DNA from: Limnobacter alexandrii
GTDB taxonomy: Bacteria > Pseudomonadota > Gammaproteobacteria > Burkholderiales > Burkholderiaceae_B
DNA: 64,000 bases
Direction: 5' to 3'
NCBI RefSeq assembly: GCF_005871185.1
Contig: NZ_SWKN01000006.1
Location: forward strand, 1,032,451 to 1,096,450
Below are positions 1 through 64,000 of this stretch, one piece after another. The translations under genes were made by a program, and so were the position numbers. A model generated the notes under the pieces. It ran no database searches. It saw nothing but the letters and a program-made list of their open reading frames with translations, and was not told where the DNA came from. Every line of letters begins with the position of its first letter. Position 1 is the first letter of the stretch.

Positions 1-2
1 TG

Positions 3-653
3 GGAACCGAGGGCAAGTTGAACCAGCAGGCGATGACAGAACAGGTGCTGAACCTGGGCGGTCCAGGTGTGCAACTCATGCGCGTGGAGTTTGTTGGGCC
101 GCAGGTTGGTCGTGAGCTTGCTGAAAATGGTGTGATCGCCCTGATGGTGGTGATAATTGGCATCATGATTTATCTGGCTCTGCGCTTTGAATGGAAATTT
201 GCCGTGTCGGCCATCGTCGCCAACCTGCACGACGTGGTGATCATTCTCGGTTTCTTTGCCTTTTTTGGCTGGGAGTTCTCCCTGTCTGTATTGGCAGCGG
301 TGTTGGCAGTCTTGGGTTATTCGGTGAATGAATCGGTGGTGGTGTTTGACCGCATTCGGGAAACGTTCAGAAAGGTACGCAAGATGTCGGTTCCCGAGAC
401 CATCGATCACGCGATCACCCGAACCATTTCCCGCACTATTATTACCCACGGTTCAACCCAGATCATGGTGTGTTCCATGTTGTTTTTTGGTGGTCCCACC
501 TTGCATGGCTTTGCCTTGGCGTTGACCATCGGTATTTTGTTTGGTATCTACTCATCTGTGTTGGTGGCCAGCCCCATGTTGATTTGGATGGGCCTGACCC
601 GCGAAGACCTGGTCAAACCGGTGAAGAAAGACAAAGAATTTGAGACCCCGTAA
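3..653 (+). CDS. secF: Protein translocase subunit SecF, C-terminal part
   Basis: This is the C-terminal 216 residues of SecF; the start lies before the window. SecF works with SecD in the inner membrane and uses the proton motive force to help SecYEG and SecA move proteins out of the cytoplasm. About five hydrophobic segments are visible. The family hallmark region, with the short motifs GYSVNES and VVVFDRIRE, lies near residues 100-120 of the visible part. The charged tail ends in KKDKEFETP, as is common for SecF. The reading frame is open to the window edge, so this is a truncation by the window and not a broken gene. The PilZ gene follows after 24 bases. Confidence 0.95.
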   Translation, partial: GTEGKLNQQAMTEQVLNLGGPGVQLMRVEFVGPQVGRELAENGVIALMVVIIGIMIYLALRFEWKFAVSAIVANLHDVVIILGFFAFFGWEFSLSVLAAVLAVLGYSVNESVVVFDRIRETFRKVRKMSVPETIDHAITRTISRTIITHGSTQIMVCSMLFFGGPTLHGFALALTIGILFGIYSSVLVASPMLIWMGLTREDLVKPVKKDKEFETP

Positions 654-677
654 AAAGGGCTTAGTGAGTGAGGCAGC

Positions 678-1613
678 GTGGACAATCCCAAAGACCTTTC
701 GCCTTTGGCCAAGGGCGATATTGAAATAGGCAAGGCGCTGCCATTCGCCATTTATGATCGAAGCGGGGTACTGCTGTTGGCCGAGGGCCAGTCTGTAGCA
801 AGCCAAAAGCAGCTTGACGAACTGGCCGCCAAGGGGTTGTACCACAACCCTCGTTGGGCTGCTACCAAGTTTGTCATTCAGCCTGGCAAGCCTCCAATCG
901 ATTCAAACGCCCTGCCCAGACTGCTTCCCGCCAAGCAAACCTTCGAAGATCCCTTTGAAACCGGCAGTCAGCTCAAAATGTTTGCTCAAGGCCAGGTAAA
1001 AGATCCATTTCATGTGCGTTTGATCGGCAGCATTCCTCAGGCGGCTATTCTGATTACGCACCCTACGCGGGATGGCAAATGCGTGTTTACCAAAGAGGGG
1101 CAGGTGTGGGAGTTCCAGGCCACTTATGGCTTGTCCATTCACCGCTTCAGTTCAATGATCGAAAAGGTGTTGTTGTCGCCACACCCGCTCATCGTGATGT
1201 CATGGCCGCATGAAACTCACCGGGAGTCACAAGTCATTCGTCGGGCCAGGCGTGTGAACTGTGATTTACCAGCTACAGTGCGCTTGCATGGCACTGCCCC
1301 AGGCCAAATCGATTCGATGGCGGTGGTGATCGACAATATTTCAACGAGCGGTCTGGAGCTTTTGTTTCCGAAAACGGTGGCCTTGAATGCTGGGCAGACA
1401 ATCTCTATTGCGTTTCAGCTTGTTTTGGACACCAGAAAATACCTTGTAGAGTGTGATGCTGAGGTAGTATCCAAGCCTCGAGATTCCAACAACACCAGTT
1501 CCACCTATGGATTTGTTCTCAAGACATTGACGGATTCACAGTTCGCAGTAATCCACGCATTTGTAGGTGATCGATTAAATCAACGTTTGGGGCCACAGTT
1601 TTTTCTCAGTTGA
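678..1613 (+). CDS. PilZ-domain c-di-GMP effector, YcgR-like
   Basis: Cytoplasmic protein of 311 residues with a GTG start. The middle part (about residues 110-185) resembles the YcgR N-terminal (PilZN) domain, with a VRLIGSIPQAAILITHP segment. It is followed by a PilZ domain carrying the c-di-GMP signature: an arginine-rich RRARR motif near residue 187 and an N-x-S-x-x-G motif (NISTSG) near residue 220. In this family, ligand binding changes the contact between the two domains and usually tunes motility, pili or adhesion. The first 100 residues are an extra N-terminal region I do not recognise. It lies between secF and the minor-pilin operon, so a pilus or surface-attachment target is plausible but only inferred. 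Confidence 0.82.
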   Translation: MDNPKDLSPLAKGDIEIGKALPFAIYDRSGVLLLAEGQSVASQKQLDELAAKGLYHNPRWAATKFVIQPGKPPIDSNALPRLLPAKQTFEDPFETGSQLKMFAQGQVKDPFHVRLIGSIPQAAILITHPTRDGKCVFTKEGQVWEFQATYGLSIHRFSSMIEKVLLSPHPLIVMSWPHETHRESQVIRRARRVNCDLPATVRLHGTAPGQIDSMAVVIDNISTSGLELLFPKTVALNAGQTISIAFQLVLDTRKYLVECDAEVVSKPRDSNNTSSTYGFVLKTLTDSQFAVIHAFVGDRLNQRLGPQFFLS

Positions 1614-1714
1614 TATTGGAAGACTTTTGTATCACCTGAGTTAGGTTATCTGGGTGGTATTTTTCAATCTGTCTGTCGTGAATAATCCAAGCATAGTCAT
1701 TGGATCACGATGCC

Positions 1715-2368
1715 ATGCCCTTCTCACTATCTTCATTCAACAAGCAAAGCATTCAAGGATTCGGTCTTCTTGAGGTGCTTCTTGTGTTGGGTGTTGTGGG
1801 CATTTTGGGATCACTGGCAGTGGTCAGTTTCAGACCTGGAATTGGTAATCCTGGACTGTCCAGTCAAGTTCGTGAAGTTCAGGCGGTGTTCGATACGGCC
1901 AGAAGTCACGCAGTGAAAACCAACTCGCCCACCTGTATTGCACTTCGCACTGAATTGCCCAGTCGGGAGAATCAGAATCAGTGTTCCACCCGGATAGAGT
2001 ATTTTTACTCATTGTCCAGGGCAGAAAATCTTGCCTGCGATGTCCTTGGTTTTGGTAACGTTCCAAATGATGTGCAGGTGCATCGCAAGAGCATTCTTGG
2101 GCTGGCCTACGATCTTCCAGGCGTTCCACCGTTCGGTATCCTGGAGGGCTGTCCTTTTTATTATGTCCGAACGTTCACCTTTCAGCCGGGAAGCGGCTTT
2201 TTGAAGGCTGGTGGGCAACACAGCATCGCGTCCTTGTTCGCATCAAACAATGGATTCATCGAGTTCTTTAATCCCCGTGTAGACAATTCAAATGTTTGGC
2301 GCTTTCGCGTCGAAAGATCAGGCGTTCTCACATTGAGCGAAGGAGAGTCACGTGCAATCACACCGTAG
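1715..2368 (+). CDS. Type IV prepilin, FimT/GspH-like minor pilin
   Basis: About 217 residues. The prepilin peptidase site reads QG-FGLLEVLLVLG, with Gly at -1, Phe at +1 and Glu at +5, followed by a hydrophobic N-terminal helix; this is the class III signal peptide of type IV pilins. The remaining region has scattered cysteines and fits a GspH/FimT-type globular head. I chose the ATG at 1715; an in-frame TTG at 1700 is also open, and neither has a strong ribosome binding site. It is the first gene of a five-gene operon, where FimT/FimU-type minor pilins usually sit, and is expected to act in pilus assembly priming at the inner membrane. Confidence 0.8.
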   Translation: MPFSLSSFNKQSIQGFGLLEVLLVLGVVGILGSLAVVSFRPGIGNPGLSSQVREVQAVFDTARSHAVKTNSPTCIALRTELPSRENQNQCSTRIEYFYSLSRAENLACDVLGFGNVPNDVQVHRKSILGLAYDLPGVPPFGILEGCPFYYVRTFTFQPGSGFLKAGGQHSIASLFASNNGFIEFFNPRVDNSNVWRFRVERSGVLTLSEGESRAITP

Positions 2369-3245
2369 CGTGCCGAAGAGCGTAGGTTTTACTTTGGTCG
2401 AGGTTTTATTGGCTGTGGGTTTGATGGCCCTGACTGCTGCCATGATTACGAAACTTATCCCCTCGTTTATTACGCCCAATGACCGGGTTATCGATCACAA
2501 CAATCTGGGTTCACTCAATACTTTGCGGGAAATTGTTCGTTTGGATTTGGCGGACTCAAATGCTGGGTCGGTTATCGAGGATCGCCCTTATTCAATTTAT
2601 GTGTGCCGCTACAACCCCCAACACCGATGTATTCCGCTTGACCAATCGGGTCAGCAAACTGGTCTTGCTCATGGTCGTTACTGCATCGCATCCTCGTCAG
2701 CCGGCGATTTGCAGGGTCAAGATCGACAGGTGAACCGTTTTGTGATGTACCGAGGCAAGGGTACAAGCTTTGAGTACTTTTACGCCCAAAACGACATGGA
2801 TGATTTTGCAGGGATTTCCATTCAGGGAGGAGGTTCCATGAATGGAAATAATGATCCAGGTACTTTGGTTCAACAGGTTTTGCGCAGTTTGTGTGAGGCA
2901 TCTTTCGAGCAAACCCCGGTTGGTCTGAAGAATGCCTCATGGATTCGGCTAAATAATCCTGAGGTTTTGCCACTTGAAAGTTTTATGCTCTGCGGTATCA
3001 AGAATGACAGTTTTGAGAGTTTGATGTCCACTTCCCCGCCTAATCAGTGTTGGCCAGTCGACAACCAAACTGGATCGCAGGGGGCTGATTGCCGTCCAGG
3101 CGAAAACGGCATCAATGCACTCATGATTTATTACCGTTTTCAAAGGAATCTGAGTGGGGGCGTCTCGAATTCTTCGCCAGGCAATAGCTCGTTTTCTGAC
3201 GTTGTGATGGTGAACTTTCCTGCCAAACCCTGCATTGTGAGGTGA
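2352..3245 (+). CDS. Type IV prepilin, PilV/PilW-like minor pilin
   Basis: Protein of 297 residues. The processing site is VG-FTLVEVLL, with the +5 glutamate, followed by a hydrophobic helix; the rest is a cysteine-containing globular region. The GTG start at 2352 lies inside the end of the previous gene (17-base overlap) and has a clear AGGAG at 2341-2345, so translational coupling is likely. By position it is the PilV or PilW component of a minor-pilin set; its length is closer to PilW. I cannot assign it more exactly without a profile search. Confidence 0.75.
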   Translation: MQSHRSVPKSVGFTLVEVLLAVGLMALTAAMITKLIPSFITPNDRVIDHNNLGSLNTLREIVRLDLADSNAGSVIEDRPYSIYVCRYNPQHRCIPLDQSGQQTGLAHGRYCIASSSAGDLQGQDRQVNRFVMYRGKGTSFEYFYAQNDMDDFAGISIQGGGSMNGNNDPGTLVQQVLRSLCEASFEQTPVGLKNASWIRLNNPEVLPLESFMLCGIKNDSFESLMSTSPPNQCWPVDNQTGSQGADCRPGENGINALMIYYRFQRNLSGGVSNSSPGNSSFSDVVMVNFPAKPCIVR

Positions 3246-3249
3246 TCGA

Positions 3250-6042
3250 ATGTTTAGGTTTTGTTCCGACCGATCTCAAGCCGGTATGACCTCATTGTTG
3301 GTCGTTTCGGGCATTGTGGCTTTGGTCATGTTTTTATCGATCAGTGACTCTGGCATTTTAAGTCTCAAGAAAGAATCGGTGTTGAATACTTGGGACACGT
3401 CTAAAGCGCAAATGAATGCCAATGAAGGCGTTAATCAGCTGCGTGCCTTTTTCAACTCACTTGATCACAACCGTTTGTCTTTGGTCCAGGCGCAGTTTGA
3501 GAATCCATCTGCTTCCCTGTGCAATGATCCAAAAATTGGGCCGGTGGGTTCGGTCTTGCCTCGGGTGTTCAGGCCAATCATGATCGCAAGCCGCACGGCA
3601 GAGGGAGACAAGATTGAAATATATGCGTCATTAAGCCACCGTGAAGACTATTGCCATCGCCCTGAACCCGGTAGCTGGAAGCTGAATTATCGAGTGGTGG
3701 GGTCTTTCCAGTGTGACACTCAGGGGGCAGGTGCCTGCGCCCGTCATGAACTATTTGGCTCCATGATCCCTTCCGAGAGTTTTGTTTCTCAGAGCTGTAC
3801 TGCAGGGCGACAAGTTTGTGAGGAACAGGAGGTTAGTACTAGCACTACCTCTTCGGAGGTTAGTTGGAAAACATGCGGTCAAAATGATGCATATGAGTTC
3901 AAGCCATTGAATTTACGAACCGTTGGCGGGTTCACCATGGGTGAAGTGTACTCGGGCGCTGTGGCTGCGAATCCCAACCGGATTATTGACCCTGCTGTGC
4001 TTTGGAAAGCGCCAGTTACCGTGACAGGAAACATCGTCAACGGGACGCGTTCGTCTGCGATGCTGGCCGAAGGCCTGGAGACCAATCTTGCAGTTTCGTT
4101 CTCGGAAAACGCATTGTTCATGGGTACGCACAACATGCCACCATTGCCCTATTACAAACCACTTGAAATTGGTGGGCGAGTCATTGCGCGAAACTCAGCA
4201 CCTGCATCGGGTGGGCAAAACCCGACCACAGGAGTCGGGCTGAAGGTACTGGGCGTAACACCGAGTGGGAGAGGGGGCGCTTTGGCATCAAGTGCGTCGG
4301 GGCCATTAAGCCTCAGTTACTCATATCTGAACCATCCTTCAAATCCTGGAAAGGAGCTGAGTCCAGATCTTCTGGATCCAAATTTGCTGCAACAAACTGC
4401 AGGTTTTTCCAGTTCACTGAATGGCGCCTCTGATTTCACCAATGTGTCATATTTGAATGGGCTCAGAGGTCAGCCGGATCGACTTCTCAAGCATTTTTTG
4501 GGACTTGATTTGAATGATGTCGCACGCGTCAGTCGAGCGGGTACCAACGCCAATTTGAACTCAATGTTGCCAATTGAAATTGCCCAGCGTTCCGCGCATG
4601 GTCTTTTTAATGGCCGCGATTCCACTTCTGATGAGCAGGATTGGCGGAAGGTCGGTGTTGTGTACTATTACGTCGATGTACGTTCCCAGGGGGCAGTCGA
4701 CCTTGAATTCGAACAGGCAGGGCAGCTAGTCAGAAGAAGACCTGTTTATTCCTCTGGCCAAGGCGGCTCTGTAGGCGAGTTGAATGCTCAACCACCACTT
4801 TTGTTTTGTGAGCAAAGCCCCCATGTCGCACATAGCCCCCAGGTGAATTTTGAACAGCTTGTACAGCAACATAACTTGTCCAGAGAGAATCTTGATCAGG
4901 CGTTACAGGGATCAAGGCCCCGAGAGCCGCAATTGGGTTGCGAGTCTGTGCTGGAGAGGCAAAATGCGGGCCTGTGGCAGCAGATTAAGGATCGATACGA
5001 GGTTCTGCAAACGGCAAAGACCAATGCCCAGCGTTCCTGGGTTGACGAGGCCAGGGCAGCGCATGATAAATATGACTCGCAAATCGCGGGCAGGCAAAGT
5101 CAGATAGATCAGCTTGTCACCGATCGCAATGCGGCGCAGTCAGCGGGCAATCAAACTCGAGCTGCGGAAATTCAGACGAGTATCGATCAAGCCGTAAATG
5201 AAAAGAACGCACTGATTGCCCAGCGTGCAGACCTGCTCAGTAGTGCAGATTCCTTGCGCGGGCAACGAATTGCGAATGCAGAGCAAAGCTGGAACAACTC
5301 ACTGAGCCAAATGAACGCTCACACAGCCTATCGCGATGCTTTGGACAGCACCGAGCATAAAAAGAACAGGACGCTTCGATTCTTGGTGGAAAACCCAAGG
5401 TGGGAAAACTTCTTGGCCTACCGCAACAATACGACGCCTCGCTGGATTCGTGATCACTGGAATAATCCCGTGAACAACTCGGGAGGCTGCTTTAGCTGGG
5501 ACACAACGGTGAATCGTGCACCCTGTAGTTCACCTTTTTCCGGGGCTCAATCCATGCTTGACAACGCGGTGGTGGTGATCGATGCACGTGGTACGGACGG
5601 CGTGTATTGGCGTCACCTAGAGTATCCTGCCGCTCAATTAATCATCGTGCTTGGGACTCTGTATGTCGAGGATGTCATTTTGAATGCGAACGTTGTTGTG
5701 GATGGCGACCTGGTGGTGTTAAATCGTGGTTTTGCAGTAGCGCCCAGGCGTTGGTGGGGTATTCCGAGGTACAAAAACTGTTCGGCTGAATTGGAAATGA
5801 ACAGTTCAGCAATTTCAGATGCCAGTCGAGAGAATACAAACAAACGGATGGGTGGTTTGTTTTATTTTTTCACGGACAGAACCGATCAAGTTCGTCAGTG
5901 TGTCGTGAGTCGAAACGACAGCTCTCAAAACACAACGTCACTGGTACAGATGTGCAGAACAGTGAGCGAGGCATTTTGTGTCCCCGAAACACGCACGGTT
6001 CGGTCCCGGCTTGAACCTTCAATCCGCTTTTTTGAAAGGTGA
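3250..6042 (+). CDS. Giant PilX-like pilus assembly protein (930 aa)
   Basis: The N-terminus (GMTSLLVVSGIVALVMF, then a polar helix with MNANEG near residue 60) follows the PilX pattern: a type IV pilin-like anchor lacking the +5 glutamate. Ordinary PilX proteins have about 150-250 residues; this one has 930. Visible parts are a Cys-rich section (about residues 90-220), a Ser/Gly/Asn-rich section (about 290-480), a charged Gln/Ala-rich helical stretch likely to form a coiled coil (about 575-700), and a C-terminal part with short beta-like hydrophobic repeats (about 770-830) and further cysteines. It sits where pilX, and elsewhere pilY1, would stand. The ATG is 4 bases after the previous stop. 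Function beyond pilus or secretion assembly is unknown. Confidence 0.6.
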   Translation: MFRFCSDRSQAGMTSLLVVSGIVALVMFLSISDSGILSLKKESVLNTWDTSKAQMNANEGVNQLRAFFNSLDHNRLSLVQAQFENPSASLCNDPKIGPVGSVLPRVFRPIMIASRTAEGDKIEIYASLSHREDYCHRPEPGSWKLNYRVVGSFQCDTQGAGACARHELFGSMIPSESFVSQSCTAGRQVCEEQEVSTSTTSSEVSWKTCGQNDAYEFKPLNLRTVGGFTMGEVYSGAVAANPNRIIDPAVLWKAPVTVTGNIVNGTRSSAMLAEGLETNLAVSFSENALFMGTHNMPPLPYYKPLEIGGRVIARNSAPASGGQNPTTGVGLKVLGVTPSGRGGALASSASGPLSLSYSYLNHPSNPGKELSPDLLDPNLLQQTAGFSSSLNGASDFTNVSYLNGLRGQPDRLLKHFLGLDLNDVARVSRAGTNANLNSMLPIEIAQRSAHGLFNGRDSTSDEQDWRKVGVVYYYVDVRSQGAVDLEFEQAGQLVRRRPVYSSGQGGSVGELNAQPPLLFCEQSPHVAHSPQVNFEQLVQQHNLSRENLDQALQGSRPREPQLGCESVLERQNAGLWQQIKDRYEVLQTAKTNAQRSWVDEARAAHDKYDSQIAGRQSQIDQLVTDRNAAQSAGNQTRAAEIQTSIDQAVNEKNALIAQRADLLSSADSLRGQRIANAEQSWNNSLSQMNAHTAYRDALDSTEHKKNRTLRFLVENPRWENFLAYRNNTTPRWIRDHWNNPVNNSGGCFSWDTTVNRAPCSSPFSGAQSMLDNAVVVIDARGTDGVYWRHLEYPAAQLIIVLGTLYVEDVILNANVVVDGDLVVLNRGFAVAPRRWWGIPRYKNCSAELEMNSSAISDASRENTNKRMGGLFYFFTDRTDQVRQCVVSRNDSSQNTTSLVQMCRTVSEAFCVPETRTVRSRLEPSIRFFER

Positions 6043-6623
6043 TTTCCGTGCAAAAATTTCCAAAATTTGAGCGTGGTATCGGACTGTTCGAGGCGATCCT
6101 CGTCAGCTGTCTTGTAGTTTTGGCAAGCTATGCTGCGGTACAGGCGAAGCTTTCCCTGAGTGTTGTGGCGGCTGGGAGCGACTCCAGAACTCAGATCAGC
6201 ATTGCGGTCAAGGAATATTCAAACCTGCTGTACCAGATTGCCGGGGACCTTGATGTTGCTAGGGGGCGCAGTGTCACGGAGTGGCAAACCCATATTCAGG
6301 GTATATGTACGGCGATGGTTGAGGAATCCGCGCGCATCGCGAATTCTTTAAGTAATTCGTCTCAATCGGTAAGCCATACTTCATCATCGAATGTGTTGCG
6401 TGTTTGGCACGAGAGTTTTCACTCGGCTGTGCCGGTTATGAACTTGAAGCTGACGGATTGTCAGGTGGCGCAAAGTGGCTCCGGGCTGGAGTTGTTTCAC
6501 ATTAGCGTGGGATACAAGTTGCGGGACTTTCAAAATTCCTTGCAAACGAATTCAAATGCGAATGCTTGCGAATCGGGATATCTTTGCGAGCGCTTTTATC
6601 TAAGTATTGTTAAACCCACGTGA
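6039..6623 (+). CDS. Type IV prepilin-like protein (194 aa)
   Basis: The N-terminus reads ERG-IGLFEAILVS: Gly at -1, Ile at +1 and Glu at +5, an acceptable prepilin peptidase site with an unusual Ile in place of Phe, followed by a hydrophobic helix. The remaining 160 residues are Ser/Asn-rich with four cysteines and match nothing I can name. Its GTG start overlaps the previous stop by four bases (GTGA), so the genes are translationally coupled; a second GTG at 6048 would give a shorter N-terminus. Probably a minor pilin of the same complex. Confidence 0.65.
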   Translation: MISVQKFPKFERGIGLFEAILVSCLVVLASYAAVQAKLSLSVVAAGSDSRTQISIAVKEYSNLLYQIAGDLDVARGRSVTEWQTHIQGICTAMVEESARIANSLSNSSQSVSHTSSSNVLRVWHESFHSAVPVMNLKLTDCQVAQSGSGLELFHISVGYKLRDFQNSLQTNSNANACESGYLCERFYLSIVKPT

Positions 6624-6633
6624 GGTCGATTTG

Positions 6634-7077
6634 TTGAAGAATCGCTTGCAATTGACCGGTTTTACCATGATTGAATTGATGATCAGTCTGGCCATAGTCG
6701 GGGTGTTGGGGAGTCTGTCTCTGGCTGGTTTTGAATACTACAAAAAAAAAGCACTTCGGATAGAGGGAGCAGATTTGACGCATGCTATTACAGTTGCGCA
6801 AATTCAGTATAGAGATCGGTTTAGTCGATATGGCAATTACTCACAATTGGAAGCTCATTTTCCCAATGTGGTTTCGGAAAACTATGCGGTGACAGTGACA
6901 CCAGTGCCTGGGCTCGAATATCAGCAATATGACGCAGATATCCGCTTGAATCCAAACCAGACGGGTGTAGAAGAAAATTGCGTCAGATACGAAGTTTCCG
7001 CACGCGGAGGTTTAATTACCGTGAGAACTTTTGATCAAGACGGCAGCGACACCTCCCGCTCTTGCTTGTATCGTTGA
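6634..7077 (+). CDS. Type IV pilin, PilE-like
   Basis: About 147 residues with a textbook pilin N-terminus: TG-FTMIELMISLAIVGVLGS, then a polar helix and a small domain with two C-terminal cysteines (ENC and SRSC) that could form the D-loop disulphide. The open frame reaches back to a TTG at 6607, but GAGG at 6622-6625 points to TTG 6631 or 6634 as the real start. It is the last gene of the minor-pilin operon, in the place of pilE in the fimT-pilV-pilW-pilX-pilY1-pilE clusters of many beta- and gammaproteobacteria. It may be a minor rather than the major pilin. It converges on purB with a 25-base gap. Confidence 0.78.
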   Translation: MKNRLQLTGFTMIELMISLAIVGVLGSLSLAGFEYYKKKALRIEGADLTHAITVAQIQYRDRFSRYGNYSQLEAHFPNVVSENYAVTVTPVPGLEYQQYDADIRLNPNQTGVEENCVRYEVSARGGLITVRTFDQDGSDTSRSCLYR

Positions 7078-7102
7078 GTGGAAGTGTCGCCCCATTTCAT
7101 TT

Positions 7103-8503
<1,401 letters not shown>

Positions 8504-8670
8504 TCAAAGCCTTGTATTGTAACCTGTCTCGCCGGAAACTGTTTGGGCCGAGTGATGTCCGAGGTGGTATTTTGGAATTCTGCTTGTTCAATTTGTAAAA
8601 CTGTTAGACACTTTCAGGTCGTAAAAAACAAGACGCAATCTCATCCAGGATTGTATTTAGGAGAACTGTG

Positions 8671-9282
8671 ATGAAACTAGTGGGATCCCTGACTAGCCCC
8701 TTCGTGCGCAAAATTCGCGTTCAGCTTCAAGAAAAAGAAATTCCGTACGAGTTTGTTCTGGAAAACGTGTGGGATGAAAATACCCGCATCGCCGACCACA
8801 ATCCGCTGGGCAAAGTGCCTTGCCTGATTTTGGACGGTGGGCAAACTGTATTTGATTCTTTGGTCATTTCAGGCACGCTTGAATACATGATGCCAACAGT
8901 GCCCCTGTTGCCCACCAACCCGAACATGCGCGCTTTGGTGCGCACCATGGAGTCACTGGGGCAAGGCATTAGCCAGGCCGCTGTGGATATCATTCTGGAG
9001 AAGAAATTCCACGAAGGCGACAAAGTAAGCCAGGCATGGATCGACCGCCAAACCCAGAAAATCCACAATGGCTTGGCCTGGGTTTCTCACCGCATTAAAA
9101 CCACGCCCGGTTTTTATTTGACCGAGCAATTCAGCTTGGCCGATATCACGGTGGGCTGTGCGCTGTTTTACCTGGATTTCCGCATGCCTGAATTGAAGTG
9201 GCGCGAGTTGTATCCGGAATTGAATGAATATTCCGAACGTCTGGCTTGTCGCCCCAGTTTTGAAGACACCAAGCCTGAGTAA
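8671..9282 (+). CDS. Glutathione S-transferase family protein
   Basis: Protein of 203 residues with an N-terminal thioredoxin-like domain (GSLTSPFVRKIRV; cis-proline in NPLGKVPCL; the DS pair in FDSLVIS for glutathione binding) and an all-helical C-terminal domain (FSLADITVGCALFYLD). A cytosolic enzyme or glutathione-binding protein of unknown substrate, related in pattern to the YibF-like group. ATG 8671 has AGGAG at 8659-8663; an in-frame GTG lies immediately before it. A strong terminator follows. Confidence 0.87.
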   Translation: MKLVGSLTSPFVRKIRVQLQEKEIPYEFVLENVWDENTRIADHNPLGKVPCLILDGGQTVFDSLVISGTLEYMMPTVPLLPTNPNMRALVRTMESLGQGISQAAVDIILEKKFHEGDKVSQAWIDRQTQKIHNGLAWVSHRIKTTPGFYLTEQFSLADITVGCALFYLDFRMPELKWRELYPELNEYSERLACRPSFEDTKPE

Positions 9283-9305
9283 CTCAGTTTAATGCGTCAA
9301 AGAAC

Positions 9306-9333
9306 AAAGCCCCGAATTGGTCGGGGCTTTTTT
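9306..9333 (+). terminator. Rho-independent terminator
   Basis: A perfect 10-bp stem (9306-9315 with 9321-9330) with a 5-base loop, followed by T residues on the plus strand and an A-run on the other side. It ends the glutathione transferase transcript and probably also serves mnmA from the opposite strand. Confidence 0.85.
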
Positions 9334-9343
9334 ATGCCGTGTT

Positions 9344-10411
9344 TCAGGCAATAACGCCACCACCCAGACAAACCTCGCCTTGGTACAGCACGGCGCTTTG
9401 CCCAGGTGTAACCGCAAACTGGCTTTCTTCAAAGTTCAATTCGAAACCCTGATCGGTCAACCTGAAGTCGCAGGCGGAGTCTTCTTGACGGTAGCGGGCT
9501 TTGCAAGCCATGTGCGCACTGCTTGGCGCATGCCCTGAAATGTAGTGCGCCTGTTCGGCTGTCAGAACCTTCTGGTGTAGCCAAGGGTGGTCGTGCCCTT
9601 GCACCACATACAGCGTGTTGTTCTTCAAATCTTTGCGGGCTACAAACCAGGGTTCGCCATTGCCTTCTTTCTGGCCACCAATGCCGATGCCTTTGCGCTG
9701 CCCCAGCGTGTAAAAGCTTAAGCCCACATGCTCGGCAATTTGCTGGCCTTCGTCGTTCAGAATGGGGCCGGGTGCCGTGGGCAGGTAGCGGTTCAAAAAT
9801 TCCCGGAAGGGGCGTTCGCCAATAAAGCAAATGCCGGTGCTGTCTTTTTTGGTGGCATTGGCCAAGCCCAGTTCAAGCGCAATTTTCCGAACTTCGGTTT
9901 TTTGTATTTCACCCAGCGGAAACAGGGTTTTGCTGAGTTGTGCCTGGTTAAGCCGGTGCAGGAAATACGATTGATCTTTGCTGTGGTCCACCGCTTTCAA
10001 CAGCTGAAATTCGCCGTTCACTTCCCGCACACGTGCATAGTGACCAGTGGCAATGTAATCGGCCCCCAAGCTGTAAGCATGGTCCAGAAAGGCTTTGAAC
10101 TTGATTTCGCTGTTGCAAAGAATGTCGGGGTTGGGTGTGCGCCCAGCCGAGTACTCGCTCAGGAACACCGAGAACACCCGGTCTTTGTATTCGCTTGCGA
10201 AGTTCACGGCTTCGATGTCTACGCCAACAACATCAGCCACGCTGGCGGCGTCCAGCCAGTCTTGACGGCTGGAACAGTATTCCGAGTCGTCATCGTCTTC
10301 CCAGTTTTTCATGAAAAGACCAATCACGTTGTAACCCTGCTGCTTGAGCAGCCATGCCGACACCGAGGAATCCACCCCGCCCGACATGCCTATAACCACT
10401 GTTTTTGCCAT
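9344..10411 (-). CDS. mnmA: tRNA-uridine 2-sulfurtransferase MnmA
   Basis: Protein of 355 residues. MnmA makes 2-thiouridine at the wobble position of tRNA-Lys, -Glu and -Gln, taking sulfur from a persulfide relay and activating the uridine with ATP. The PP-loop GMSGGVDSS follows the start directly; the two catalytic cysteines sit in NPDILCN and TGICFIG. The frame is open 183 bases further upstream through nudJ, but that extension is low-complexity and out of character, and MAKTVVIG is the usual N-terminus, so I use 10411. It is 5 bases downstream of nudJ, an arrangement also known in E. coli. Confidence 0.96.
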
Positions 10412-10416
10412 GATAT

Positions 10417-10932
10417 TTACGATACGCCGGGGGGCAGGGGCCCTGCAAGCACACTGGGGTGCGTGTACACATGCTCTAGCGGCATAATGGGTTGCTTGCC
10501 CGCCTTCCAGTTCAGGAAGTCGTCCACGCAACGCATCACCAAGGGGCTGCGGTGTTGGTCCTGGCAGGCGCGAAGTTCTTCCGCAGTCATCCACAGAGTG
10601 CGAATAATGCCCTCGTCCAAAGCGCGGTCGGTGTGGTGCTTCACCACTTCCGCGGCAAAAGCAAAACGCAGGTAAGTGACATCTTCAAGGGTGCGGGAAC
10701 TGGTGTAGCGGCTCATGTAAATGCCCAGCAAACCCAAAGGATTTACTTCCCAGGCCGATTCTTCCAGCGCCTCGCGCGCAGCACCAAACTGTGGCGTTTC
10801 ACCTGGGTCCAGGTGGCCTGCGGGTTGGTTAAGCTTGATGCCATCGGTGGTGTGTTCTTCCACGATCAGGAATTTGCCCTGATGCTCCACAATGGCCGCT
10901 ACTGTAACGCTGGGTTTCCAGACTTCTGACAT
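10417..10932 (-). CDS. nudJ: Nudix phosphatase NudJ
   Basis: Protein of 171 residues. The N-terminal pattern [21 protein letters not shown] and the NQPAGHL segment match NudJ (YmfB), which releases phosphate from thiamine pyrophosphate precursors and nucleoside di/triphosphates. The Nudix box reads G-H-L-D-P-G-E, seven residues, then REALEESAW. The metal-binding glutamates are kept, but the Gly that normally follows EEx is Ala. It is the first gene of a nudJ-mnmA unit; the divergent neighbour carries a cobalamin riboswitch. Confidence 0.88.
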
Positions 10933-11007
10933 GGCTTTTCAATCGCACTACCTAAACGGCATGCGCCCGGTGTTTGGGTGTTAAAAAAACACGTTAGAAT
11001 AGCAGGG

Positions 11008-11192
11008 TTAAGGTGCTTGTGCTCATTTTTTGAGCGCAGTTAAACGGGAAGCAGGTTCAAGCCTGCGCTGCCCCCGCAACGGTACGTAAGTGCGGGTGTG
11101 TCATTTTGCCACTGGTAGTAAAGCTGCTCTAAACGCAGCAACTGGGAAGGCGACACATCAAAACTTACAAGCCCGGATACCGGCCTTGACCG
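11008..11192 (+). ncRNA. Cobalamin riboswitch
   Basis: The leader has the conserved blocks of the B12 riboswitch in order: an AGGTGCTTGTGCTC opening region, AAACGGGAAGCAGG near 11042, the GCTGCCCCCGCAACGGTA block near 11067, the B12-box type GCCACTGG / TGGGAAGGC pair (11108 and 11142), and the closing GCCCGGATACCGGCC at 11171-11185. It precedes the TonB-dependent receptor gene by about 200 bases. In known cases bound adenosylcobalamin shuts off expression, so the receptor should be made when B12 is scarce. The exact 5' edge is approximate. Confidence 0.93.
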
Positions 11193-11398
11193 TTCAGCCT
11201 GTCCCATTCAGGCGAGCGACTGGTGCTGCGGGGAGGCAGCACGCAGGCGGCCAATTGTTTTTTACCGAACTTTTCTCCGTGACTTCCAGGGCTGTTGTGT
11301 CCTTGGCTTGCTTGCGCGTTCTGAATGACCGCCTGTGTACTGTTCCCCCAGCGAATTTTCTTGCTGCGCGGTGGGCGCGGTTAACTGTGATGATCATC

Positions 11399-13411
11399 AT
11401 GAAATCGACCATTTTTGTATTGCTTCCTTTGGCGTGCGTTACGGGCGCGGCATTTTCTCAAACCGCAGAAAAAACCGTGGCCGGGCAGTATGATCTGCCT
11501 GCGGTGGTTGTTAAATCCAATCGTCTTTTGGATGGCAAGGTAGTGGCGCCTCCGTCTGCTACTTTGATTACTCGGACAGAAATCCAGAACTCAGGTTATA
11601 CCTCGCTGGCTGAAGTGATCCAGAAGTTGGGTTTTGTGAATACCCGGTCCGGTCTGGTTGGTTCGCGTGATGCAAGTTTCGACCTGCGTGGTTTTGGTGG
11701 TTCCAGCCCTGACAGCAACGTGGCAGTGATTGTTGATGGCATTCGATACAGTGAAAAGGAACTGGCAACCGCCCGAATTTCAAGTATTCCCTTAAGTGCT
11801 GTGGCGCAAATTGAAATTATGCGCGGCGGAGCGTCGGTGGCGTATGGCGATGGTGCATCTGGTGGCGTAATTCGAATAACCACCGTACAACCTCAGGCGA
11901 ATGCTCCATTGTCGGGAACAGGGGCCGTGTCTGTGGGTTCTTATAATTTACTGGAAACCACGTTGGGGCTGCGGGGCGGGGCGGGGTCTATCGGGTTCAC
12001 GCTGGATATAACGGAGTCTGCTTCGGAAGGCTATCGCGATCGAAGCGCTGAAGATTTCGGCAGTGCACTGGCCGGACTTTCCTGGATGGGCGACAAGGTG
12101 CTTGCCGGTGTGAAATTTGGAACTGAGTCCAGCGATGTTCAATTTCCTGGTTCTCTAAGCTTGGTCCAGTTCAAGGCCAACCCACGTCAGGCCAGACCAA
12201 CGCCAAGTAATGTGGGCGATTTTTCATTTTTCAAACGCGACCTTACCAGTGTGTATTTGCGTTCCCGCAACATGCCCTTTGATTATGGTGTTGATGTGTC
12301 CCGCCGAGATCAAAGCCGAACGTTCAAAGACGGCAACCCGCGTGGTCAGCGTGATCTTGTGCAAGACCAGTTGTCAGTGTTTGTCTCCGACAACATGGAA
12401 GGTTTGGGCGGTGTGCATCAGCTTACCCTGGGTGTTGCACTTGAGGAGGCGCGCCTGGATTCTGTGGGCGTGTTTTCGTTTGGCACCTTTGTCGCCAAAG
12501 GGCAGCAAAAATCGAGGGCCCTCCACCTTGGCGACGATCTGGTAGTTAGCGATACCCTGCGCGTGAATCTGGGCTACAGATTGGAAAGCATTGATCAATT
12601 CCGTTTTGACACGGATGATTCGGGCTTTAATGTGCCTGCTGATCGAGAAACCCGGCGAAATATTGACCTCGAAGCTTATGAACTCGGTTTCTCCCGTGTA
12701 CTAACCGATTCGCTGACTGGTTTTGCGAAATTCAACAAAGGTTTTCGCGTGCCGAATATTGATGAAAACGATCCCACGTCAAGACCGTCGCCCGCTACTT
12801 TCCTGAATCCGCAGTTGTCCAAAGAACTGGAAGTGGGAATTCGGCGCCGGGCAGGTGAAACTGAGCAGGTGTTGCGGCTGTTTAAAATTATGTTGGATGA
12901 TGAAATTGCCAACGTGAACTTCACGAATATCAATCTGGACAAAACCCAACGACTTGGGGTCGAAATGGAACATTCGACCCCCGTGACGGACCGCGTTGAT
13001 TTACGTGCAGCCTACACTTATACCGATTCCGAATTTCGTACGGGTGAATTGCGCGGTACGCGCGTGCCGCTGGTGCCAGCGCACAGGGCACTGCTTGGTT
13101 TGGGGTACGAAATTTCAGACCGGTTTGATTCCGAGATTTTGATCACGGCGCAGTCGGATCAACGTTTGGGGGGTGACCTAGATGCACCAAACGAAGAGGG
13201 CAAGGTGCCCGGTTATGCCTTGGCAGATCTTGCGTTCAAGTATCGGTTTGAGCAGATGAAACTGATTTTTTCTGTCAACAACCTGTTTGATCGTCAGTAC
13301 TACAGCCAAGGTTTTTACAACGCATTTGCAATTTTTTCGGGTGTAGAGCCGGTGGGTGTATACCCAGATCCGGGGCGCAATTTCAAGTTGACTGCCCAGT
13401 TTGATTTTTGA
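11399..13411 (+). CDS. btuB: TonB-dependent receptor, BtuB-like
   Basis: Outer-membrane receptor of about 670 residues. It has a signal peptide (MKSTIFVLLPLACVTGAAFS), a TonB-box-like DLPAVVVKSN, a plug domain (VIVDGIRYSE; IEIMRGGASVAYGDGASGGVI, here split by the VAQ segment), and a beta-barrel ending in the aromatic FKLTAQFDF. The plug blocks the pore until TonB energy opens it. Control by the upstream cobalamin riboswitch makes corrinoid uptake the most likely role. The protein is close to BtuB in length, but substrate specificity is inferred from regulation and not from binding residues. ATG 11399 was chosen; ATG 11390 is nine bases upstream in frame. Confidence 0.85.
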   Translation: MKSTIFVLLPLACVTGAAFSQTAEKTVAGQYDLPAVVVKSNRLLDGKVVAPPSATLITRTEIQNSGYTSLAEVIQKLGFVNTRSGLVGSRDASFDLRGFGGSSPDSNVAVIVDGIRYSEKELATARISSIPLSAVAQIEIMRGGASVAYGDGASGGVIRITTVQPQANAPLSGTGAVSVGSYNLLETTLGLRGGAGSIGFTLDITESASEGYRDRSAEDFGSALAGLSWMGDKVLAGVKFGTESSDVQFPGSLSLVQFKANPRQARPTPSNVGDFSFFKRDLTSVYLRSRNMPFDYGVDVSRRDQSRTFKDGNPRGQRDLVQDQLSVFVSDNMEGLGGVHQLTLGVALEEARLDSVGVFSFGTFVAKGQQKSRALHLGDDLVVSDTLRVNLGYRLESIDQFRFDTDDSGFNVPADRETRRNIDLEAYELGFSRVLTDSLTGFAKFNKGFRVPNIDENDPTSRPSPATFLNPQLSKELEVGIRRRAGETEQVLRLFKIMLDDEIANVNFTNINLDKTQRLGVEMEHSTPVTDRVDLRAAYTYTDSEFRTGELRGTRVPLVPAHRALLGLGYEISDRFDSEILITAQSDQRLGGDLDAPNEEGKVPGYALADLAFKYRFEQMKLIFSVNNLFDRQYYSQGFYNAFAIFSGVEPVGVYPDPGRNFKLTAQFDF

Positions 13412-13419
13412 TTGAACCC

Positions 13420-13448
13420 AGGGTGGGTAAAGCCACCCCTTCGTTTTT
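13420..13448 (+). terminator. Rho-independent terminator after the receptor gene
   Basis: A GGGTGG/CCACCC stem (13421-13426 with 13433-13438) extended by A-T pairs, followed by a T-rich run. It lies 9 bases after the receptor stop codon. Confidence 0.7.
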
Positions 13449-13520
13449 CTTTGCAGGTAATTCGAGCACAATTCCAATTGTGACATTATTTATTGTCAAA
13501 TGCTGGGTTGTGGTATTCCC

Positions 13521-13550
13521 TTAGATTGGGCGATACTACCGTGCTATAGT
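13521..13550 (+). promoter_or_regulatory. Candidate sigma70 promoter of the pnt operon
   Basis: TTAGAT at 13521-13526 and TATAGT at 13545-13550 are separated by 18 bases and lie about 70 bases upstream of pntAA. The -10 is good and the -35 weak; this is a sequence match only. Confidence 0.4.
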
Positions 13551-13618
13551 CCGCACCAGCAGTGTATTTGCAGTTCTTAAACATCAAATAAAAGCGCTTT
13601 CCCACAAGGAGAAGTTCC

Positions 13619-14746
13619 ATGAAAATCGGAATCCCGGCCGAGACCAGGTCCGGAGAAACGCGTGTAGCCGCTACACCAGAAACGGTGAAAAAGCTCATTT
13701 CCCAAAAACACGAAGTGTTTGTTCAAGCCGGCGCCGGCATTGCCAGTTCGATTACCGATCAAGCCTACGTGGACGTGGGTGCAACGATTGTTGATCGCGC
13801 CATGGATGTGATCAGTGGTTGCGACATGATTCTCAAGGTGCGTGCACCCGCTGAGAACGAATTGTCTGCTTACCGCTCCGGGCAGGTGGTGGTGGGCATG
13901 CTGAACCCCTTTGACAATGCATCACTGGAGGCCATGAACAAGGCTGGCCTGACCGCATTTGCTCTGGAAGCGGCACCGCGCACAACGCGCGCGCAAAGTA
14001 TGGACGTGCTTTCCTCGCAGGCGAACATTGCTGGTTACAAGGCTGTGATGATTGCGGCCAACGTGTACCAGCGCTTCATGCCCATGTTGATGACCGCTGC
14101 CGGTACGGTGAAAGCCGCTCGTGTGCTCATTCTCGGTGTGGGTGTTGCGGGCCTGCAGGCCATTGCAACGGCCAAGCGTTTGGGCGCAGTTATTGAAGCA
14201 TCCGATGTTCGCCCAGCTACGAAAGAGCAGGTTGAATCGCTGGGTGCGAAGTTTGTGGACGTGCCTTTTGAATCGGACGAAGAGCGCGAAATTGCACAAG
14301 GTGTAGGTGGTTATGCCCGCCCGATGCCTGAAAGCTGGATGAAGCGCCAAGCCGCTGCCGTTCACGAAAAAGCGATCAAAAGCGACATCGTGATTACCAC
14401 GGCTTTGATTCCGGGCCGTAAGGCACCCACATTGCTGCACGAAGAAACTGTGCGTGCCATGAAGCCGGGTTCAGTCGTGATTGACCTGGCGGTGGAGCAG
14501 GGCGGCAATTGCCCCTTGTCCAAATTGAACGAAATTGTCGACGTGAACGGCGTGAAAATTGTGGGTTATGCCAACCTGCCCGCCATGGTGGCAGCGGATT
14601 CATCCGCACTGTATGCCCGCAACGTGATTGATTTCCTGAAGCTGGTTTTCGACAAGGAAGGCGCCTTCAAAATCGACATGGAAGACGACATTGTTGCCGC
14701 GTGCCTGATGTGCACCGGTGGCGAACTCAAACGCAAAAACGCTTAA
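13619..14746 (+). CDS. pntAA: NAD(P) transhydrogenase subunit alpha part 1
   Basis: Protein of 375 residues corresponding to domain I, the NAD(H)-binding part of proton-translocating transhydrogenase. The N-terminus [20 protein letters not shown] and the Rossmann motif [18 protein letters not shown] are typical of the alanine dehydrogenase/PNT family. The complex passes hydride from NADH to NADP+ while protons enter the cell, supplying NADPH. In this organism the alpha subunit is split: this soluble part plus the small membrane subunit that follows. AAGGAGAA is well placed before ATG 13619. Confidence 0.96.
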
Positions 14747-14759
14747 GGAAGGAGCCAAC

Positions 14760-15053
14760 ATGGACGCAATTAGCCCCACCGTGGTCAACCTGATTATTTT
14801 TGTACTGGCCATTTACGTGGGTTACCACGTGGTCTGGAACGTAACCCCTGCTTTGCACACCCCTTTGATGGCGGTAACCAACGCAATTTCTGCAATCGTG
14901 ATTGTGGGTGCCATGTTGGCAGCCGCGTTGACCGTGACACCCTTGGGCAAATTCATGGGTGTGCTGGCCGTGGCGCTGGCGGCAGTGAATGTGTTTGGTG
15001 GGTTCTTGGTCACCCGTCGCATGCTTGAAATGTTCAAGAAAAAGAACAAGTAA
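14760..15053 (+). CDS. pntAB: NAD(P) transhydrogenase subunit alpha part 2
   Basis: Small membrane protein of 97 residues with about three transmembrane helices ([54 protein letters not shown]). It corresponds to the membrane segment fused to domain I in E. coli PntA. The start is ATG 14760, 13 bases after the pntAA stop, with AAGGAGC before it; the longer open frame upstream overlaps pntAA and is not needed. Central gene of the pnt operon. Confidence 0.94.
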
Positions 15054-15077
15054 ACCAACAGCGATCTGGAGAAATTT

Positions 15078-16523
15078 ATGGAATTGAGTTTCAACGCAGT
15101 GACGCTGTTGTACCTGGTGGCGTCAATCTGTTTCATTCAGGCCTTGAAAGGCCTTTCACACCCCACAACTTCGCGTTTGGGTAACACCTTCGGCATGGTG
15201 GGTATGGCCATTGCCATTGCAACCACGATTGGCCTGATCTTCAAACTGGCAGAAATCGCAGGTCAATCTGCGGTGACTGGCTTGGGTTGGGTGCTGGCTG
15301 GTTTGGTGGTGGGCGGTGGTTTGGGTACCGTGATGGCCAAGCGCGTCGAAATGACGAAAATGCCTGAACTGGTGGCCTTCATGCACAGCATGATCGGTTT
15401 GGCTGCGGTGGCCATTGCGATTGCAGCGGTGGCTGAGCCCGATGCATTTGGTATCACTGCCAAGGGCATGTTCGACATTCCGCTGGGCAACAAAATCGAG
15501 TTGTTCATTGGTACCTTCGTGGGTGCCATCACCTTCTCGGGTTCTGTCATCGCTTTCGGCAAGTTGAGCGGCAAGTACAAGTTCCGCCTGTTTCAAGGTG
15601 CGCCTGTTCGCTTCACCGGCCAGCACCAGCTGAATGCTGTGTTGGGCATTGTGATGGTGGGTTGCGGTATCTGGTTTGCAGTCACGCAAGACTGGACACC
15701 CTTCATCATCATGACCATCGCCGCTTTCATCCTGGGCGTCACGCTGATTATTCCAATCGGCGGTGCAGACATGCCAGTGGTGGTGTCCATGCTGAACAGC
15801 TACTCTGGTTGGGCGGCGGCAGGCATCGGTTTCTCGCTGAACAACAGCATGTTGATCGTGGCCGGTTCGCTGGTGGGTTCGTCAGGCGCAATTCTTAGTT
15901 ACATCATGTGCAAGGCCATGAACCGCTCCTTCTTCAACGTGATTCTGGGTGGTTTCGGTGGCGAGGCCGACGCAGGCGCAGCAGGTGATGGCCAGCAGCG
16001 CACTGTAAAAAGTGGTTCTTCCGACGACGTGGCTTTCTTGCTGACCAACGCTGAAACCGTGGTGATTGTGCCTGGTTATGGTTTGGCGGTGGCTCGTGCC
16101 CAACATGCATTGAAAGAACTGAGCGAGAAGCTGACCCACATGGGCGTGACTGTGAAGTATGCGATTCACCCAGTGGCAGGCCGCATGCCAGGCCACATGA
16201 ACGTGTTGTTGGCTGAAGCTGAAGTGCCTTATGATCAGGTGTTCGAGATGGAAGACATCAACAGCGAATTCGCGCAGACCGATGTGGTGCTGGTATTGGG
16301 CGCGAACGACGTGGTGAACCCCGCTGCGAAAGACCCCAAGAGCCCGATTGCAGGCATGCCGATTCTGGAAGCCTACAAGGCTAAAACCATTATCGTGAAC
16401 AAGCGTTCGATGAATGCCGGTTATGCTGGTTTGGACAACGAGTTGTTCTACATGGACAAAACCATGATGGTGTTTGGTGATGCCAAGAAAGTGATTGAAG
16501 ACATGGTGAAAGCGGTCGAATAA
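15078..16523 (+). CDS. pntB: NAD(P) transhydrogenase subunit beta
   Basis: Protein of 481 residues: an N-terminal membrane domain of about eight or nine helices that forms the proton path, and a C-terminal NADP(H)-binding domain III (from about residue 305) with VVIVPGYGLAVARAQH and HPVAGRMPGHMNVLLAEA. It ends the three-gene pnt operon and is followed by a strong terminator. Length and motifs match PntB closely. Confidence 0.97.
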   Translation: MELSFNAVTLLYLVASICFIQALKGLSHPTTSRLGNTFGMVGMAIAIATTIGLIFKLAEIAGQSAVTGLGWVLAGLVVGGGLGTVMAKRVEMTKMPELVAFMHSMIGLAAVAIAIAAVAEPDAFGITAKGMFDIPLGNKIELFIGTFVGAITFSGSVIAFGKLSGKYKFRLFQGAPVRFTGQHQLNAVLGIVMVGCGIWFAVTQDWTPFIIMTIAAFILGVTLIIPIGGADMPVVVSMLNSYSGWAAAGIGFSLNNSMLIVAGSLVGSSGAILSYIMCKAMNRSFFNVILGGFGGEADAGAAGDGQQRTVKSGSSDDVAFLLTNAETVVIVPGYGLAVARAQHALKELSEKLTHMGVTVKYAIHPVAGRMPGHMNVLLAEAEVPYDQVFEMEDINSEFAQTDVVLVLGANDVVNPAAKDPKSPIAGMPILEAYKAKTIIVNKRSMNAGYAGLDNELFYMDKTMMVFGDAKKVIEDMVKAVE

Positions 16524-16550
16524 ATTCGATGCAATTGCTGTGGATTGAGA

Positions 16551-16582
16551 AAGCCTGGTGAGAATTCACCGGGCTTTTTTTA
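16551..16582 (+). terminator. Rho-independent terminator of the pnt operon
   Basis: An 11-base arm at 16551-16561 pairs with 16566-16576 apart from one mismatch, with a short loop and a run of seven T residues. It lies between pntB and the convergent hydrolase gene and may work in both directions. Confidence 0.85.
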
Positions 16583-16595
16583 TTTCAGGCTGGGT

Positions 16596-17471
16596 TTAAA
16601 CCCCAGCCAATTCCCGAATCCGCTGCACCACAAGACCGGTGTGTTCCATGGGCAAGAAGTGCGTTGCATCTGCAAGCACCTCGATACGCGCCTTGGGCAG
16701 TCTTTTTTGAATGCGAGCATGCGCAGTCGCCGGGAATGTAGAACCTTTTCCGGCTGCAAGAATGTGAATGGGGCAACCCGGGTCGCGAATCCAGCGTGCG
16801 GCATTGGGCTCAGTGTGTTGAAAGGTGAGCGACTCCCAACTTGGTGGGCAGGCCAACTCCATTTCATTTTGTTCGGTGGGCACGAAACCGTGATGCACAT
16901 AGGCATGTAACCATTCATCGCTCCATGTGCCAAATGCCTTTTTGCTGCGGTAATTCTCAAAGGCCTCTTGATGTGTCGGGAAGCTCGCACGCCTGCGGGC
17001 CGCAGCGGCCGCCATTGCAATTCGGTCTGCAAAACCAAACCAGTTGGCCAGGCGCAGCGCAAATCCTTGTTTGGGATCAAGCAATACGGGTTCTACAAGA
17101 ATAAGGCCCTTCACTTTTTCAGGGCGTTGTGCCGCAGCGGCAAGGCTGGTGGTGGCACCAATCGAGTGGCCAGCCAGCCACATAGGTTTGCTGGCTTGAT
17201 CAAGCACGGCGATCAGGTCTTTGTAATAGGTGCTCCAGCCGCGAAATGTTTTTGGATTGCCAGCTGATCGACTTTCTCCATGCCCTCGCATGTCCCACGT
17301 GTGAACGTCGAAATGCGGAGTGAGCTCGCGCAGCAGCGGTGTGTACGTTTTTGCATTAAAGCCAGTGGCGTGTGCCCAATGCAAATGTGGTTTGGTGTCG
17401 GTTTTCGACCAGCGCATCATCTGGATGGCGCTGCCATCATGGGAAATTATGGGATAAGCAGATTCGATCAT
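16596..17471 (-). CDS. Alpha/beta hydrolase
   Basis: Protein of 291 residues with the alpha/beta-hydrolase fold: an oxyanion-type HATGFN near residue 34, DMRGHGES near 60, the nucleophile elbow GHSIGA near residue 101, and the C-terminal catalytic histidine in ATHFLPMEH. The substrate cannot be told from sequence. It overlaps queA by four bases at its start and is probably co-transcribed with it, but there is no clear functional link. Confidence 0.83.
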   Translation of the reverse strand: MIESAYPIISHDGSAIQMMRWSKTDTKPHLHWAHATGFNAKTYTPLLRELTPHFDVHTWDMRGHGESRSAGNPKTFRGWSTYYKDLIAVLDQASKPMWLAGHSIGATTSLAAAAQRPEKVKGLILVEPVLLDPKQGFALRLANWFGFADRIAMAAAAARRRASFPTHQEAFENYRSKKAFGTWSDEWLHAYVHHGFVPTEQNEMELACPPSWESLTFQHTEPNAARWIRDPGCPIHILAAGKGSTFPATAHARIQKRLPKARIEVLADATHFLPMEHTGLVVQRIRELAGV

Positions 17472-18544
17472 TCGGAGCGTTCAAGCCACATGGCGTCGCC
17501 ATAACTGAAGAATCTGTATTGTTGCGCAATTGCGTGTTCGTAAGCGTTGAATATGTTGGATTTGCCTGCAAAAGCAGACACCAGCATGAGCAGGGTGCTT
17601 TTGGGCAAGTGGAAGTTGGTGATCAGCCTGTCGACCACCTTGAAGGGGTAGCCCGGCTTGATGAAAATTTCGGTGTCCCCGGCATGGCCAGTGTGCGCAA
17701 ATTGTAAGGCTTTGTTCAAACCGTCTGCCGTGCTTAAATTGCAGCCAGTTTCAGTGGCCCACGCCTCGAGCGCGCGCAGGGAAGTGGTGCCCACAGCCAC
17801 CACTTTGCCGCCATGTTCCTTGGCGTGAATCATGGCTTCAATCAGTGAGCCGGAAATGGCATAGCGCTCGCTGTGCATCACGTGTTCGTCCACATTGTCT
17901 GTTTTAACCGGCAAAAAGGTGCCGGCACCCACATGCAGCGTGAGGTTGAGCAGTTTTACACCGCGTGCCTTCACTTGTTGAAGCAATTCGTCGGTGAAAT
18001 GCAAGCCCGCTGTCGGGGCGGCCACAGCACCGGGCTCGCGCGCGAACACGGTTTGGTAACGTTCATCGTCTTGCGCATTGGCGCTGTGTTCAATGTAAGG
18101 GGGCAGGGGCAGGGCGCCGTGCGCATCCAGCAGCTCGGGCAGGCTAAGGCTGCTCTCCAGCAGTTCCAGCTGGTACATCATGTCGTGTTTGGACAGCACG
18201 CGGGCCGTGGCCACGCCGGCCAGCACCACTTCACTGCCCGGTTTGGGAGACTTGCTGGCCCGAATCATTGCAGTAAAGCGCCTGTCATCCAGAATACGCT
18301 CCAGCATCACTTCAATTTTCCCGCCGCTTGATTTTTGCCCTTCCAGGCGCGCTTTCAGTACTTTGGTGTCATTGATTACCAATACATCGTTGGGCTGTAG
18401 CAAATTCAGCACTTGTGCAAACTGGTGGTCTTCAATGGGCTGGTGTTGCTTGCAAACGAGCAAACGCGACTGACCACGATGTTCAGGGGGGTGCTGGGCA
18501 ATAAGCTGTTCGGGAAGGTAAAAATCGAATTCTGACAGTTTCAT
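17468..18544 (-). CDS. queA: S-adenosylmethionine:tRNA ribosyltransferase-isomerase
   Basis: Protein of 358 residues, normal length. QueA transfers and isomerises the ribosyl part of SAM onto 7-aminomethyl-7-deazaguanine in tRNA, giving epoxyqueuosine. The N-terminus (LSEFDFYLPEQLIAQHP), the PTAGLHFT segment near residue 180 and the C-terminal NFHLPKSTLLMLVSAF are family signatures. The tRNA-Leu gene lies just upstream on the same strand. gluQ, which modifies queuosine-containing tRNA-Asp, is about 6 kb away in this window. Confidence 0.97.
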   Translation of the reverse strand: MKLSEFDFYLPEQLIAQHPPEHRGQSRLLVCKQHQPIEDHQFAQVLNLLQPNDVLVINDTKVLKARLEGQKSSGGKIEVMLERILDDRRFTAMIRASKSPKPGSEVVLAGVATARVLSKHDMMYQLELLESSLSLPELLDAHGALPLPPYIEHSANAQDDERYQTVFAREPGAVAAPTAGLHFTDELLQQVKARGVKLLNLTLHVGAGTFLPVKTDNVDEHVMHSERYAISGSLIEAMIHAKEHGGKVVAVGTTSLRALEAWATETGCNLSTADGLNKALQFAHTGHAGDTEIFIKPGYPFKVVDRLITNFHLPKSTLLMLVSAFAGKSNIFNAYEHAIAQQYRFFSYGDAMWLERSE

Positions 18545-18570
18545 GTGTGAGACTCGTTGAAACTGGGGGC

Positions 18571-18657
18571 TGGTGCCGAGGGCGGGAATCGAACCCGCAC
18601 GATATCTCTACCACTGGATTTTGAGTCCAGCGCGTCTACCAATTCCGCCACCTCGGC
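18571..18657 (-). tRNA. tRNA-Leu (anticodon CAA)
   Basis: An 87-base gene that includes an encoded CCA end (18571-18573). The acceptor stem GCCGAGG pairs with CCTCGGC. The anticodon arm is CTGGA-CTCAAAA-TCCAG, giving anticodon CAA, which reads UUG. The long variable arm and the GGTTCGATTCC T-arm fit a class II leucine tRNA. It is oriented towards queA. Confidence 0.95.
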
Positions 18658-18795
18658 AAGCCCGCAATTATGGCAAAAAACAATATTGAACACAACACCT
18701 GTTTGCAGAAATAAGTCATTTTATTTTCGATTGCCGGAAAAGTGCCCCTCTCGTGGGATTCCGGGCTTCAAGCCGAGTCGGCATACTGATTGCGA

Positions 18796-20403
18796 ATGTT
18801 CTCCAAAACGGGCTTGTTCAGCATGTCTTTCAAGTGGAAATGGTTGCTTGCTACTTTCGTGGCTCAGTTGTTGCTGGGGGGCATTTTTACGACCATTCAA
18901 TACACGCACATGGGTAATTTGGCCGAACGGGATTTGCGTCGCATTCAGGAAAGTTTTCAGACCGAGCTGTTCCAGGCCCAATTGACGAACCAGACCTATT
19001 CACTAGACACTTTGAGCTCCATGGTTCGGGACTTCTATTCCCGCTACAAACCTTCGGCAGTCTGGATCAATGTGGATGACAAACTCGCCTATGCCATGGG
19101 TGAGGTACCCGAAAACTTATCGGTACATCCGGCTGTTCTGCTGTCAACTTTTAACTTGTCGGCAGCAGGACAACAACTCAAGATTTTATTCGATGAGGAC
19201 GAGGTATATCGCGATCGCAATGACATGCTGTTTTACCTGGTGGGCGTTTTCCTACTGAGTGCCCTGGCTTGCTCAATGATTTTATTGGGCCTGAGCAACA
19301 CCCTTTCTGCAAGGCTGGAGGACCTTCGAAGCAAAGCGATGGAACTGCAGGCGGGGAAAATACAATCCCGAATCAAGGTCTCGGGCAGTGATGAAATTTC
19401 GTGCCTGGGGACGGCTTTCAACAGCATGGCTCAAGCCATTGAGTTGCAAATGAAGGCCATGGAGGAAAGCCACGCACGTTCGGTTTCTGAGAAAAACCGG
19501 CTTGACATGCTACTTTCTTCGCTGGCCAGCGGGGTTGCTTATCTGGATGAGCATTTCAAGTTACTTTACTTGAACAAGGCGCTGGCCAAGATGCTGAAAA
19601 TTGAGGGTTTGGATACACAATGTGCCAACCTGGAGCAGGTATTGATTCGGGCTGGCGTGGTTCGAGAGCAACGCATTCGCTTGAAAGATTTGGTGACCGA
19701 TTACTTTGGCAGCCACGAGAAGCCAGTGGAATTGAATTTCACCGACGGTCGGGTTCTGCAATTTCGGTTTGCGGTGTACAACGACAAAATTCAGGGTGCG
19801 CATGCAGTGTTGATTGTGGACGATGTCAGCATTCGCAAAAATGTCGAGGATTTACGCAACGAGGTTGAGCGCGATCCACTGACCGGGGTGCTGAATCGCA
19901 GAGGTTTTGACATGACATTGGAGGCACGTCTTTCCAGGCTGTTGCCCGGAGAAACACTGGGCCTCATGTTTCTTGATCTCGACGGTTTCAAGGCGGTTAA
20001 CGACACTTTGGGGCACAAGGCGGGCGATCAAATTCTGAAGACCAGTGCAACGCTGCTTAAAGGCGCTACGCGCAATGTGGATCACGTGGCGCGTTTGGGG
20101 GGTGATGAGTTTGCAATTATCGTGGCGCGCTGCAATATTCAATTGTTGAAAAACATTGCCGAACGAATTATTGAGTCATTTGCCTGCGACAAGCTGTTGG
20201 TGCGGGTGCGTCAAAATCACGGTTTGACGGTGTCGTGCAGTATTGGTGCTGCCATGTACCCATTGCATGGAAATTCTGTCCAGGAACTGCTCGAAGTGAG
20301 TGACGAGCAAATGTACGAGGCCAAAAAAGCGGGCAAGAATTGTTACCGGATAGCCGGCGTGGCGGATGAGCTTCAAATCAGAAACATTGCGGTCAAGGTT
20401 TGA
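18796..20403 (+). CDS. Membrane-bound diguanylate cyclase (HAMP-PAS-GGDEF)
   Basis: Protein of about 535 residues. It has a transmembrane helix near the N-terminus, a periplasmic region of about 110 residues, a second helix (LFYLVGVFLLSALACSMILLG), a HAMP linker, a PAS-like region (about 240-350) and a C-terminal GGDEF domain. The active-site motif is intact (RLGGDEF). An inhibitory I-site, R-N-V-D, lies five residues upstream, so product inhibition by c-di-GMP is expected. The start is uncertain: ATG 18796 or ATG 18823, neither with a good ribosome binding site. Its product could act on the PilZ protein at 678-1613, but this is speculation. Its 3' end overlaps the convergent csbD gene by 11 bases. 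Confidence 0.88.
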   Translation: MFSKTGLFSMSFKWKWLLATFVAQLLLGGIFTTIQYTHMGNLAERDLRRIQESFQTELFQAQLTNQTYSLDTLSSMVRDFYSRYKPSAVWINVDDKLAYAMGEVPENLSVHPAVLLSTFNLSAAGQQLKILFDEDEVYRDRNDMLFYLVGVFLLSALACSMILLGLSNTLSARLEDLRSKAMELQAGKIQSRIKVSGSDEISCLGTAFNSMAQAIELQMKAMEESHARSVSEKNRLDMLLSSLASGVAYLDEHFKLLYLNKALAKMLKIEGLDTQCANLEQVLIRAGVVREQRIRLKDLVTDYFGSHEKPVELNFTDGRVLQFRFAVYNDKIQGAHAVLIVDDVSIRKNVEDLRNEVERDPLTGVLNRRGFDMTLEARLSRLLPGETLGLMFLDLDGFKAVNDTLGHKAGDQILKTSATLLKGATRNVDHVARLGGDEFAIIVARCNIQLLKNIAERIIESFACDKLLVRVRQNHGLTVSCSIGAAMYPLHGNSVQELLEVSDEQMYEAKKAGKNCYRIAGVADELQIRNIAVKV

Positions 20404-20626
20404 GTTTATTGCGTATCTGGTTCAGGCTTTTGTTGACCTCTTTGCCCAAGGCTTTGCCTGTGCTTTTCACCGTTGTTTTTGCTGTTTCAGCCGCATCCTG
20501 AGTGGCCCCTTTCAATTTCTGAAATTGGCCTTCGCGCTGCAATTGTTTGTTGCCGGTCAGTTCACCGATTTTTTGTTTGGTCACGCCCATGGCCATGTTG
20601 ATCTTCCCTTCGTACTTGCCTGCCAT
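20393..20626 (-). CDS. CsbD family stress protein
   Basis: Small hydrophilic protein of 77 residues with the CsbD-like pattern: KYEGKINMAMGVTKQKIGELTGNKQLQREGQ followed here by a Lys/Ala/Thr-rich helix. CsbD proteins are abundant, poorly understood general-stress proteins. A GGGGGAT stretch precedes the ATG. Single gene, convergent with the diguanylate cyclase. Confidence 0.8.
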   Translation of the reverse strand: MAGKYEGKINMAMGVTKQKIGELTGNKQLQREGQFQKLKGATQDAAETAKTTVKSTGKALGKEVNKSLNQIRNKLKP

Positions 20627-20747
20627 CGAGTAATCCCCCCGTGTGTATTTGGCAGTGTAGCCTGAGCCGCATTTTCATGGTTAGCCCCAGTGTCGAAGCC
20701 AGCAATTAGTCGGTAGCCTTCTAGCAACTGAAATGGAGACACACAAC

Positions 20748-21677
20748 ATGAATATTGTTTGGCTGGAAAGCGAGACCGTCCGTACCCCCCTGCCACGCCC
20801 CGAGTGCAAGCACACTTGGACGGAATACCCCTTCACCACCGCAGATGTGCTGAAAGAACGCATCAAGGATGCTGAAATTCTGATCATCAACAAGGTCAAA
20901 ATTGGTCCAGCCGAGCTGGATGCAGCGCCCAAGCTGAAAATGATTCAGCTGGTGGCCACTGGTACCGACAACGTGGACAAAGCCGCTTGCGCAGAGCGCG
21001 GTATCAAAGTAAGCAATGTGGTGAATTACGGGCCTGAATCCGTGGCAGAGCATGCCATGGCGTGTATTTTGCAGTTGACCCGCCGTGTGCCCGAGTGGGA
21101 AGCGCTGGTGCACGATGGCAGCTGGAGTGCATCGCGTTTTTTCTGCCTGCACACTTTGCCCATGCGTGGCCTGCACACCCAAACCCTGGGTGTATTGGGA
21201 AGTGGTGCGATTGGCGGCAAGTTGATTGAATTTGCCAAGGCTTTCGGCATGACCATTTTGCACATCGAGCGCCAAGGCGTGGACAAGCCGCGCGATGGTT
21301 ATGTCAGCTTCGAGCATGGTTTGGCAAACAGTGATGTGCTTAGCTTGCATTGCCCGTTGAATGAGCAAACCAAAGGTTTGATTGGACCCAACACCATTCC
21401 CAAAATGAAGAAGGGCGCGATTTTGATCAACACCGCCCGCGGTGGTCTGGTGCAGTTCGACGCGTTGAAACAGGCCATTGAAAGTGGCCATTTGGGTGGT
21501 GCTGCACTGGATGTGCTGGAAGTAGAACCACCACCTCGTGATCACTTGATGGTGCAGTGGCAACACCCGCGTTGCATCATTACACCGCATGTGGCATGGG
21601 GCACTGAAAGTTCGCAAGCCAATGCAGGTCGATTGGCTGTTAAACACGTGGATGAATTTATTGCTGAAAATCAGTAA
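20748..21677 (+). CDS. D-2-hydroxyacid dehydrogenase (glycerate dehydrogenase-like)
   Basis: Protein of 309 residues of the NAD-dependent D-isomer hydroxyacid dehydrogenase family. The nucleotide-binding motif GSGAIGG is near residue 147. The catalytic Arg (NTARGG), Glu (LEVEPP) and His (TPHVAWG) are all present. The pattern is closest to glycerate/hydroxypyruvate reductases (HprA), but substrate choice cannot be fixed. ATG 20748 is preceded by GGAGA at 20735-20739; ATG 20733 is in frame but has no such site. Confidence 0.86.
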   Translation: MNIVWLESETVRTPLPRPECKHTWTEYPFTTADVLKERIKDAEILIINKVKIGPAELDAAPKLKMIQLVATGTDNVDKAACAERGIKVSNVVNYGPESVAEHAMACILQLTRRVPEWEALVHDGSWSASRFFCLHTLPMRGLHTQTLGVLGSGAIGGKLIEFAKAFGMTILHIERQGVDKPRDGYVSFEHGLANSDVLSLHCPLNEQTKGLIGPNTIPKMKKGAILINTARGGLVQFDALKQAIESGHLGGAALDVLEVEPPPRDHLMVQWQHPRCIITPHVAWGTESSQANAGRLAVKHVDEFIAENQ

Positions 21678-21796
21678 GCGAACAGAGCCGATTGGCTGTT
21701 GTATGAAAAGTACATTTGCTGCACCCAGCCGGTGCAGCAAGTGAATTTAAAGCAATTGCACAAATAATAAGCACCAAATAGGCTTAGAATGCGTGC

Positions 21797-23398
21797 ATGA
21801 CACAAACTGAACCGTATACCGCCACCGCCGCTGAAGAAGCCGCTCTCGCAAATGTAACCTTTGCAGACTTTGCGCTGCACCCCAGCATCCAGAAAGCCAT
21901 CGACGAGCAGGGTTATACACAGCCCACGCCAATCCAAGCCAAAGCCATTCCCGTGGTGCTGACTGGCGTCGACGTCATGGGTGCTGCCCAGACTGGAACT
22001 GGTAAAACCGCTGGTTTTTCCTTGCCTATTTTGAACCGCTTGATGCCGCTGGCCACAGAAAATACGTCGCCTGCCCGCCACCCGGTTCGTGCGTTGATTT
22101 TGACGCCCACCCGCGAACTGGCTGACCAGGTTGCAGCCAACGTGTTCACCTATGCCAAGCACACGCCACTGCGTTCTACCGTGGTGTACGGCGGTGTAGA
22201 TATCAACCCTCAAATTCAGGCTTTGCGCCGTGGTGCTGAGTTGGTGATTGCCACACCTGGCCGTTTGCTTGACCACGTACAGCAAAAAAGTATTAATTTG
22301 GGCCAAGTGCAGGTGCTGGTACTGGACGAAGCCGACCGCATGCTGGACATGGGCTTCTTGCCTGACCTGCAGCGAATCATTAATTTGTTGCCTAAAACAC
22401 GCCAGAATTTGTTGTTCTCGGCCACGTTCTCGCCTGAAATCCAGAAGCTGGCCAAAAGCTTCATGGTCTCGCCCACGCTGATTGAAGTGGCGCGCCGCAA
22501 TGCAACTTCCGAGAACATCAAGCAGGTCATATTCGCGCTCGACAGTGAAGAAGACAAACGCATGGCAGTTTGCCACCTGATTAGAAGCAAAGCGTTGAGC
22601 CAGGTGATCGTGTTTTCAAACACCAAGCTGGGCACAGCCCGTTTGGCGCGCCACCTTGAAAAAGAAGGCGTATCCAGCACCGCGATTCACGGCGACAAAA
22701 CCCAGATTGAGCGGACCAAATCGCTGGAAGCTTTTAAGGCCGGTGAAGTAACTGTGCTGGTGGCCACCGATGTGGCTGCCCGTGGTTTGGACATTGCTGA
22801 TTTGCCCTGTGTAATCAACTATGACTTGCCAACCACGCCTGAAGATTACGTTCACCGAATTGGCCGCACGGGCCGTGCAGGTGCCAAGGGCACTGCGTAT
22901 TCCTTTGTTGTTAAGCGCGACGAACGCGCTTTGAAAGACATTGAAAAACTGATTGGCAAAGCCTTTGTGCGTGAAGAGCTGGAAGGTTTTGTGCCGGGTG
23001 CTCGTGCGCCAAGGGAAGAGCGTGGTGGCCGCGAGGGTCGCAGCGAGAGTCGTGGTGCTTCGCGTACCGAGGGTCGCTCTGACCGTCGCCCCGCTCGTGG
23101 TGGCGATGATACAGCCCCGGCACGCGAACGCCGACCGGCTCGCGACACCTCCTACCAAGGTGCGCGTTTCAATGACAACGCGCCAATTCACCGGGATGCG
23201 GAATACGAACGTTTGCGCGCCAAATTGGCACAAACCCGGGTGAAAGACTCCTTGTTCAACCAGCCTTATCAGGAATCCAAGGAAGACAAAGCGGCTGCCG
23301 AGGCTGCGACGGGCCAAAATTCGGCGGGCAACAACAAACCGAAAAGCAAGAATGCTGCGCCTGTGGCGTTTTTGTTGGGCGGCAGTCCACGGAACTAA
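21797..23398 (+). CDS. rhlE: DEAD-box RNA helicase, RhlE-type
   Basis: Protein of 533 residues with all helicase motifs: Q motif (PTPIQAKAIP), I (AQTGTGKT), Ia (PTRELADQ), Ib (TPGRLLD), II (DEAD), III (SAT), V (ATDVAARGLD) and VI (HRIGRTGRAG). After residue 400 comes a basic Arg/Gly/Glu/Ser-rich tail that probably binds RNA. The family acts in ribosome assembly and RNA turnover, often as a cold-related helper. RhlE is the best fit by the core; DbpA- or SrmB-type domains are not seen. Confidence 0.9.
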   Translation: MTQTEPYTATAAEEAALANVTFADFALHPSIQKAIDEQGYTQPTPIQAKAIPVVLTGVDVMGAAQTGTGKTAGFSLPILNRLMPLATENTSPARHPVRALILTPTRELADQVAANVFTYAKHTPLRSTVVYGGVDINPQIQALRRGAELVIATPGRLLDHVQQKSINLGQVQVLVLDEADRMLDMGFLPDLQRIINLLPKTRQNLLFSATFSPEIQKLAKSFMVSPTLIEVARRNATSENIKQVIFALDSEEDKRMAVCHLIRSKALSQVIVFSNTKLGTARLARHLEKEGVSSTAIHGDKTQIERTKSLEAFKAGEVTVLVATDVAARGLDIADLPCVINYDLPTTPEDYVHRIGRTGRAGAKGTAYSFVVKRDERALKDIEKLIGKAFVREELEGFVPGARAPREERGGREGRSESRGASRTEGRSDRRPARGGDDTAPARERRPARDTSYQGARFNDNAPIHRDAEYERLRAKLAQTRVKDSLFNQPYQESKEDKAAAEAATGQNSAGNNKPKSKNAAPVAFLLGGSPRN

Positions 23399-24291
23399 GC
23401 CCGGTAGTTGGCCCAAACAGGGGACGCCAATTCAAGCCACTGCTTCGTTGTAGTGGCTTTTATTTTGTCCAAACCAAAGTGTTGCCACACGGTGTTTAAA
23501 TTCAGCACAGGGTCATGTTCCGGCACCGCTTGTGCCCCGGTTTGCTTGGACAGCTTTTGTCCGTCTTCGGCCAATATCACTGGCAAGTGCCAGTAGGCGG
23601 GGGGCTGAAAAACAGCTTTTGCATCAAGCCCACTTTGCAATGCTTTCCACACCGCAATTTGCCGAGCCGTGGTGTCTGCCAGGTCTTCACCGCGCACAAT
23701 GTGCGTCACCTTGCTTGCCAAATCATCGACAACCACGACCAGGTGGTAGGCCCAGTAACCGTCACCCCGCTTCAGCACAAAGTCGCCACTGCTCCTGTTC
23801 AAATCATCGTTGAAGTCGCCTAGTCTGTGGTCTTGCCACTTAACGTGTTCAGCAGAGCATCGAAAACGAATGGCGCGGGCCTTCCGGCCTGCTGGCATGC
23901 CGTGTCGGCAAGTGCCGGGATAAACACGGTTTTCACCGAGTGCACGCCTTGAATTGGCTTCCTCAATTTCTTTTCGGGTGCAGGCGCAGGGGTAAGTTAA
24001 ACCCCGCTCGCTCAAGCATTTCAATGCGGTTTCATACACCGAATGCCGTTGCGATTGAACCCATAAGTCACCATGCCAGTTCAAGCCGTGGCGTTTCAAG
24101 GTGTGAAGGATGTGTTCAACTGATGCGGCATCGCAACGCCCCTCGTCAATGTCTTCAATGCGTAAAAGCCATTTTCCGCCGTGCACCTTCGCATCCAGAA
24201 AACTGCCCAGCGCGGTGGCCAGTGAGCCCAAATGCAAAGGGCCTGTGGGTGAGGGGGCGAAGCGGCCGATGTAGGGCGCTTGTGCGGGCAT
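23395..24291 (-). CDS. gluQ: Glutamyl-Q tRNA(Asp) synthetase
   Basis: Protein of 298 residues, resembling the catalytic half of glutamyl-tRNA synthetase without the anticodon-binding domain. It activates glutamate and attaches it to queuosine-34 of tRNA-Asp. Visible are the HIGH-like PLHLGS in RFAPSPTGPLHLGS, the zinc-binding CAC...C region (residues about 100-130) and the KMSKS-like KLSKQ. Its stop overlaps the rhlE stop by four bases in convergent orientation. Confidence 0.94.
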   Translation of the reverse strand: MPAQAPYIGRFAPSPTGPLHLGSLATALGSFLDAKVHGGKWLLRIEDIDEGRCDAASVEHILHTLKRHGLNWHGDLWVQSQRHSVYETALKCLSERGLTYPCACTRKEIEEANSRRALGENRVYPGTCRHGMPAGRKARAIRFRCSAEHVKWQDHRLGDFNDDLNRSSGDFVLKRGDGYWAYHLVVVVDDLASKVTHIVRGEDLADTTARQIAVWKALQSGLDAKAVFQPPAYWHLPVILAEDGQKLSKQTGAQAVPEHDPVLNLNTVWQHFGLDKIKATTTKQWLELASPVWANYRA

Positions 24292-24303
24292 GTTCAGAAC
24301 TCT

Positions 24304-25242
24304 TTATTGAGGTGGCTGAAAATTAAGTTGAACCGTGGCCAGGTGTTTGGTCCACCAGTCCAGCGCCTTGCCTTGGCTGCCACGCTGCCAGGCAAAGCAA
24401 AGGCTGCTTTGGCGGGTGGTGTCCTCGGTTTTCTTGACGATGAGTTCTCCATTTGCCACTTCTTGCTCAATCAAATTCCAGGGCAGCCAGCCGCAACCCA
24501 GGCCAGCCAGTTGGGCTTTCACTTTGGCTTGCAGATTGGGCACGGTGAGCACCGCCTGTCCGCTTTGCAACCCAAATGTCAGCGGTTTGAAGTTGCGGGA
24601 AGTGTCGCCAACAGCCACCGCACGGTATTGCCGTATTGTGTCGATGCACACGGGTTCTTCCACCTCAGCCAAGGGATGGTTGGGTGCCACGGCAAACACA
24701 AACAAAGAGTTTCCAAAACTTTGAATGTGCAGGCCAGTTGCGCTTGCAAACTGGTTTTGATCCAGGCGGCTGCCAATTAGAAGGTCGGCCCTGCCCGAGT
24801 ACAACGCCTCCCAAGTACCTGACAACACTTCACTGGAAAAGCGCAGGCGGGTGGGGCATTCCAGCGCATCAAACGCCTGTATCCACGGAATCGCTTGCTC
24901 AAACGGCACCACCGAGTCCAACACAATTCGCAATTCTGCCTCCCACCCGCTGGCCACGGCTTTCACGCGTTTGGTCAGTGCATCGGTGCTCTCGAGTAGC
25001 TTGCGACCTTCTTCCAGTAGGGCTTTGCCAGCAGGCGTTAACTTCGCTTTGTGGCCTGAACGGTCGTAAATCAACACATCCAGGCTTTCTTCCAATTGGC
25101 GCAACTGGTAGGTGATGGCCGATGGGGCCTTGTTCAAGGCAACGGCCGCCGCTGCGAAACTGCCCCGCGCTTCAATCAATTCAAGCAGGGCAAGGCTGTC
25201 GAGGTTGATGGTCATGGGTTCAGTTTTTTTGAATGAGTTCAT
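24304..25242 (-). CDS. LysR-type transcriptional regulator
   Basis: Protein of about 312 residues. An N-terminal winged helix-turn-helix (GSFAAAAVALNKAPSAITYQ) is followed by a periplasmic-binding-protein-like effector domain. The open frame begins at 25245; ATG 25242 or ATG 25215 (MTINLDSLALLE) are likely starts. It is divergent from the pirin gene, the normal LysR arrangement, so it probably controls the pirin-flavodoxin pair. The co-inducer is unknown. Confidence 0.86.
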   Translation of the reverse strand: MNSFKKTEPMTINLDSLALLELIEARGSFAAAAVALNKAPSAITYQLRQLEESLDVLIYDRSGHKAKLTPAGKALLEEGRKLLESTDALTKRVKAVASGWEAELRIVLDSVVPFEQAIPWIQAFDALECPTRLRFSSEVLSGTWEALYSGRADLLIGSRLDQNQFASATGLHIQSFGNSLFVFAVAPNHPLAEVEEPVCIDTIRQYRAVAVGDTSRNFKPLTFGLQSGQAVLTVPNLQAKVKAQLAGLGCGWLPWNLIEQEVANGELIVKKTEDTTRQSSLCFAWQRGSQGKALDWWTKHLATVQLNFQPPQ

Positions 25243-25261
25243 CAAATTCTACGCCTTGTTT

Positions 25262-25276
25262 GGCTGCATGGCAGCC
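25262..25276. promoter_or_regulatory. Inverted repeat in the LysR/pirin divergent region
   Basis: GGCTGC and GCAGCC flank an ATG spacer, making a perfect 6+6 palindrome between the lysR start and the pirin start. It is a candidate operator but could be incidental; it does not contain a clear T-N11-A core. Confidence 0.3.
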
Positions 25277-25312
25277 CCTACACTGAATTCATCATTCAAC
25301 AGGAGGTTGAAC

Positions 25313-26023
25313 ATGTTCCAGATCAGAAAATCCAACGAGCGCGGTTACGCCAACCATGGTTGGCTTGAGAGCTATCACAGCTTTTCGTTTTCCAGCTACT
25401 ACGACCCCAAGCACATGGGTTTTGGCCCACTGCGTGTGATCAATGAGGACTGGGTTCAGCCACAAACCGGTTTTGGTACTCACGGCCACCGCGACATGGA
25501 AATTATTACCTACATGTTGGGCGGCGAGCTAAGCCATCGGGACAGCTTGGGCGGCGGCTCGGCCATCAAGCCCAATCAGATTCAGCGCATGAGTGCAGGC
25601 ACCGGCATTCGCCATTCAGAAATGAATGCGCACAAAACCGATGTGGCACACCTGCTGCAAATCTGGATAGAGCCTTCAGTGAATGGAGTTGATCCCGGTT
25701 ACAAGGACCACGACCTCGATGTAGCCACAATCACTGGCCAGCTTGGTTTGATTGTGACGGGCGACAGGGCTGAGGCAGATGAAAAGAAAATCGCCTTCAT
25801 TCATCAGGACGCGAAAATGTATGCAGGCCGCCTGAGTAATCAGAGCGTGCACCGTGAACTGGACCCTGCACGCAAAGGCTATTTGCATGTAGCCACGGGT
25901 TCGGTAACTGTGGGCAATGTGCTGCTGCAAACCGGTGATGCGCTGTTGATCAGCGGCGAGCGGGAATTGAATTTTGATGTGAGCGAGCAAGCCGAAGTGC
26001 TGTTTTTCGATTTGCCAGCTTAA
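25313..26023 (+). CDS. Pirin family protein (YhhW-like)
   Basis: Protein of 236 residues, bicupin fold. The N-terminal cupin carries the pirin metal ligands: two His in GTHGHRDME, then His and Glu in GIRHSEMN. The segment HHG...-type N-terminus is replaced here by YHSFSFSSYY. E. coli YhhW is a quercetin 2,3-dioxygenase; the role of most homologues is unknown. AGGAGG at 25301-25306 fixes the ATG at 25313, although the frame is open far upstream into lysR. It is 26 bases upstream of the flavodoxin-type gene and likely co-transcribed. Confidence 0.88.
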   Translation: MFQIRKSNERGYANHGWLESYHSFSFSSYYDPKHMGFGPLRVINEDWVQPQTGFGTHGHRDMEIITYMLGGELSHRDSLGGGSAIKPNQIQRMSAGTGIRHSEMNAHKTDVAHLLQIWIEPSVNGVDPGYKDHDLDVATITGQLGLIVTGDRAEADEKKIAFIHQDAKMYAGRLSNQSVHRELDPARKGYLHVATGSVTVGNVLLQTGDALLISGERELNFDVSEQAEVLFFDLPA

Positions 26024-26049
26024 TAGTGACAACAACGAGGGAGTAAAAC

Positions 26050-26610
26050 ATGACACAAGTAGCAATTGTTTATCACAGTGGTTATGGCCACACCGCCAAA
26101 GTGGCGCAGGCTGTTGAGCAGGGCGCAGCAGGCGTGGCGGGTGTTCAAACCCACCTTGTTTCGGTTAACGACGTGAACGATGCCACATGGGACGTACTGG
26201 CCAAGGCCGACGCCATTATTTTTGGCTCGCCCACTTATATGGGTGGCGCATCTGCTGACTTTAAAAAGTTCGCAGATGCCTCCAGCAAGGTGTGGTTTAA
26301 CCAGGGCTGGAAAAACAAAGTGGCGGGTGGCTTTACCAATTCAATGTCCATGAGCGGCGACAAGCTCAGCACCCTTCAATACTTTGTAACCTATGCCATG
26401 CAGCACGGCATGATCTGGGTGGGCAGTGCCACACCCGGTGCCCAAAAGCCAGGCGATGTCAACGAGTTGAACCGTGTGGGCTCCTGGGTGGGGGTGATGA
26501 CCCAATCGGACAATGCACCCGCAGACGTGACCCCACCTGCTTCTGACCTGGAAACTGCCAAAATTTATGGTGCCAGGGTGGCTGAGTTTGCCAAGAAACT
26601 CGCAGTCTAA
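26050..26610 (+). CDS. Flavodoxin-like NAD(P)H:quinone oxidoreductase (WrbA-related)
   Basis: Protein of 186 residues. The FMN phosphate loop is YHSGYGHTAKVA, and GSPTYMGGASADFKKF is the second flavin-contact loop, as in WrbA-type proteins. These reduce quinones by two electrons and limit redox cycling. It forms an apparent operon with the pirin gene under the divergent LysR regulator, which suggests a response to quinones or aromatic compounds; that is inference. Confidence 0.82.
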   Translation: MTQVAIVYHSGYGHTAKVAQAVEQGAAGVAGVQTHLVSVNDVNDATWDVLAKADAIIFGSPTYMGGASADFKKFADASSKVWFNQGWKNKVAGGFTNSMSMSGDKLSTLQYFVTYAMQHGMIWVGSATPGAQKPGDVNELNRVGSWVGVMTQSDNAPADVTPPASDLETAKIYGARVAEFAKKLAV

Positions 26611-26671
26611 TAGTTTGCCCAAGACGTGAATGGGCTGTAATCAAATATCCGTTTGCGGATAAAATAGGGGG

Positions 26672-29600
26672 ATGACCAATTCATCCCCCACATTGCCTTC
26701 CACATTTGTTCACCTGCGCATGCACACCGAATTCTCGGTGCTTGACGGCATGGTGCGCGTGGGCGAGGCTGTCAAGGCCGCTGCTGGCTGCGGCATGCCC
26801 GCGCTGGCCATCTCAGATCTGTCCAACCTGTTTGGGCTCATCAAGTTTTATGGCAAAGCGCGCGGCGCAGGTGTTAAGCCAATTGCTGCTTGCGATGTGT
26901 GGATAGAAAGCGACCGGGATGAAGAACAACCTGCGCGGGTGCTTCTGCTGGTGCAAAACCACAAGGGCTACTTGCAGTTGTGCGAGCTGTTAAGCCGTGC
27001 TTTCTTGCGCAACCAGAAACGCGGTAAGGCCACCCTGAAGTTTGAGTGGTTTGATGAGGTTGGCTGCGATGGCCTGATCGCCGTTTCAGGCTTTGCAGGT
27101 TCTGATGTCGGCCAATTTTTGCTGGGCGGTAATATGGCCCGCGCAGAAAACTCCGCCCGAAAGTTTCTGAAGTACTTTGAAAGCCGGTATTACATTGAGT
27201 TGCAACGTGATGGCTCAACCCAAGCTGAAAATTTGGTGAACTTAAGTTGCCAGCTGGCAGCCAAATTGCAGCTGCCAGTGGTGGCCACGCACCCCATCCA
27301 GTTTTTAAAGCCTGAAGACTTCCGTGCGCACGAGGCCCGCGTGTGCATTGCGCAGGGCGAAATTTTGTCGAACCCGCGCAGGCCTCGCCGCTTTACAGAG
27401 CAACAGTATTTCAAAACCGCGCAGGAAATGGCGGAACTGTTTGCTGATATTCCCAGTGCCATTCGCAACAGCATTCGGATTGCCCAGCGTTGTAACTTAA
27501 CGCTTGAATTGGGCAAACCCAAATTGCCTGCATTCCCTACACCCGATGGCATGACACTGGACGATTACCTCGTTCATTTGTCCAAAGAGGGTTTGGAAAA
27601 GCGATTGGCACACCTGTTCCCCAACATTGAGGAACGGGAAAAAATACGCCCCGAATATGAAGCGCGTTTGAAGATTGAATGCGACACCATCATTGGCATG
27701 GGCTTTCCCGGTTATTTCCTGATCGTTCAGGATTTCATTAACTGGGGCAAGAAAAACGGTGTACCCGTGGGCCCCGGCCGGGGTTCGGGTGCTGGTTCAC
27801 TGGTGGCGTACGCTTTGGGTATTACTGACCTCGACCCCTTGCGCTACGACTTGCTGTTCGAACGTTTTCTGAACCCTGAACGGGTTTCAATGCCCGACTT
27901 CGACATCGACTTTTGCCAGGACAACCGCGACCGCGTGATCGATTACGTGAAGCAAAACTACGGGCGCGATGCGGTCAGCCAAATTGCCACCTTTGGTACC
28001 TTGGGTGCCAAGGCGGTGATTCGCGATGCAGGCCGCGTGCTTGACATGCCTTATATGTACTGTGACGGCTTGTCGAAACTGATTCCACAAACCCCAGCCG
28101 ACCCTTGGGACCTTGACCGCGCCATGGCCGACGAACCCACGTTCCGTGAACGTGTGGAAAACGAAGACGAGGCCAAGGAAATTATTGCCGTGGCCCGACC
28201 CCTTGAAGGCCTGACCCGCAACGTGGGCATGCACGCCGGTGGCGTGTTGATTGCACCGGGCAAGCTGACTGATTTCTGCCCCCTGTATTGCGCCGATGGG
28301 TCCACCGACTCCGTGGTGTCGCAGTACGACAAAGACGACGTGGAAGCCGTAGGCTTGGTGAAGTTCGACTTCTTGGGCTTGCGCAACCTGACCATTCTGG
28401 ATTGGGCCGTGCGCTGGGTGCGTGAAAACTACGAAGACCAGCGCGACTTCCGCCTAGAAGACCTGCCGCTAGACGACCCTGCGGTGTACCAGTTGTTCTC
28501 GGATGGCAACACCACCGCTGTGTTCCAGTCAGAATCGCGCTCGGCGAAAGACCTTGAAAAGAAGCTCAAGCCCGACAACTTCGAAGACATCATTGCCTTG
28601 ATGGCGCTGAACCGCCCTGGCCCTTTGGGTTCCGGCATGGTGGACGACTTCATCGCGCGTAAAAAAGAAACTTCAAAAACCGGCAAAGGCCGGGCAGAGT
28701 GGTACTTCCACCCCAAGCTGGAAGGCATTCTGAAAAGCACCTACGGTGTGATTGTTTATCAAGAGCAGGTAATGTTGGTCGCCCAAATTCTGGCGGGCTA
28801 CAGCCTGGGCGGCGCTGACTTGCTTCGCCGCGCCATGGGCAAGAAAAAGCCCGAAGAGATGGCCAAGCAGCGTGAAATTTTCACGACTGGTGCCACCGAG
28901 CGTGGCGTAGACCCAGCAGTGGCCAAGCAGCTTTTCGACTTGATGGAAAAGTTTGCGGAATATGGTTTCAACAAATCGCACTCAGCGGCCTATGCGCTGA
29001 TTGCGTACCACACTGCGTGGTTGAAGGCGCATTACCCGGCCGAGTTCATGGCTGCGTCCATGAGTTCCGACATGGACGACACCGACAAAGTAAAGGTGTT
29101 TGTTGAAGACGCCATGGCCATGTGTCAGGTGCCTGGAAAGAAGGCGGGCACCACAGTTGCCATGCTGGGCCCGGATGTGAACGAGTCCAACTTCCGTTTT
29201 ACTGCAGTTCGAATTGACGGCGAAAAACGCGCCAGTGCCATTCGTTACGGTTTGGGTGCGGTGAAAGGCACGGGCCAGGCCGCTTGCGAGGCGATTGTGG
29301 CCGAGCGCAATGCCAATGGCCCTTTCACCAGCCTGTTTGATTTCGTGAAACGCGTGGACAGCAAACAGATCAACCGGCGGGTGATTGAAGCGTTGATCCG
29401 CGCAGGCGCATTCGATGCGCTGAACCCCGATCGGGCCAAATTGCTGGCCAGCTCGGGCCAGGCCATGGAGTGGGCCGCACAACAGGCTGCAACCGCAGCG
29501 CAGGTCAGCTTGTTTGGCGAGGCCTTGGGCGGCGATGCCCCGCCTGAACTGGTGGAAGTGCCCACCTGGAGCGAACGCGAAAAACTGCAGCAGGAAAAAG

Positions 29601-30202
29601 CAGCGCTGGGCTATTACTTCAGCGGACACCTGTTCAAGGCCGATGAAGACAAGGTGCGTCAGTTTGTTAAATTGAAGCTGAAAGACTTGTCGCCCGGCCG
29701 AGACATGGTGTGGATGGCGGGTGTAATTGCCTCGCTGCGCACCATGATGACCAAGCGCGGGAAAATGGCAATCGTGCTGCTCGACGATTCCACCGCGCAG
29801 GTGGAATTGTCAATTTTCAATGAACAATTTGAAGCCAACCGCAATTTGCTGAAAGAAGATTCCTTGCTGGTGTTGCAAGGCAAAGTGTCCGAAGACTCTT
29901 ACACCGGTGGTTTAAGGATTTCTGCGGAAAACTTGTACTCATTGGCCAGTGCCCGGGCTCATTTTGTAAGCCGACTGCGGCTGAGTATGAATGGGCAGTC
30001 GGATGCTGAAAAATTGCGCGCCATGCTGGAGCCTTTCCGTGATCCTGAACAAGGTTGCCTGGTGGAAATCGACTATCACAACGGTCATGCGGCCTGTGTG
30101 GCCCAATTGAGCAGCGAGTGGAAAGTTCGCCCGGAAGAAGACTTGCTGATTGAAATGCAGGGTTGGCTGGGTGAGGGCAATGCCAAATGGGTGTTTGGCT
30201 GA
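26672..30202 (+). CDS. dnaE: DNA polymerase III subunit alpha
   Basis: Replicative polymerase of 1176 residues, close to the E. coli length. The N-terminal PHP domain starts at VHLRMHTEFSVLDGM. The catalytic core has GPGRGSGAGSLVAY and the metal-binding PDFDIDFCQDNRDRV. The C-terminal part includes an OB fold (about 990-1080). The N-terminal motifs and length place it in the DnaE1 class and not the mutagenic DnaE2 class. A small inverted repeat (26647-26651 with 26656-26660) and a GGGGG site lie just before the ATG. Confidence 0.97.
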   Translation: MTNSSPTLPSTFVHLRMHTEFSVLDGMVRVGEAVKAAAGCGMPALAISDLSNLFGLIKFYGKARGAGVKPIAACDVWIESDRDEEQPARVLLLVQNHKGYLQLCELLSRAFLRNQKRGKATLKFEWFDEVGCDGLIAVSGFAGSDVGQFLLGGNMARAENSARKFLKYFESRYYIELQRDGSTQAENLVNLSCQLAAKLQLPVVATHPIQFLKPEDFRAHEARVCIAQGEILSNPRRPRRFTEQQYFKTAQEMAELFADIPSAIRNSIRIAQRCNLTLELGKPKLPAFPTPDGMTLDDYLVHLSKEGLEKRLAHLFPNIEEREKIRPEYEARLKIECDTIIGMGFPGYFLIVQDFINWGKKNGVPVGPGRGSGAGSLVAYALGITDLDPLRYDLLFERFLNPERVSMPDFDIDFCQDNRDRVIDYVKQNYGRDAVSQIATFGTLGAKAVIRDAGRVLDMPYMYCDGLSKLIPQTPADPWDLDRAMADEPTFRERVENEDEAKEIIAVARPLEGLTRNVGMHAGGVLIAPGKLTDFCPLYCADGSTDSVVSQYDKDDVEAVGLVKFDFLGLRNLTILDWAVRWVRENYEDQRDFRLEDLPLDDPAVYQLFSDGNTTAVFQSESRSAKDLEKKLKPDNFEDIIALMALNRPGPLGSGMVDDFIARKKETSKTGKGRAEWYFHPKLEGILKSTYGVIVYQEQVMLVAQILAGYSLGGADLLRRAMGKKKPEEMAKQREIFTTGATERGVDPAVAKQLFDLMEKFAEYGFNKSHSAAYALIAYHTAWLKAHYPAEFMAASMSSDMDDTDKVKVFVEDAMAMCQVPGKKAGTTVAMLGPDVNESNFRFTAVRIDGEKRASAIRYGLGAVKGTGQAACEAIVAERNANGPFTSLFDFVKRVDSKQINRRVIEALIRAGAFDALNPDRAKLLASSGQAMEWAAQQAATAAQVSLFGEALGGDAPPELVEVPTWSEREKLQQEKAALGYYFSGHLFKADEDKVRQFVKLKLKDLSPGRDMVWMAGVIASLRTMMTKRGKMAIVLLDDSTAQVELSIFNEQFEANRNLLKEDSLLVLQGKVSEDSYTGGLRISAENLYSLASARAHFVSRLRLSMNGQSDAEKLRAMLEPFRDPEQGCLVEIDYHNGHAACVAQLSSEWKVRPEEDLLIEMQGWLGEGNAKWVFG

Positions 30203-30287
30203 TTGTTCGTTGATTCGCGGGTGCGTGAATAATCACCAGTCTGGTTTTGCCACAATCCGCAGCGATATCCCGATCACCTCGTCTTCA

Positions 30288-30420
30288 AGAAAACCTGCCC
30301 TTGCGTGCCGAGCAGGGCCGGTGTTGCCCAGCATGGGCGACAGAGAACGAACCCGACCCGCTGTTTAGGAGGGGCGTTCTCAGGCATCGCGAGGCTCAGC
30401 AAGGGATATACAGGTTTTCT
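30288..30420. ncRNA. Candidate structured RNA between dnaE and msbA
   Basis: The 332-base gap between dnaE and msbA has no credible gene. It holds a branched fold that can be read by eye: P1, a 10-bp perfect helix (30288-30297 with 30411-30420), continues after a 5-base bulge (ATATA) into a 7-bp helix (30298-30304 with 30399-30405). Inside are a hairpin of eight pairs (30323-30330 with 30334-30341) and a 7-bp hairpin (30343-30349 with 30375-30381) closed by further C-G pairs. The core sequence of 4.5S RNA is absent. I do not recognise 6S, RNase P or a riboswitch. The strand is undecided. Confidence 0.5.
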
Positions 30421-30534
30421 GGCGAGAGATGGGGATTCGCGCGGATTGGGGAAGAAACACGCGACGCTTGACTTGCACCCGTTTGCAACCCACAACCGTG
30501 TAAACTTCGACCATCCAATCCACGTTCACGCTGC

Positions 30535-32301
30535 ATGCCCGAAATCACCGACTACACCGCCAAAGGTCTTTACAAACGCCTGTTGTCTTACAGTTTGCGT
30601 TACTGGCCGTTGTTCGCCACTTCACTGGTGGCCCTGGTGTTTGCTGCTGTCACCGAGCCCCTGTTTGCCAGCCTGATGAAGCCGCTGATTGACGAGAACT
30701 TTTCGGGTGAACGAACCGAAATGGCGAAGTGGCTGCCCGTCATTATCATCGTGCTTTTTCTGGTGCGCGGTTTGGCCACCTACATCAATGAATACTGCAG
30801 TGCCAAATTGGCGGGTCTTGTGGTTCACGACTTGCGTTTTGACATGCTGTCCCGCATTTTGCGTTTTCCCAATTCGTATTTTGTAGAACAACCCGCTGGA
30901 AAGATTATTTCTACGGTGTCCACCAATGTGGATGCGGTCACGGAGGCGGGGTTCAACATCATCACCGTGCTGATTCGCGACGGTGCCATTGTCATTGGCC
31001 TCATGGCTATCTTGCTTTACACCAACTGGCAGCTCACCCTGATCTGTTTTGCAATTCTGCCATTGATCGCCATTGGTGTATCGGTTGCAGCCAAGCGCTT
31101 GAACCGCTTCGCGCACAGTGCGCAAACTTCCCATGCCGATTTGGTACAAAGCATTTCCGAGGTGATTGGTGCGCAGAAAATCATCAAAATTTACGGCGCA
31201 CAAAAGGTAGAAACCGATCGCTTCATGAAAAGCGCCGATGAAATCATGAAGTCGCGCGTGAAGCTGGTGGCCACCAGCGCTGCCAACTCCGCAATTGTTC
31301 AGTGGATACTCGCCGCTGCAGTGGCAGCTGTGGTGTATTTCGCAGGTATTTTGGCGGAAAGCGACAGCATGACTGCGGGCGATTTCGCCTCCTTCATGAC
31401 CGCGATGATGATGTTGCTGGCCCCGGTCAAGCGGCTCACCAACATCAACCAGCAATTGCAAAAGGGTTTGGCTGCCGCCGACAACGTATTTCGTGTGGTT
31501 GATCGTTCAATTGAAAACTCCAGCGGCACCCACACCACCGACCGGGCCTTGGGCTACATTGAATTCAACAAAGTGGGGCTGACCTTTCCCGGTGCGGAGG
31601 CCCCAACACTGATTGATATCAATTTGTGGGTAAAGCCTGGGCAAACCGTGGGTATTGTGGGCGTGTCGGGCGGTGGCAAGTCAACCCTTATCAACTTGTT
31701 GCCCCGTTTTCTGGACCCCACAAGCGGCGTGGTCAAGCTAGACAGCGTGGATTTGAAACAATGGAACCTGCAGTGTCTTCGTCGACAAATTGCTGTGGTT
31801 ACTCAAGAAAGTCATTTGCTCAACGACACCGTGCGCAACAACATTGCCTACGGCGAAATGCGCGGCGCCAGTGATGAGGCTATTTTGAACGCAGCCCGCA
31901 TGGCCAATGCCCTGCCGTTTATTGAAAAGCTTGAACATGGGCTGGACACCGTGTTGGGCGACAATGGCTTGCGGCTTTCTGGCGGTCAGCGCCAGCGTAT
32001 CTCAATCGCGAGAGCATTCCTCAAAAACGCCCCCATTCTTATTCTCGATGAGGCCACTTCAGCGCTCGATTCGGAAGCAGAGCGCGAGGTACAAGAAGAC
32101 ATGGAGCGCCTGCGTCATGGTCGAACCACGCTGGTGATCGCTCACAGACTGTCTACCTTGACCACAGCCGATTTCATCATTGTGCTGGACCAAGGCAAGC
32201 TGATCGAGCAGGGTACTCACCAAGAGTTACTGGCCAAGCAGGGCAAATACCATTACCTGCATTCCATTCAAAATCAATCTGCCAGTTTGTCCACCGACTG
32301 A
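30535..32301 (+). CDS. msbA: Lipid A export permease/ATP-binding protein MsbA
   Basis: ABC half-transporter of 588 residues that flips lipid A-core across the inner membrane. An N-terminal six-helix domain (about residues 20-320) is fused to an ATPase domain with Walker A GVSGGGKST, signature LSGGQRQR, Walker B ILILDEATSAL and the switch IAHRLST. The helix pattern and the neighbouring LPS genes support MsbA over a multidrug exporter. The usual partner lpxK is not adjacent. It converges on the heptosyltransferase gene with a 28-base overlap. Confidence 0.92.
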   Translation: MPEITDYTAKGLYKRLLSYSLRYWPLFATSLVALVFAAVTEPLFASLMKPLIDENFSGERTEMAKWLPVIIIVLFLVRGLATYINEYCSAKLAGLVVHDLRFDMLSRILRFPNSYFVEQPAGKIISTVSTNVDAVTEAGFNIITVLIRDGAIVIGLMAILLYTNWQLTLICFAILPLIAIGVSVAAKRLNRFAHSAQTSHADLVQSISEVIGAQKIIKIYGAQKVETDRFMKSADEIMKSRVKLVATSAANSAIVQWILAAAVAAVVYFAGILAESDSMTAGDFASFMTAMMMLLAPVKRLTNINQQLQKGLAAADNVFRVVDRSIENSSGTHTTDRALGYIEFNKVGLTFPGAEAPTLIDINLWVKPGQTVGIVGVSGGGKSTLINLLPRFLDPTSGVVKLDSVDLKQWNLQCLRRQIAVVTQESHLLNDTVRNNIAYGEMRGASDEAILNAARMANALPFIEKLEHGLDTVLGDNGLRLSGGQRQRISIARAFLKNAPILILDEATSALDSEAEREVQEDMERLRHGRTTLVIAHRLSTLTTADFIIVLDQGKLIEQGTHQELLAKQGKYHYLHSIQNQSASLSTD

Positions 32302-33332
32302 ATCACAACCTCAGTGGGAATGGCTGCCAGCAAACGGGTTGTGTCGTTAGTATTGATGCTGTCCGGGTGGGGAAGCGGCCCAAAATCGCCTGCATAAATC
32401 ACTGTGGCTTTGTCTGACCAAGGGCGCCACTCTTGCACCCACGAGGGGCCGAACAGCGCAACTTGCGGCACATTCAGTGCGGCCGCCATGTGCATGGGCG
32501 CCGAATCTACGCCCACATAAAATTTGCTGAGTTTCAACAAGGCGGCCAGCAAAGGCAGGCTCATCTTTCCACCCACATTCACCAGTTGACTCGGACCGGG
32601 CGAGAATTTCGCACGCGCCAATCGCTCAATCTCGGCAGTCATGGTCACTTCCACGGGGTCGGGGCTGCATGTCAGCACCACATGCAAACCCTTGTTCAAC
32701 AAATGAACCACAACCTCGGCAAACTTGTCGTCTTCCCAGCATTTAAAGGGCCAGCGGGCAGCGGGGTGAATCAGCACAAATGGTCCGTTCACCCCATGCT
32801 CAGCCAACAAGGCGTCGGCTTTGTCCAGGTTTTCCGGGCTGGGGCGCAACACCATTTCACCGCGCAGACTGCGGGGATTAATGCCCAGGGCTTGCAGGCA
32901 CAGCAGGTTCAGCTCCACGGCGTGTGCTTGCCCGCGGGGTGGGGGTACGATACGCTCGGTGAAGCAAGCATGCCACAGTGCCTTGTCACGCTTGGCATAC
33001 GCCATTTGCACGCGCACAGGTGCGTTCGAGAAGCGTGCTATCAAGGCGCCAATCCACTGGTCAGTCAAATGCACCACGGCATCGTAACGGGTGCGCCTTA
33101 CTTGAAGCGCCAGGCCAAGCTCTGCCTTCAGACGCACAAATCCTTTCAGCTTTCGATCAATGCACAGCACCCGGTTTAAATGCGGATTGTTTTGCAGCAG
33201 GGGCGTGGTTTCTTTGTAAATCAGTGTGTCAATTTGCGCGCCTGGAAACTGGTCGTGCAAGGCGTGATACAAGGCCGTGGTTAACAGCACATCGCCGTGG
33301 TGCCTTAATTTAATCACCAAAATTTTTTGCAA
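32274..33332 (-). CDS. Lipopolysaccharide heptosyltransferase, RfaQ/WaaQ-like
   Basis: Protein of 352 residues of glycosyltransferase family 9. The N-terminus KILVIKLRHHGDVLLTTALYHAL is the hallmark of the heptosyltransferase III (RfaQ) group; the C-terminal half has VGVDSAPMHMAAALNVPQVALFGPS, here in two parts, which binds ADP-heptose. It should add a heptose to the LPS inner core at the cytoplasmic face. The start is a TTG at 33332. The gene diverges from the glycosyltransferase that follows. Confidence 0.87.
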   Translation of the reverse strand: MQKILVIKLRHHGDVLLTTALYHALHDQFPGAQIDTLIYKETTPLLQNNPHLNRVLCIDRKLKGFVRLKAELGLALQVRRTRYDAVVHLTDQWIGALIARFSNAPVRVQMAYAKRDKALWHACFTERIVPPPRGQAHAVELNLLCLQALGINPRSLRGEMVLRPSPENLDKADALLAEHGVNGPFVLIHPAARWPFKCWEDDKFAEVVVHLLNKGLHVVLTCSPDPVEVTMTAEIERLARAKFSPGPSQLVNVGGKMSLPLLAALLKLSKFYVGVDSAPMHMAAALNVPQVALFGPSWVQEWRPWSDKATVIYAGDFGPLPHPDSINTNDTTRLLAAIPTEVVIQSVDKLAD

Positions 33333-33479
33333 AGTATTTCAACCCGGTATTGATTAGAGTGAATTCACGCCCATGCGTGTGCTTTGGCGCATTAAACTGC
33401 CAGTAAACCAGCACAAACGTTGAGCAAACACAGAGCGAATATAGACCGTGATTCCTACCAATTTTGTTGTCCAATTCAA

Positions 33480-34613
33480 ATGACCAGTATTTTCTTCTCT
33501 GAAAGTTCCAAAAATATAGGTGGTCAAGAACTGCAATTGCTGGAACAGGCGGTGGGTCTGAAAGCCAAAGGTTACACACCTTATATATTGTGCAGGCCAG
33601 GTAGCCGAATTTCCCAGGAAGCCTACAAGCTGGGTTTGAATGTTGAGTTTGTGGCGTTTCGAAATGCCATTCACCCCCCGAGTGTTTTAAGGCTGGCCAA
33701 TTTGCTTCGGCAACACAAGCCGGTGGCGGTGGTGTGCCACAGCAGCCATGACGCCAATTTGTGCTCCATCACCGTACACGCCTTGGTAAAAATTGGCTTG
33801 CTCAAGCCCCGGCCCACATTAATCCGCATGCGCACCTATCAGCCTGGGCCGGCCAAAGCATTCACCTACAACCAAATGTTTGACCAAACTTTCACGCCCA
33901 GCCAGGCTTTGAAAGACCAATTGTTGCAGAACAGTGGGGTACTGCCCGAGAAAATCGGAGTGCTGTATCCGGGCATTGATTTTGAAAGTATTGCCGCTTC
34001 CGCAGCGCTTGGTTTGCCCGCCGAGCTCGATGCCCGCTTGAATGACCTGCAACAGCGCCCGGTGATTGCCCATGCCGCCATGTTCAGGGTTGAAAAGGGG
34101 CACAGTTTCATGTTGCAGGTGGTGAAAGCCTTGCTGCCCCAGTTTCCGAATTTGTTGTACGTGGCTGCCGGTGAAGGTGAAACTCGCCAAGCCATAGAAA
34201 CCGAGGTGCAGCGCTTGGGGCTGGGCAAGCATGTGCTGCTGCCCGGTATGCTGAATCCGGTTGCGCCACTGATTAAACGTGCCGATGTGTTGGTGATGCC
34301 TTCCAGCTACGAACCCTTGGGCATGAGCCAAATTGAGGCGCTGGGCTTGGGTGTGCCGGTGGTGGTGAGCAACGTAGGCGGCTTGCCTGAAACCGTACAA
34401 AGTGGCATCACTGGTTATGTGTGCCCCGCGCCCCATGCACCCGGTGCGCTACAGGCTTGGGTTCAAGCGCTGGGCATGGTGCTTGCCGAGCCGCACAAAG
34501 CCCGCGACATGGCCGCACTGGGCAGGCAAATCGTGCTGGCCCAGTTTGGCAAACAAAGCAACATCGACGGCTTGGTGGGCACCATTCAAACCCCACGGTT
34601 GGGTCGCTCCTGA
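33480..34613 (+). CDS. Glycosyltransferase family 4 protein
   Basis: GT-B fold transferase of 377 residues. The donor-binding region contains PSSYEPLGMSQIEALGLG with the E-x7-E arrangement, then VPVVVSNVGGLPE. ATG 33480 (MTSIFFSESS) suits the family; the frame is open 60 bases further upstream without a better start. It is the first gene of a pair and is probably involved in LPS core or surface polysaccharide. The sugar is unknown. Confidence 0.86.
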   Translation: MTSIFFSESSKNIGGQELQLLEQAVGLKAKGYTPYILCRPGSRISQEAYKLGLNVEFVAFRNAIHPPSVLRLANLLRQHKPVAVVCHSSHDANLCSITVHALVKIGLLKPRPTLIRMRTYQPGPAKAFTYNQMFDQTFTPSQALKDQLLQNSGVLPEKIGVLYPGIDFESIAASAALGLPAELDARLNDLQQRPVIAHAAMFRVEKGHSFMLQVVKALLPQFPNLLYVAAGEGETRQAIETEVQRLGLGKHVLLPGMLNPVAPLIKRADVLVMPSSYEPLGMSQIEALGLGVPVVVSNVGGLPETVQSGITGYVCPAPHAPGALQAWVQALGMVLAEPHKARDMAALGRQIVLAQFGKQSNIDGLVGTIQTPRLGRS

Positions 34614-35422
34614 TGTCAGGGGTTCAACGAGTTGGCGTTTGGTTCGGCCAGGGTTTTGAGAACGCCTTGGCCGCACGTGCCGCCTTGGGGCAATTGCAGG
34701 CCGAGTACCCTGGTGCCGACTGGGTTTTGTTTGGCCCCCGTGAAAGCCTGTTTCTGTTTGAAATGGACGAACGGGTGCCCGCCTACATTCCCCTCAAGTC
34801 GCTGGAGCCCCGCCGCCCCGCGCAAAGTCGCCTTTCTTATTACCTTGAAAAGCGTGCCCAGTTTAAAAAGCTGCGCGGTTTGAAACTTGACCTTTGTATT
34901 GGGGTTTCTGTTTCGGCTTCCCAGCCTGAATTGAAACAGCAAGCCGCTGTGCAATTTCAGCATGTTCAAAAAATGCTGGGTGTCGATGGCCGTTTCATTC
35001 AGCAAGAACTGCCTTTGTTTCTTCAAATTGAACGCCCCTTGTTGCTGGCTGGGCCCCAAGCGCTGGCCTATGCCACTCAGCTTTATCGCAATGTACCGCC
35101 CAGTTCGATCAAAACAGTGGCTTTTCTTGATGCGGCGGAGGGGCAAGCCAATTTGGAGGTTCAGTGGCAGGCCCTGCAAAACCACCTGCCCCAGCCTGGC
35201 AGCAATGTGCAACTTACCGTGGCAGCCATTGTTGGAGACAATCGCCTTCTGGCCCGCCACTTGAATGACAAATACCCCACGTGCTTACAGCTCGGCATGC
35301 CGCAGGCCATGGGCCTGATTGCTTACGCGGATCGAGTGATCTGTGCCACTGAACCGGTCACCCGAATTTGCGCTGAAATGGGTCGTTCAGACCGTCTTTT
35401 GTTGGTTAAAAGTCACAGTTAA
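34613..35422 (+). CDS. Unknown protein coupled to the glycosyltransferase
   Basis: Protein of 269 residues. ATG 34613 overlaps the previous stop (TGATG), so translation is coupled. I do not recognise the family. The C-terminal part (GLIAYADRVICATEPVTRICAEMG) loosely resembles the last segment of heptosyltransferase-like GT-B proteins, and the N-terminus (VGVWFGQGFENALAARAALGQL) could be a first Rossmann strand-helix. It may be a divergent family 9 glycosyltransferase acting on the same saccharide; this is inference from context and a weak pattern. Confidence 0.5.
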   Translation: MSGVQRVGVWFGQGFENALAARAALGQLQAEYPGADWVLFGPRESLFLFEMDERVPAYIPLKSLEPRRPAQSRLSYYLEKRAQFKKLRGLKLDLCIGVSVSASQPELKQQAAVQFQHVQKMLGVDGRFIQQELPLFLQIERPLLLAGPQALAYATQLYRNVPPSSIKTVAFLDAAEGQANLEVQWQALQNHLPQPGSNVQLTVAAIVGDNRLLARHLNDKYPTCLQLGMPQAMGLIAYADRVICATEPVTRICAEMGRSDRLLLVKSHS

Positions 35423-35625
35423 ATGGCTGTGCCAATGCGCAGTCACTTTGCCCCAGGGTTTGGAAACTTCCGAAATTCTAAGTTTTTCATTCGCAAGGCT
35501 TTTTGCGGCTTTCAAGGCGATTTTGGCGAATTGTTGATGTCATAAAACTATCGGTTTGATGAATTTCCCCTGTTGCACGTCAGCGACAAAAACACCGATT
35601 TCCCCATTCTCACACCACGATTTGG

Positions 35626-35655
35626 TTGGTCGGCCCAAGGGTCCCCGTGTACATT
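35626..35655 (+). promoter_or_regulatory. Candidate promoter of the porin gene
   Basis: TTGGTC at 35626-35631 and TACATT at 35650-35655 with an 18-base spacer, about 60 bases before the porin start. Sequence match only. The rest of the 293-base gap from 35423 shows no gene. Confidence 0.35.
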
Positions 35656-35714
35656 GTCTCTCGTGCCGCTAGAAATGGCGGCAAAGATTCAACCAACACT
35701 AATAAGGGTGAAAT

Positions 35715-36839
35715 ATGAACAAGAAGCTAGTAGCTGCTGCTCTGGGCCTGGCATTTGCCGCTCCAGTATTTGCTGATTCATCAAACGTAACTTTGTACGG
35801 TCGTGTACACCAAGCTTTGGATCATCAGTCACAAGATGACGATGGCCAGCAAACTGGTGGTAACTTCGCCCTGGAAGACGTGTCTTCACGCTTCGGTATC
35901 AAGGGTCAGGAAGACCTGGGCGGTGGTTTGAGCCTGGTGTTTGGTTATGAGTTCTCAGTATCCGCTGACTCCAACGCTGGTGTTGGTGGTCGTCATTCAT
36001 ACATCGGTATGAAGGGTGGTTGGGGTACATTCGTGGCCGGTAAGCAAGACGGTGGTAACGAAACTGTTGCTCCTTTGTACACCCAGGCTTCTTTGACTGG
36101 TGGCGTTTCTAACCAAGGCGGTCCTTTGACTACCATCGGTGGTGGCGGTACAGCATTGGCCACTGGTGTAGCGATTGATCGCGTACAGCGCGTGGACAAC
36201 TCATTCGGTTACAAAACCAACATCGCTGGCGTAGCCATCGAAGCTCGTCATGCAATGACTTCAGGTAACAACCTCGACGCCTTGGCTGGTACTGCTGCAA
36301 ACAACAACAATCCCAACAACGACCTGACTCCAGGCGAAGTTAAGGAAAACGCAACACGTCAAACTGAAGTTGCTGCAACTTACAAAGTTGGCGCCTTGAC
36401 AATTGGTGGTGGTTTCAACATGTTTGACCAGCAAGCTCAAGATCCAACAGTAGCCTCTCAGCCAGAGCGCACTGTTCAAGGTGTTGCTGCTTACAACTTC
36501 GGTTCTTTCAGCTTGGCAGGTTTGGTTGCTCAAACTTCACTGTATGGCACCAACGCTGTTAACGGCGAAGACAGCAACACTGAATATCTGTTGTCAGCAA
36601 CTGTTCCTTTGACAGCAAACAGCGGTATTTTCGGTGCTTACGCTGATTCCGAGCGTAACAACTTGGCTGATCCTTCTGAGGTAACTCAAGCTCAGATCGC
36701 TTACTACTACGACTTCAGCAAGCGTACACGCACCTACGTTGGTTTTAACCGCTTGGAGAATGAAGTAGTTGCTGGTGTAAACTCCGGTGAAAAGTTCGAA
36801 CAGGACAACTTCACAATCGGTCTGCGTCACAACTTCTAA
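35715..36839 (+). CDS. Gram-negative porin
   Basis: Protein of 374 residues. A signal peptide (MNKKLVAAALGLAFAAPVFA) is followed by SSNVTLYGRVHQALDHQ, the standard first strand of betaproteobacterial trimeric porins, and it ends in a strand with terminal phenylalanine (GLRHNF). Sixteen amphipathic strands are expected. The codon pattern is biased towards a small set of codons (GCT, GGT, AAC, TTG), suggesting high expression. AAGGGTGAAAT precedes the ATG. Diffusion pore of the outer membrane; selectivity unknown. Confidence 0.93.
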   Translation: MNKKLVAAALGLAFAAPVFADSSNVTLYGRVHQALDHQSQDDDGQQTGGNFALEDVSSRFGIKGQEDLGGGLSLVFGYEFSVSADSNAGVGGRHSYIGMKGGWGTFVAGKQDGGNETVAPLYTQASLTGGVSNQGGPLTTIGGGGTALATGVAIDRVQRVDNSFGYKTNIAGVAIEARHAMTSGNNLDALAGTAANNNNPNNDLTPGEVKENATRQTEVAATYKVGALTIGGGFNMFDQQAQDPTVASQPERTVQGVAAYNFGSFSLAGLVAQTSLYGTNAVNGEDSNTEYLLSATVPLTANSGIFGAYADSERNNLADPSEVTQAQIAYYYDFSKRTRTYVGFNRLENEVVAGVNSGEKFEQDNFTIGLRHNF

Positions 36840-36880
36840 TTCAATGCCAAGCCTAAGCTTGGTTTGAATGCAAAGTTTGA

Positions 36881-36906
36881 AAAAGCCACCTTCGGGTGGC
36901 TTTTTC
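36881..36906 (+). terminator. Rho-independent terminator of the porin gene
   Basis: AAAGCCACC pairs with GGTGGCTTT around a TTCG-type loop, followed by T residues. A classical strong terminator 42 bases after the porin stop. Confidence 0.88.
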
Positions 36907-36937
36907 TATTTCAGGCTCAGGCGTTGATTCAAGGCAA

Positions 36938-36970
36938 TAAAAAAGCACCTGGTTTTATTCAGGTGCTTCT
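36938..36970 (-). terminator. Rho-independent terminator of the small exported protein gene
   Basis: A 9-bp stem (36943-36951 with 36960-36968) with the poly-T on the minus strand, 27 bases after the stop of the minus-strand gene. Confidence 0.8.
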
Positions 36971-36994
36971 TTCATTCAATTCAAACTGACTCAG

Positions 36995-37384
36995 TTACTG
37001 CAAATTCATGTCCAGTTGTACGCCACACAGGGTGCTGCTGTAGCGCGTGGCGCTGCCACTGTTGCTCATGCAGCCCAGCGAGGTGGTTTGAAGCTGGTTC
37101 TCGGACACTTTCAAACCAAAGAACAAATCGGGGTATCTGTTGCCTTCTTCGCGGCTCAGCTTGAATACCCAGTCACCGGTGCCCCATTGGGCGCCCATTG
37201 GCGCTTTACTGCGGTCTTGACCCAGGCGGAAGCCGTAACCCAGACCACCATTCTCGGCACTGGTCCAGCGGCCCCATTTGCTCAGTGGGCTTTGCCCATC
37301 AATGTTCAATGTCACGCCACCAGCTTGGGCACTGGCCAAGGCAGGTGCCAGCACAAGGCAGGCACAAATGAGTGTTTTTTTCAT
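36995..37384 (-). CDS. Small exported protein of unknown function
   Basis: Protein of 129 residues with a clear signal peptide (MKKTLICACLVLAPALASAQ) and a mature part rich in Gly, Trp and Ser with two cysteines near the C-terminus (LGC and LCG) that could form a disulphide. No family recognised. ATG 37384 has AAGGGAAT upstream, and the longer open frame before it lacks signal-peptide character. It has its own terminator and lies alone between the porin and biotin genes. Confidence 0.65.
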   Translation of the reverse strand: MKKTLICACLVLAPALASAQAGGVTLNIDGQSPLSKWGRWTSAENGGLGYGFRLGQDRSKAPMGAQWGTGDWVFKLSREEGNRYPDLFFGLKVSENQLQTTSLGCMSNSGSATRYSSTLCGVQLDMNLQ

Positions 37385-37579
37385 ATTCTTATTCCCTTCA
37401 AACAGCAGCAATTCAAGCAATTTGCGCTGTTTCGCATGCAAGGCTTTAATTATGCGCGTATTTTTGATGTGGATAAAGCGGGAGAAGGCTTGCCTTCACC
37501 CCGCCAAACCATTGATTTGACTCAGGTATTTGAACCTGCTGTTTAAGAATTCTTGATTAAAAACAATGGGTTTTATTGC

Positions 37580-38581
37580 TTAGCTCTCAAGTCGCTTTAA
37601 ACCCAGTTTTTTGAACAACTTGGTGTCACGCTCCAATTCCGGGTTGTCTGTTACCAACAGTTTTTCACCGTAAAAAATGGAATTGGCACCCGCCAGGAAG
37701 CAAAGCGCCTGTGTACTTTCATTCATGCTCTCGCGGCCAGCCGACAAACGCACAAAACTGGTGGGCATTGTGATTCGGGCTACGGCGATGGTGCGCACAA
37801 AATCGAGTGGGTCAATTTCGGCGTTATCCGCCAGCGGTGTGCCTTCCACCTTCACCAAATTGTTGATTGGCACGCTTTCGGGTGGTTCAGCCATGTTGGC
37901 CAGTTGGGCAATTAAACCTGCACGCTGTGTAACCGTTTCACCCAGGCCCACAATGCCGCCACAGCACACTTTGATGCCCGCGTCGCGAACGCGATCAAGC
38001 GTGTCCAGGCGGTCTTGATAGGTACGGGTACTGATGATGTCGCCGTAAAAATCGGGCGAGGTGTCCAGGTTGTGGTTGTAATAGTCCAGGCCAGCCTCTT
38101 GCAGCTGTTTGGCCTGGTGTTCTTTTAGCATGCCCAGGGTTACACAGGTTTCCAGGCCCATGGCTTTCACAGCTGTTACCATTTCGCCCACTGCGTCAAC
38201 CTGGTGGTCTTTGGGGCTGCGCCACGCTGCACCCATGCAGAAACGTGTGGCACCTTTGTCCTTGGCGGCTTGGGCCGCTTTTAACACTTCATCAATGGGC
38301 ATCAGCTTTTCAGCTTCAACACCTGTGTTGTACTTGGCCGATTGGGGACAGTATCCGCAATCTTCCGGGCAGCCGCCAGTTTTAATCGACAGCAGGGTGG
38401 AAAGTTGAACGGTGTTGGCATCGAAATGTTCGCGATGCACTTGCTGTGCCTTGAAAATAAGGTCGTTGAATGGCAGTGCGAACAAGGCCTCAATGGCCTC
38501 AATGCTCCAGCGCTGCGTATCAAGGGCGGGTGGGGCTGTTTTCTTGTTTTCAACCCAGGTAATTTGGCTTTCCATGTGCAT
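37580..38581 (-). CDS. bioB: Biotin synthase
   Basis: Radical-SAM enzyme of 333 residues that inserts sulfur into dethiobiotin, the last step of biotin synthesis. The CxxxCxxC motif for the 4Fe-4S cluster is in [13 protein letters not shown] near residue 70; the [2Fe-2S] cluster region with Arg (RLSAGRESM) is near residue 278. ATG 38581 or 38575. Last gene of the bio operon, three bases after bioA. Confidence 0.97.
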
Positions 38582-38584
38582 CCT

Positions 38585-39931
38585 TCAGAACAATTCGCTT
38601 CCGGGGCCAGGTGCAATCAGGCTGCCCCAGCGTTGTAATACTTGCATCAGTGTTTGGTAAGCGTTCTCAAGTGTTTCAGGGGCGGTGCAATAGGGCGGCA
38701 CCCAGTACACGGTGTTGCCCAAGGGGCGCACCACAATGCCCAACTCCAGAAACGTTTGTCGAATCCATTGGCTTGCGCTAGAACCATACTGACTGTGACT
38801 GGATTTTAGCTCAAAGGCTGCCACGGTGCCGCACACGCGTGGGTTTTCAATCAGGGGGTGGCAAGCCAGGGTGGGTAGCCAGCGCTGATGAGTGGCCTCG
38901 ATGTGCCGAATATTTGCCCATGTGCTTTCTTCATCGAACAAAGCCAAGCTGGCCAAGGCAGCAGCGCAACCCAGCGGGTTGGCGGTGTAGGAATGGCCGT
39001 GCAGCAAGGCATGGCCCACCTGGTCACTTAAAAATGCGTCGTACACCGCTTGGCTGGTGAGCGTAGCGGCCATGGGCATGAAGCCCCCTGTAAGCCCTTT
39101 TGAAATACAAATAATGTCGGCCTGGCCGCCGAACTGCGCCACTTGCTCGGCGGCATACAGGGTGCCAGTTCTGCCAAAGCCGGTGAACACTTCATCGAAT
39201 ATCACCAGCACGCCGGCCGCTTCGCAGCGTTTGCACAATTCAGCCACGTGGGCTGGGCGCATGAAGCGCATGCCGCTGGCACCTTGAACCAAGGGTTCCA
39301 ATATCAGCGCGGCGATTTCTCCCACATTGTTGGCCAACAATTGGTCCAGTGCAGCCAAAGCTTCTTCTTCAGTGCAGGCGCAAACACCAGTGGGCATGAA
39401 ATCCACCTGAAAAAGCCAGGGAGAAAACGGGTCGTAAAAGCCGCTGGACTTGCCAGTGGCCATCGCGCCAAAAGTGTCGCCATGGTAGCCGCCTTGCAGC
39501 GCGACAATTCGCTTTTTGCCACCCACGCCCTGGTTTTGCCAATATTGAAAAGCCATTTTCAAGGCCACTTCAATGGCAGTAGAACCATTGTCGGAGTAAA
39601 ACACCTTGGCCATGGGGGCAGGGGCGTTGTGTATCAGGCGCTGGGCTAGCAGCACTGCGGGGGGGTGGGTAACGCCCGCAAACATCACATGTTCCAGTTC
39701 AAGCGCTTGCAGTGCGATGGCTTGTGCAATGGCGGGGTTGCCGTGTCCATGAATGTTCACCCACCAGCTTGAAACCGCATCAAAGTATTTGTTGTCTTGG
39801 GCATCGAATAAAAATTCGCCTTCACCACGAACCACTGGTAAGGGCGGTGCAGCTGTTTGCATTTGTGTGAACGGGTGCCAGCAGTACTGTGCATCCAGTT
39901 CAAGCAATTCAGTGTGAGAAAGTGGTTTCAT
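38585..39931 (-). CDS. bioA: Adenosylmethionine-8-amino-7-oxononanoate aminotransferase
   Basis: Class III PLP aminotransferase of 448 residues; uses SAM as amino donor to convert KAPA to DAPA. The PLP lysine lies in CISKGLTGGFMP; WHPFTQM at the N-terminus and DEVFTGFGRTG in the middle are typical. The open frame extends into bioD, but ATG 39931 (MKPLSHTELLELD) gives the normal length. Inside the bioF-to-bioB operon. Confidence 0.96.
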   Translation of the reverse strand: MKPLSHTELLELDAQYCWHPFTQMQTAAPPLPVVRGEGEFLFDAQDNKYFDAVSSWWVNIHGHGNPAIAQAIALQALELEHVMFAGVTHPPAVLLAQRLIHNAPAPMAKVFYSDNGSTAIEVALKMAFQYWQNQGVGGKKRIVALQGGYHGDTFGAMATGKSSGFYDPFSPWLFQVDFMPTGVCACTEEEALAALDQLLANNVGEIAALILEPLVQGASGMRFMRPAHVAELCKRCEAAGVLVIFDEVFTGFGRTGTLYAAEQVAQFGGQADIICISKGLTGGFMPMAATLTSQAVYDAFLSDQVGHALLHGHSYTANPLGCAAALASLALFDEESTWANIRHIEATHQRWLPTLACHPLIENPRVCGTVAAFELKSSHSQYGSSASQWIRQTFLELGIVVRPLGNTVYWVPPYCTAPETLENAYQTLMQVLQRWGSLIAPGPGSELF

Positions 39932-39944
39932 GTGGTCAGGGAAC

Positions 39945-40562
39945 TCACAAGCTGCCAAGCGCGCGAACAAGGCGATCTGGCATGCCGAACTCTTCCAGCG
40001 CCTGTGGCTTTAATTCACTGAAAACCGGCAATTCAGCCAACACGGGCACTTCACCAAAGTGCTCAATGGCTTCGCGGTTGGCGGGGTTTGTTTCACCCAC
40101 CAACACCACACCCAGCACCGGCACACCAGCGGCTTTCAAGGCTTGCAGTGAAAGGCAGGTGTGGTTGATGGTGCCAAGCCCGCTGCGGGCCACCAGCAGG
40201 GCACAGCTGCCCAAGTGTTTCATCAGGTCGAGCATGGTGTCGCGCCAGTTCAGAGGCACTAGGCAGCCGCCTGCGCCTTCAATCACCAGTCGATCGGCTG
40301 TGGGCAACACAAAATCGCTCAGCTGAATTTTGACGCCATCGATATCGGCCGCCTGGTGAGGCGAGAGTGGTTGTGTTAGCCGATAAGTTTCCGGGTGCAC
40401 AGCGCAGCCGCTGAGGCGCGCAATCCATCCGCTGTCGCTGCCGCCTTCAAGCCCGCTTTGCACGGGCTTCCAATAATCCGCTTGCCAGTGTTTGCACAGC
40501 CAGGCGCTGGTGATTGTTTTGCCAATGCCGGTGTCGGTGCCTGTCACAAACAAATGTTTCAC
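39945..40562 (-). CDS. bioD: Dethiobiotin synthetase
   Basis: P-loop enzyme of 205 residues that closes the ureido ring of dethiobiotin using CO2 and ATP. The Walker A is GTDTGIGKT at residues 7-15, with the KPVQSG segment near residue 31 and EGAGG near 110. It overlaps bioC by four bases, indicating translational coupling. Confidence 0.96.
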   Translation of the reverse strand: MKHLFVTGTDTGIGKTITSAWLCKHWQADYWKPVQSGLEGGSDSGWIARLSGCAVHPETYRLTQPLSPHQAADIDGVKIQLSDFVLPTADRLVIEGAGGCLVPLNWRDTMLDLMKHLGSCALLVARSGLGTINHTCLSLQALKAAGVPVLGVVLVGETNPANREAIEHFGEVPVLAELPVFSELKPQALEEFGMPDRLVRALGSL

Positions 40563-41359
40563 GGCCGTTCCAGGTAATAAAAACCGATGTGGTAGTTCAT
40601 GGTGCAGGCGTCCCCAAGTGCAGAGATGACTTTGCGCAAGTTCACTGGTGTGTGGTTTATGCGCGGTTGGTCTGCGCCAATGGCACGCAGGCTGCGTGCA
40701 AATGAAAGCCCATCGGGATGGTGGTCCAGAAAGTTTTTGGTGTGGTGTGCAGTACTTGCCGCAATGCCTTCGGCCACCAGCGCGTTCATGATGTCTTGTA
40801 AGTCGTCATCGCTGGGCAAGGGGCGTAAACCGCTGGTTTGCCCGGTGTCTTCGTGTGCCACTTCCCAGGCTTGAAAGGAGCCATCCAGCAGCACGCTGAA
40901 GGCCACTGTGTTCGACACTGAAAGCCAACGTCGAATGGCCTCTTCAATGTTGCTGAACCATTGTGCGCACATGCCCGACACCAACAAGGAATGGTTGGGA
41001 ATCCACAGGTGTTCTACGGCCAGTTCCTCGCCATTGAGCAAGTGGGTGTGCAAGCGTTCTGTGGGGTATTTGCGTTTTAACTCGGTCAACATACCCTGCG
41101 CCAGGTCGACTGCGTGTACTGCGCTTTCGGGGTATTTGTTCAGCAAATGCTCGGTTAAAAAACCGGTGCCACTGCCCACATCGACACACGCTTTGGGGTT
41201 GAAATCGGCAGGCAGCATTTGATCCAGCCACTGACAAAGGTGTTGGGCTGAATGTTTTTGAACGCGCGCATGGTGATCGTAGTCGCGGGCAGCGTCGGAA
41301 AAGCGGCGTGAGGCAGCGTGGGCTGAATTCAGTTTTCGCGGCAAGGCGTTTTCAGACAT
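40559..41359 (-). CDS. bioC: Malonyl-ACP O-methyltransferase BioC
   Basis: SAM-dependent methyltransferase of 266 residues. It methylates the free carboxyl of malonyl-ACP so that fatty acid synthase can build the pimeloyl chain. The SAM-binding motif CVDVGSGTGFL is near residue 58, and AARDYDHHARVQKH at the N-terminus matches BioC. It lies directly between the BioH-like hydrolase and bioD. Confidence 0.92.
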   Translation of the reverse strand: MSENALPRKLNSAHAASRRFSDAARDYDHHARVQKHSAQHLCQWLDQMLPADFNPKACVDVGSGTGFLTEHLLNKYPESAVHAVDLAQGMLTELKRKYPTERLHTHLLNGEELAVEHLWIPNHSLLVSGMCAQWFSNIEEAIRRWLSVSNTVAFSVLLDGSFQAWEVAHEDTGQTSGLRPLPSDDDLQDIMNALVAEGIAASTAHHTKNFLDHHPDGLSFARSLRAIGADQPRINHTPVNLRKVISALGDACTMNYHIGFYYLERP

Positions 41360-41376
41360 TTCAATGTGGCTTGAAA

Positions 41377-42120
41377 TTAATGCTGGCTTAGCAAGGGCAA
41401 CAAGGTGTCAGTATACCGCGCAGGCGCGGTGGCAATGCCTGCGTGTTCGGAAGCCAGTGTGTGCAGTGTGCGGTTTTGATGTTTCAAGTGGTTCTCGAAG
41501 CATTGCAGTGTCAAGGCCATGGGCACGATTTCATCGGTGTTGCTGGCCCACGCATGCAATTCTGCACCCTGTGAAAGGGCCTGTTGCAATGCATTCGCAG
41601 CGTTTAACTCTTGCATGCTGCGCAGGTCGGCCAACAAGGTTTGTTCGTCCAAAGTGGCCCATTGCGCATTGTGCACGCAACGGTTGTGAAAGTCGGCCAG
41701 CACTTCGGCCATGTTCTGTTCGGCCTTGCGGATCATGCGCCCAAGCACACGGTTGTTTGTAAAGTGCGTAAAGCCGTGCACGCTAAGCATGCTGTGCCAG
41801 CGCACTGAAAAATCGAGCAGTTTGGAAAAGCCCAGCGAGTGCCCCAGGCCCAGCCAGGGTACTTCAGCATACGCCAACACCAGGCTGTGCAGCACTTCTG
41901 CGGGGTAATGTACCCACTGGCCTGGCGTGTTGATACCTGCCGTGAAAATCATCAATCCTTGCTTGGCCTGTTCCGGAAAGTAACCGGCTTCCAGGCAAAC
42001 AAACAGCGTGGAGTTGCGCGTGCTGGCGGGCAGCGAATTCAACAGGGCATTGAAGAATCGGTGGTTGTAACCCCAGCCATGGGCCAGCAACAGCACTTGG
42101 GTAATTTCCGGCTGCTTCAT
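41377..42120 (-). CDS. bioH: BioH-like pimeloyl-ACP methyl ester esterase
   Basis: Alpha/beta hydrolase of 247 residues. An HGWG oxyanion motif is near residue 14, the nucleophile elbow is GHSLG, and likely triad partners are the Asp in NTDEIVP and the His in SEHAG. It overlaps bioF by four bases and precedes bioC, so the role of BioH, removing the methyl group from pimeloyl-ACP methyl ester, is strongly implied. The sequence is quite divergent from E. coli BioH, and some operons use BioG or other esterases here, so the exact family is less sure than the function. Confidence 0.8.
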   Translation of the reverse strand: MKQPEITQVLLLAHGWGYNHRFFNALLNSLPASTRNSTLFVCLEAGYFPEQAKQGLMIFTAGINTPGQWVHYPAEVLHSLVLAYAEVPWLGLGHSLGFSKLLDFSVRWHSMLSVHGFTHFTNNRVLGRMIRKAEQNMAEVLADFHNRCVHNAQWATLDEQTLLADLRSMQELNAANALQQALSQGAELHAWASNTDEIVPMALTLQCFENHLKHQNRTLHTLASEHAGIATAPARYTDTLLPLLSQH

Positions 42121-43307
42121 GCGCTCACCTTCCAGTTGCTCAGCGCGTGGAGCAGTTGTTCATACACTGCAAGGGTGTGACCTGTGTTCAGTGCAAGCCG
42201 AACTCGCGCAGCATTGGGCGGCACCGTGGGCGGGCGTACAGCAGAGGTTCGAATACCCACTTGCTGCAAATGGGCTTTGAGTTCAAGGCACGCAGTGTTG
42301 CTGCCCACCACCAGCGGCACAATGTGGGTGTTCGACAGGCCGGTGTCAAAACCCAGTTCATGCACACGCTTTCGCAGTGTTTCGGCGGCTGTGTGCAGCG
42401 CGGTGCGTTCCTTGTTCAGGCCAGGAATAATTTCCAGCGCCTTACTCACCGCGCCAATCACGAAAGGCGAAGGCGCTGTGGAATACACAAAGCCGGTGCA
42501 ACGGTTCACCAGGTACTGTTTGAATATTTCGCTGCAAGCAATGTACGCACCGCTGACCCCCACAGCCTTGCTGAAGGTGCCCATGATCACCCAGTGTCCC
42601 ATGGCCTTCAGTGCATCAATTGCGGGGTGCTGAATCGCACCAAGGCCCCTGCCTTCCGGCCCCCACACGCCAGTGGCATGGGCTTCGTCGAGATACACCA
42701 CCGCTTGATGTTGCAAGGCGAGTTCGGCGAGATTTTCAATCGGAAGCAGATCACCTTCCATGCCGAAAACAGTTTCCGACACAATGATTTTTGGCTGAGA
42801 TGATTCAGCGTGCTTATCGAGCAACTCAGCCAAGTGCGCCATGTCGTTGTGACGAAACCGAATTTGCTTCACCCCTGCCAACTGGCAGGCGTGGTGCAGG
42901 CTGGCGTGGTTCAAGCGGTCGGTGAACACCAGCGGCTCAGTACCACCAACCATGCCACCCCACAAGCTTTTCTCAAGCAGCGCGGCAAGCCCGCTGGCAT
43001 TGGCCTGGTAGCCGCTTGAAAATACAAGCGCAGCCTCTGCGTTTTTGAATTGTGCGACCTGTGCCTCCAGTGCTTCAAAGCATTCCAGATTGCCCGACAA
43101 CAAACGCGAGCCTGTTGCACCTGCACCGTATTTCTTCGCACATTCATGGCCTGCTTGCACAATGTCGCCCCGCTGGGCCAGGCACAAATAATCATTGCTT
43201 GAAAAGTCGAATTCACGCTGACTCAAAGGGCAGGGCAACAACACGCGCTTGCCGCTGTCTTGGGCTAGAAGTTCGAGGCGTTGGTGGCTGGCTTGACTTA
43301 AATTCAT
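42117..43307 (-). CDS. bioF: 8-amino-7-oxononanoate synthase
   Basis: PLP enzyme of 396 residues joining pimeloyl-ACP and alanine to KAPA. DEAHATGVWG and the PLP lysine in GTFSKAVGVSG are present. First of the bio genes, starting 6 bases after the rng stop, so biotin genes may be read from the upstream nadD-rng transcript as well as from an internal promoter. No obvious BirA operator is visible at this junction. Confidence 0.96.
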   Translation of the reverse strand: MNLSQASHQRLELLAQDSGKRVLLPCPLSQREFDFSSNDYLCLAQRGDIVQAGHECAKKYGAGATGSRLLSGNLECFEALEAQVAQFKNAEAALVFSSGYQANASGLAALLEKSLWGGMVGGTEPLVFTDRLNHASLHHACQLAGVKQIRFRHNDMAHLAELLDKHAESSQPKIIVSETVFGMEGDLLPIENLAELALQHQAVVYLDEAHATGVWGPEGRGLGAIQHPAIDALKAMGHWVIMGTFSKAVGVSGAYIACSEIFKQYLVNRCTGFVYSTAPSPFVIGAVSKALEIIPGLNKERTALHTAAETLRKRVHELGFDTGLSNTHIVPLVVGSNTACLELKAHLQQVGIRTSAVRPPTVPPNAARVRLALNTGHTLAVYEQLLHALSNWKVSA

Positions 43308-43313
43308 CGGTGT

Positions 43314-44792
43314 TCAGGTTAGGATAATGTCGTAGTGTTCCTGCACAAACAGATTGTCAACCTGCAAGGTAATTGGCTTGCCCACAAACTCTTCCAGCAT
43401 GCCCAAGTGCTGTGCTTCCTCTTCCAGAAACAGATCGATGACTGCCGGGCTTGCCAGAATGCGAAATTCTTTGGGGTTGAACTGACGGCTTTCCCGCACA
43501 ATTTCCCGCATGATTTCATAGGCCACTGTTTGGGCTGTTTTAACCTGCCCCTTGCCTTGGCAACTTGGGCAGGGCTCGCACAGCAAATGCGCCAGGCTTT
43601 CGCGGGTGCGCTTGCGGGTCATTTCCACCAAACCCAAGGCAGAGAAGTCGGTGACACTGGTTCTGGCGCGGTCGCGGTCCAGGGCTTTTTGAAGTTCCGA
43701 AAGCACCGCTTTTTTGTGTTCCTCGGTGCTCATGTCGATGAAATCGATCACGATGATGCCGCCCAGGTTGCGCAGGCGCAGTTGTCGCGCAATGGCGTGT
43801 GCGGCTTCAAGGTTGGTTTTAAACACTGTTTCTTCAAAGTTGCGTGCGCCGATAAAGCCGCCAGTGTTCACATCGATTGTGGTCAGCGCTTCGGTTTGAT
43901 CGATGATCACATAACCACCCGATTTCAGCTCAACCCGGCGGCCCAGCGCCTTTTGCAATTCGTCTTCAATGTTGTACAGCTCAAACAATGGCCGCTCGCC
44001 TTGGTGTAGTTGCAGGCGGTCTTTGGTTTCCTGTGCGTAGGTTTCAGCAAAGGTCAGCAGGTTTTTCAGGGTTTCTTTCGAATCGATCAAAATGGCCTGT
44101 GTGTCGGCGCTCACCAAATCGCGTACCACACGTTGCGCCATGGTCAGGTCTTCGTAAATCAGGCTGGGCGCGGGCTTGGTGCGGGTCAATTCCAGCATTT
44201 CGCGCCAGCGCGTGCGCAGGTAGTTCACATCTGCGGTCAGCTCTTCATCGGTGGCCTCTTCAGCATGGGTGCGAATAATAAAGCCACCCGTGTTCTCGGG
44301 CAAAAGGCGGGTCAGCTTGGCCCGCAGTTCTTCCCGTTCGTCCTCATTCTCGATGCGCTGCGACACACCAATGTGTGGGTCTTGCGGCAGGTGCACCAGC
44401 ATGCGGCCAGCCAGGCTGATTTGCGTGGTCAAACGGGCGCCTTTGGTGCCCAGTGGGTCTTTGCTCACTTGCACGATAATGGTTTGCCCCTCGAACACCA
44501 TTTTTTCAATGGCGGGCGGCGGGTTGCCGTTTTGCTTGGATTGATGGTGGTTGTACGTGCGGTGTTCCCACAGGTCGGCCACATGCAAAAAGGCTGCGCG
44601 TTCCAGGCCAATGTCGACGAAGGCCGATTGCATGCCGGGTAGCACGCGCACCACCTTGCCTAGGTACACATTGCCCACAATGCCTCGGGTGGACGTGCGT
44701 TCAATGTGAAGTTCTTGCACTGCACCGTGTTGAACAATGGCCACGCGCGTTTCCTGCGGTGTCACGTTCACCAGTATTTGTTCGTTGATCAT
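43314..44792 (-). CDS. rng: Ribonuclease G
   Basis: Endoribonuclease of 492 residues, full length for RNase G and without the long C-terminal scaffold of RNase E. An S1 domain at residues about 38-130 is followed by the DNase I-like catalytic part with IDVNTGGFIG and IVIDFIDM, and the zinc-link CPSCQGKG near residue 410. It matures 16S rRNA 5' ends and turns over mRNAs. It follows maf by 17 bases. Confidence 0.96.
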   Translation of the reverse strand: MINEQILVNVTPQETRVAIVQHGAVQELHIERTSTRGIVGNVYLGKVVRVLPGMQSAFVDIGLERAAFLHVADLWEHRTYNHHQSKQNGNPPPAIEKMVFEGQTIIVQVSKDPLGTKGARLTTQISLAGRMLVHLPQDPHIGVSQRIENEDEREELRAKLTRLLPENTGGFIIRTHAEEATDEELTADVNYLRTRWREMLELTRTKPAPSLIYEDLTMAQRVVRDLVSADTQAILIDSKETLKNLLTFAETYAQETKDRLQLHQGERPLFELYNIEDELQKALGRRVELKSGGYVIIDQTEALTTIDVNTGGFIGARNFEETVFKTNLEAAHAIARQLRLRNLGGIIVIDFIDMSTEEHKKAVLSELQKALDRDRARTSVTDFSALGLVEMTRKRTRESLAHLLCEPCPSCQGKGQVKTAQTVAYEIMREIVRESRQFNPKEFRILASPAVIDLFLEEEAQHLGMLEEFVGKPITLQVDNLFVQEHYDIILT

Positions 44793-44809
44793 CTTTTGCT
44801 TCTTGGGTA

Positions 44810-45481
44810 TTAATCGATTCTTTTTGTAGCCTGGGCCACCGTTTGGATATGGCGCATCAATTCGCTGGTTTCAAACAGTGGTAAACCCATAATGCCAGAA
44901 TGACTGCCGGAAATGTGACGAACGTATTGCCCTGCGATCCCCTGAATGCCGTAGGCACCCGCTTTGTCGAAAGGCTCGCCGCTGGCGATGTAAGCGTGGA
45001 TGAAGGTTTCAGGAAGCAATGCAAATTCAACATGCGATGTTTGTACGGTGTTTTTCTCAGCGTCGACAGCACCGTTTTTGTTAAGCCAGGCACCTGCCAC
45101 GGCAGTGTGAACTTCGTGGGTGTTGTTGGACAGGCTTTGCAACATTTGAAGGCCTTCTGCCGCATTTTGCGGTTTGCCCAGAATATTGCCATTCAGCGCA
45201 ACCGTGGTGTCGGCGGCCAGAACCAAGCCGCTTATTTCTTGTTCACGCATGGCTTTTAGCGCTGCATTCAGTTTGAGTTGTGTCACGCGTTGTACGTAAA
45301 GCAAGGGGTCTTCATTCTCGAAGGGCGCTTCCAGTGCTTCTGCTTCCGGGGTGTTCTGGGCCAGAAAAACTTGCACTTGCAAGCCCAGGGTTTGAAGCAA
45401 TTCCCGCCTGCGTGGGCTGCGTGAAGCAAGCCAAACCTGGGCCGGTAAGCCACTGTGTTCGGGGAGAACAGCTGCGTTCAT
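44810..45481 (-). CDS. maf: Maf-like nucleoside triphosphate pyrophosphatase
   Basis: Protein of 223 residues; family members hydrolyse dTTP, UTP or modified nucleotides to monophosphates. The loop LASRSPRRRELL near residue 20 and AADTTVALNG near 95 are diagnostic, as is GAYGIQG. The open frame runs 183 bases further upstream through rlmH, but ATG 45481 gives the normal start. Tightly packed in the nadD-rsfS-rlmH-maf-rng series. Confidence 0.93.
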   Translation of the reverse strand: MNAAVLPEHSGLPAQVWLASRSPRRRELLQTLGLQVQVFLAQNTPEAEALEAPFENEDPLLYVQRVTQLKLNAALKAMREQEISGLVLAADTTVALNGNILGKPQNAAEGLQMLQSLSNNTHEVHTAVAGAWLNKNGAVDAEKNTVQTSHVEFALLPETFIHAYIASGEPFDKAGAYGIQGIAGQYVRHISGSHSGIMGLPLFETSELMRHIQTVAQATKRID

Positions 45482-45489
45482 GGTGGGGT

Positions 45490-45960
45490 TTATTCGCGGT
45501 GGTACGGATGACCAATGGTAATGGAAAATGCGCGGTAAAGCGCTTCCACCAGCAACACGCGCGCCAGTGCATGGGGCAGTGTAAGGTCGGAAAGCCGCCA
45601 CATGCCCTGGCATTGTTGTTTCAAGGTTTCGTCCAGGCCGTCTGCGCTGCCAATCAGCAGGCACAGGGTTTCACTGCTGTTGTGCCATTTCTGAAGTTGC
45701 TCGGCAAGTGCCTTGCTGGTGTGGCGTTCACCGCGTTCATCCAGTGCCACAACCCTTGCGCCGCTGGGTATGGCCGCACGAATGCGCTCGGCTTCCTTGG
45801 CGAGTATCTGGTCCACAGGTTTGCCTGCAGACCGGTCTTCGGGTTTCAATTCTTTGATGGTCAGCTTCCAGTCGTTCGGGAAACGCTTCTGAAACTGATC
45901 AACCGCTTGTTGCGCCCAAGGCTCGATTTTGTGAGACAGGGCGATGACATGGATTTTCAA
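45490..45960 (-). CDS. rlmH: 23S rRNA pseudouridine-1915 N3-methyltransferase RlmH
   Basis: SPOUT-class methyltransferase of 156 residues. LLIGSADGLDE, the knotted SAM-binding region, and the C-terminal SITIGHPYHRE are invariant signatures. It acts on assembled 70S ribosomes. It follows rsfS by 15 bases, the normal pairing. Confidence 0.97.
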   Translation of the reverse strand: MKIHVIALSHKIEPWAQQAVDQFQKRFPNDWKLTIKELKPEDRSAGKPVDQILAKEAERIRAAIPSGARVVALDERGERHTSKALAEQLQKWHNSSETLCLLIGSADGLDETLKQQCQGMWRLSDLTLPHALARVLLVEALYRAFSITIGHPYHRE

Positions 45961-45975
45961 AGCGAAAAGAAAAAC

Positions 45976-46398
45976 TTAGTTGTACTGGCTTGAATAAGCC
46001 TCGGCCTGCTGCGGAAAGTAATCCACGCCAGGCATGGGTTTGCTCAGGCTGTGCGGGTTCAACTTCATGCGCACGGGCTTGCCACCCCAAATTTCTTCCA
46101 GGTTGTAGTACTCGCGAATGGCAGGTTGCATTAAATGCACCACCACATCGCCCAAGTCGACCAGTACCCATTCGCCAGTGTCTTCACCCTCGGTGCTGAA
46201 CACTTCACCACCGGCTTCCTTGGTTTTTTCACGCACATTGTTGGCCAAAGCGCGGGTTTGGCGGTTCGATGAGGCTGAGGCGATGATGACCCGGTCAAAA
46301 ACACCGGTGAGGTGTGTGGTATCAAAGATGGCAATGTCTTGAGCTTTGATGTCTTCTAGCGCGTCGATGACCACGCGCTGTAGTTTACGCAATTCCAT
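45976..46398 (-). CDS. rsfS: Ribosomal silencing factor RsfS
   Basis: Protein of 140 residues (YbeB/Iojap family) that binds uL14 on the 50S subunit and blocks joining with 30S during starvation. ASASSNRQTRALA and GEWVLVDLGDVVVHLM are the family signatures. ATG 46398 is preferred to the longer open frame at 46437. It lies between nadD and rlmH. Confidence 0.94.
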   Translation of the reverse strand: MELRKLQRVVIDALEDIKAQDIAIFDTTHLTGVFDRVIIASASSNRQTRALANNVREKTKEAGGEVFSTEGEDTGEWVLVDLGDVVVHLMQPAIREYYNLEEIWGGKPVRMKLNPHSLSKPMPGVDYFPQQAEAYSSQYN

Positions 46399-46440
46399 GC
46401 AATTCCAAAGGTTTGTTAATTGCCTGAATTCTAACAACTT

Positions 46441-47091
46441 TCAGGGCTGGGCGCGACCATAAACTGGGTGCTGTTGCAGGTGTTTGAACACGGTTGTCGG
46501 CAGGCTGGCCTCCAGTTTGAACCGCGCGGTTTCCCGAACTTCGGTGTTGCCCGAGTGTAAAAGCTCAAACTGCCTGCGAATTTGCGTTGAACTGATGTTC
46601 ACGCTGGGCATGGGGATGCGAAACAAACGGTCTTGAAGCAAGTGTCGTTTTAAAGCCTCGGGTACCTGAAAATCGCCCCATTGTGTGCGGTCCACGACGC
46701 CAATCCGGGCGTAATCGAACAGGCTTTGCCAGTGTTTCCAGTTGCTCAGGTTGGCAAGTTGGTCCGCGCCAATCACAAATGCGAATTTGCAATCGGGGTG
46801 CAGTTCCGAGAGTTTTTCCAGTGTTTCCACTGTGTAGGTGGGGCCTTCATGTTCAATCTCGAAGGGTTCTACACGCCAGGAATGAACGCCTTCAATGGCC
46901 AGTTCAACCAGTTTTTTGCGAACGTCGGCAGGGGCCAAATCCGAGTTGGGCTTTTGCCAGGGTTGGCCCGCGGGCAGGAACCACACCTCATCGGCCATGC
47001 ATTGGGCCTGAGCTGAGCGCGCCATTTGCAAATGCCCCATGTGGATGGGGTTGAACGTGCCGCCGATGATGCAAATTTGCCGAGTTGGCAT
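46441..47091 (-). CDS. nadD: Nicotinate-nucleotide adenylyltransferase
   Basis: Protein of 216 residues that adenylates nicotinate mononucleotide to deamido-NAD. The nucleotidyltransferase motif GGTFNPIHMGHL at the N-terminus and ISSTQIR near residue 168 are present. First gene of the minus-strand series; its upstream neighbour on that strand would normally be hemF, but here an insert of two opposite-strand genes intervenes. Confidence 0.95.
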   Translation of the reverse strand: MPTRQICIIGGTFNPIHMGHLQMARSAQAQCMADEVWFLPAGQPWQKPNSDLAPADVRKKLVELAIEGVHSWRVEPFEIEHEGPTYTVETLEKLSELHPDCKFAFVIGADQLANLSNWKHWQSLFDYARIGVVDRTQWGDFQVPEALKRHLLQDRLFRIPMPSVNISSTQIRRQFELLHSGNTEVRETARFKLEASLPTTVFKHLQQHPVYGRAQP

Positions 47092-47354
47092 CGAGTTGAG
47101 TTAAGAGTGGTTGAGGTTGGGAGTCTACCTCATGAGATGAAATCTCTTCGGACTAAGTCAAGATATCGCTTGGTAACGTCAATCTCGAGACTGGTAATGA
47201 TTTTCACCAGAAATAAATTGTAAATAAAAATGATTTCAATTCGCGTTTACAATTTTACTTAAATTTATTAATATTGTTTTCGATCTGATCAGGTCAATTT
47301 CCTTTTAATGAAATCTAACTTGGAGATTGGAAATGGATAAGAAACAACTGCTTC

Positions 47355-47771
47355 TTGGGCTCGCGTCGATTCGAGTCAGTCTTGGAGCGTTTTGTCGAAA
47401 GTTATGATTTGGTTATTTTGACCGCTGATGAGCCCCTTGGGGTGGGTGATCAATATTTGACAGGTCTTGCGAAAAGGCATGTGATTAAGTTGATTACTGC
47501 GGGGTATTTTCATTCTTATTTGAAAGTCTCTTATATTGTTGGCGGAACTTCACCATCATCTGCTGCGTGTCTTGACTGGACAAGAAACCCTTGGTTTATT
47601 GGGCCTAGCTTTGGCCCTACAAACACTGAGTTAGCAGGGCAAGTTTCATCATTGGCGTTTCACGCAATTACATTCTCAGATGCCCGTGAATTCAAGGCAT
47701 CTTTCGTTTCACATTGGAGAGCGGAAGTTTTTCCGAGGGATTACCGTGCTCATTCATATGGGACTACTTAA
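47355..47771 (+). CDS. Unknown protein, apparently frameshifted near its start
   Basis: Open frame of 138 residues from a TTG at 47355. I do not recognise the family; a short LVILTADEPL stretch and several aromatic residues are visible. A better start exists in another frame: ATG 47333 with GGAG at 47322-47325, reading MDKKQLLLG before a stop about 24 codons on. Skipping one base near 47354 would join it to this frame as MDKKQLL-LGSRRFESVLERF. This suggests an indel or, less likely, programmed frameshifting. Its stop overlaps the HIT gene start (TAATG). The region is A+T-rich compared with its neighbours. Confidence 0.5.
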   Translation: MGSRRFESVLERFVESYDLVILTADEPLGVGDQYLTGLAKRHVIKLITAGYFHSYLKVSYIVGGTSPSSAACLDWTRNPWFIGPSFGPTNTELAGQVSSLAFHAITFSDAREFKASFVSHWRAEVFPRDYRAHSYGTT

Positions 47772-48229
47772 TGGACTGTATTTTCTGTCAAATTGTGAGC
47801 GGTCAACAGCCTTCACATAAAATCTGGGAAGATGACAAATACTTGGCCTTTCTGTCGATTTTTCCAAATACCAAAGGATTTAGTGTTGTTGTTCCAAAAA
47901 AGCACCTGTCCAGTTACATTTTCGAACAGCCTGAGGAAGAGGTGGCGGGATTGATTCTCGCAAGCCAAAAAGTTGCCAAGATTTTGGATGGTTTTTTCCC
48001 TGAGGTTGGTCGAACTGGGGTGATATTTGAGGGCTATGGTGTAGATCACTTGCACTGCAAGTTATTTCCAATGCATGGGACAGGAAGCGATTCAAAGTTC
48101 AAGAAAATATCGTCTCGCGTGGACAAGTTTTTTGAGCGTTATGAAGGATACATTTCTTCGCATGACCATGTTCGCGCGGATGATAACGACCTCGCTGAAT
48201 TGGCCGCTGGCATTAGGAACTCCTATTGA
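47771..48229 (+). CDS. HIT family nucleotide-binding protein
   Basis: Protein of 152 residues. The N-terminus MDCIFCQIVSGQ with C-x-x-C and the PNTKGFSVVVPKKH segment are HIT-like. The histidine triad reads H-L-H-C-K, so the nucleophilic second His is kept and the third His is replaced by Lys. Related proteins hydrolyse nucleoside phosphoramidates or dinucleoside polyphosphates. It is translationally coupled to the preceding gene and runs opposite to the flanking operons; base composition points to acquisition from elsewhere. Confidence 0.75.
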   Translation: MDCIFCQIVSGQQPSHKIWEDDKYLAFLSIFPNTKGFSVVVPKKHLSSYIFEQPEEEVAGLILASQKVAKILDGFFPEVGRTGVIFEGYGVDHLHCKLFPMHGTGSDSKFKKISSRVDKFFERYEGYISSHDHVRADDNDLAELAAGIRNSY

Positions 48230-48287
48230 CATGAACCCCTTCTCATGAGCGGAATAATTGAGATCTACCGTTGTTCAAAAATTGTAA

Positions 48288-49193
48288 CTAAACCCACTTC
48301 TTGTCCACCAAAAAATCGGTGTATAGCCTTGCCTCAGCGCTACCCGCTTCGGGTTGCCAGTCGTAGCGCCATTTCACCTGCGGGGGCATGCTCATGAGGA
48401 TTGATTCCGTACGACCACCGCTTTGCAGGCCAAACAGGGTGCCTCGGTCGAACACCAAATTAAATTCAACATAGCGGCCACGTCGATAGGCCTGAAAGTC
48501 GCGCTCACGTTCGCCGTAGGCCATGTTCATGCGTCGCTCAACAATCGGCAGGTAGCCTTTCAAAAAAGCATCGCCCACGCTGCGGGTCATCGCGAAGCTT
48601 TGTTCGAAACCCAGTTCGGAGAAATCATCGAAAAACACACCGCCCACACCGCGGGGTTCTTTGCGGTGTTTCAGGTAAAAATATTCGTCGCACCATTTCT
48701 TGAATTTGGCGTGGTAATGCGCACCGAAGGGGTCCAGCGCGTTCTTGCAGCTTTGATGAAAGTGTTTCGCGTCCTCTTCAAAGCCGTAATACGGCGTTAA
48801 ATCCATGCCGCCACCGAACCACCACACCGATTCGCCCTCTGTCGTAGTGGCCGCAAACAGCCGCACATTCATGTGCACGGTGGGTACATAGGGGTTGCGC
48901 GGGTGAAATACCAGCGAAACGCCCATGGCTTCAAAGCTGGCACCAGCAAGGCCTTGGCGGCTGGCAGTGGCCGAGCCGGGCAGTTTGTCGCCCATCACAT
49001 GGCTGAAATTGACACCACCACGCTCGAGCAAACTGCCTTCTTCCAGCACTCGGCTGCAACCGCCTCCACCTTCAGACCGTTCCCAGGAGTCGTTCAAAAA
49101 CGGTTTGCTTTCGAACTGGCCAATGCCTTCAATGATGCTGGCTTGCAGCCCTTGAAGGTATTGCTTGACCTGGTTCAGCTCAGAAGGTGTCAT
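48288..49193 (-). CDS. hemF: Oxygen-dependent coproporphyrinogen-III oxidase
   Basis: Protein of 301 residues, normal length. HemF decarboxylates two propionates of coproporphyrinogen III to give protoporphyrinogen IX, using O2. [24 protein letters not shown] near residue 105 (in two parts) and [15 protein letters not shown] are family signatures. It is 14 bases downstream of purD on the same strand. Confidence 0.96.
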
Positions 49194-49207
49194 GTTGGGT
49201 AAACCTT

Positions 49208-50479
49208 TTATTTTCTGTTGATGGCGCGGTAGCCGATGTCGCTGCGGAACTGCATCCCATCAAAGCTAACCGTGTCGACCAGTTCATAGGCTTTGGCCTG
49301 TGCTTGGCGCACCGTGTCGCCCAAGGCTGTGGCACACAACACTCGGCCACCTGCAGTCATTGCCTTGCCGCTTTTCTCAACAGTGCCTGCATGAAATACA
49401 ACCGCTTCGTCGCTGGCCTCGGCTCGCAAGGTGATTTCGTCGCCTGTGCGTGGGGTTTGTGGGTAGTTGTGCGCGGCGATTACCACGCCCAGCGCGGTGC
49501 GGCGATCCCACTCAGCCTCTACTTTGTCCAAGGTGCCATCAATGGCGTGGTCGAGCAAATTCACAAAGTCGCTTTTCAGACGCATCATGATGGGCTGGGT
49601 TTCGGGGTCGCCCATGCGGCAATTGAATTCCAGCACCTTGATGTCGCCTTTGTCGTCGATCATCAAACCCGCGTACAAAAAGCCGGTGTACACAAGGCCG
49701 TCTTTTTTCATCCCGGCAATGGTGGGGTAAATTACTTCGCGCATCACGCGGGCATGCATAGTGGGTGTTACAACTGGGGCAGGGCTGTATGCGCCCATGC
49801 CGCCAGTATTGGGGCCTTGGTCGCCATCCAGTAGGCGTTTGTGGTCCTGGCTGCTGGCCATGGCCAAAGCGTTCACGCCATCCACCATCACGATGAAACT
49901 GGCTTCTTCGCCTTCCAGAAATTCCTCAACGACAACGCGTGAACCGGCGCTGCCCATGCTGTTGCCCAACAACATGTCGTCAATCGCTTGGTGGGCTTCT
50001 TCAAGGCTCATAGCCACAACCACGCCCTTGCCCGCGGCCAGGCCATCGGCCTTGATCACAATGGGCGCACCCTTGGCGTTTACATAATCGTGGGCCTTGG
50101 CCGCGTCGGTGAATGTCTCGTATTCGGCAGTTGGAATTTTGTGGCGCTTCATGAAGGCCTTGGCATAGTCCTTCGAGCTTTCCAGTTGCGCAGCCAGTTT
50201 GGCTGGCCCAAAAATACGCAGGCCGCGTTGGCGGAACAGGTCAACCACACCAGCTGCCAGCGGTGCTTCTGGGCCCACCACGGTCAGGTGTACCTGTTCT
50301 TTGGTCGCGAAATCAGCCAATTCGCCGAGGTCGCTGATCGGCACATTTTCCATTTTGGCTTCCAGTGCAGTGCCGCCATTGCCGGGCGCAACAAATACCT
50401 TTGTTACACCTGGGGTTTGGCAAATGCGCCACGCCATGGCGTGTTCGCGGCCGCCCGATCCAATCACCAAAATTTTCAT
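49208..50479 (-). CDS. purD: Phosphoribosylamine-glycine ligase
   Basis: ATP-grasp enzyme of 423 residues that adds glycine to phosphoribosylamine in purine synthesis. The N-terminal [11 protein letters not shown], the catalytic loop [15 protein letters not shown] near residue 215, and [12 protein letters not shown] are all intact. In an apparent yebC-purD-hemF transcript. Confidence 0.97.
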
Positions 50480-50500
50480 GTTTGCAGTGCTCCGTACTTT

Positions 50501-51226
50501 TTATTCGTTGATGATGACGTTGGTGTAAACCTGCTGCACATCATCCAGATCTTCCAGCATGTCGATAATCTTCTGCATGCGAATGGCATCGTCGCCTTCC
50601 AGCTCGGTTTCGCTGGCTGGCTTCATGGTCAGTTCGGCATTCTCGAACTTCATGTTCGCAGCTTCAAAAGCTGTTTTCAATGTGTGGAATTCAGGTACGG
50701 GGCAGGTGACTTCAATCACGCCGTCGTCAGACGTAAGTACATCGTCGCCGCCATTTTCCAGAGCCACTTCCATAATCGCGTCTTCGCTGTGGCCCGGGGC
50801 AAAAATGAATTGCCCGCAATGCTTGAACATGAAAGAAACCGAACCATCGGTGCCCAAATTGCCGCCGTGCTTGGTCAGCGCGTGACGAACTTCAGCCACA
50901 GTGCGCACCCGGTTGTCGGTCATGCAGTCGATAATTACCGCTGCACCGCCCACGCCATAGCCTTCATAACGAATTTCTTCGTAATTCACACCTTCAGCTT
51001 CGCCAGTGGCCTTGGCAATCGCGCGCAGTACGTTGTCCTTGGGCATGTTTGCGTCAGCTGCTTTTTCAATGGCCAGTCGCAAACGGGGGTTCGTAGCCAC
51101 ATCGCCGCCGCCTACTCGGGCTGCAACGCTGACCTCACGAATGATTTTGGTCCACACCTTGCCGCGTTTTTCATCTTGGCGGTTTTTGCGATGTTGAATG
51201 TTGGCCCATTTACTGTGTCCTGCCAT
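50501..51226 (-). CDS. YebC/TACO1 family protein
   Basis: Protein of 241 residues. The N-terminus [22 protein letters not shown] (quoted in part: [13 protein letters not shown]) and [19 protein letters not shown] are diagnostic. Members are either DNA-binding regulators or ribosome-associated factors that help translate proline-rich stretches. First gene of the yebC-purD-hemF unit. Confidence 0.94.
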
Positions 51227-51377
51227 GGCTCACTTTCTGTAGTTGAATCAAAGAGGTGCGATTTTATCACCACCGTGCACCTGCCGTATTGCCCTGAAAG
51301 GATTCCACGGCGATAATCTGCGCGGGTATTGGACTTTTACATTTGTATACATTTAACTGGATCAAACAGGAGGTAGC

Positions 51378-51818
51378 GTGAGTTTACTCAAAGACTTCAA
51401 GGCGTTCGCAGTAAAGGGCAATGTGGTTGACTTGGCCGTGGCGGTGATTATCGGTGGCGCATTCAGCGGCATCGTGAAAAGTCTGGTCGATGACGTGATT
51501 ATGCCGGTTGTGGGCCGTATTTTTGGCAGTCTCGATTTTTCAAACCTGTATTTGCCGTTGGCGGACATTCCTGCGAATGTTGAGCCAACACTTGCAGCGG
51601 TGAAAGCCGCCGGTGTGCCTGTGTTGGCTTATGGGAGTTTTATCTCGGTTCTGATTAATTTCATTATTTTGGCTTTTATCATTTTCATGATGGTTCGTCA
51701 GGTCGGCAAGTTGACGGCGGCCTTGGCCAAAGAAGAGGCCGCCGCGCCAGCCGCACCAGCCCCCACACCTGAAGACATTCTTCTGCTTCGTGAAATTCGC
51801 GATTCATTGAAGAAATAA
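51378..51818 (+). CDS. mscL: Large-conductance mechanosensitive channel MscL
   Basis: Inner-membrane protein of 146 residues that opens under membrane tension to release solutes. TM1 ([19 protein letters not shown]) and TM2 ([20 protein letters not shown]) flank a periplasmic loop; the C-terminal helix ends in an Ala/Pro linker and [12 protein letters not shown]. The GTG start has AGGAGG at 51368-51373. Confidence 0.95.
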
Positions 51819-51848
51819 TTTAGACTGGCTTCTCCAGATTCACAGGAG

Positions 51849-52066
51849 TACAATCAAAACCTGAATCTGGAGAGTAACTGGCATACACCTGTGCCGGTTC
51901 GCCGAAGGCGCAATCCCCATGAACGCTCAGGCTTCAGTACAGGTTCAGAAAATCAAATCTGGAGAGCGCTGTGCGCGGCCAATCGCCGCGTAAGTACAGC
52001 CGCCGAAGAGGCAAGCAACGCAACCCGTTGTGAATCTTTCAGGCAAATGGACAGAGAGGGGCTACA
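51849..52066 (+). ncRNA. Tandem glycine riboswitch
   Basis: Two consecutive aptamers are visible. The first starts at CTGGAGAGT (51867) and contains GCCGAAGGCGCAA (51901) and CGCTCAGGC (51924). The second starts at CTGGAGAGC (51958) and contains GCCGAAGAGGCAA (52002) and TTTCAGGCAAATGGACAGAG (52037). These are the conserved blocks of glycine riboswitches, which normally switch genes on with glycine. A TACAAT at 51849-51854 could be the -10 element, placing the RNA start just before aptamer 1. The gene controlled is a D-amino-acid dehydrogenase, 55 bases downstream. Confidence 0.93.
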
Positions 52067-52118
52067 AGGCAAATGGTTTGCCGAAAGCCCTTTTTACTGT
52101 TCGTGGAGCCTATTCCTC

Positions 52119-53408
52119 ATGAAAGCTATTGTTCTTGGTGCTGGTGTTACCGGCATTACTTCTGCCTGGTTTTTGAAAAAAGAAGGTTTTGACGTCACCG
52201 TGGTTGATCGTCAGCCTGCCGCAGGCATGGAAACTTCCTTTGCCAATGGTGGCCAAATTTCTGTATCCCATGCTGAACCTTGGGCCAACCCAGGCGCGCC
52301 TAAAAAAGTGCTGAAGTGGCTGATGCGCGAAGACGCACCGTTGCTGTTCCGCCTGCGCGCCGATGCCCGCCAATGGCGCTGGGGTATGCAGTTTCTGCGT
52401 GAATGTACCCCTGAAAAAACCCGTCACAACATTATTCAAATGGTGAACCTGGGCACGTTCAGCCGCAGCACCCTGCAAGAGTTGCGCGCCGAGACCGGCA
52501 TTGAATACAACTGCCTGACCAAAGGCATTTTGCACTTTTACACCAACCAGCAAGAATTTGATGATGCACTGGAACCCGCCGAGATCATGCGCGAGTTTGG
52601 TTGCGACCGCAAAGTAATCGATGCCAACGAGGCTGTGCGCCTTGAACCCGCTTTGGCCACTGTGAAAGACAAAATTGCCGGTGCCACATTCACCGATGCC
52701 GACGAAAGCGGCGATGCGCATGTGTTCACGCAAAACCTGTCCAAGCTGTGTGCAGCCAAGGGCGTTGAATTCAAATACGACACAGCCATTCTGGGTTTGG
52801 ACACTGAAGGTGGCCAAATCAGCGGCGTGCGTGTTCGCGGCGCGGATGGTCAAGTCGAAGTGCTGAAGGCCGATAAGTACCTGCTGTGCATGGGCAGCTA
52901 CAGCCCCATGTTGGTGAAAGATCTGGGCGTGGATTTGTTGATTTACCCCGCCAAAGGCTACTCAGCCACGCTGCAAATTGACGATGCCAGCAAGGCACCG
53001 CAAGTCAGCCTGACCGACGACGAGTACAAACTGGTGTTTAGCCGCTTGGGCGACAAGCTGCGCATCGCGGGCACTGCCGAACTGAACGGCTACAGCACCA
53101 ACCTGAACCATGTACGTTGCCAGGCCATCACCCGCCGCGTGATGGAGCTGTTCCCCGGCATGGCCGACCCAGAGCAGGCTGTGTACTGGACCGGTTTGCG
53201 CCCTGCAACACCTTCGAATGTGCCTTACATTGGTGTGTCCAAAATATCAAACCTGTACTTGAATACAGGTCATGGCACATTGGGTTGGACTCACTCCTGT
53301 GGCTCAGGCCGATCAATTGCTTCAATCATGAACGGCAAGCAGCCTGAACTGGATTTCGCATTTACTGGAATTTCTTCCAAGAAGGGCGAGGCCTTGGCCG
53401 TTGCCTAA
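52119..53408 (+). CDS. dadA: D-amino acid dehydrogenase
   Basis: FAD enzyme of 429 residues at the membrane, oxidising D-amino acids to 2-oxo acids and ammonia with electrons passing to the respiratory chain. The dinucleotide-binding motif VLGAGVTGITSAW starts the protein, followed by FANGGQISVSHAEPWANP; the C-terminus has RPATPSNVPYIG and GHGTLGWTHSCGSG. ATG 52119 is the natural start; the open frame upstream runs through the riboswitch and is not coding. Control by glycine suggests the enzyme helps dispose of glycine or D-alanine; inference. Confidence 0.93.
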   Translation: MKAIVLGAGVTGITSAWFLKKEGFDVTVVDRQPAAGMETSFANGGQISVSHAEPWANPGAPKKVLKWLMREDAPLLFRLRADARQWRWGMQFLRECTPEKTRHNIIQMVNLGTFSRSTLQELRAETGIEYNCLTKGILHFYTNQQEFDDALEPAEIMREFGCDRKVIDANEAVRLEPALATVKDKIAGATFTDADESGDAHVFTQNLSKLCAAKGVEFKYDTAILGLDTEGGQISGVRVRGADGQVEVLKADKYLLCMGSYSPMLVKDLGVDLLIYPAKGYSATLQIDDASKAPQVSLTDDEYKLVFSRLGDKLRIAGTAELNGYSTNLNHVRCQAITRRVMELFPGMADPEQAVYWTGLRPATPSNVPYIGVSKISNLYLNTGHGTLGWTHSCGSGRSIASIMNGKQPELDFAFTGISSKKGEALAVA

Positions 53409-53454
53409 GGCTTGTTTTTGCTAACATCAGCGCATTCGCCAACAGGATGTGCTG

Positions 53455-55272
53455 ATGTCTGATTCTGCAAACAAAAACACCACTGCTGGGGCTGAAAATG
53501 CCCCAGCCTCCAATTTTCTTCGCAACATCATTGATGCGGACTTGAAAAAGCCCGAGTATCAGGTGCGCCCATGGGCCGGAAAACCCGGCGGGGCCGATGT
53601 GCATGAAGGTGCCCCCGCTGACCCCGCAACTATTCGCTTGCGTTTTCCGCCTGAGCCCAACGGCTACTTGCACGTAGGCCATGCCAAAGCCATTTGCCTG
53701 AACTTTGGTTTGGCCAAAGAATATGGTGGCGCTTGCCACATGCGTTTTGACGACACGAACCCTGAGAAGGAAAGCGAAGAATTCGCTGATTCCATTCTGG
53801 ATGCTGTGCATTGGCTGGGTTTTCGCTGGGAAAGTTTCGGCGACGACAACCTGTACTACGCCAGTGATTACTTCGACTTCATGTATCAGGCGGCTGAATT
53901 CCTGATTCAGGCAGGTCTGGCGTATGTGGACGAACAAAATGCCGACGACATGCGTGCCAATCGTGGCACCTTGACACAAGCTGGCGTTGATTCACCTTTC
54001 AGGAATCGCCCGGCTGCCGAGAACCTGGCGCGTTTCCGGGCCATGCGTGCGGGTGAGCTGCCCGATGGTGCGGCTGTGCTGCGTGCCAAAATTGACATGG
54101 CCAGCCCCAATATGAATATGCGCGACCCGGCCATCTACCGCATTCGACGTGCCTTTCACCACCGCACAGCCGATGAATGGTGCATTTACCCCATGTACAC
54201 CTTTGCGCACCCGATTGAGGATGCGCTGGAACGCATTACCCATTCATTTTGCACACTTGAATTTGAAGACCAACGCCCGTTTTATGACTGGTTGCTGAAG
54301 AACCTGGCCAGTGAACACCAAGCCGCCGATGGTGGGGTACTAAAGCCTTTGTTGAGCCACCCCTTGCCCAAGCAGGTTGAGTTTGCCCGATTGAATTTGA
54401 GTTATGTAGTCACAAGCAAGCGCAAATTGCAGCAATTGGTGACTGAAAATAAACTGAGCGGCTGGGATGACCCCCGCATGCCGACCATTGTCGGTTTGCG
54501 CCGCCGCGGCTACACACCTGAGGCCATTCAGTTGTTTTGTGCCCGCATTGGCGTGTCCAAATCCGATTCCTGGATTGATTACTCGGTGCTGGAAGGCGCA
54601 CTGCGCGACACCTTAGACCCAGTGGCACATCGGGCGGTGGCGGTATTGGACCCCATCCCCTTGATCCTGGACAACGTCGATGAGGATTGGGCTGATTTGT
54701 GCACCGCACCTGTTCACCCACACCAACCGCACTGGGGCGTGCGCCAGTTCACCATTGGCAAGCGCCTGTGGATTGAAGCGGAGGATTTTCAGGAAAATCC
54801 GGAGAAAAAGTTTTTCCGTTTGTTCCCGGGCAACAAAGTGCGCCTGCGCTATGGCTACGTGATTGAATGCACCGGCTGCGACAAAGATGAAAACGGCAAG
54901 GTGATAGCTGTGCATGCCCAAGTGTTTCTGGACAGCAAATCGGGCACGCCTGGTGCAGACAACTACAAGGTGAAAGGCAATATTCACTGGGTGGATGCAG
55001 AAGATTGCCTGCCCGCCACCGTGCGCCTTTATGATCGTTTGTTTACAGAAGAGCATCCTGATTCTGGCGGCAAGAACTTCATGGACAGCCTGAACCCCGA
55101 TTCACTGACCGAAGTGAAAGCCTATCTGGAAGCGGGATTGAAAGACGCTTTTACCGGGACGGTTTATCAATTCGAGCGCCATGGTTATTTTGTTCATGAC
55201 CTGAAAGACAATACCTTGGATAACCCGGTGTTTAACCGAGCCACCACGCTGAAGGACAGTTGGAGTAAATAG
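53455..55272 (+). CDS. glnS: Glutaminyl-tRNA synthetase
   Basis: Class I synthetase of 605 residues. The HIGH motif lies in PEPNGYLHVGHAK near residue 67 and the KMSKS loop in VTSKRKLQQL; RFDDTNPEKE is the Glu/Gln-RS signature. An N-terminal extension of about 40 residues precedes the core. ATG 53455 has AGG at suitable distance; a GTG at 53449 is the alternative. Presence of glnS, with no sign here of gatCAB, fits the direct pathway for Gln-tRNA. Confidence 0.97.
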   Translation: MSDSANKNTTAGAENAPASNFLRNIIDADLKKPEYQVRPWAGKPGGADVHEGAPADPATIRLRFPPEPNGYLHVGHAKAICLNFGLAKEYGGACHMRFDDTNPEKESEEFADSILDAVHWLGFRWESFGDDNLYYASDYFDFMYQAAEFLIQAGLAYVDEQNADDMRANRGTLTQAGVDSPFRNRPAAENLARFRAMRAGELPDGAAVLRAKIDMASPNMNMRDPAIYRIRRAFHHRTADEWCIYPMYTFAHPIEDALERITHSFCTLEFEDQRPFYDWLLKNLASEHQAADGGVLKPLLSHPLPKQVEFARLNLSYVVTSKRKLQQLVTENKLSGWDDPRMPTIVGLRRRGYTPEAIQLFCARIGVSKSDSWIDYSVLEGALRDTLDPVAHRAVAVLDPIPLILDNVDEDWADLCTAPVHPHQPHWGVRQFTIGKRLWIEAEDFQENPEKKFFRLFPGNKVRLRYGYVIECTGCDKDENGKVIAVHAQVFLDSKSGTPGADNYKVKGNIHWVDAEDCLPATVRLYDRLFTEEHPDSGGKNFMDSLNPDSLTEVKAYLEAGLKDAFTGTVYQFERHGYFVHDLKDNTLDNPVFNRATTLKDSWSK

Positions 55273-55316
55273 CCAATTCATCGGGTACACTAGCCCTCGG
55301 ACTAGGTATTCAGAAT

Positions 55317-57377
55317 ATGGCAACGAACCCAAATTACAACATTCGAGGTGCGCTGCTGACCATCCTCAACGGGATGGGGCCAGACAACGAGCACGAGGCG
55401 GACATTGCCCACCTGTGCCACCTCATGGAATGGTTTCGAGAAGGGGCTCCAGGCTCGGATTTCGAAATAGAGCGGCGATTCACCATGCTGGTGGAGGCGC
55501 TTGAGCAGTCCAATGACCTGCGCGTGCAGGTCAAGGGCTATCTTGAACAATTCCTGAAAGAATCACGTTACCGCTACACCTTCGCCGAACTGGGCATTCT
55601 GGGCAATGAAACATTTGGCCAGGCCATGAAAAACCGGGTTTTTCAGCGTTTGCTTCCTGCCACGGTGGAAGACAAAACCGTGCGCGAATCCCTCAGCTTG
55701 ATGTTCACCAAACCCGACGACCATGAATGGCTGGAATCCATTGGTGTGGAAAGCTGGACACGTCTGTTTCATGTGCTGGAGTGGCTTAACCCGGCCATGC
55801 CTTTGTGGAAACGAATCCAGCATGAAATGCTCGAAGCCATGGAAATGCTGGCGGTGCGCATTGCTGCTTTGGGCATTGATTCAGAAGTGGTGCGTTGCCT
55901 GGGTATTTCAGAGCGGCACACGTCCCCTTTTGTTGAGCAGCACCTGGAATTGCGCAGCATGATTGCTCAGGCTCACGAAAAACTCAGCAATATGGAGTCC
56001 CTGAATGATTTGGGCGACCACCTGGATGTGTTGCTGGACCAGTGTCAGGGGCAAATCAAGAAAGCGTATGCACAGGCACGTGCCCAAGGTATTTCAGTCA
56101 CCTTGAGTATGCAGTTGATTCGGCTTGAGCAGTCAATCAACCGCATGCGGCGGCTGTTGCAACTCTTGGGCGCTTTGCCGACTGAGAACCGGGTGGCCAC
56201 CTGCGTTCAGTTTTTTTGCAACTTGACCAAAGAAGAAAACCGCAAACATTCCATCACCGATTTGTGGCGTGGTTTGACTGACAAGTTGGCTTTGCGCATC
56301 ACCGAGCATGCGAGCCAGTCTGGTGAAAAATACGCCACTGAAACGCGTTCGGAATACTGGAAAATGGCCAGAGCAGCCATGGGTGCGGGTGTCATTATTG
56401 CACTGCTGTCCTTGTTTAAAGCCGGAATTTCAAGCTGGGAATTGCCACCCTTTTGGGAGGCCGTATTTTTCAGCCTGAATTACGGCATTGGCTTTGTGAT
56501 CATTCACCTGTTGGGGTTCACCATTGCCACCAAGCAGCCCGCCATGACTGCTGCCAGAATTGCAGCGGCTGTTGATGCGGCCAATGGGCGATTAAGCTCT
56601 GCTGACCGGGTGGCCGATTTGATTACCCAAGTTGCACGTACTCAATTCATTGCCATTTGGGGCAATGTGTTGCCAGCATTCGCGACGGCCACCGTGGTGG
56701 CTGTGGGGCTTACCTTACTGCTTGGCGAACCACCCATTGCGGCAGAGAAGGGCGAGAAAATGTTGATGGAACTGAACCCGTTGCTGTCAGCTGCGCTACC
56801 GCATGCGGCCATTGCGGGCATATTCCTCTTTTTGGCGGGTGTGATCTCGGGTTATTACGACAACTTGTCGATCTATCACCGCATTCCCGACAGAATTCGG
56901 AAAGTGCCTTGGCTGCGCAAACGCTTGGGTGTGGTTCGTGCCAACAAACTGGCCGATTACTTGAGCAAAAACACAGGCGCCTTGGCAGGTAATTTTTTCT
57001 TCGGCTGTATGTTGGGCTCGGCTGGTTTTGTGGGCCTTATTCTTGGTTTGCCAATTGATATTCGCCACATTACGTTCTCGGCGGCCAATATGGCGTATGG
57101 TCTTCAAGCACAGGAATTCATGTTGAGTGGGTTCGAGGTCGCCGTTGCGGCCTTGGGGGTTTTCCTGATCGGCATGGTGAACCTTGCGGTCAGCTTTAGC
57201 CTGGCGTTTTTCACTGCCTTGCGGGCACGCGGCGTGCGCAAGCTGGAAAGCCTTTCCCTGGCTGGGCGAATCGTCAAACGGTTTTTCACGAGCCCGGGTG
57301 AGTTTTTCTATCCCCCCAAGGACGCAGGCCCCGCAGACGCCGCCTCGGCAAGCACTGCCAAGCCCGAGCCCAAATAG
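55317..57377 (+). CDS. Membrane protein of the Gcr-type 'site-specific recombinase' family
   Basis: Protein of 686 residues. It resembles a betaproteobacterial family usually named site-specific recombinase after a Neisseria protein (Gcr). What the sequence shows is an N-terminal helical half (about residues 1-340) and a C-terminal half with some six transmembrane segments, including FWEAVFFSLNYGIGFVIIHLLG, given here in part as GIGFVIIHLLG, and GIFLFLAGVISGYYDN. No tyrosine- or serine-recombinase catalytic motif is visible. Function is best considered unknown. It stands 44 bases after glnS and converges on the adenosyltransferase gene. Confidence 0.75.
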   Translation: MATNPNYNIRGALLTILNGMGPDNEHEADIAHLCHLMEWFREGAPGSDFEIERRFTMLVEALEQSNDLRVQVKGYLEQFLKESRYRYTFAELGILGNETFGQAMKNRVFQRLLPATVEDKTVRESLSLMFTKPDDHEWLESIGVESWTRLFHVLEWLNPAMPLWKRIQHEMLEAMEMLAVRIAALGIDSEVVRCLGISERHTSPFVEQHLELRSMIAQAHEKLSNMESLNDLGDHLDVLLDQCQGQIKKAYAQARAQGISVTLSMQLIRLEQSINRMRRLLQLLGALPTENRVATCVQFFCNLTKEENRKHSITDLWRGLTDKLALRITEHASQSGEKYATETRSEYWKMARAAMGAGVIIALLSLFKAGISSWELPPFWEAVFFSLNYGIGFVIIHLLGFTIATKQPAMTAARIAAAVDAANGRLSSADRVADLITQVARTQFIAIWGNVLPAFATATVVAVGLTLLLGEPPIAAEKGEKMLMELNPLLSAALPHAAIAGIFLFLAGVISGYYDNLSIYHRIPDRIRKVPWLRKRLGVVRANKLADYLSKNTGALAGNFFFGCMLGSAGFVGLILGLPIDIRHITFSAANMAYGLQAQEFMLSGFEVAVAALGVFLIGMVNLAVSFSLAFFTALRARGVRKLESLSLAGRIVKRFFTSPGEFFYPPKDAGPADAASASTAKPEPK

Positions 57378-57379
57378 AC

Positions 57380-57940
57380 TTACTCTTGAGGTCGGTTGAA
57401 TCCTTTTTTCCACTGCACATCCCGAACACCTTTTTTGTGGTGAATCCAGCGCGAGGCGACAAACAGGAAGTCGGACAAGCGATTCATGTACAAAAGCAGG
57501 TCTTCGGGCAGCTTTTGCTGTTGGTTCAGGTCAACCAGCACCCGCTCCGCCCTGCGGCAAACAGTGCGCGCAACGTGGGTGTACGCAGAGGCCTTGCTGC
57601 CGCCCGGCAAAATAAACTCTTCCAAGCGGGGCAGGGGTTCATTGAATTCCTTGATTAAGTCCTCCAGCCGCGCCACCGCTTGCGGCGGAAATACATCAAA
57701 ACCCGGCATGCACAGGGCTGCGCCCAAGTCGAACAGGTCATGCTGAATGCGGGTCAGTTCGGTGGCCAGGCGTTCAGGCAAGGCCTCAGTCAGTATCAAA
57801 CCAATGTGGCTGTTCAATTCGTCGACATCGCCCATGGCATGAACGCGAAGGTCGTTTTTCGCCAAACGGCTGCCGTCGGCCAGGCCAGTGGTGCCATCGT
57901 CGCCGGTGCGGGTGGTGATTGAACTGAGTCTGTTGCCCAT
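57380..57940 (-). CDS. Cob(I)alamin adenosyltransferase, PduO type
   Basis: Protein of 186 residues that transfers the adenosyl group from ATP to cob(I)alamin. The N-terminal ITTRTGDDGTTGLADGSR forms the ATP-binding site, and GDVDELNSHIG, CRRAERVLV and YMNRLSDFLFVASR (the cofactor-contact helix) follow. ATG 57940 is used; the longer open frame to 57988 adds a hydrophobic leader that does not belong. Complements the B12 uptake receptor at 11.4 kb. Confidence 0.93.
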   Translation of the reverse strand: MGNRLSSITTRTGDDGTTGLADGSRLAKNDLRVHAMGDVDELNSHIGLILTEALPERLATELTRIQHDLFDLGAALCMPGFDVFPPQAVARLEDLIKEFNEPLPRLEEFILPGGSKASAYTHVARTVCRRAERVLVDLNQQQKLPEDLLLYMNRLSDFLFVASRWIHHKKGVRDVQWKKGFNRPQE

Positions 57941-57996
57941 TGAATTGCGTGATCCGAGAAAGTTGAACAAAAAGAGCGCCTTGTGCAAACCGCGTA

Positions 57997-58025
57997 TTGA
58001 GGTGCGGCACCGGCGAGCCTATACT
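57997..58025 (+). promoter_or_regulatory. Promoter of the thiC transcript
   Basis: TTGAGG at 57997-58002 and TATACT at 58020-58025 with exactly 17 bases between. The start would be near 58032, just ahead of the TPP aptamer. Confidence 0.6.
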
Positions 58026-58043
58026 TTGAGCTTATTGAAGTTT

Positions 58044-60124
<2,081 letters not shown>

Positions 60125-60142
60125 TTTTTAAAAGAAAAATTG

Positions 60143-60184
60143 ACACCGCCCCCTCGTCTTTGTACGATTAGGCGGTGTTTTTTT
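60143..60184 (+). terminator. Rho-independent terminator after thiC
   Basis: ACACCGCC (60143-60150) pairs with GGCGGTGT (60171-60178), followed by eight T residues. The 20-base loop is larger than usual. Confidence 0.82.
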
Positions 60185-60388
60185 CTTACAGGAGTGCTCG
60201 GGCCTTTCCCGACTGTCTATGGATAGTTCCAGTTGTCGAAGTTGCTCTAACTTCACCACGCCTTTATTGGCAACCCCCCCCAACGCATTCGTTGCGCACC
60301 AATCTTCCCGGTCCTTCCAGCCAGACAACGCTAGATCAAGCATAGCGCCTGTCGAAATCGTCTCGCCTGTAGCGCATGGAGAATTCAC

Positions 60389-61696
60389 ATGGAAGTGCTG
60401 ATACTGATCGGATTGATTGTTTTGAATGGTCTTTTTGCGATGTCTGAAATCGCGCTGGTTACTGCCAGAAAGGCCCGTTTGGTGAAGTTGGCTGCAGAAG
60501 GCGACAAAGCGGCGGCAGTTGCGGTAAAGTTGGCCGAAGATCCCACCAAGTTTCTTTCCACGGTGCAAATTGGTATTACGTCGATTGGCGTGCTCAGCGG
60601 TATCGTGGGTGAGGCTGTATTGGCCAAGCCTTTGGCGCTGTGGCTGCAAAGTTTTGGTCTCGACGTTGCCACCACCGATGTGGTGTCTACCGCCATTGTG
60701 GTGGTTGGCGTAACTTACGTGGCCATTGTCATTGGCGAACTGGTGCCCAAGCGTTTGGGACAAATCAGTCCGGAAGTGATTGCACGCCTGGTAGCCCGGC
60801 CGATGCAAGTTCTGGCAATTGCCACTCGGCCCTTCGTGGTGTTTTTGTCTTTCTCTACCCGTGGCCTGCTGCGTATCATGGGTGTGAAGGAGAACACCGA
60901 CAACGGCGTGACTGAGGAAGAAATTCATGCCATGTTGGACGAGGGTTCTGTTTCTGGCGTAATTGAAAGCAGCGAACACACCATGCTGCGCAATGTGTTC
61001 CGCTTGGACGATCGCCAGCTTGGCTCACTCATGATTCCCCGTTCCGATGTGTTGTACCTGGACATTCGCCTGCCTCAGGAAGAAAACCTGAAGCGGGTGA
61101 TTGAATCGGAGTATTCCAGGTTTCCCGTGGTCGATGGCAATTTGGACAACCTGATTGGCGTAATTCATGCCAAGCAGGCCTTGGCCTATGCCGCGCAGGG
61201 CAAAATGCCCGACTTTTCCACCAATTTGCAGCAGTGTGTATTTGTGCCCGAAACCCTCACGGGTATGGAGCTGTTGACCCAGTTCCGCAGCAACAACATG
61301 GACATTGCCTTTGTGATCGACGAGTACGGCGAACTGGAAGGCATTGTGACCCTGCACGATTTGATGGAAGCCCTCACCGGTGAATTCACGCCGCACAACA
61401 AGGAGGATTCCTGGGCGGTTCAGCGTGAAGATGGTTCTTGGTTGCTGGACGGTGCCATTGCCATTCTGGAACTGAAGGACACTTTGAACATCAAGAGTGT
61501 GCCAGAGGAAGAAAAAGGCCGTTACCACACTTTGAGTGGCATGGTGATGTTGTTGACAGGGCGCTTGCCTGCAACCGGAGACACTGTCGACTGGGATGGT
61601 TGGCGTTTTGAAGTGGTGGACATGGACCAAAAACGAATCGACAAGATTTTGGCTTCACCCATCAAGGAAGCAGAACAGGTCGACGAATCGGCCTAA
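60389..61696 (+). CDS. CNNM/CorC-type transporter with CBS domains
   Basis: Protein of 435 residues: an N-terminal DUF21 membrane domain of about four helices (residues 1-190, with GLFAMSEIAL near residue 15 and GELVPKRLG near 118), a pair of CBS domains (about 205-335, with SRFPVVDG and AFVIDEYGELEGIVT) and a C-terminal CorC_HlyC domain. Such proteins move or regulate Mg2+/Co2+; older annotations call them haemolysins. GGAG stands before the ATG. The 204-base leader from 60185 holds a run of eight C and small inverted repeats but no riboswitch I recognise. Confidence 0.9.
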   Translation: MEVLILIGLIVLNGLFAMSEIALVTARKARLVKLAAEGDKAAAVAVKLAEDPTKFLSTVQIGITSIGVLSGIVGEAVLAKPLALWLQSFGLDVATTDVVSTAIVVVGVTYVAIVIGELVPKRLGQISPEVIARLVARPMQVLAIATRPFVVFLSFSTRGLLRIMGVKENTDNGVTEEEIHAMLDEGSVSGVIESSEHTMLRNVFRLDDRQLGSLMIPRSDVLYLDIRLPQEENLKRVIESEYSRFPVVDGNLDNLIGVIHAKQALAYAAQGKMPDFSTNLQQCVFVPETLTGMELLTQFRSNNMDIAFVIDEYGELEGIVTLHDLMEALTGEFTPHNKEDSWAVQREDGSWLLDGAIAILELKDTLNIKSVPEEEKGRYHTLSGMVMLLTGRLPATGDTVDWDGWRFEVVDMDQKRIDKILASPIKEAEQVDESA

Positions 61697-61716
61697 GCGC
61701 CAAGCCGACGAGAAGA

Positions 61717-61747
61717 AAGCCTCAGTGAATGCTGAGGCTTTTTTTTT
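61717..61747 (+). terminator. Rho-independent terminator
   Basis: AAGCCTCAG (61717-61725) pairs with CTGAGGCTT (61732-61740) and is followed by a nine-T run. It ends the CorC gene and faces the end of the minus-strand cluster. Confidence 0.9.
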
Positions 61748-61761
61748 ATTCGCGTACATTC

Positions 61762-62907
61762 TTACCGGATTTGTGGGCGACTACCCCAGAGCAGTTTTTC
61801 CTGCATTTCGCGCGTGGTGTTGCTCGTTGATTCTTGCGATGCACCGGCACTATTGCCACTGCCAAAGAGGCCTTTTAGTTCAGTAACTTCACTTTGTGAC
61901 GATGCGCCCGCGGTGCTGCTGCCAGCTTCCCGAATGATTTCACCGGTGTAGGGGTCGATCAAAATGTTGGGGTCTTGTTTTGACGGCATTGCAGCAGGTG
62001 GTGGCGTTAAAACAATCGGATTCAATTTTTGTTTGACGGGTGTGCTGTCTGCAGCTTGATTGCTGCGCAGTTCGCTTGGCTTCGCGGCGCTAAGCCGAGC
62101 ACAACTTTGCGCCGACAAATTGTTCATCTCGGTCAACATGTTGAACACCGCATGTTCAATCACCATGCGAACGCCTTTTTGAATGGGCTCCTGCGTGCGT
62201 TCGGCAGCGTTGATGTCGACCAATCCATCACTGAACAGCCGGAAGTAACCACCATTCAATTCAGTGCCAATAATCTGTTTCTGAAGACTTTGTACATTGA
62301 TGACTTCAAGTGTTTTTGTGTTCACAACACGCAAATCTACAGCGACATTCATGACGAAATAGCGCGCTGCCGCGCCAATGAATCGGATCGATGACTCCAG
62401 GCTGCCACTGCGAATGTTGTAGTTCACCTCGGTGATGCCACCCACGATGTGATAGTCCGACCCTGGCAGCGAACCCGAAAAGATTTGCCGATGTGCTTTG
62501 CTCTCAGGATTGTCTGTGATCAGTTTGTTGTCGGCATATTTCAGTTCCATGTCGGCAATCGACGGGTCGAATCGCTCGACCATTGGTACCCCTGTTTTCG
62601 CCAATGCGGAAATGACCATCAGGGCGGCGCCCTGTGTAATGCGCTTGCCGTTGACCAGGTCTTCTTTGCCCGTGAAGTCGCTCACCCGGCCCACTGCAAA
62701 TCGTTTGGCACTGGGTCCTCGGCCACCCACCAAGGGTTTCAGGCATTCAAGCGCCGGGCTGTAGCGCGTGGTGTTTTCTACGACGCTTGCGCCGTCGAAG
62801 GGGCTGACATACTCCGCTTCACTAAAGGAGGGTAGTGTGGTACATGCACTGATCGATGCAGCCAGCACCGAGATGAATGCAAATTTTGGAAGCGGGTAGC
62901 GGGACAT
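61762..62907 (-). CDS. CsgG/HfaB family outer-membrane lipoprotein
   Basis: Protein of 381 residues. A lipoprotein signal peptide ends in SISAC (Cys at about residue 22). The next region has the CsgG-family pattern: KRFAVGRVSDFTGKE, a QGAALMVISALAKTG helix, YHIVGGITEVNYNIRSG and AVDLRVVNTKTLEV. CsgG forms a nine-fold secretion pore for curli subunits; HfaB is the longer relative that exports holdfast anchor proteins in Caulobacter. The extra C-terminal 110 residues (Ser/Pro/Gln-rich, with DPYTGEIIREAG) and the adjoining HfaA-like gene favour HfaB over CsgG. Last gene of the cluster. Confidence 0.8.
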   Translation of the reverse strand: MSRYPLPKFAFISVLAASISACTTLPSFSEAEYVSPFDGASVVENTTRYSPALECLKPLVGGRGPSAKRFAVGRVSDFTGKEDLVNGKRITQGAALMVISALAKTGVPMVERFDPSIADMELKYADNKLITDNPESKAHRQIFSGSLPGSDYHIVGGITEVNYNIRSGSLESSIRFIGAAARYFVMNVAVDLRVVNTKTLEVINVQSLQKQIIGTELNGGYFRLFSDGLVDINAAERTQEPIQKGVRMVIEHAVFNMLTEMNNLSAQSCARLSAAKPSELRSNQAADSTPVKQKLNPIVLTPPPAAMPSKQDPNILIDPYTGEIIREAGSSTAGASSQSEVTELKGLFGSGNSAGASQESTSNTTREMQEKLLWGSRPQIR

Positions 62908-62950
62908 AGTAGACCTTTGTTTATTCAGTATCGGTGAGTGACTTCAGTGC

Positions 62951-63271
62951 TCAGAAGCCGCCGTCGATGGATGCGTTTTGAGAGCCGTTGTTAATTTGGG
63001 TGGCATTAATGACCACCGTGTTGTTGTTGCCTTCCGTTTGCACATTGATCAGGTTGCCGATTGCGGTGGCGGCAAATCCCCAGCCAGGGGAGTCGACCTG
63101 GGTGCGATTGAAGTTGGCGTCGCGGCGGGTGCCAGCGGGTGAGTCAATGTCGGTGACGCTGCGCATGCCGAAAGGCGTTTCGAATGAGCTGACATTGCCT
63201 TCAAAGGTTTGTGCGTGTGCGCTGCCAAGGCCCAGGGCTAAAGTGGCAATACAAAGCTTGAGTAATTTCAT
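62951..63271 (-). CDS. HfaA-like holdfast anchor / curlin-like protein
   Basis: Exported protein of 106 residues: a signal peptide (MKLLKLCIATLALGLGSAHA) followed by an N-terminal part with FETPFGMRS and a C-terminal Asn/Gln-rich part (ATAIGNLINV, then EGNNNTVVINATQINNG, residues about 68-96) that resembles amyloid-type curlin strands and, from memory, Caulobacter HfaA. No cysteine in the mature chain. It should be secreted by the CsgG-like pore whose gene starts 43 bases downstream. ATG 63271 has AAGGAAA upstream. Confidence 0.7.
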   Translation of the reverse strand: MKLLKLCIATLALGLGSAHAQTFEGNVSSFETPFGMRSVTDIDSPAGTRRDANFNRTQVDSPGWGFAATAIGNLINVQTEGNNNTVVINATQINNGSQNASIDGGF

Positions 63272-63369
63272 TCGATGGTTTCCTTGATCTTTCTGGATGG
63301 GACTTGTGGGGTGAGTTTGCCCCAAGCGACCTTTGGCTGTAGGTTGTCGCTTGGGGCTGGAAAGTTCAA

Positions 63370-63957
63370 TTAAGGGCGCACGCCGCCAATGGAAATGTTG
63401 TTGCCCACTGCTGTTGCAGAGGCGGTCAGGCGGGTAGGGTCCCAGCTATATTCGGCCAAAGCCACGTTGTCGCTGACGTTGCACTGGGCCACCGACAACT
63501 CAGCCAGGCTGGTGTTGTCCAGATTCAGGCTGAAGTTATTGCCAATAGAAACAGCCTCGATGAGTACTTCGCCGGTTTTGGAGGTGCTGCGTTGTGACAA
63601 GTTGACAGAGGCCAGCTGGTCGCCATAGTTGCTTTGGGAAATGTGGCGAACAGGCGCTGTGGATGTGGAACTGAGTGAAATGGCAATGTTGTTGCCCACG
63701 GCCTGTGCGGAGCCGGTGATGTTGCCATTGTCGCGCATGACCACATTTTTCAGGTCAACGATTGCTGCATTCGTACCGGTGTTGCTTTGGATAATGATGC
63801 CGTTGTGGTTTTCGCTCAGGTAGTAGCTGCTGTCGAATTCAATGTTGGCGTCGACTTCAACTTGACAGTCGTTGCCTTGACAGGTGGCAGAGGCTACCGA
63901 GTGCATGGACAGCAAGGCGGCAAGAATGGATAAGGATTTGAGTGATTGCTTCAACAT
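63370..63957 (-). CDS. Repeat-containing exported protein, HfaD-like
   Basis: Exported protein of 195 residues with a signal peptide (MLKQSLKSLSILAALLSM, cut near residue 24). The mature chain contains three repeats of about 50 residues. Each opens with Q-[SC]-N (residues 57, 108, 158) and ends with a G-N-N strand: AVGNNIAISL, SIGNNFSLNL, AVGNNISIGG (G at 88, 139, 185). The closing strand resembles ATAIGNLINV of the HfaA-like protein. Position and pattern suggest the surface adhesin/anchor HfaD, though much shorter than the Caulobacter protein as I remember it. ATG 63957 has GGAG in place; the frame is open to the window edge. Confidence 0.6.
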   Translation of the reverse strand: MLKQSLKSLSILAALLSMHSVASATCQGNDCQVEVDANIEFDSSYYLSENHNGIIIQSNTGTNAAIVDLKNVVMRDNGNITGSAQAVGNNIAISLSSTSTAPVRHISQSNYGDQLASVNLSQRSTSKTGEVLIEAVSIGNNFSLNLDNTSLAELSVAQCNVSDNVALAEYSWDPTRLTASATAVGNNISIGGVRP

Positions 63958-64000
63958 GAAGAGTGCTCCGGGAATGTTGATAGGGGCTAAAGTTGACATC

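Follow-up and report, generated by a model that had tools for sequence, protein, structure and literature searches.

Caulobacter mutants without HfaA, HfaB or HfaD shed their holdfast, and HfaA forms SDS-resistant multimers in an HfaD-dependent manner. The anchor of Caulobacter and Brevundimonas is built from three kinds of proteins encoded in one operon, a CsgG-domain lipoprotein (HfaB), a small HfaA and a beta-repeat HfaD. Curli systems pair a pore of the CsgG type with small, exported proteins rich in Asn. The Caulobacter anchor proteins hold a polysaccharide, and the placement of HfaB requires HfsD (PMC6707917).

The window analysed here is the whole stretch of 64,000 nucleotides (G000:C1:1032451-1096450) from the Limnobacter genome G000 (Burkholderiaceae). 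At its end, three complete ORFs were found (63957-63370, 63271-62951 and 62907-61762), as an earlier note on this DNA had described, and they encode the same three kinds of proteins in one operon. The locus contains the following features:

61762-63957, minus strand: operon of the hfaD-like, hfaA-like and hfaB-like genes, three complete ORFs.
63370..63957, minus strand: HfaD-like gene, 195 aa, first in the operon, with a signal-like peptide recognised by eye and family links through relatives and profiles.
63373..63810, minus strand: predicted beta-repeat region, residues 50-195 of the HfaD-like protein, from an AlphaFold2 model and the QxNxG and A(V/I)GNN motifs.
62951..63271, minus strand: hfaA-like gene, 106 aa, matched by NCBIfam HfaA NF037934, with a signal-like peptide recognised by eye.
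61762..62907, minus strand: hfaB-like gene, 381 aa, encoding a CsgG-type lipoprotein (NCBIfam HfaB NF037935, Pfam CsgG, PDB 4uv2).
62104..62703, minus strand: CsgG domain, residues 69-268 of the HfaB-like protein (Pfam PF03783).
61765..62115, minus strand: C-terminal tail, residues 265-381 of the HfaB-like protein, with variable linkers and recurring segments.

The genes are separated by 98 bp (D-A) and 43 bp (A-B), and a promoter and terminator scan gave nothing above shuffled sequences. As judged by eye, a CorC-like gene and thiC are located downstream, and nadA, on the divergent strand, followed by nadC, nadB and a GGDEF-EAL gene, is located upstream, past position 64000. The earlier note had raised the possibility of further components beyond that position; the ORFs of the next 14 kb, read by eye, comprised these and other genes and none of the hfs or csg type. 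CsgE, CsgA and CsgB were likewise not recognised by eye in the 14 kb upstream or the ~6 kb downstream of the operon, nor were fap genes among the neighbours. In all 14 nearest loci (L002-L015), nadA was on the opposite strand immediately upstream of the operon, and in genome G027 (genus g13) the operon was also flanked by thiC and nadA. In G027, hfaDAB is immediately preceded by a diguanylate cyclase gene of the same orientation (L129 14330-15337), a hint that c-di-GMP may control the operon.

The 381-aa protein is, by its profile and structure matches, a CsgG-fold lipoprotein nearest to HfaB. It carries a lipobox-like ISAC at residues 19-22, recognised by eye, and its CsgG domain scored 65.7 bits (cut-off 20.8), and a PDB search matched CsgG 4uv2 (E 4.3e-8). 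The HfaB model gave E 4.4e-84 and 281.8 bits, below the equivalog cut-off of 300, and the CsgG model PRK15184 gave only 35.2 bits. All 16 genomes of the genus scored below 300 bits, with a top score of 297.5. The long C-terminal extension that had been noted is a tail of ~115 residues after the CsgG domain, and in nine Limnobacter-group tails segments resembling IDPxTGEI, LxGLFG and MQEKLLWGxRPxI recurred between variable linkers, with the tail of L012 lacking the LFG form and having its last segment in variant forms.

The 106-aa protein is, on its profile match, a small HfaA relative (E 7.6e-12, 45.7 bits), with the equivalog cut-off of 50 not reached. These scores agree with the HfaA-like and HfaB-like identities given in the earlier note, and the third protein was linked to HfaD through its relatives. 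The description of the two small proteins as exported and Asn/Gln-rich held in part: both have signal-like peptides by eye and the A-like protein is Asn-rich (12 of 106 residues), but its Gln content is only mild (5 of 106).

The identity of the D protein was supported by family members and profiles rather than by a direct model match, as the window's own protein had no match to NCBIfam HfaD NF037936 (cut-off 100 bits) or to any other family. The same model matched 4 of the 12 members of the D alignment (best E 3.4e-8). An hhalign comparison of 16 Limnobacter-group D proteins with 51 alphaproteobacterial HfaD ORFs gave E 3.6e-7 and a probability of 92.9 in several repeat registers, for a single target and repetitive proteins. 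We then found that a profile built only from Limnobacter D proteins had 39 matches at E<=0.01 among 4466 ORFs, mostly from hfa loci, 18 in Limnobacter-group loci and 21 outside. Seven of these 21 were ORFs in the HfaD position adjoining hfaB, with the lowest E-values in L152/L155 (5.8e-19; an A-B-D operon), L144 (5.6e-13) and L149 (2.5e-10). The other 14 were hfaA ORFs (E 8.6e-6 to 4.3e-3), which indicated that part of the signal comes from short motifs common to HfaA and HfaD. The profile missed the majority of the alphaproteobacterial HfaD ORFs searched, including most of those from Brevundimonas, and in the reverse search the alphaproteobacterial HfaD profile matched only one Limnobacter D protein (L012, 4.2e-9). 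The D protein is thus likely kin to HfaD, although D and A have motifs in common. The Limnobacter-only profile missed the D protein of G027 and matched the hfaA ORF there weakly (E 0.0015); this D protein, which had no NCBIfam family, was assigned by position, length, repeats and 28% identity.

An AlphaFold2 model of the D protein (mean pLDDT 72.8, pTM 0.66, with blocks of 78-91 over residues 51-190) contained a strand pattern that recurs three times, and residues 50-195 were read as a predicted three-coil beta solenoid. Foldseek found a single PDB match below E 0.001, FapC 9u4u (E 2.6e-4, prob 0.99), but with a TM of 0.25 and an rmsd of 11.0, and the VIA Z scores were 4.7 to FapC and 4.8 to the CsgA fibril. 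The likeness to FapC goes together with a different exporter, which has the CsgG fold in Limnobacter. When the D alignment was searched against PDB sequences, the single match was a weak one to lysostaphin (E 0.013). The HfaD model of Brevundimonas alba was also all-beta (pLDDT 87.6) and matched no PDB entry significantly (best E 0.014, prob 0.04), so the FapC likeness was not confirmed by the longer relative.

A divergent curli operon, which would explain the CsgG domain, the small Asn-rich partners and the Z score to the CsgA fibril, is very improbable. CsgF was found in none of 17 genomes and was present in both of two curli-bearing control relatives with CsgG-level matches, and HfaB was split with a support of 100/100 from eight CsgG-type proteins of the family. 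Moreover, A matched HfaA, relatives of D matched HfaD, and a Pfam scan of A and D gave no match above cut-offs and reported no curlin repeat. These results support the earlier argument against curli.

Comparisons with alphaproteobacterial loci showed that the Limnobacter operon differs from the described anchor in several respects. The Brevundimonas loci that were read have the order A-B-D, whereas all 16 genomes of the genus retain the order D-A-B, already read from the window, as does G027 judging by position. HfaD of Caulobacter and Brevundimonas has at least 412 aa, compared with 195 aa in the HfaD-like protein. The order D-A-B is not unique to Limnobacter, as a second cluster in G1090 (L162 4188-7577, family code f252) has the order D-A-B(-B') and a short HfaD of 230 aa (NCBIfam HfaD 4.2e-8). 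However, it contains two adjacent HfaB paralogues, the same genome carries a separate canonical A-B-D locus, and its HfaBs fall within the Caulobacterales group rather than with Limnobacter. Another f252 genome nested with a Caulobacteraceae row in the HfaB tree.

To describe the distribution of the operon, we searched partly overlapping samples with the HfaB model. Among 100 relatives, 34 genomes matched at E <= 0.001. Half of these matches were strong, namely those of all 16 genomes of the genus and of G027 (1.6e-71); the remaining 17 were weak (best 2.3e-15), as would be expected for CsgG. In the family, 19 of 268 genomes matched at E <= 1e-30: the 16 Limnobacter genomes, G027 and two g14 genomes. 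Only 2 of 399 genomes in the order sample matched at E <= 1e-30, both Limnobacter and one of them the window's own, which agrees with the earlier statement that such an anchor is unusual in this lineage. The window's own genome was the single match among 369 in the class sample at E <= 1e-25, and it was included in the 18 matches among 398 in the phylum sample at the same threshold. HfaB sequences of L020 (labelled Chrysosporum, a cyanobacterial record) and L061 (a Bordetella MAG) nested among Caulobacteraceae rows; they probably represent contamination or mis-binning, judging from their placement, and were excluded from the host count.

The 14 nearest loci, L002-L015, which overlap genomes G001-G015, comprised nine labelled Limnobacter and five MAGs whose labels go no further than Burkholderiales or Gammaproteobacteria. 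HfaB of the window was 86-90% identical to four Limnobacter-labelled records and 51-74% identical to five more. Against eight Limnobacter-group loci, dN/dS of the three operon genes was ~0.04-0.16 in 23 of 24 comparisons (dS was saturated in the remaining one), which indicates that all three genes are maintained under purifying selection. Among the matches listed from the open-licence literature, there was no report of hfa genes in Limnobacter. A study of soil genomes already lists gene products named HfaA and 'CsgG/HfaB' among the adhesion genes (PMC10128055), and automatic annotation may well give such names in Limnobacter too.

To better understand the origin of the operon, we compared three midpoint-rooted HfaB trees. 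The first contained 49 chosen rows; the second omitted L154, L155, one of two L162 and L129 (G027); and the third had two g14 rows added and omitted L154, one L162, L006, L009, L025, L020, L061, L039, L101, L103 and L107. Limnobacter HfaB formed one clade in all three, with a support of 99/97 (with G027), 100/99 (without G027) and 100/98 (with G027). This clade was sister to a Caulobacterales group with a support of 95/75, 89/65 and 95/82, the value of 89/65 coming from the tree with four rows removed, which carried a long-branch warning. The branches below Limnobacter and Caulobacterales were occupied by genomes outside the window's class, except for the two g14 genomes. The position of Limnobacter HfaB beside Caulobacterales HfaB suggests, as the simplest reading, an old horizontal transfer into the Limnobacter ancestor.

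The two g14 genomes, which belong to the same family, carry an HfaB-type locus of another kind (L211 8028-14190 in G1232 and L212 4955-11122 in G1231). It encodes a 475-aa HfaB-like protein, whose tail resembles OmpA by eye, a 225-aa exported protein and a ~1280-aa exported repeat protein, with further such ORFs in L212, and none of its products matched the HfaA or HfaD profile. The g14 HfaB-like proteins grouped with f253 (100/99), and a joint clade with Limnobacter was rejected (AU p 2e-5), which suggests a separate arrival of this locus and thus two arrivals in the family. In L157 5576-9982 (G1028), an HfaB-like gene is followed by a gene for a 1029-aa exported protein; this looks like the same giant-partner type, and the HfaBs group with a support of 100/99.

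Taken as a whole, the operon is best explained as a divergent HfaABD-type outer-membrane anchor. Limnobacter would have gained it in an old transfer from a donor akin to the HfaB lineages of Alphaproteobacteria and retained it across the genus; we assign this reading a probability of about 0.7. It is regarded as a divergent variant because neither equivalog cut-off was reached and the window's D protein had no direct HfaD match. The dependence of HfaB placement on HfsD in Caulobacter counts against this reading, as the search of the window's genome turned up no exporter of HfsD size. Also weighing against it, the matches listed from the open-licence literature included no data on adhesion or amyloids in Limnobacter.

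The earlier note had compared the cluster with the Caulobacter holdfast anchor and raised a distinct permanent-adhesion system; the searches did not support membership of a holdfast system like that of Caulobacter. The HfsH model had no match in the window's genome, although the two Brevundimonas controls scored 169.5 and 150.9 bits (both under the 400-bit cut-off), and the surroundings of the operon, read by eye, showed no hfs cluster. Among the 16 Limnobacter genomes, 15 had no HfsH match and G011 had a partial match of 23 bits. The PF01522 deacetylase was searched in six of the 16, with no match in G000, G008, G010, G012 and G014 and one weak match in G004 (27 bits); G027 had four. The sole Poly_export protein of the window's genome has 799 aa and is located in a large exopolysaccharide cluster, with neighbours that we take to be YjbFGH-like. 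On these searches for HfsH, PF01522 and Poly_export, a complete holdfast system with its hfs genes elsewhere in the genome is unlikely, even with the anchor genes present and with hfa, hfsD and hfsH far apart also in Brevundimonas sp. G8 (G101). Such a system could draw on the exporters of 279-298 aa carried by 5 of the 16 genomes, which are near the 256 aa of Brevundimonas HfsD, and the one inspected, in G010, sits in a Wzy-like cluster.

Because key glue-making genes are apparently absent, the anchor probably holds something else, and the tethered polymer would probably not be the deacetylated holdfast of Caulobacter; the likeliest candidates are cellulose and an exopolysaccharide specific to the strain. 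All 14 Limnobacter genomes searched, the whole set of the genus except its two least complete members, had a BcsA cellulose synthase scoring above the cut-off. In the window's genome, the cellulose operon had BcsG and BcsQ above their cut-offs and a BcsC match below its own. BcsG adds phosphoethanolamine, and such cellulose works together with curli in E. coli. We consider it a tentative possibility that an amyloid-like patch of HfaB, HfaD and HfaA fixes cellulose, perhaps phosphoethanolamine-modified in view of bcsG, to the outer membrane, as a counterpart of the E. coli curli-cellulose matrix assembled independently from holdfast-anchor parts. Cellulose genes have been reported in L. alexandrii LZ-4, and the authors of that study suggest that its EPS is mainly cellulose (PMC12628687). 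The co-occurrence of cellulose with the operon across the genus fits this proposal, as weak evidence from inside one genus, and G027, which has the operon and no BcsA above the cut-off, speaks against a strict link.

The retention of the operon in G027 would fit a stand-alone protein adhesin or small functional amyloid, in which HfaB would secrete HfaD and HfaA to stick to surfaces without any polysaccharide. The operon is constant while the types of polysaccharide exporters vary between Limnobacter genomes, and the only PDB match of the D model below E 0.001 is FapC. This alternative is nevertheless doubtful, as the related Caulobacter proteins hold a polysaccharide, and a D repeat of ~145 residues with an HfaA of 106 aa would be small for an adhesin that acts alone.

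For the preferred reading, a divergent anchor, we propose a mechanism transferred by homology from the roles of HfaA, HfaB and HfaD in Caulobacter. HfaB, a lipoprotein predicted to form a CsgG-like oligomeric pore, would export HfaD and HfaA. HfaD, as a short beta-repeat domain, may stabilise HfaA, and the two would assemble into a small patch of amyloid-like character on the outer membrane, to which it would be attached. This patch would tether an extracellular polymer and thereby provide firm attachment.

An anchor found with no detected HfsH and no HfsD-sized exporter makes Limnobacter a natural case for asking what HfaABD does alone, what kind of polymer it binds and whether HfaB still reaches its place when HfsD is absent. 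The results also suggest that the HfaABD module has moved between bacterial classes.
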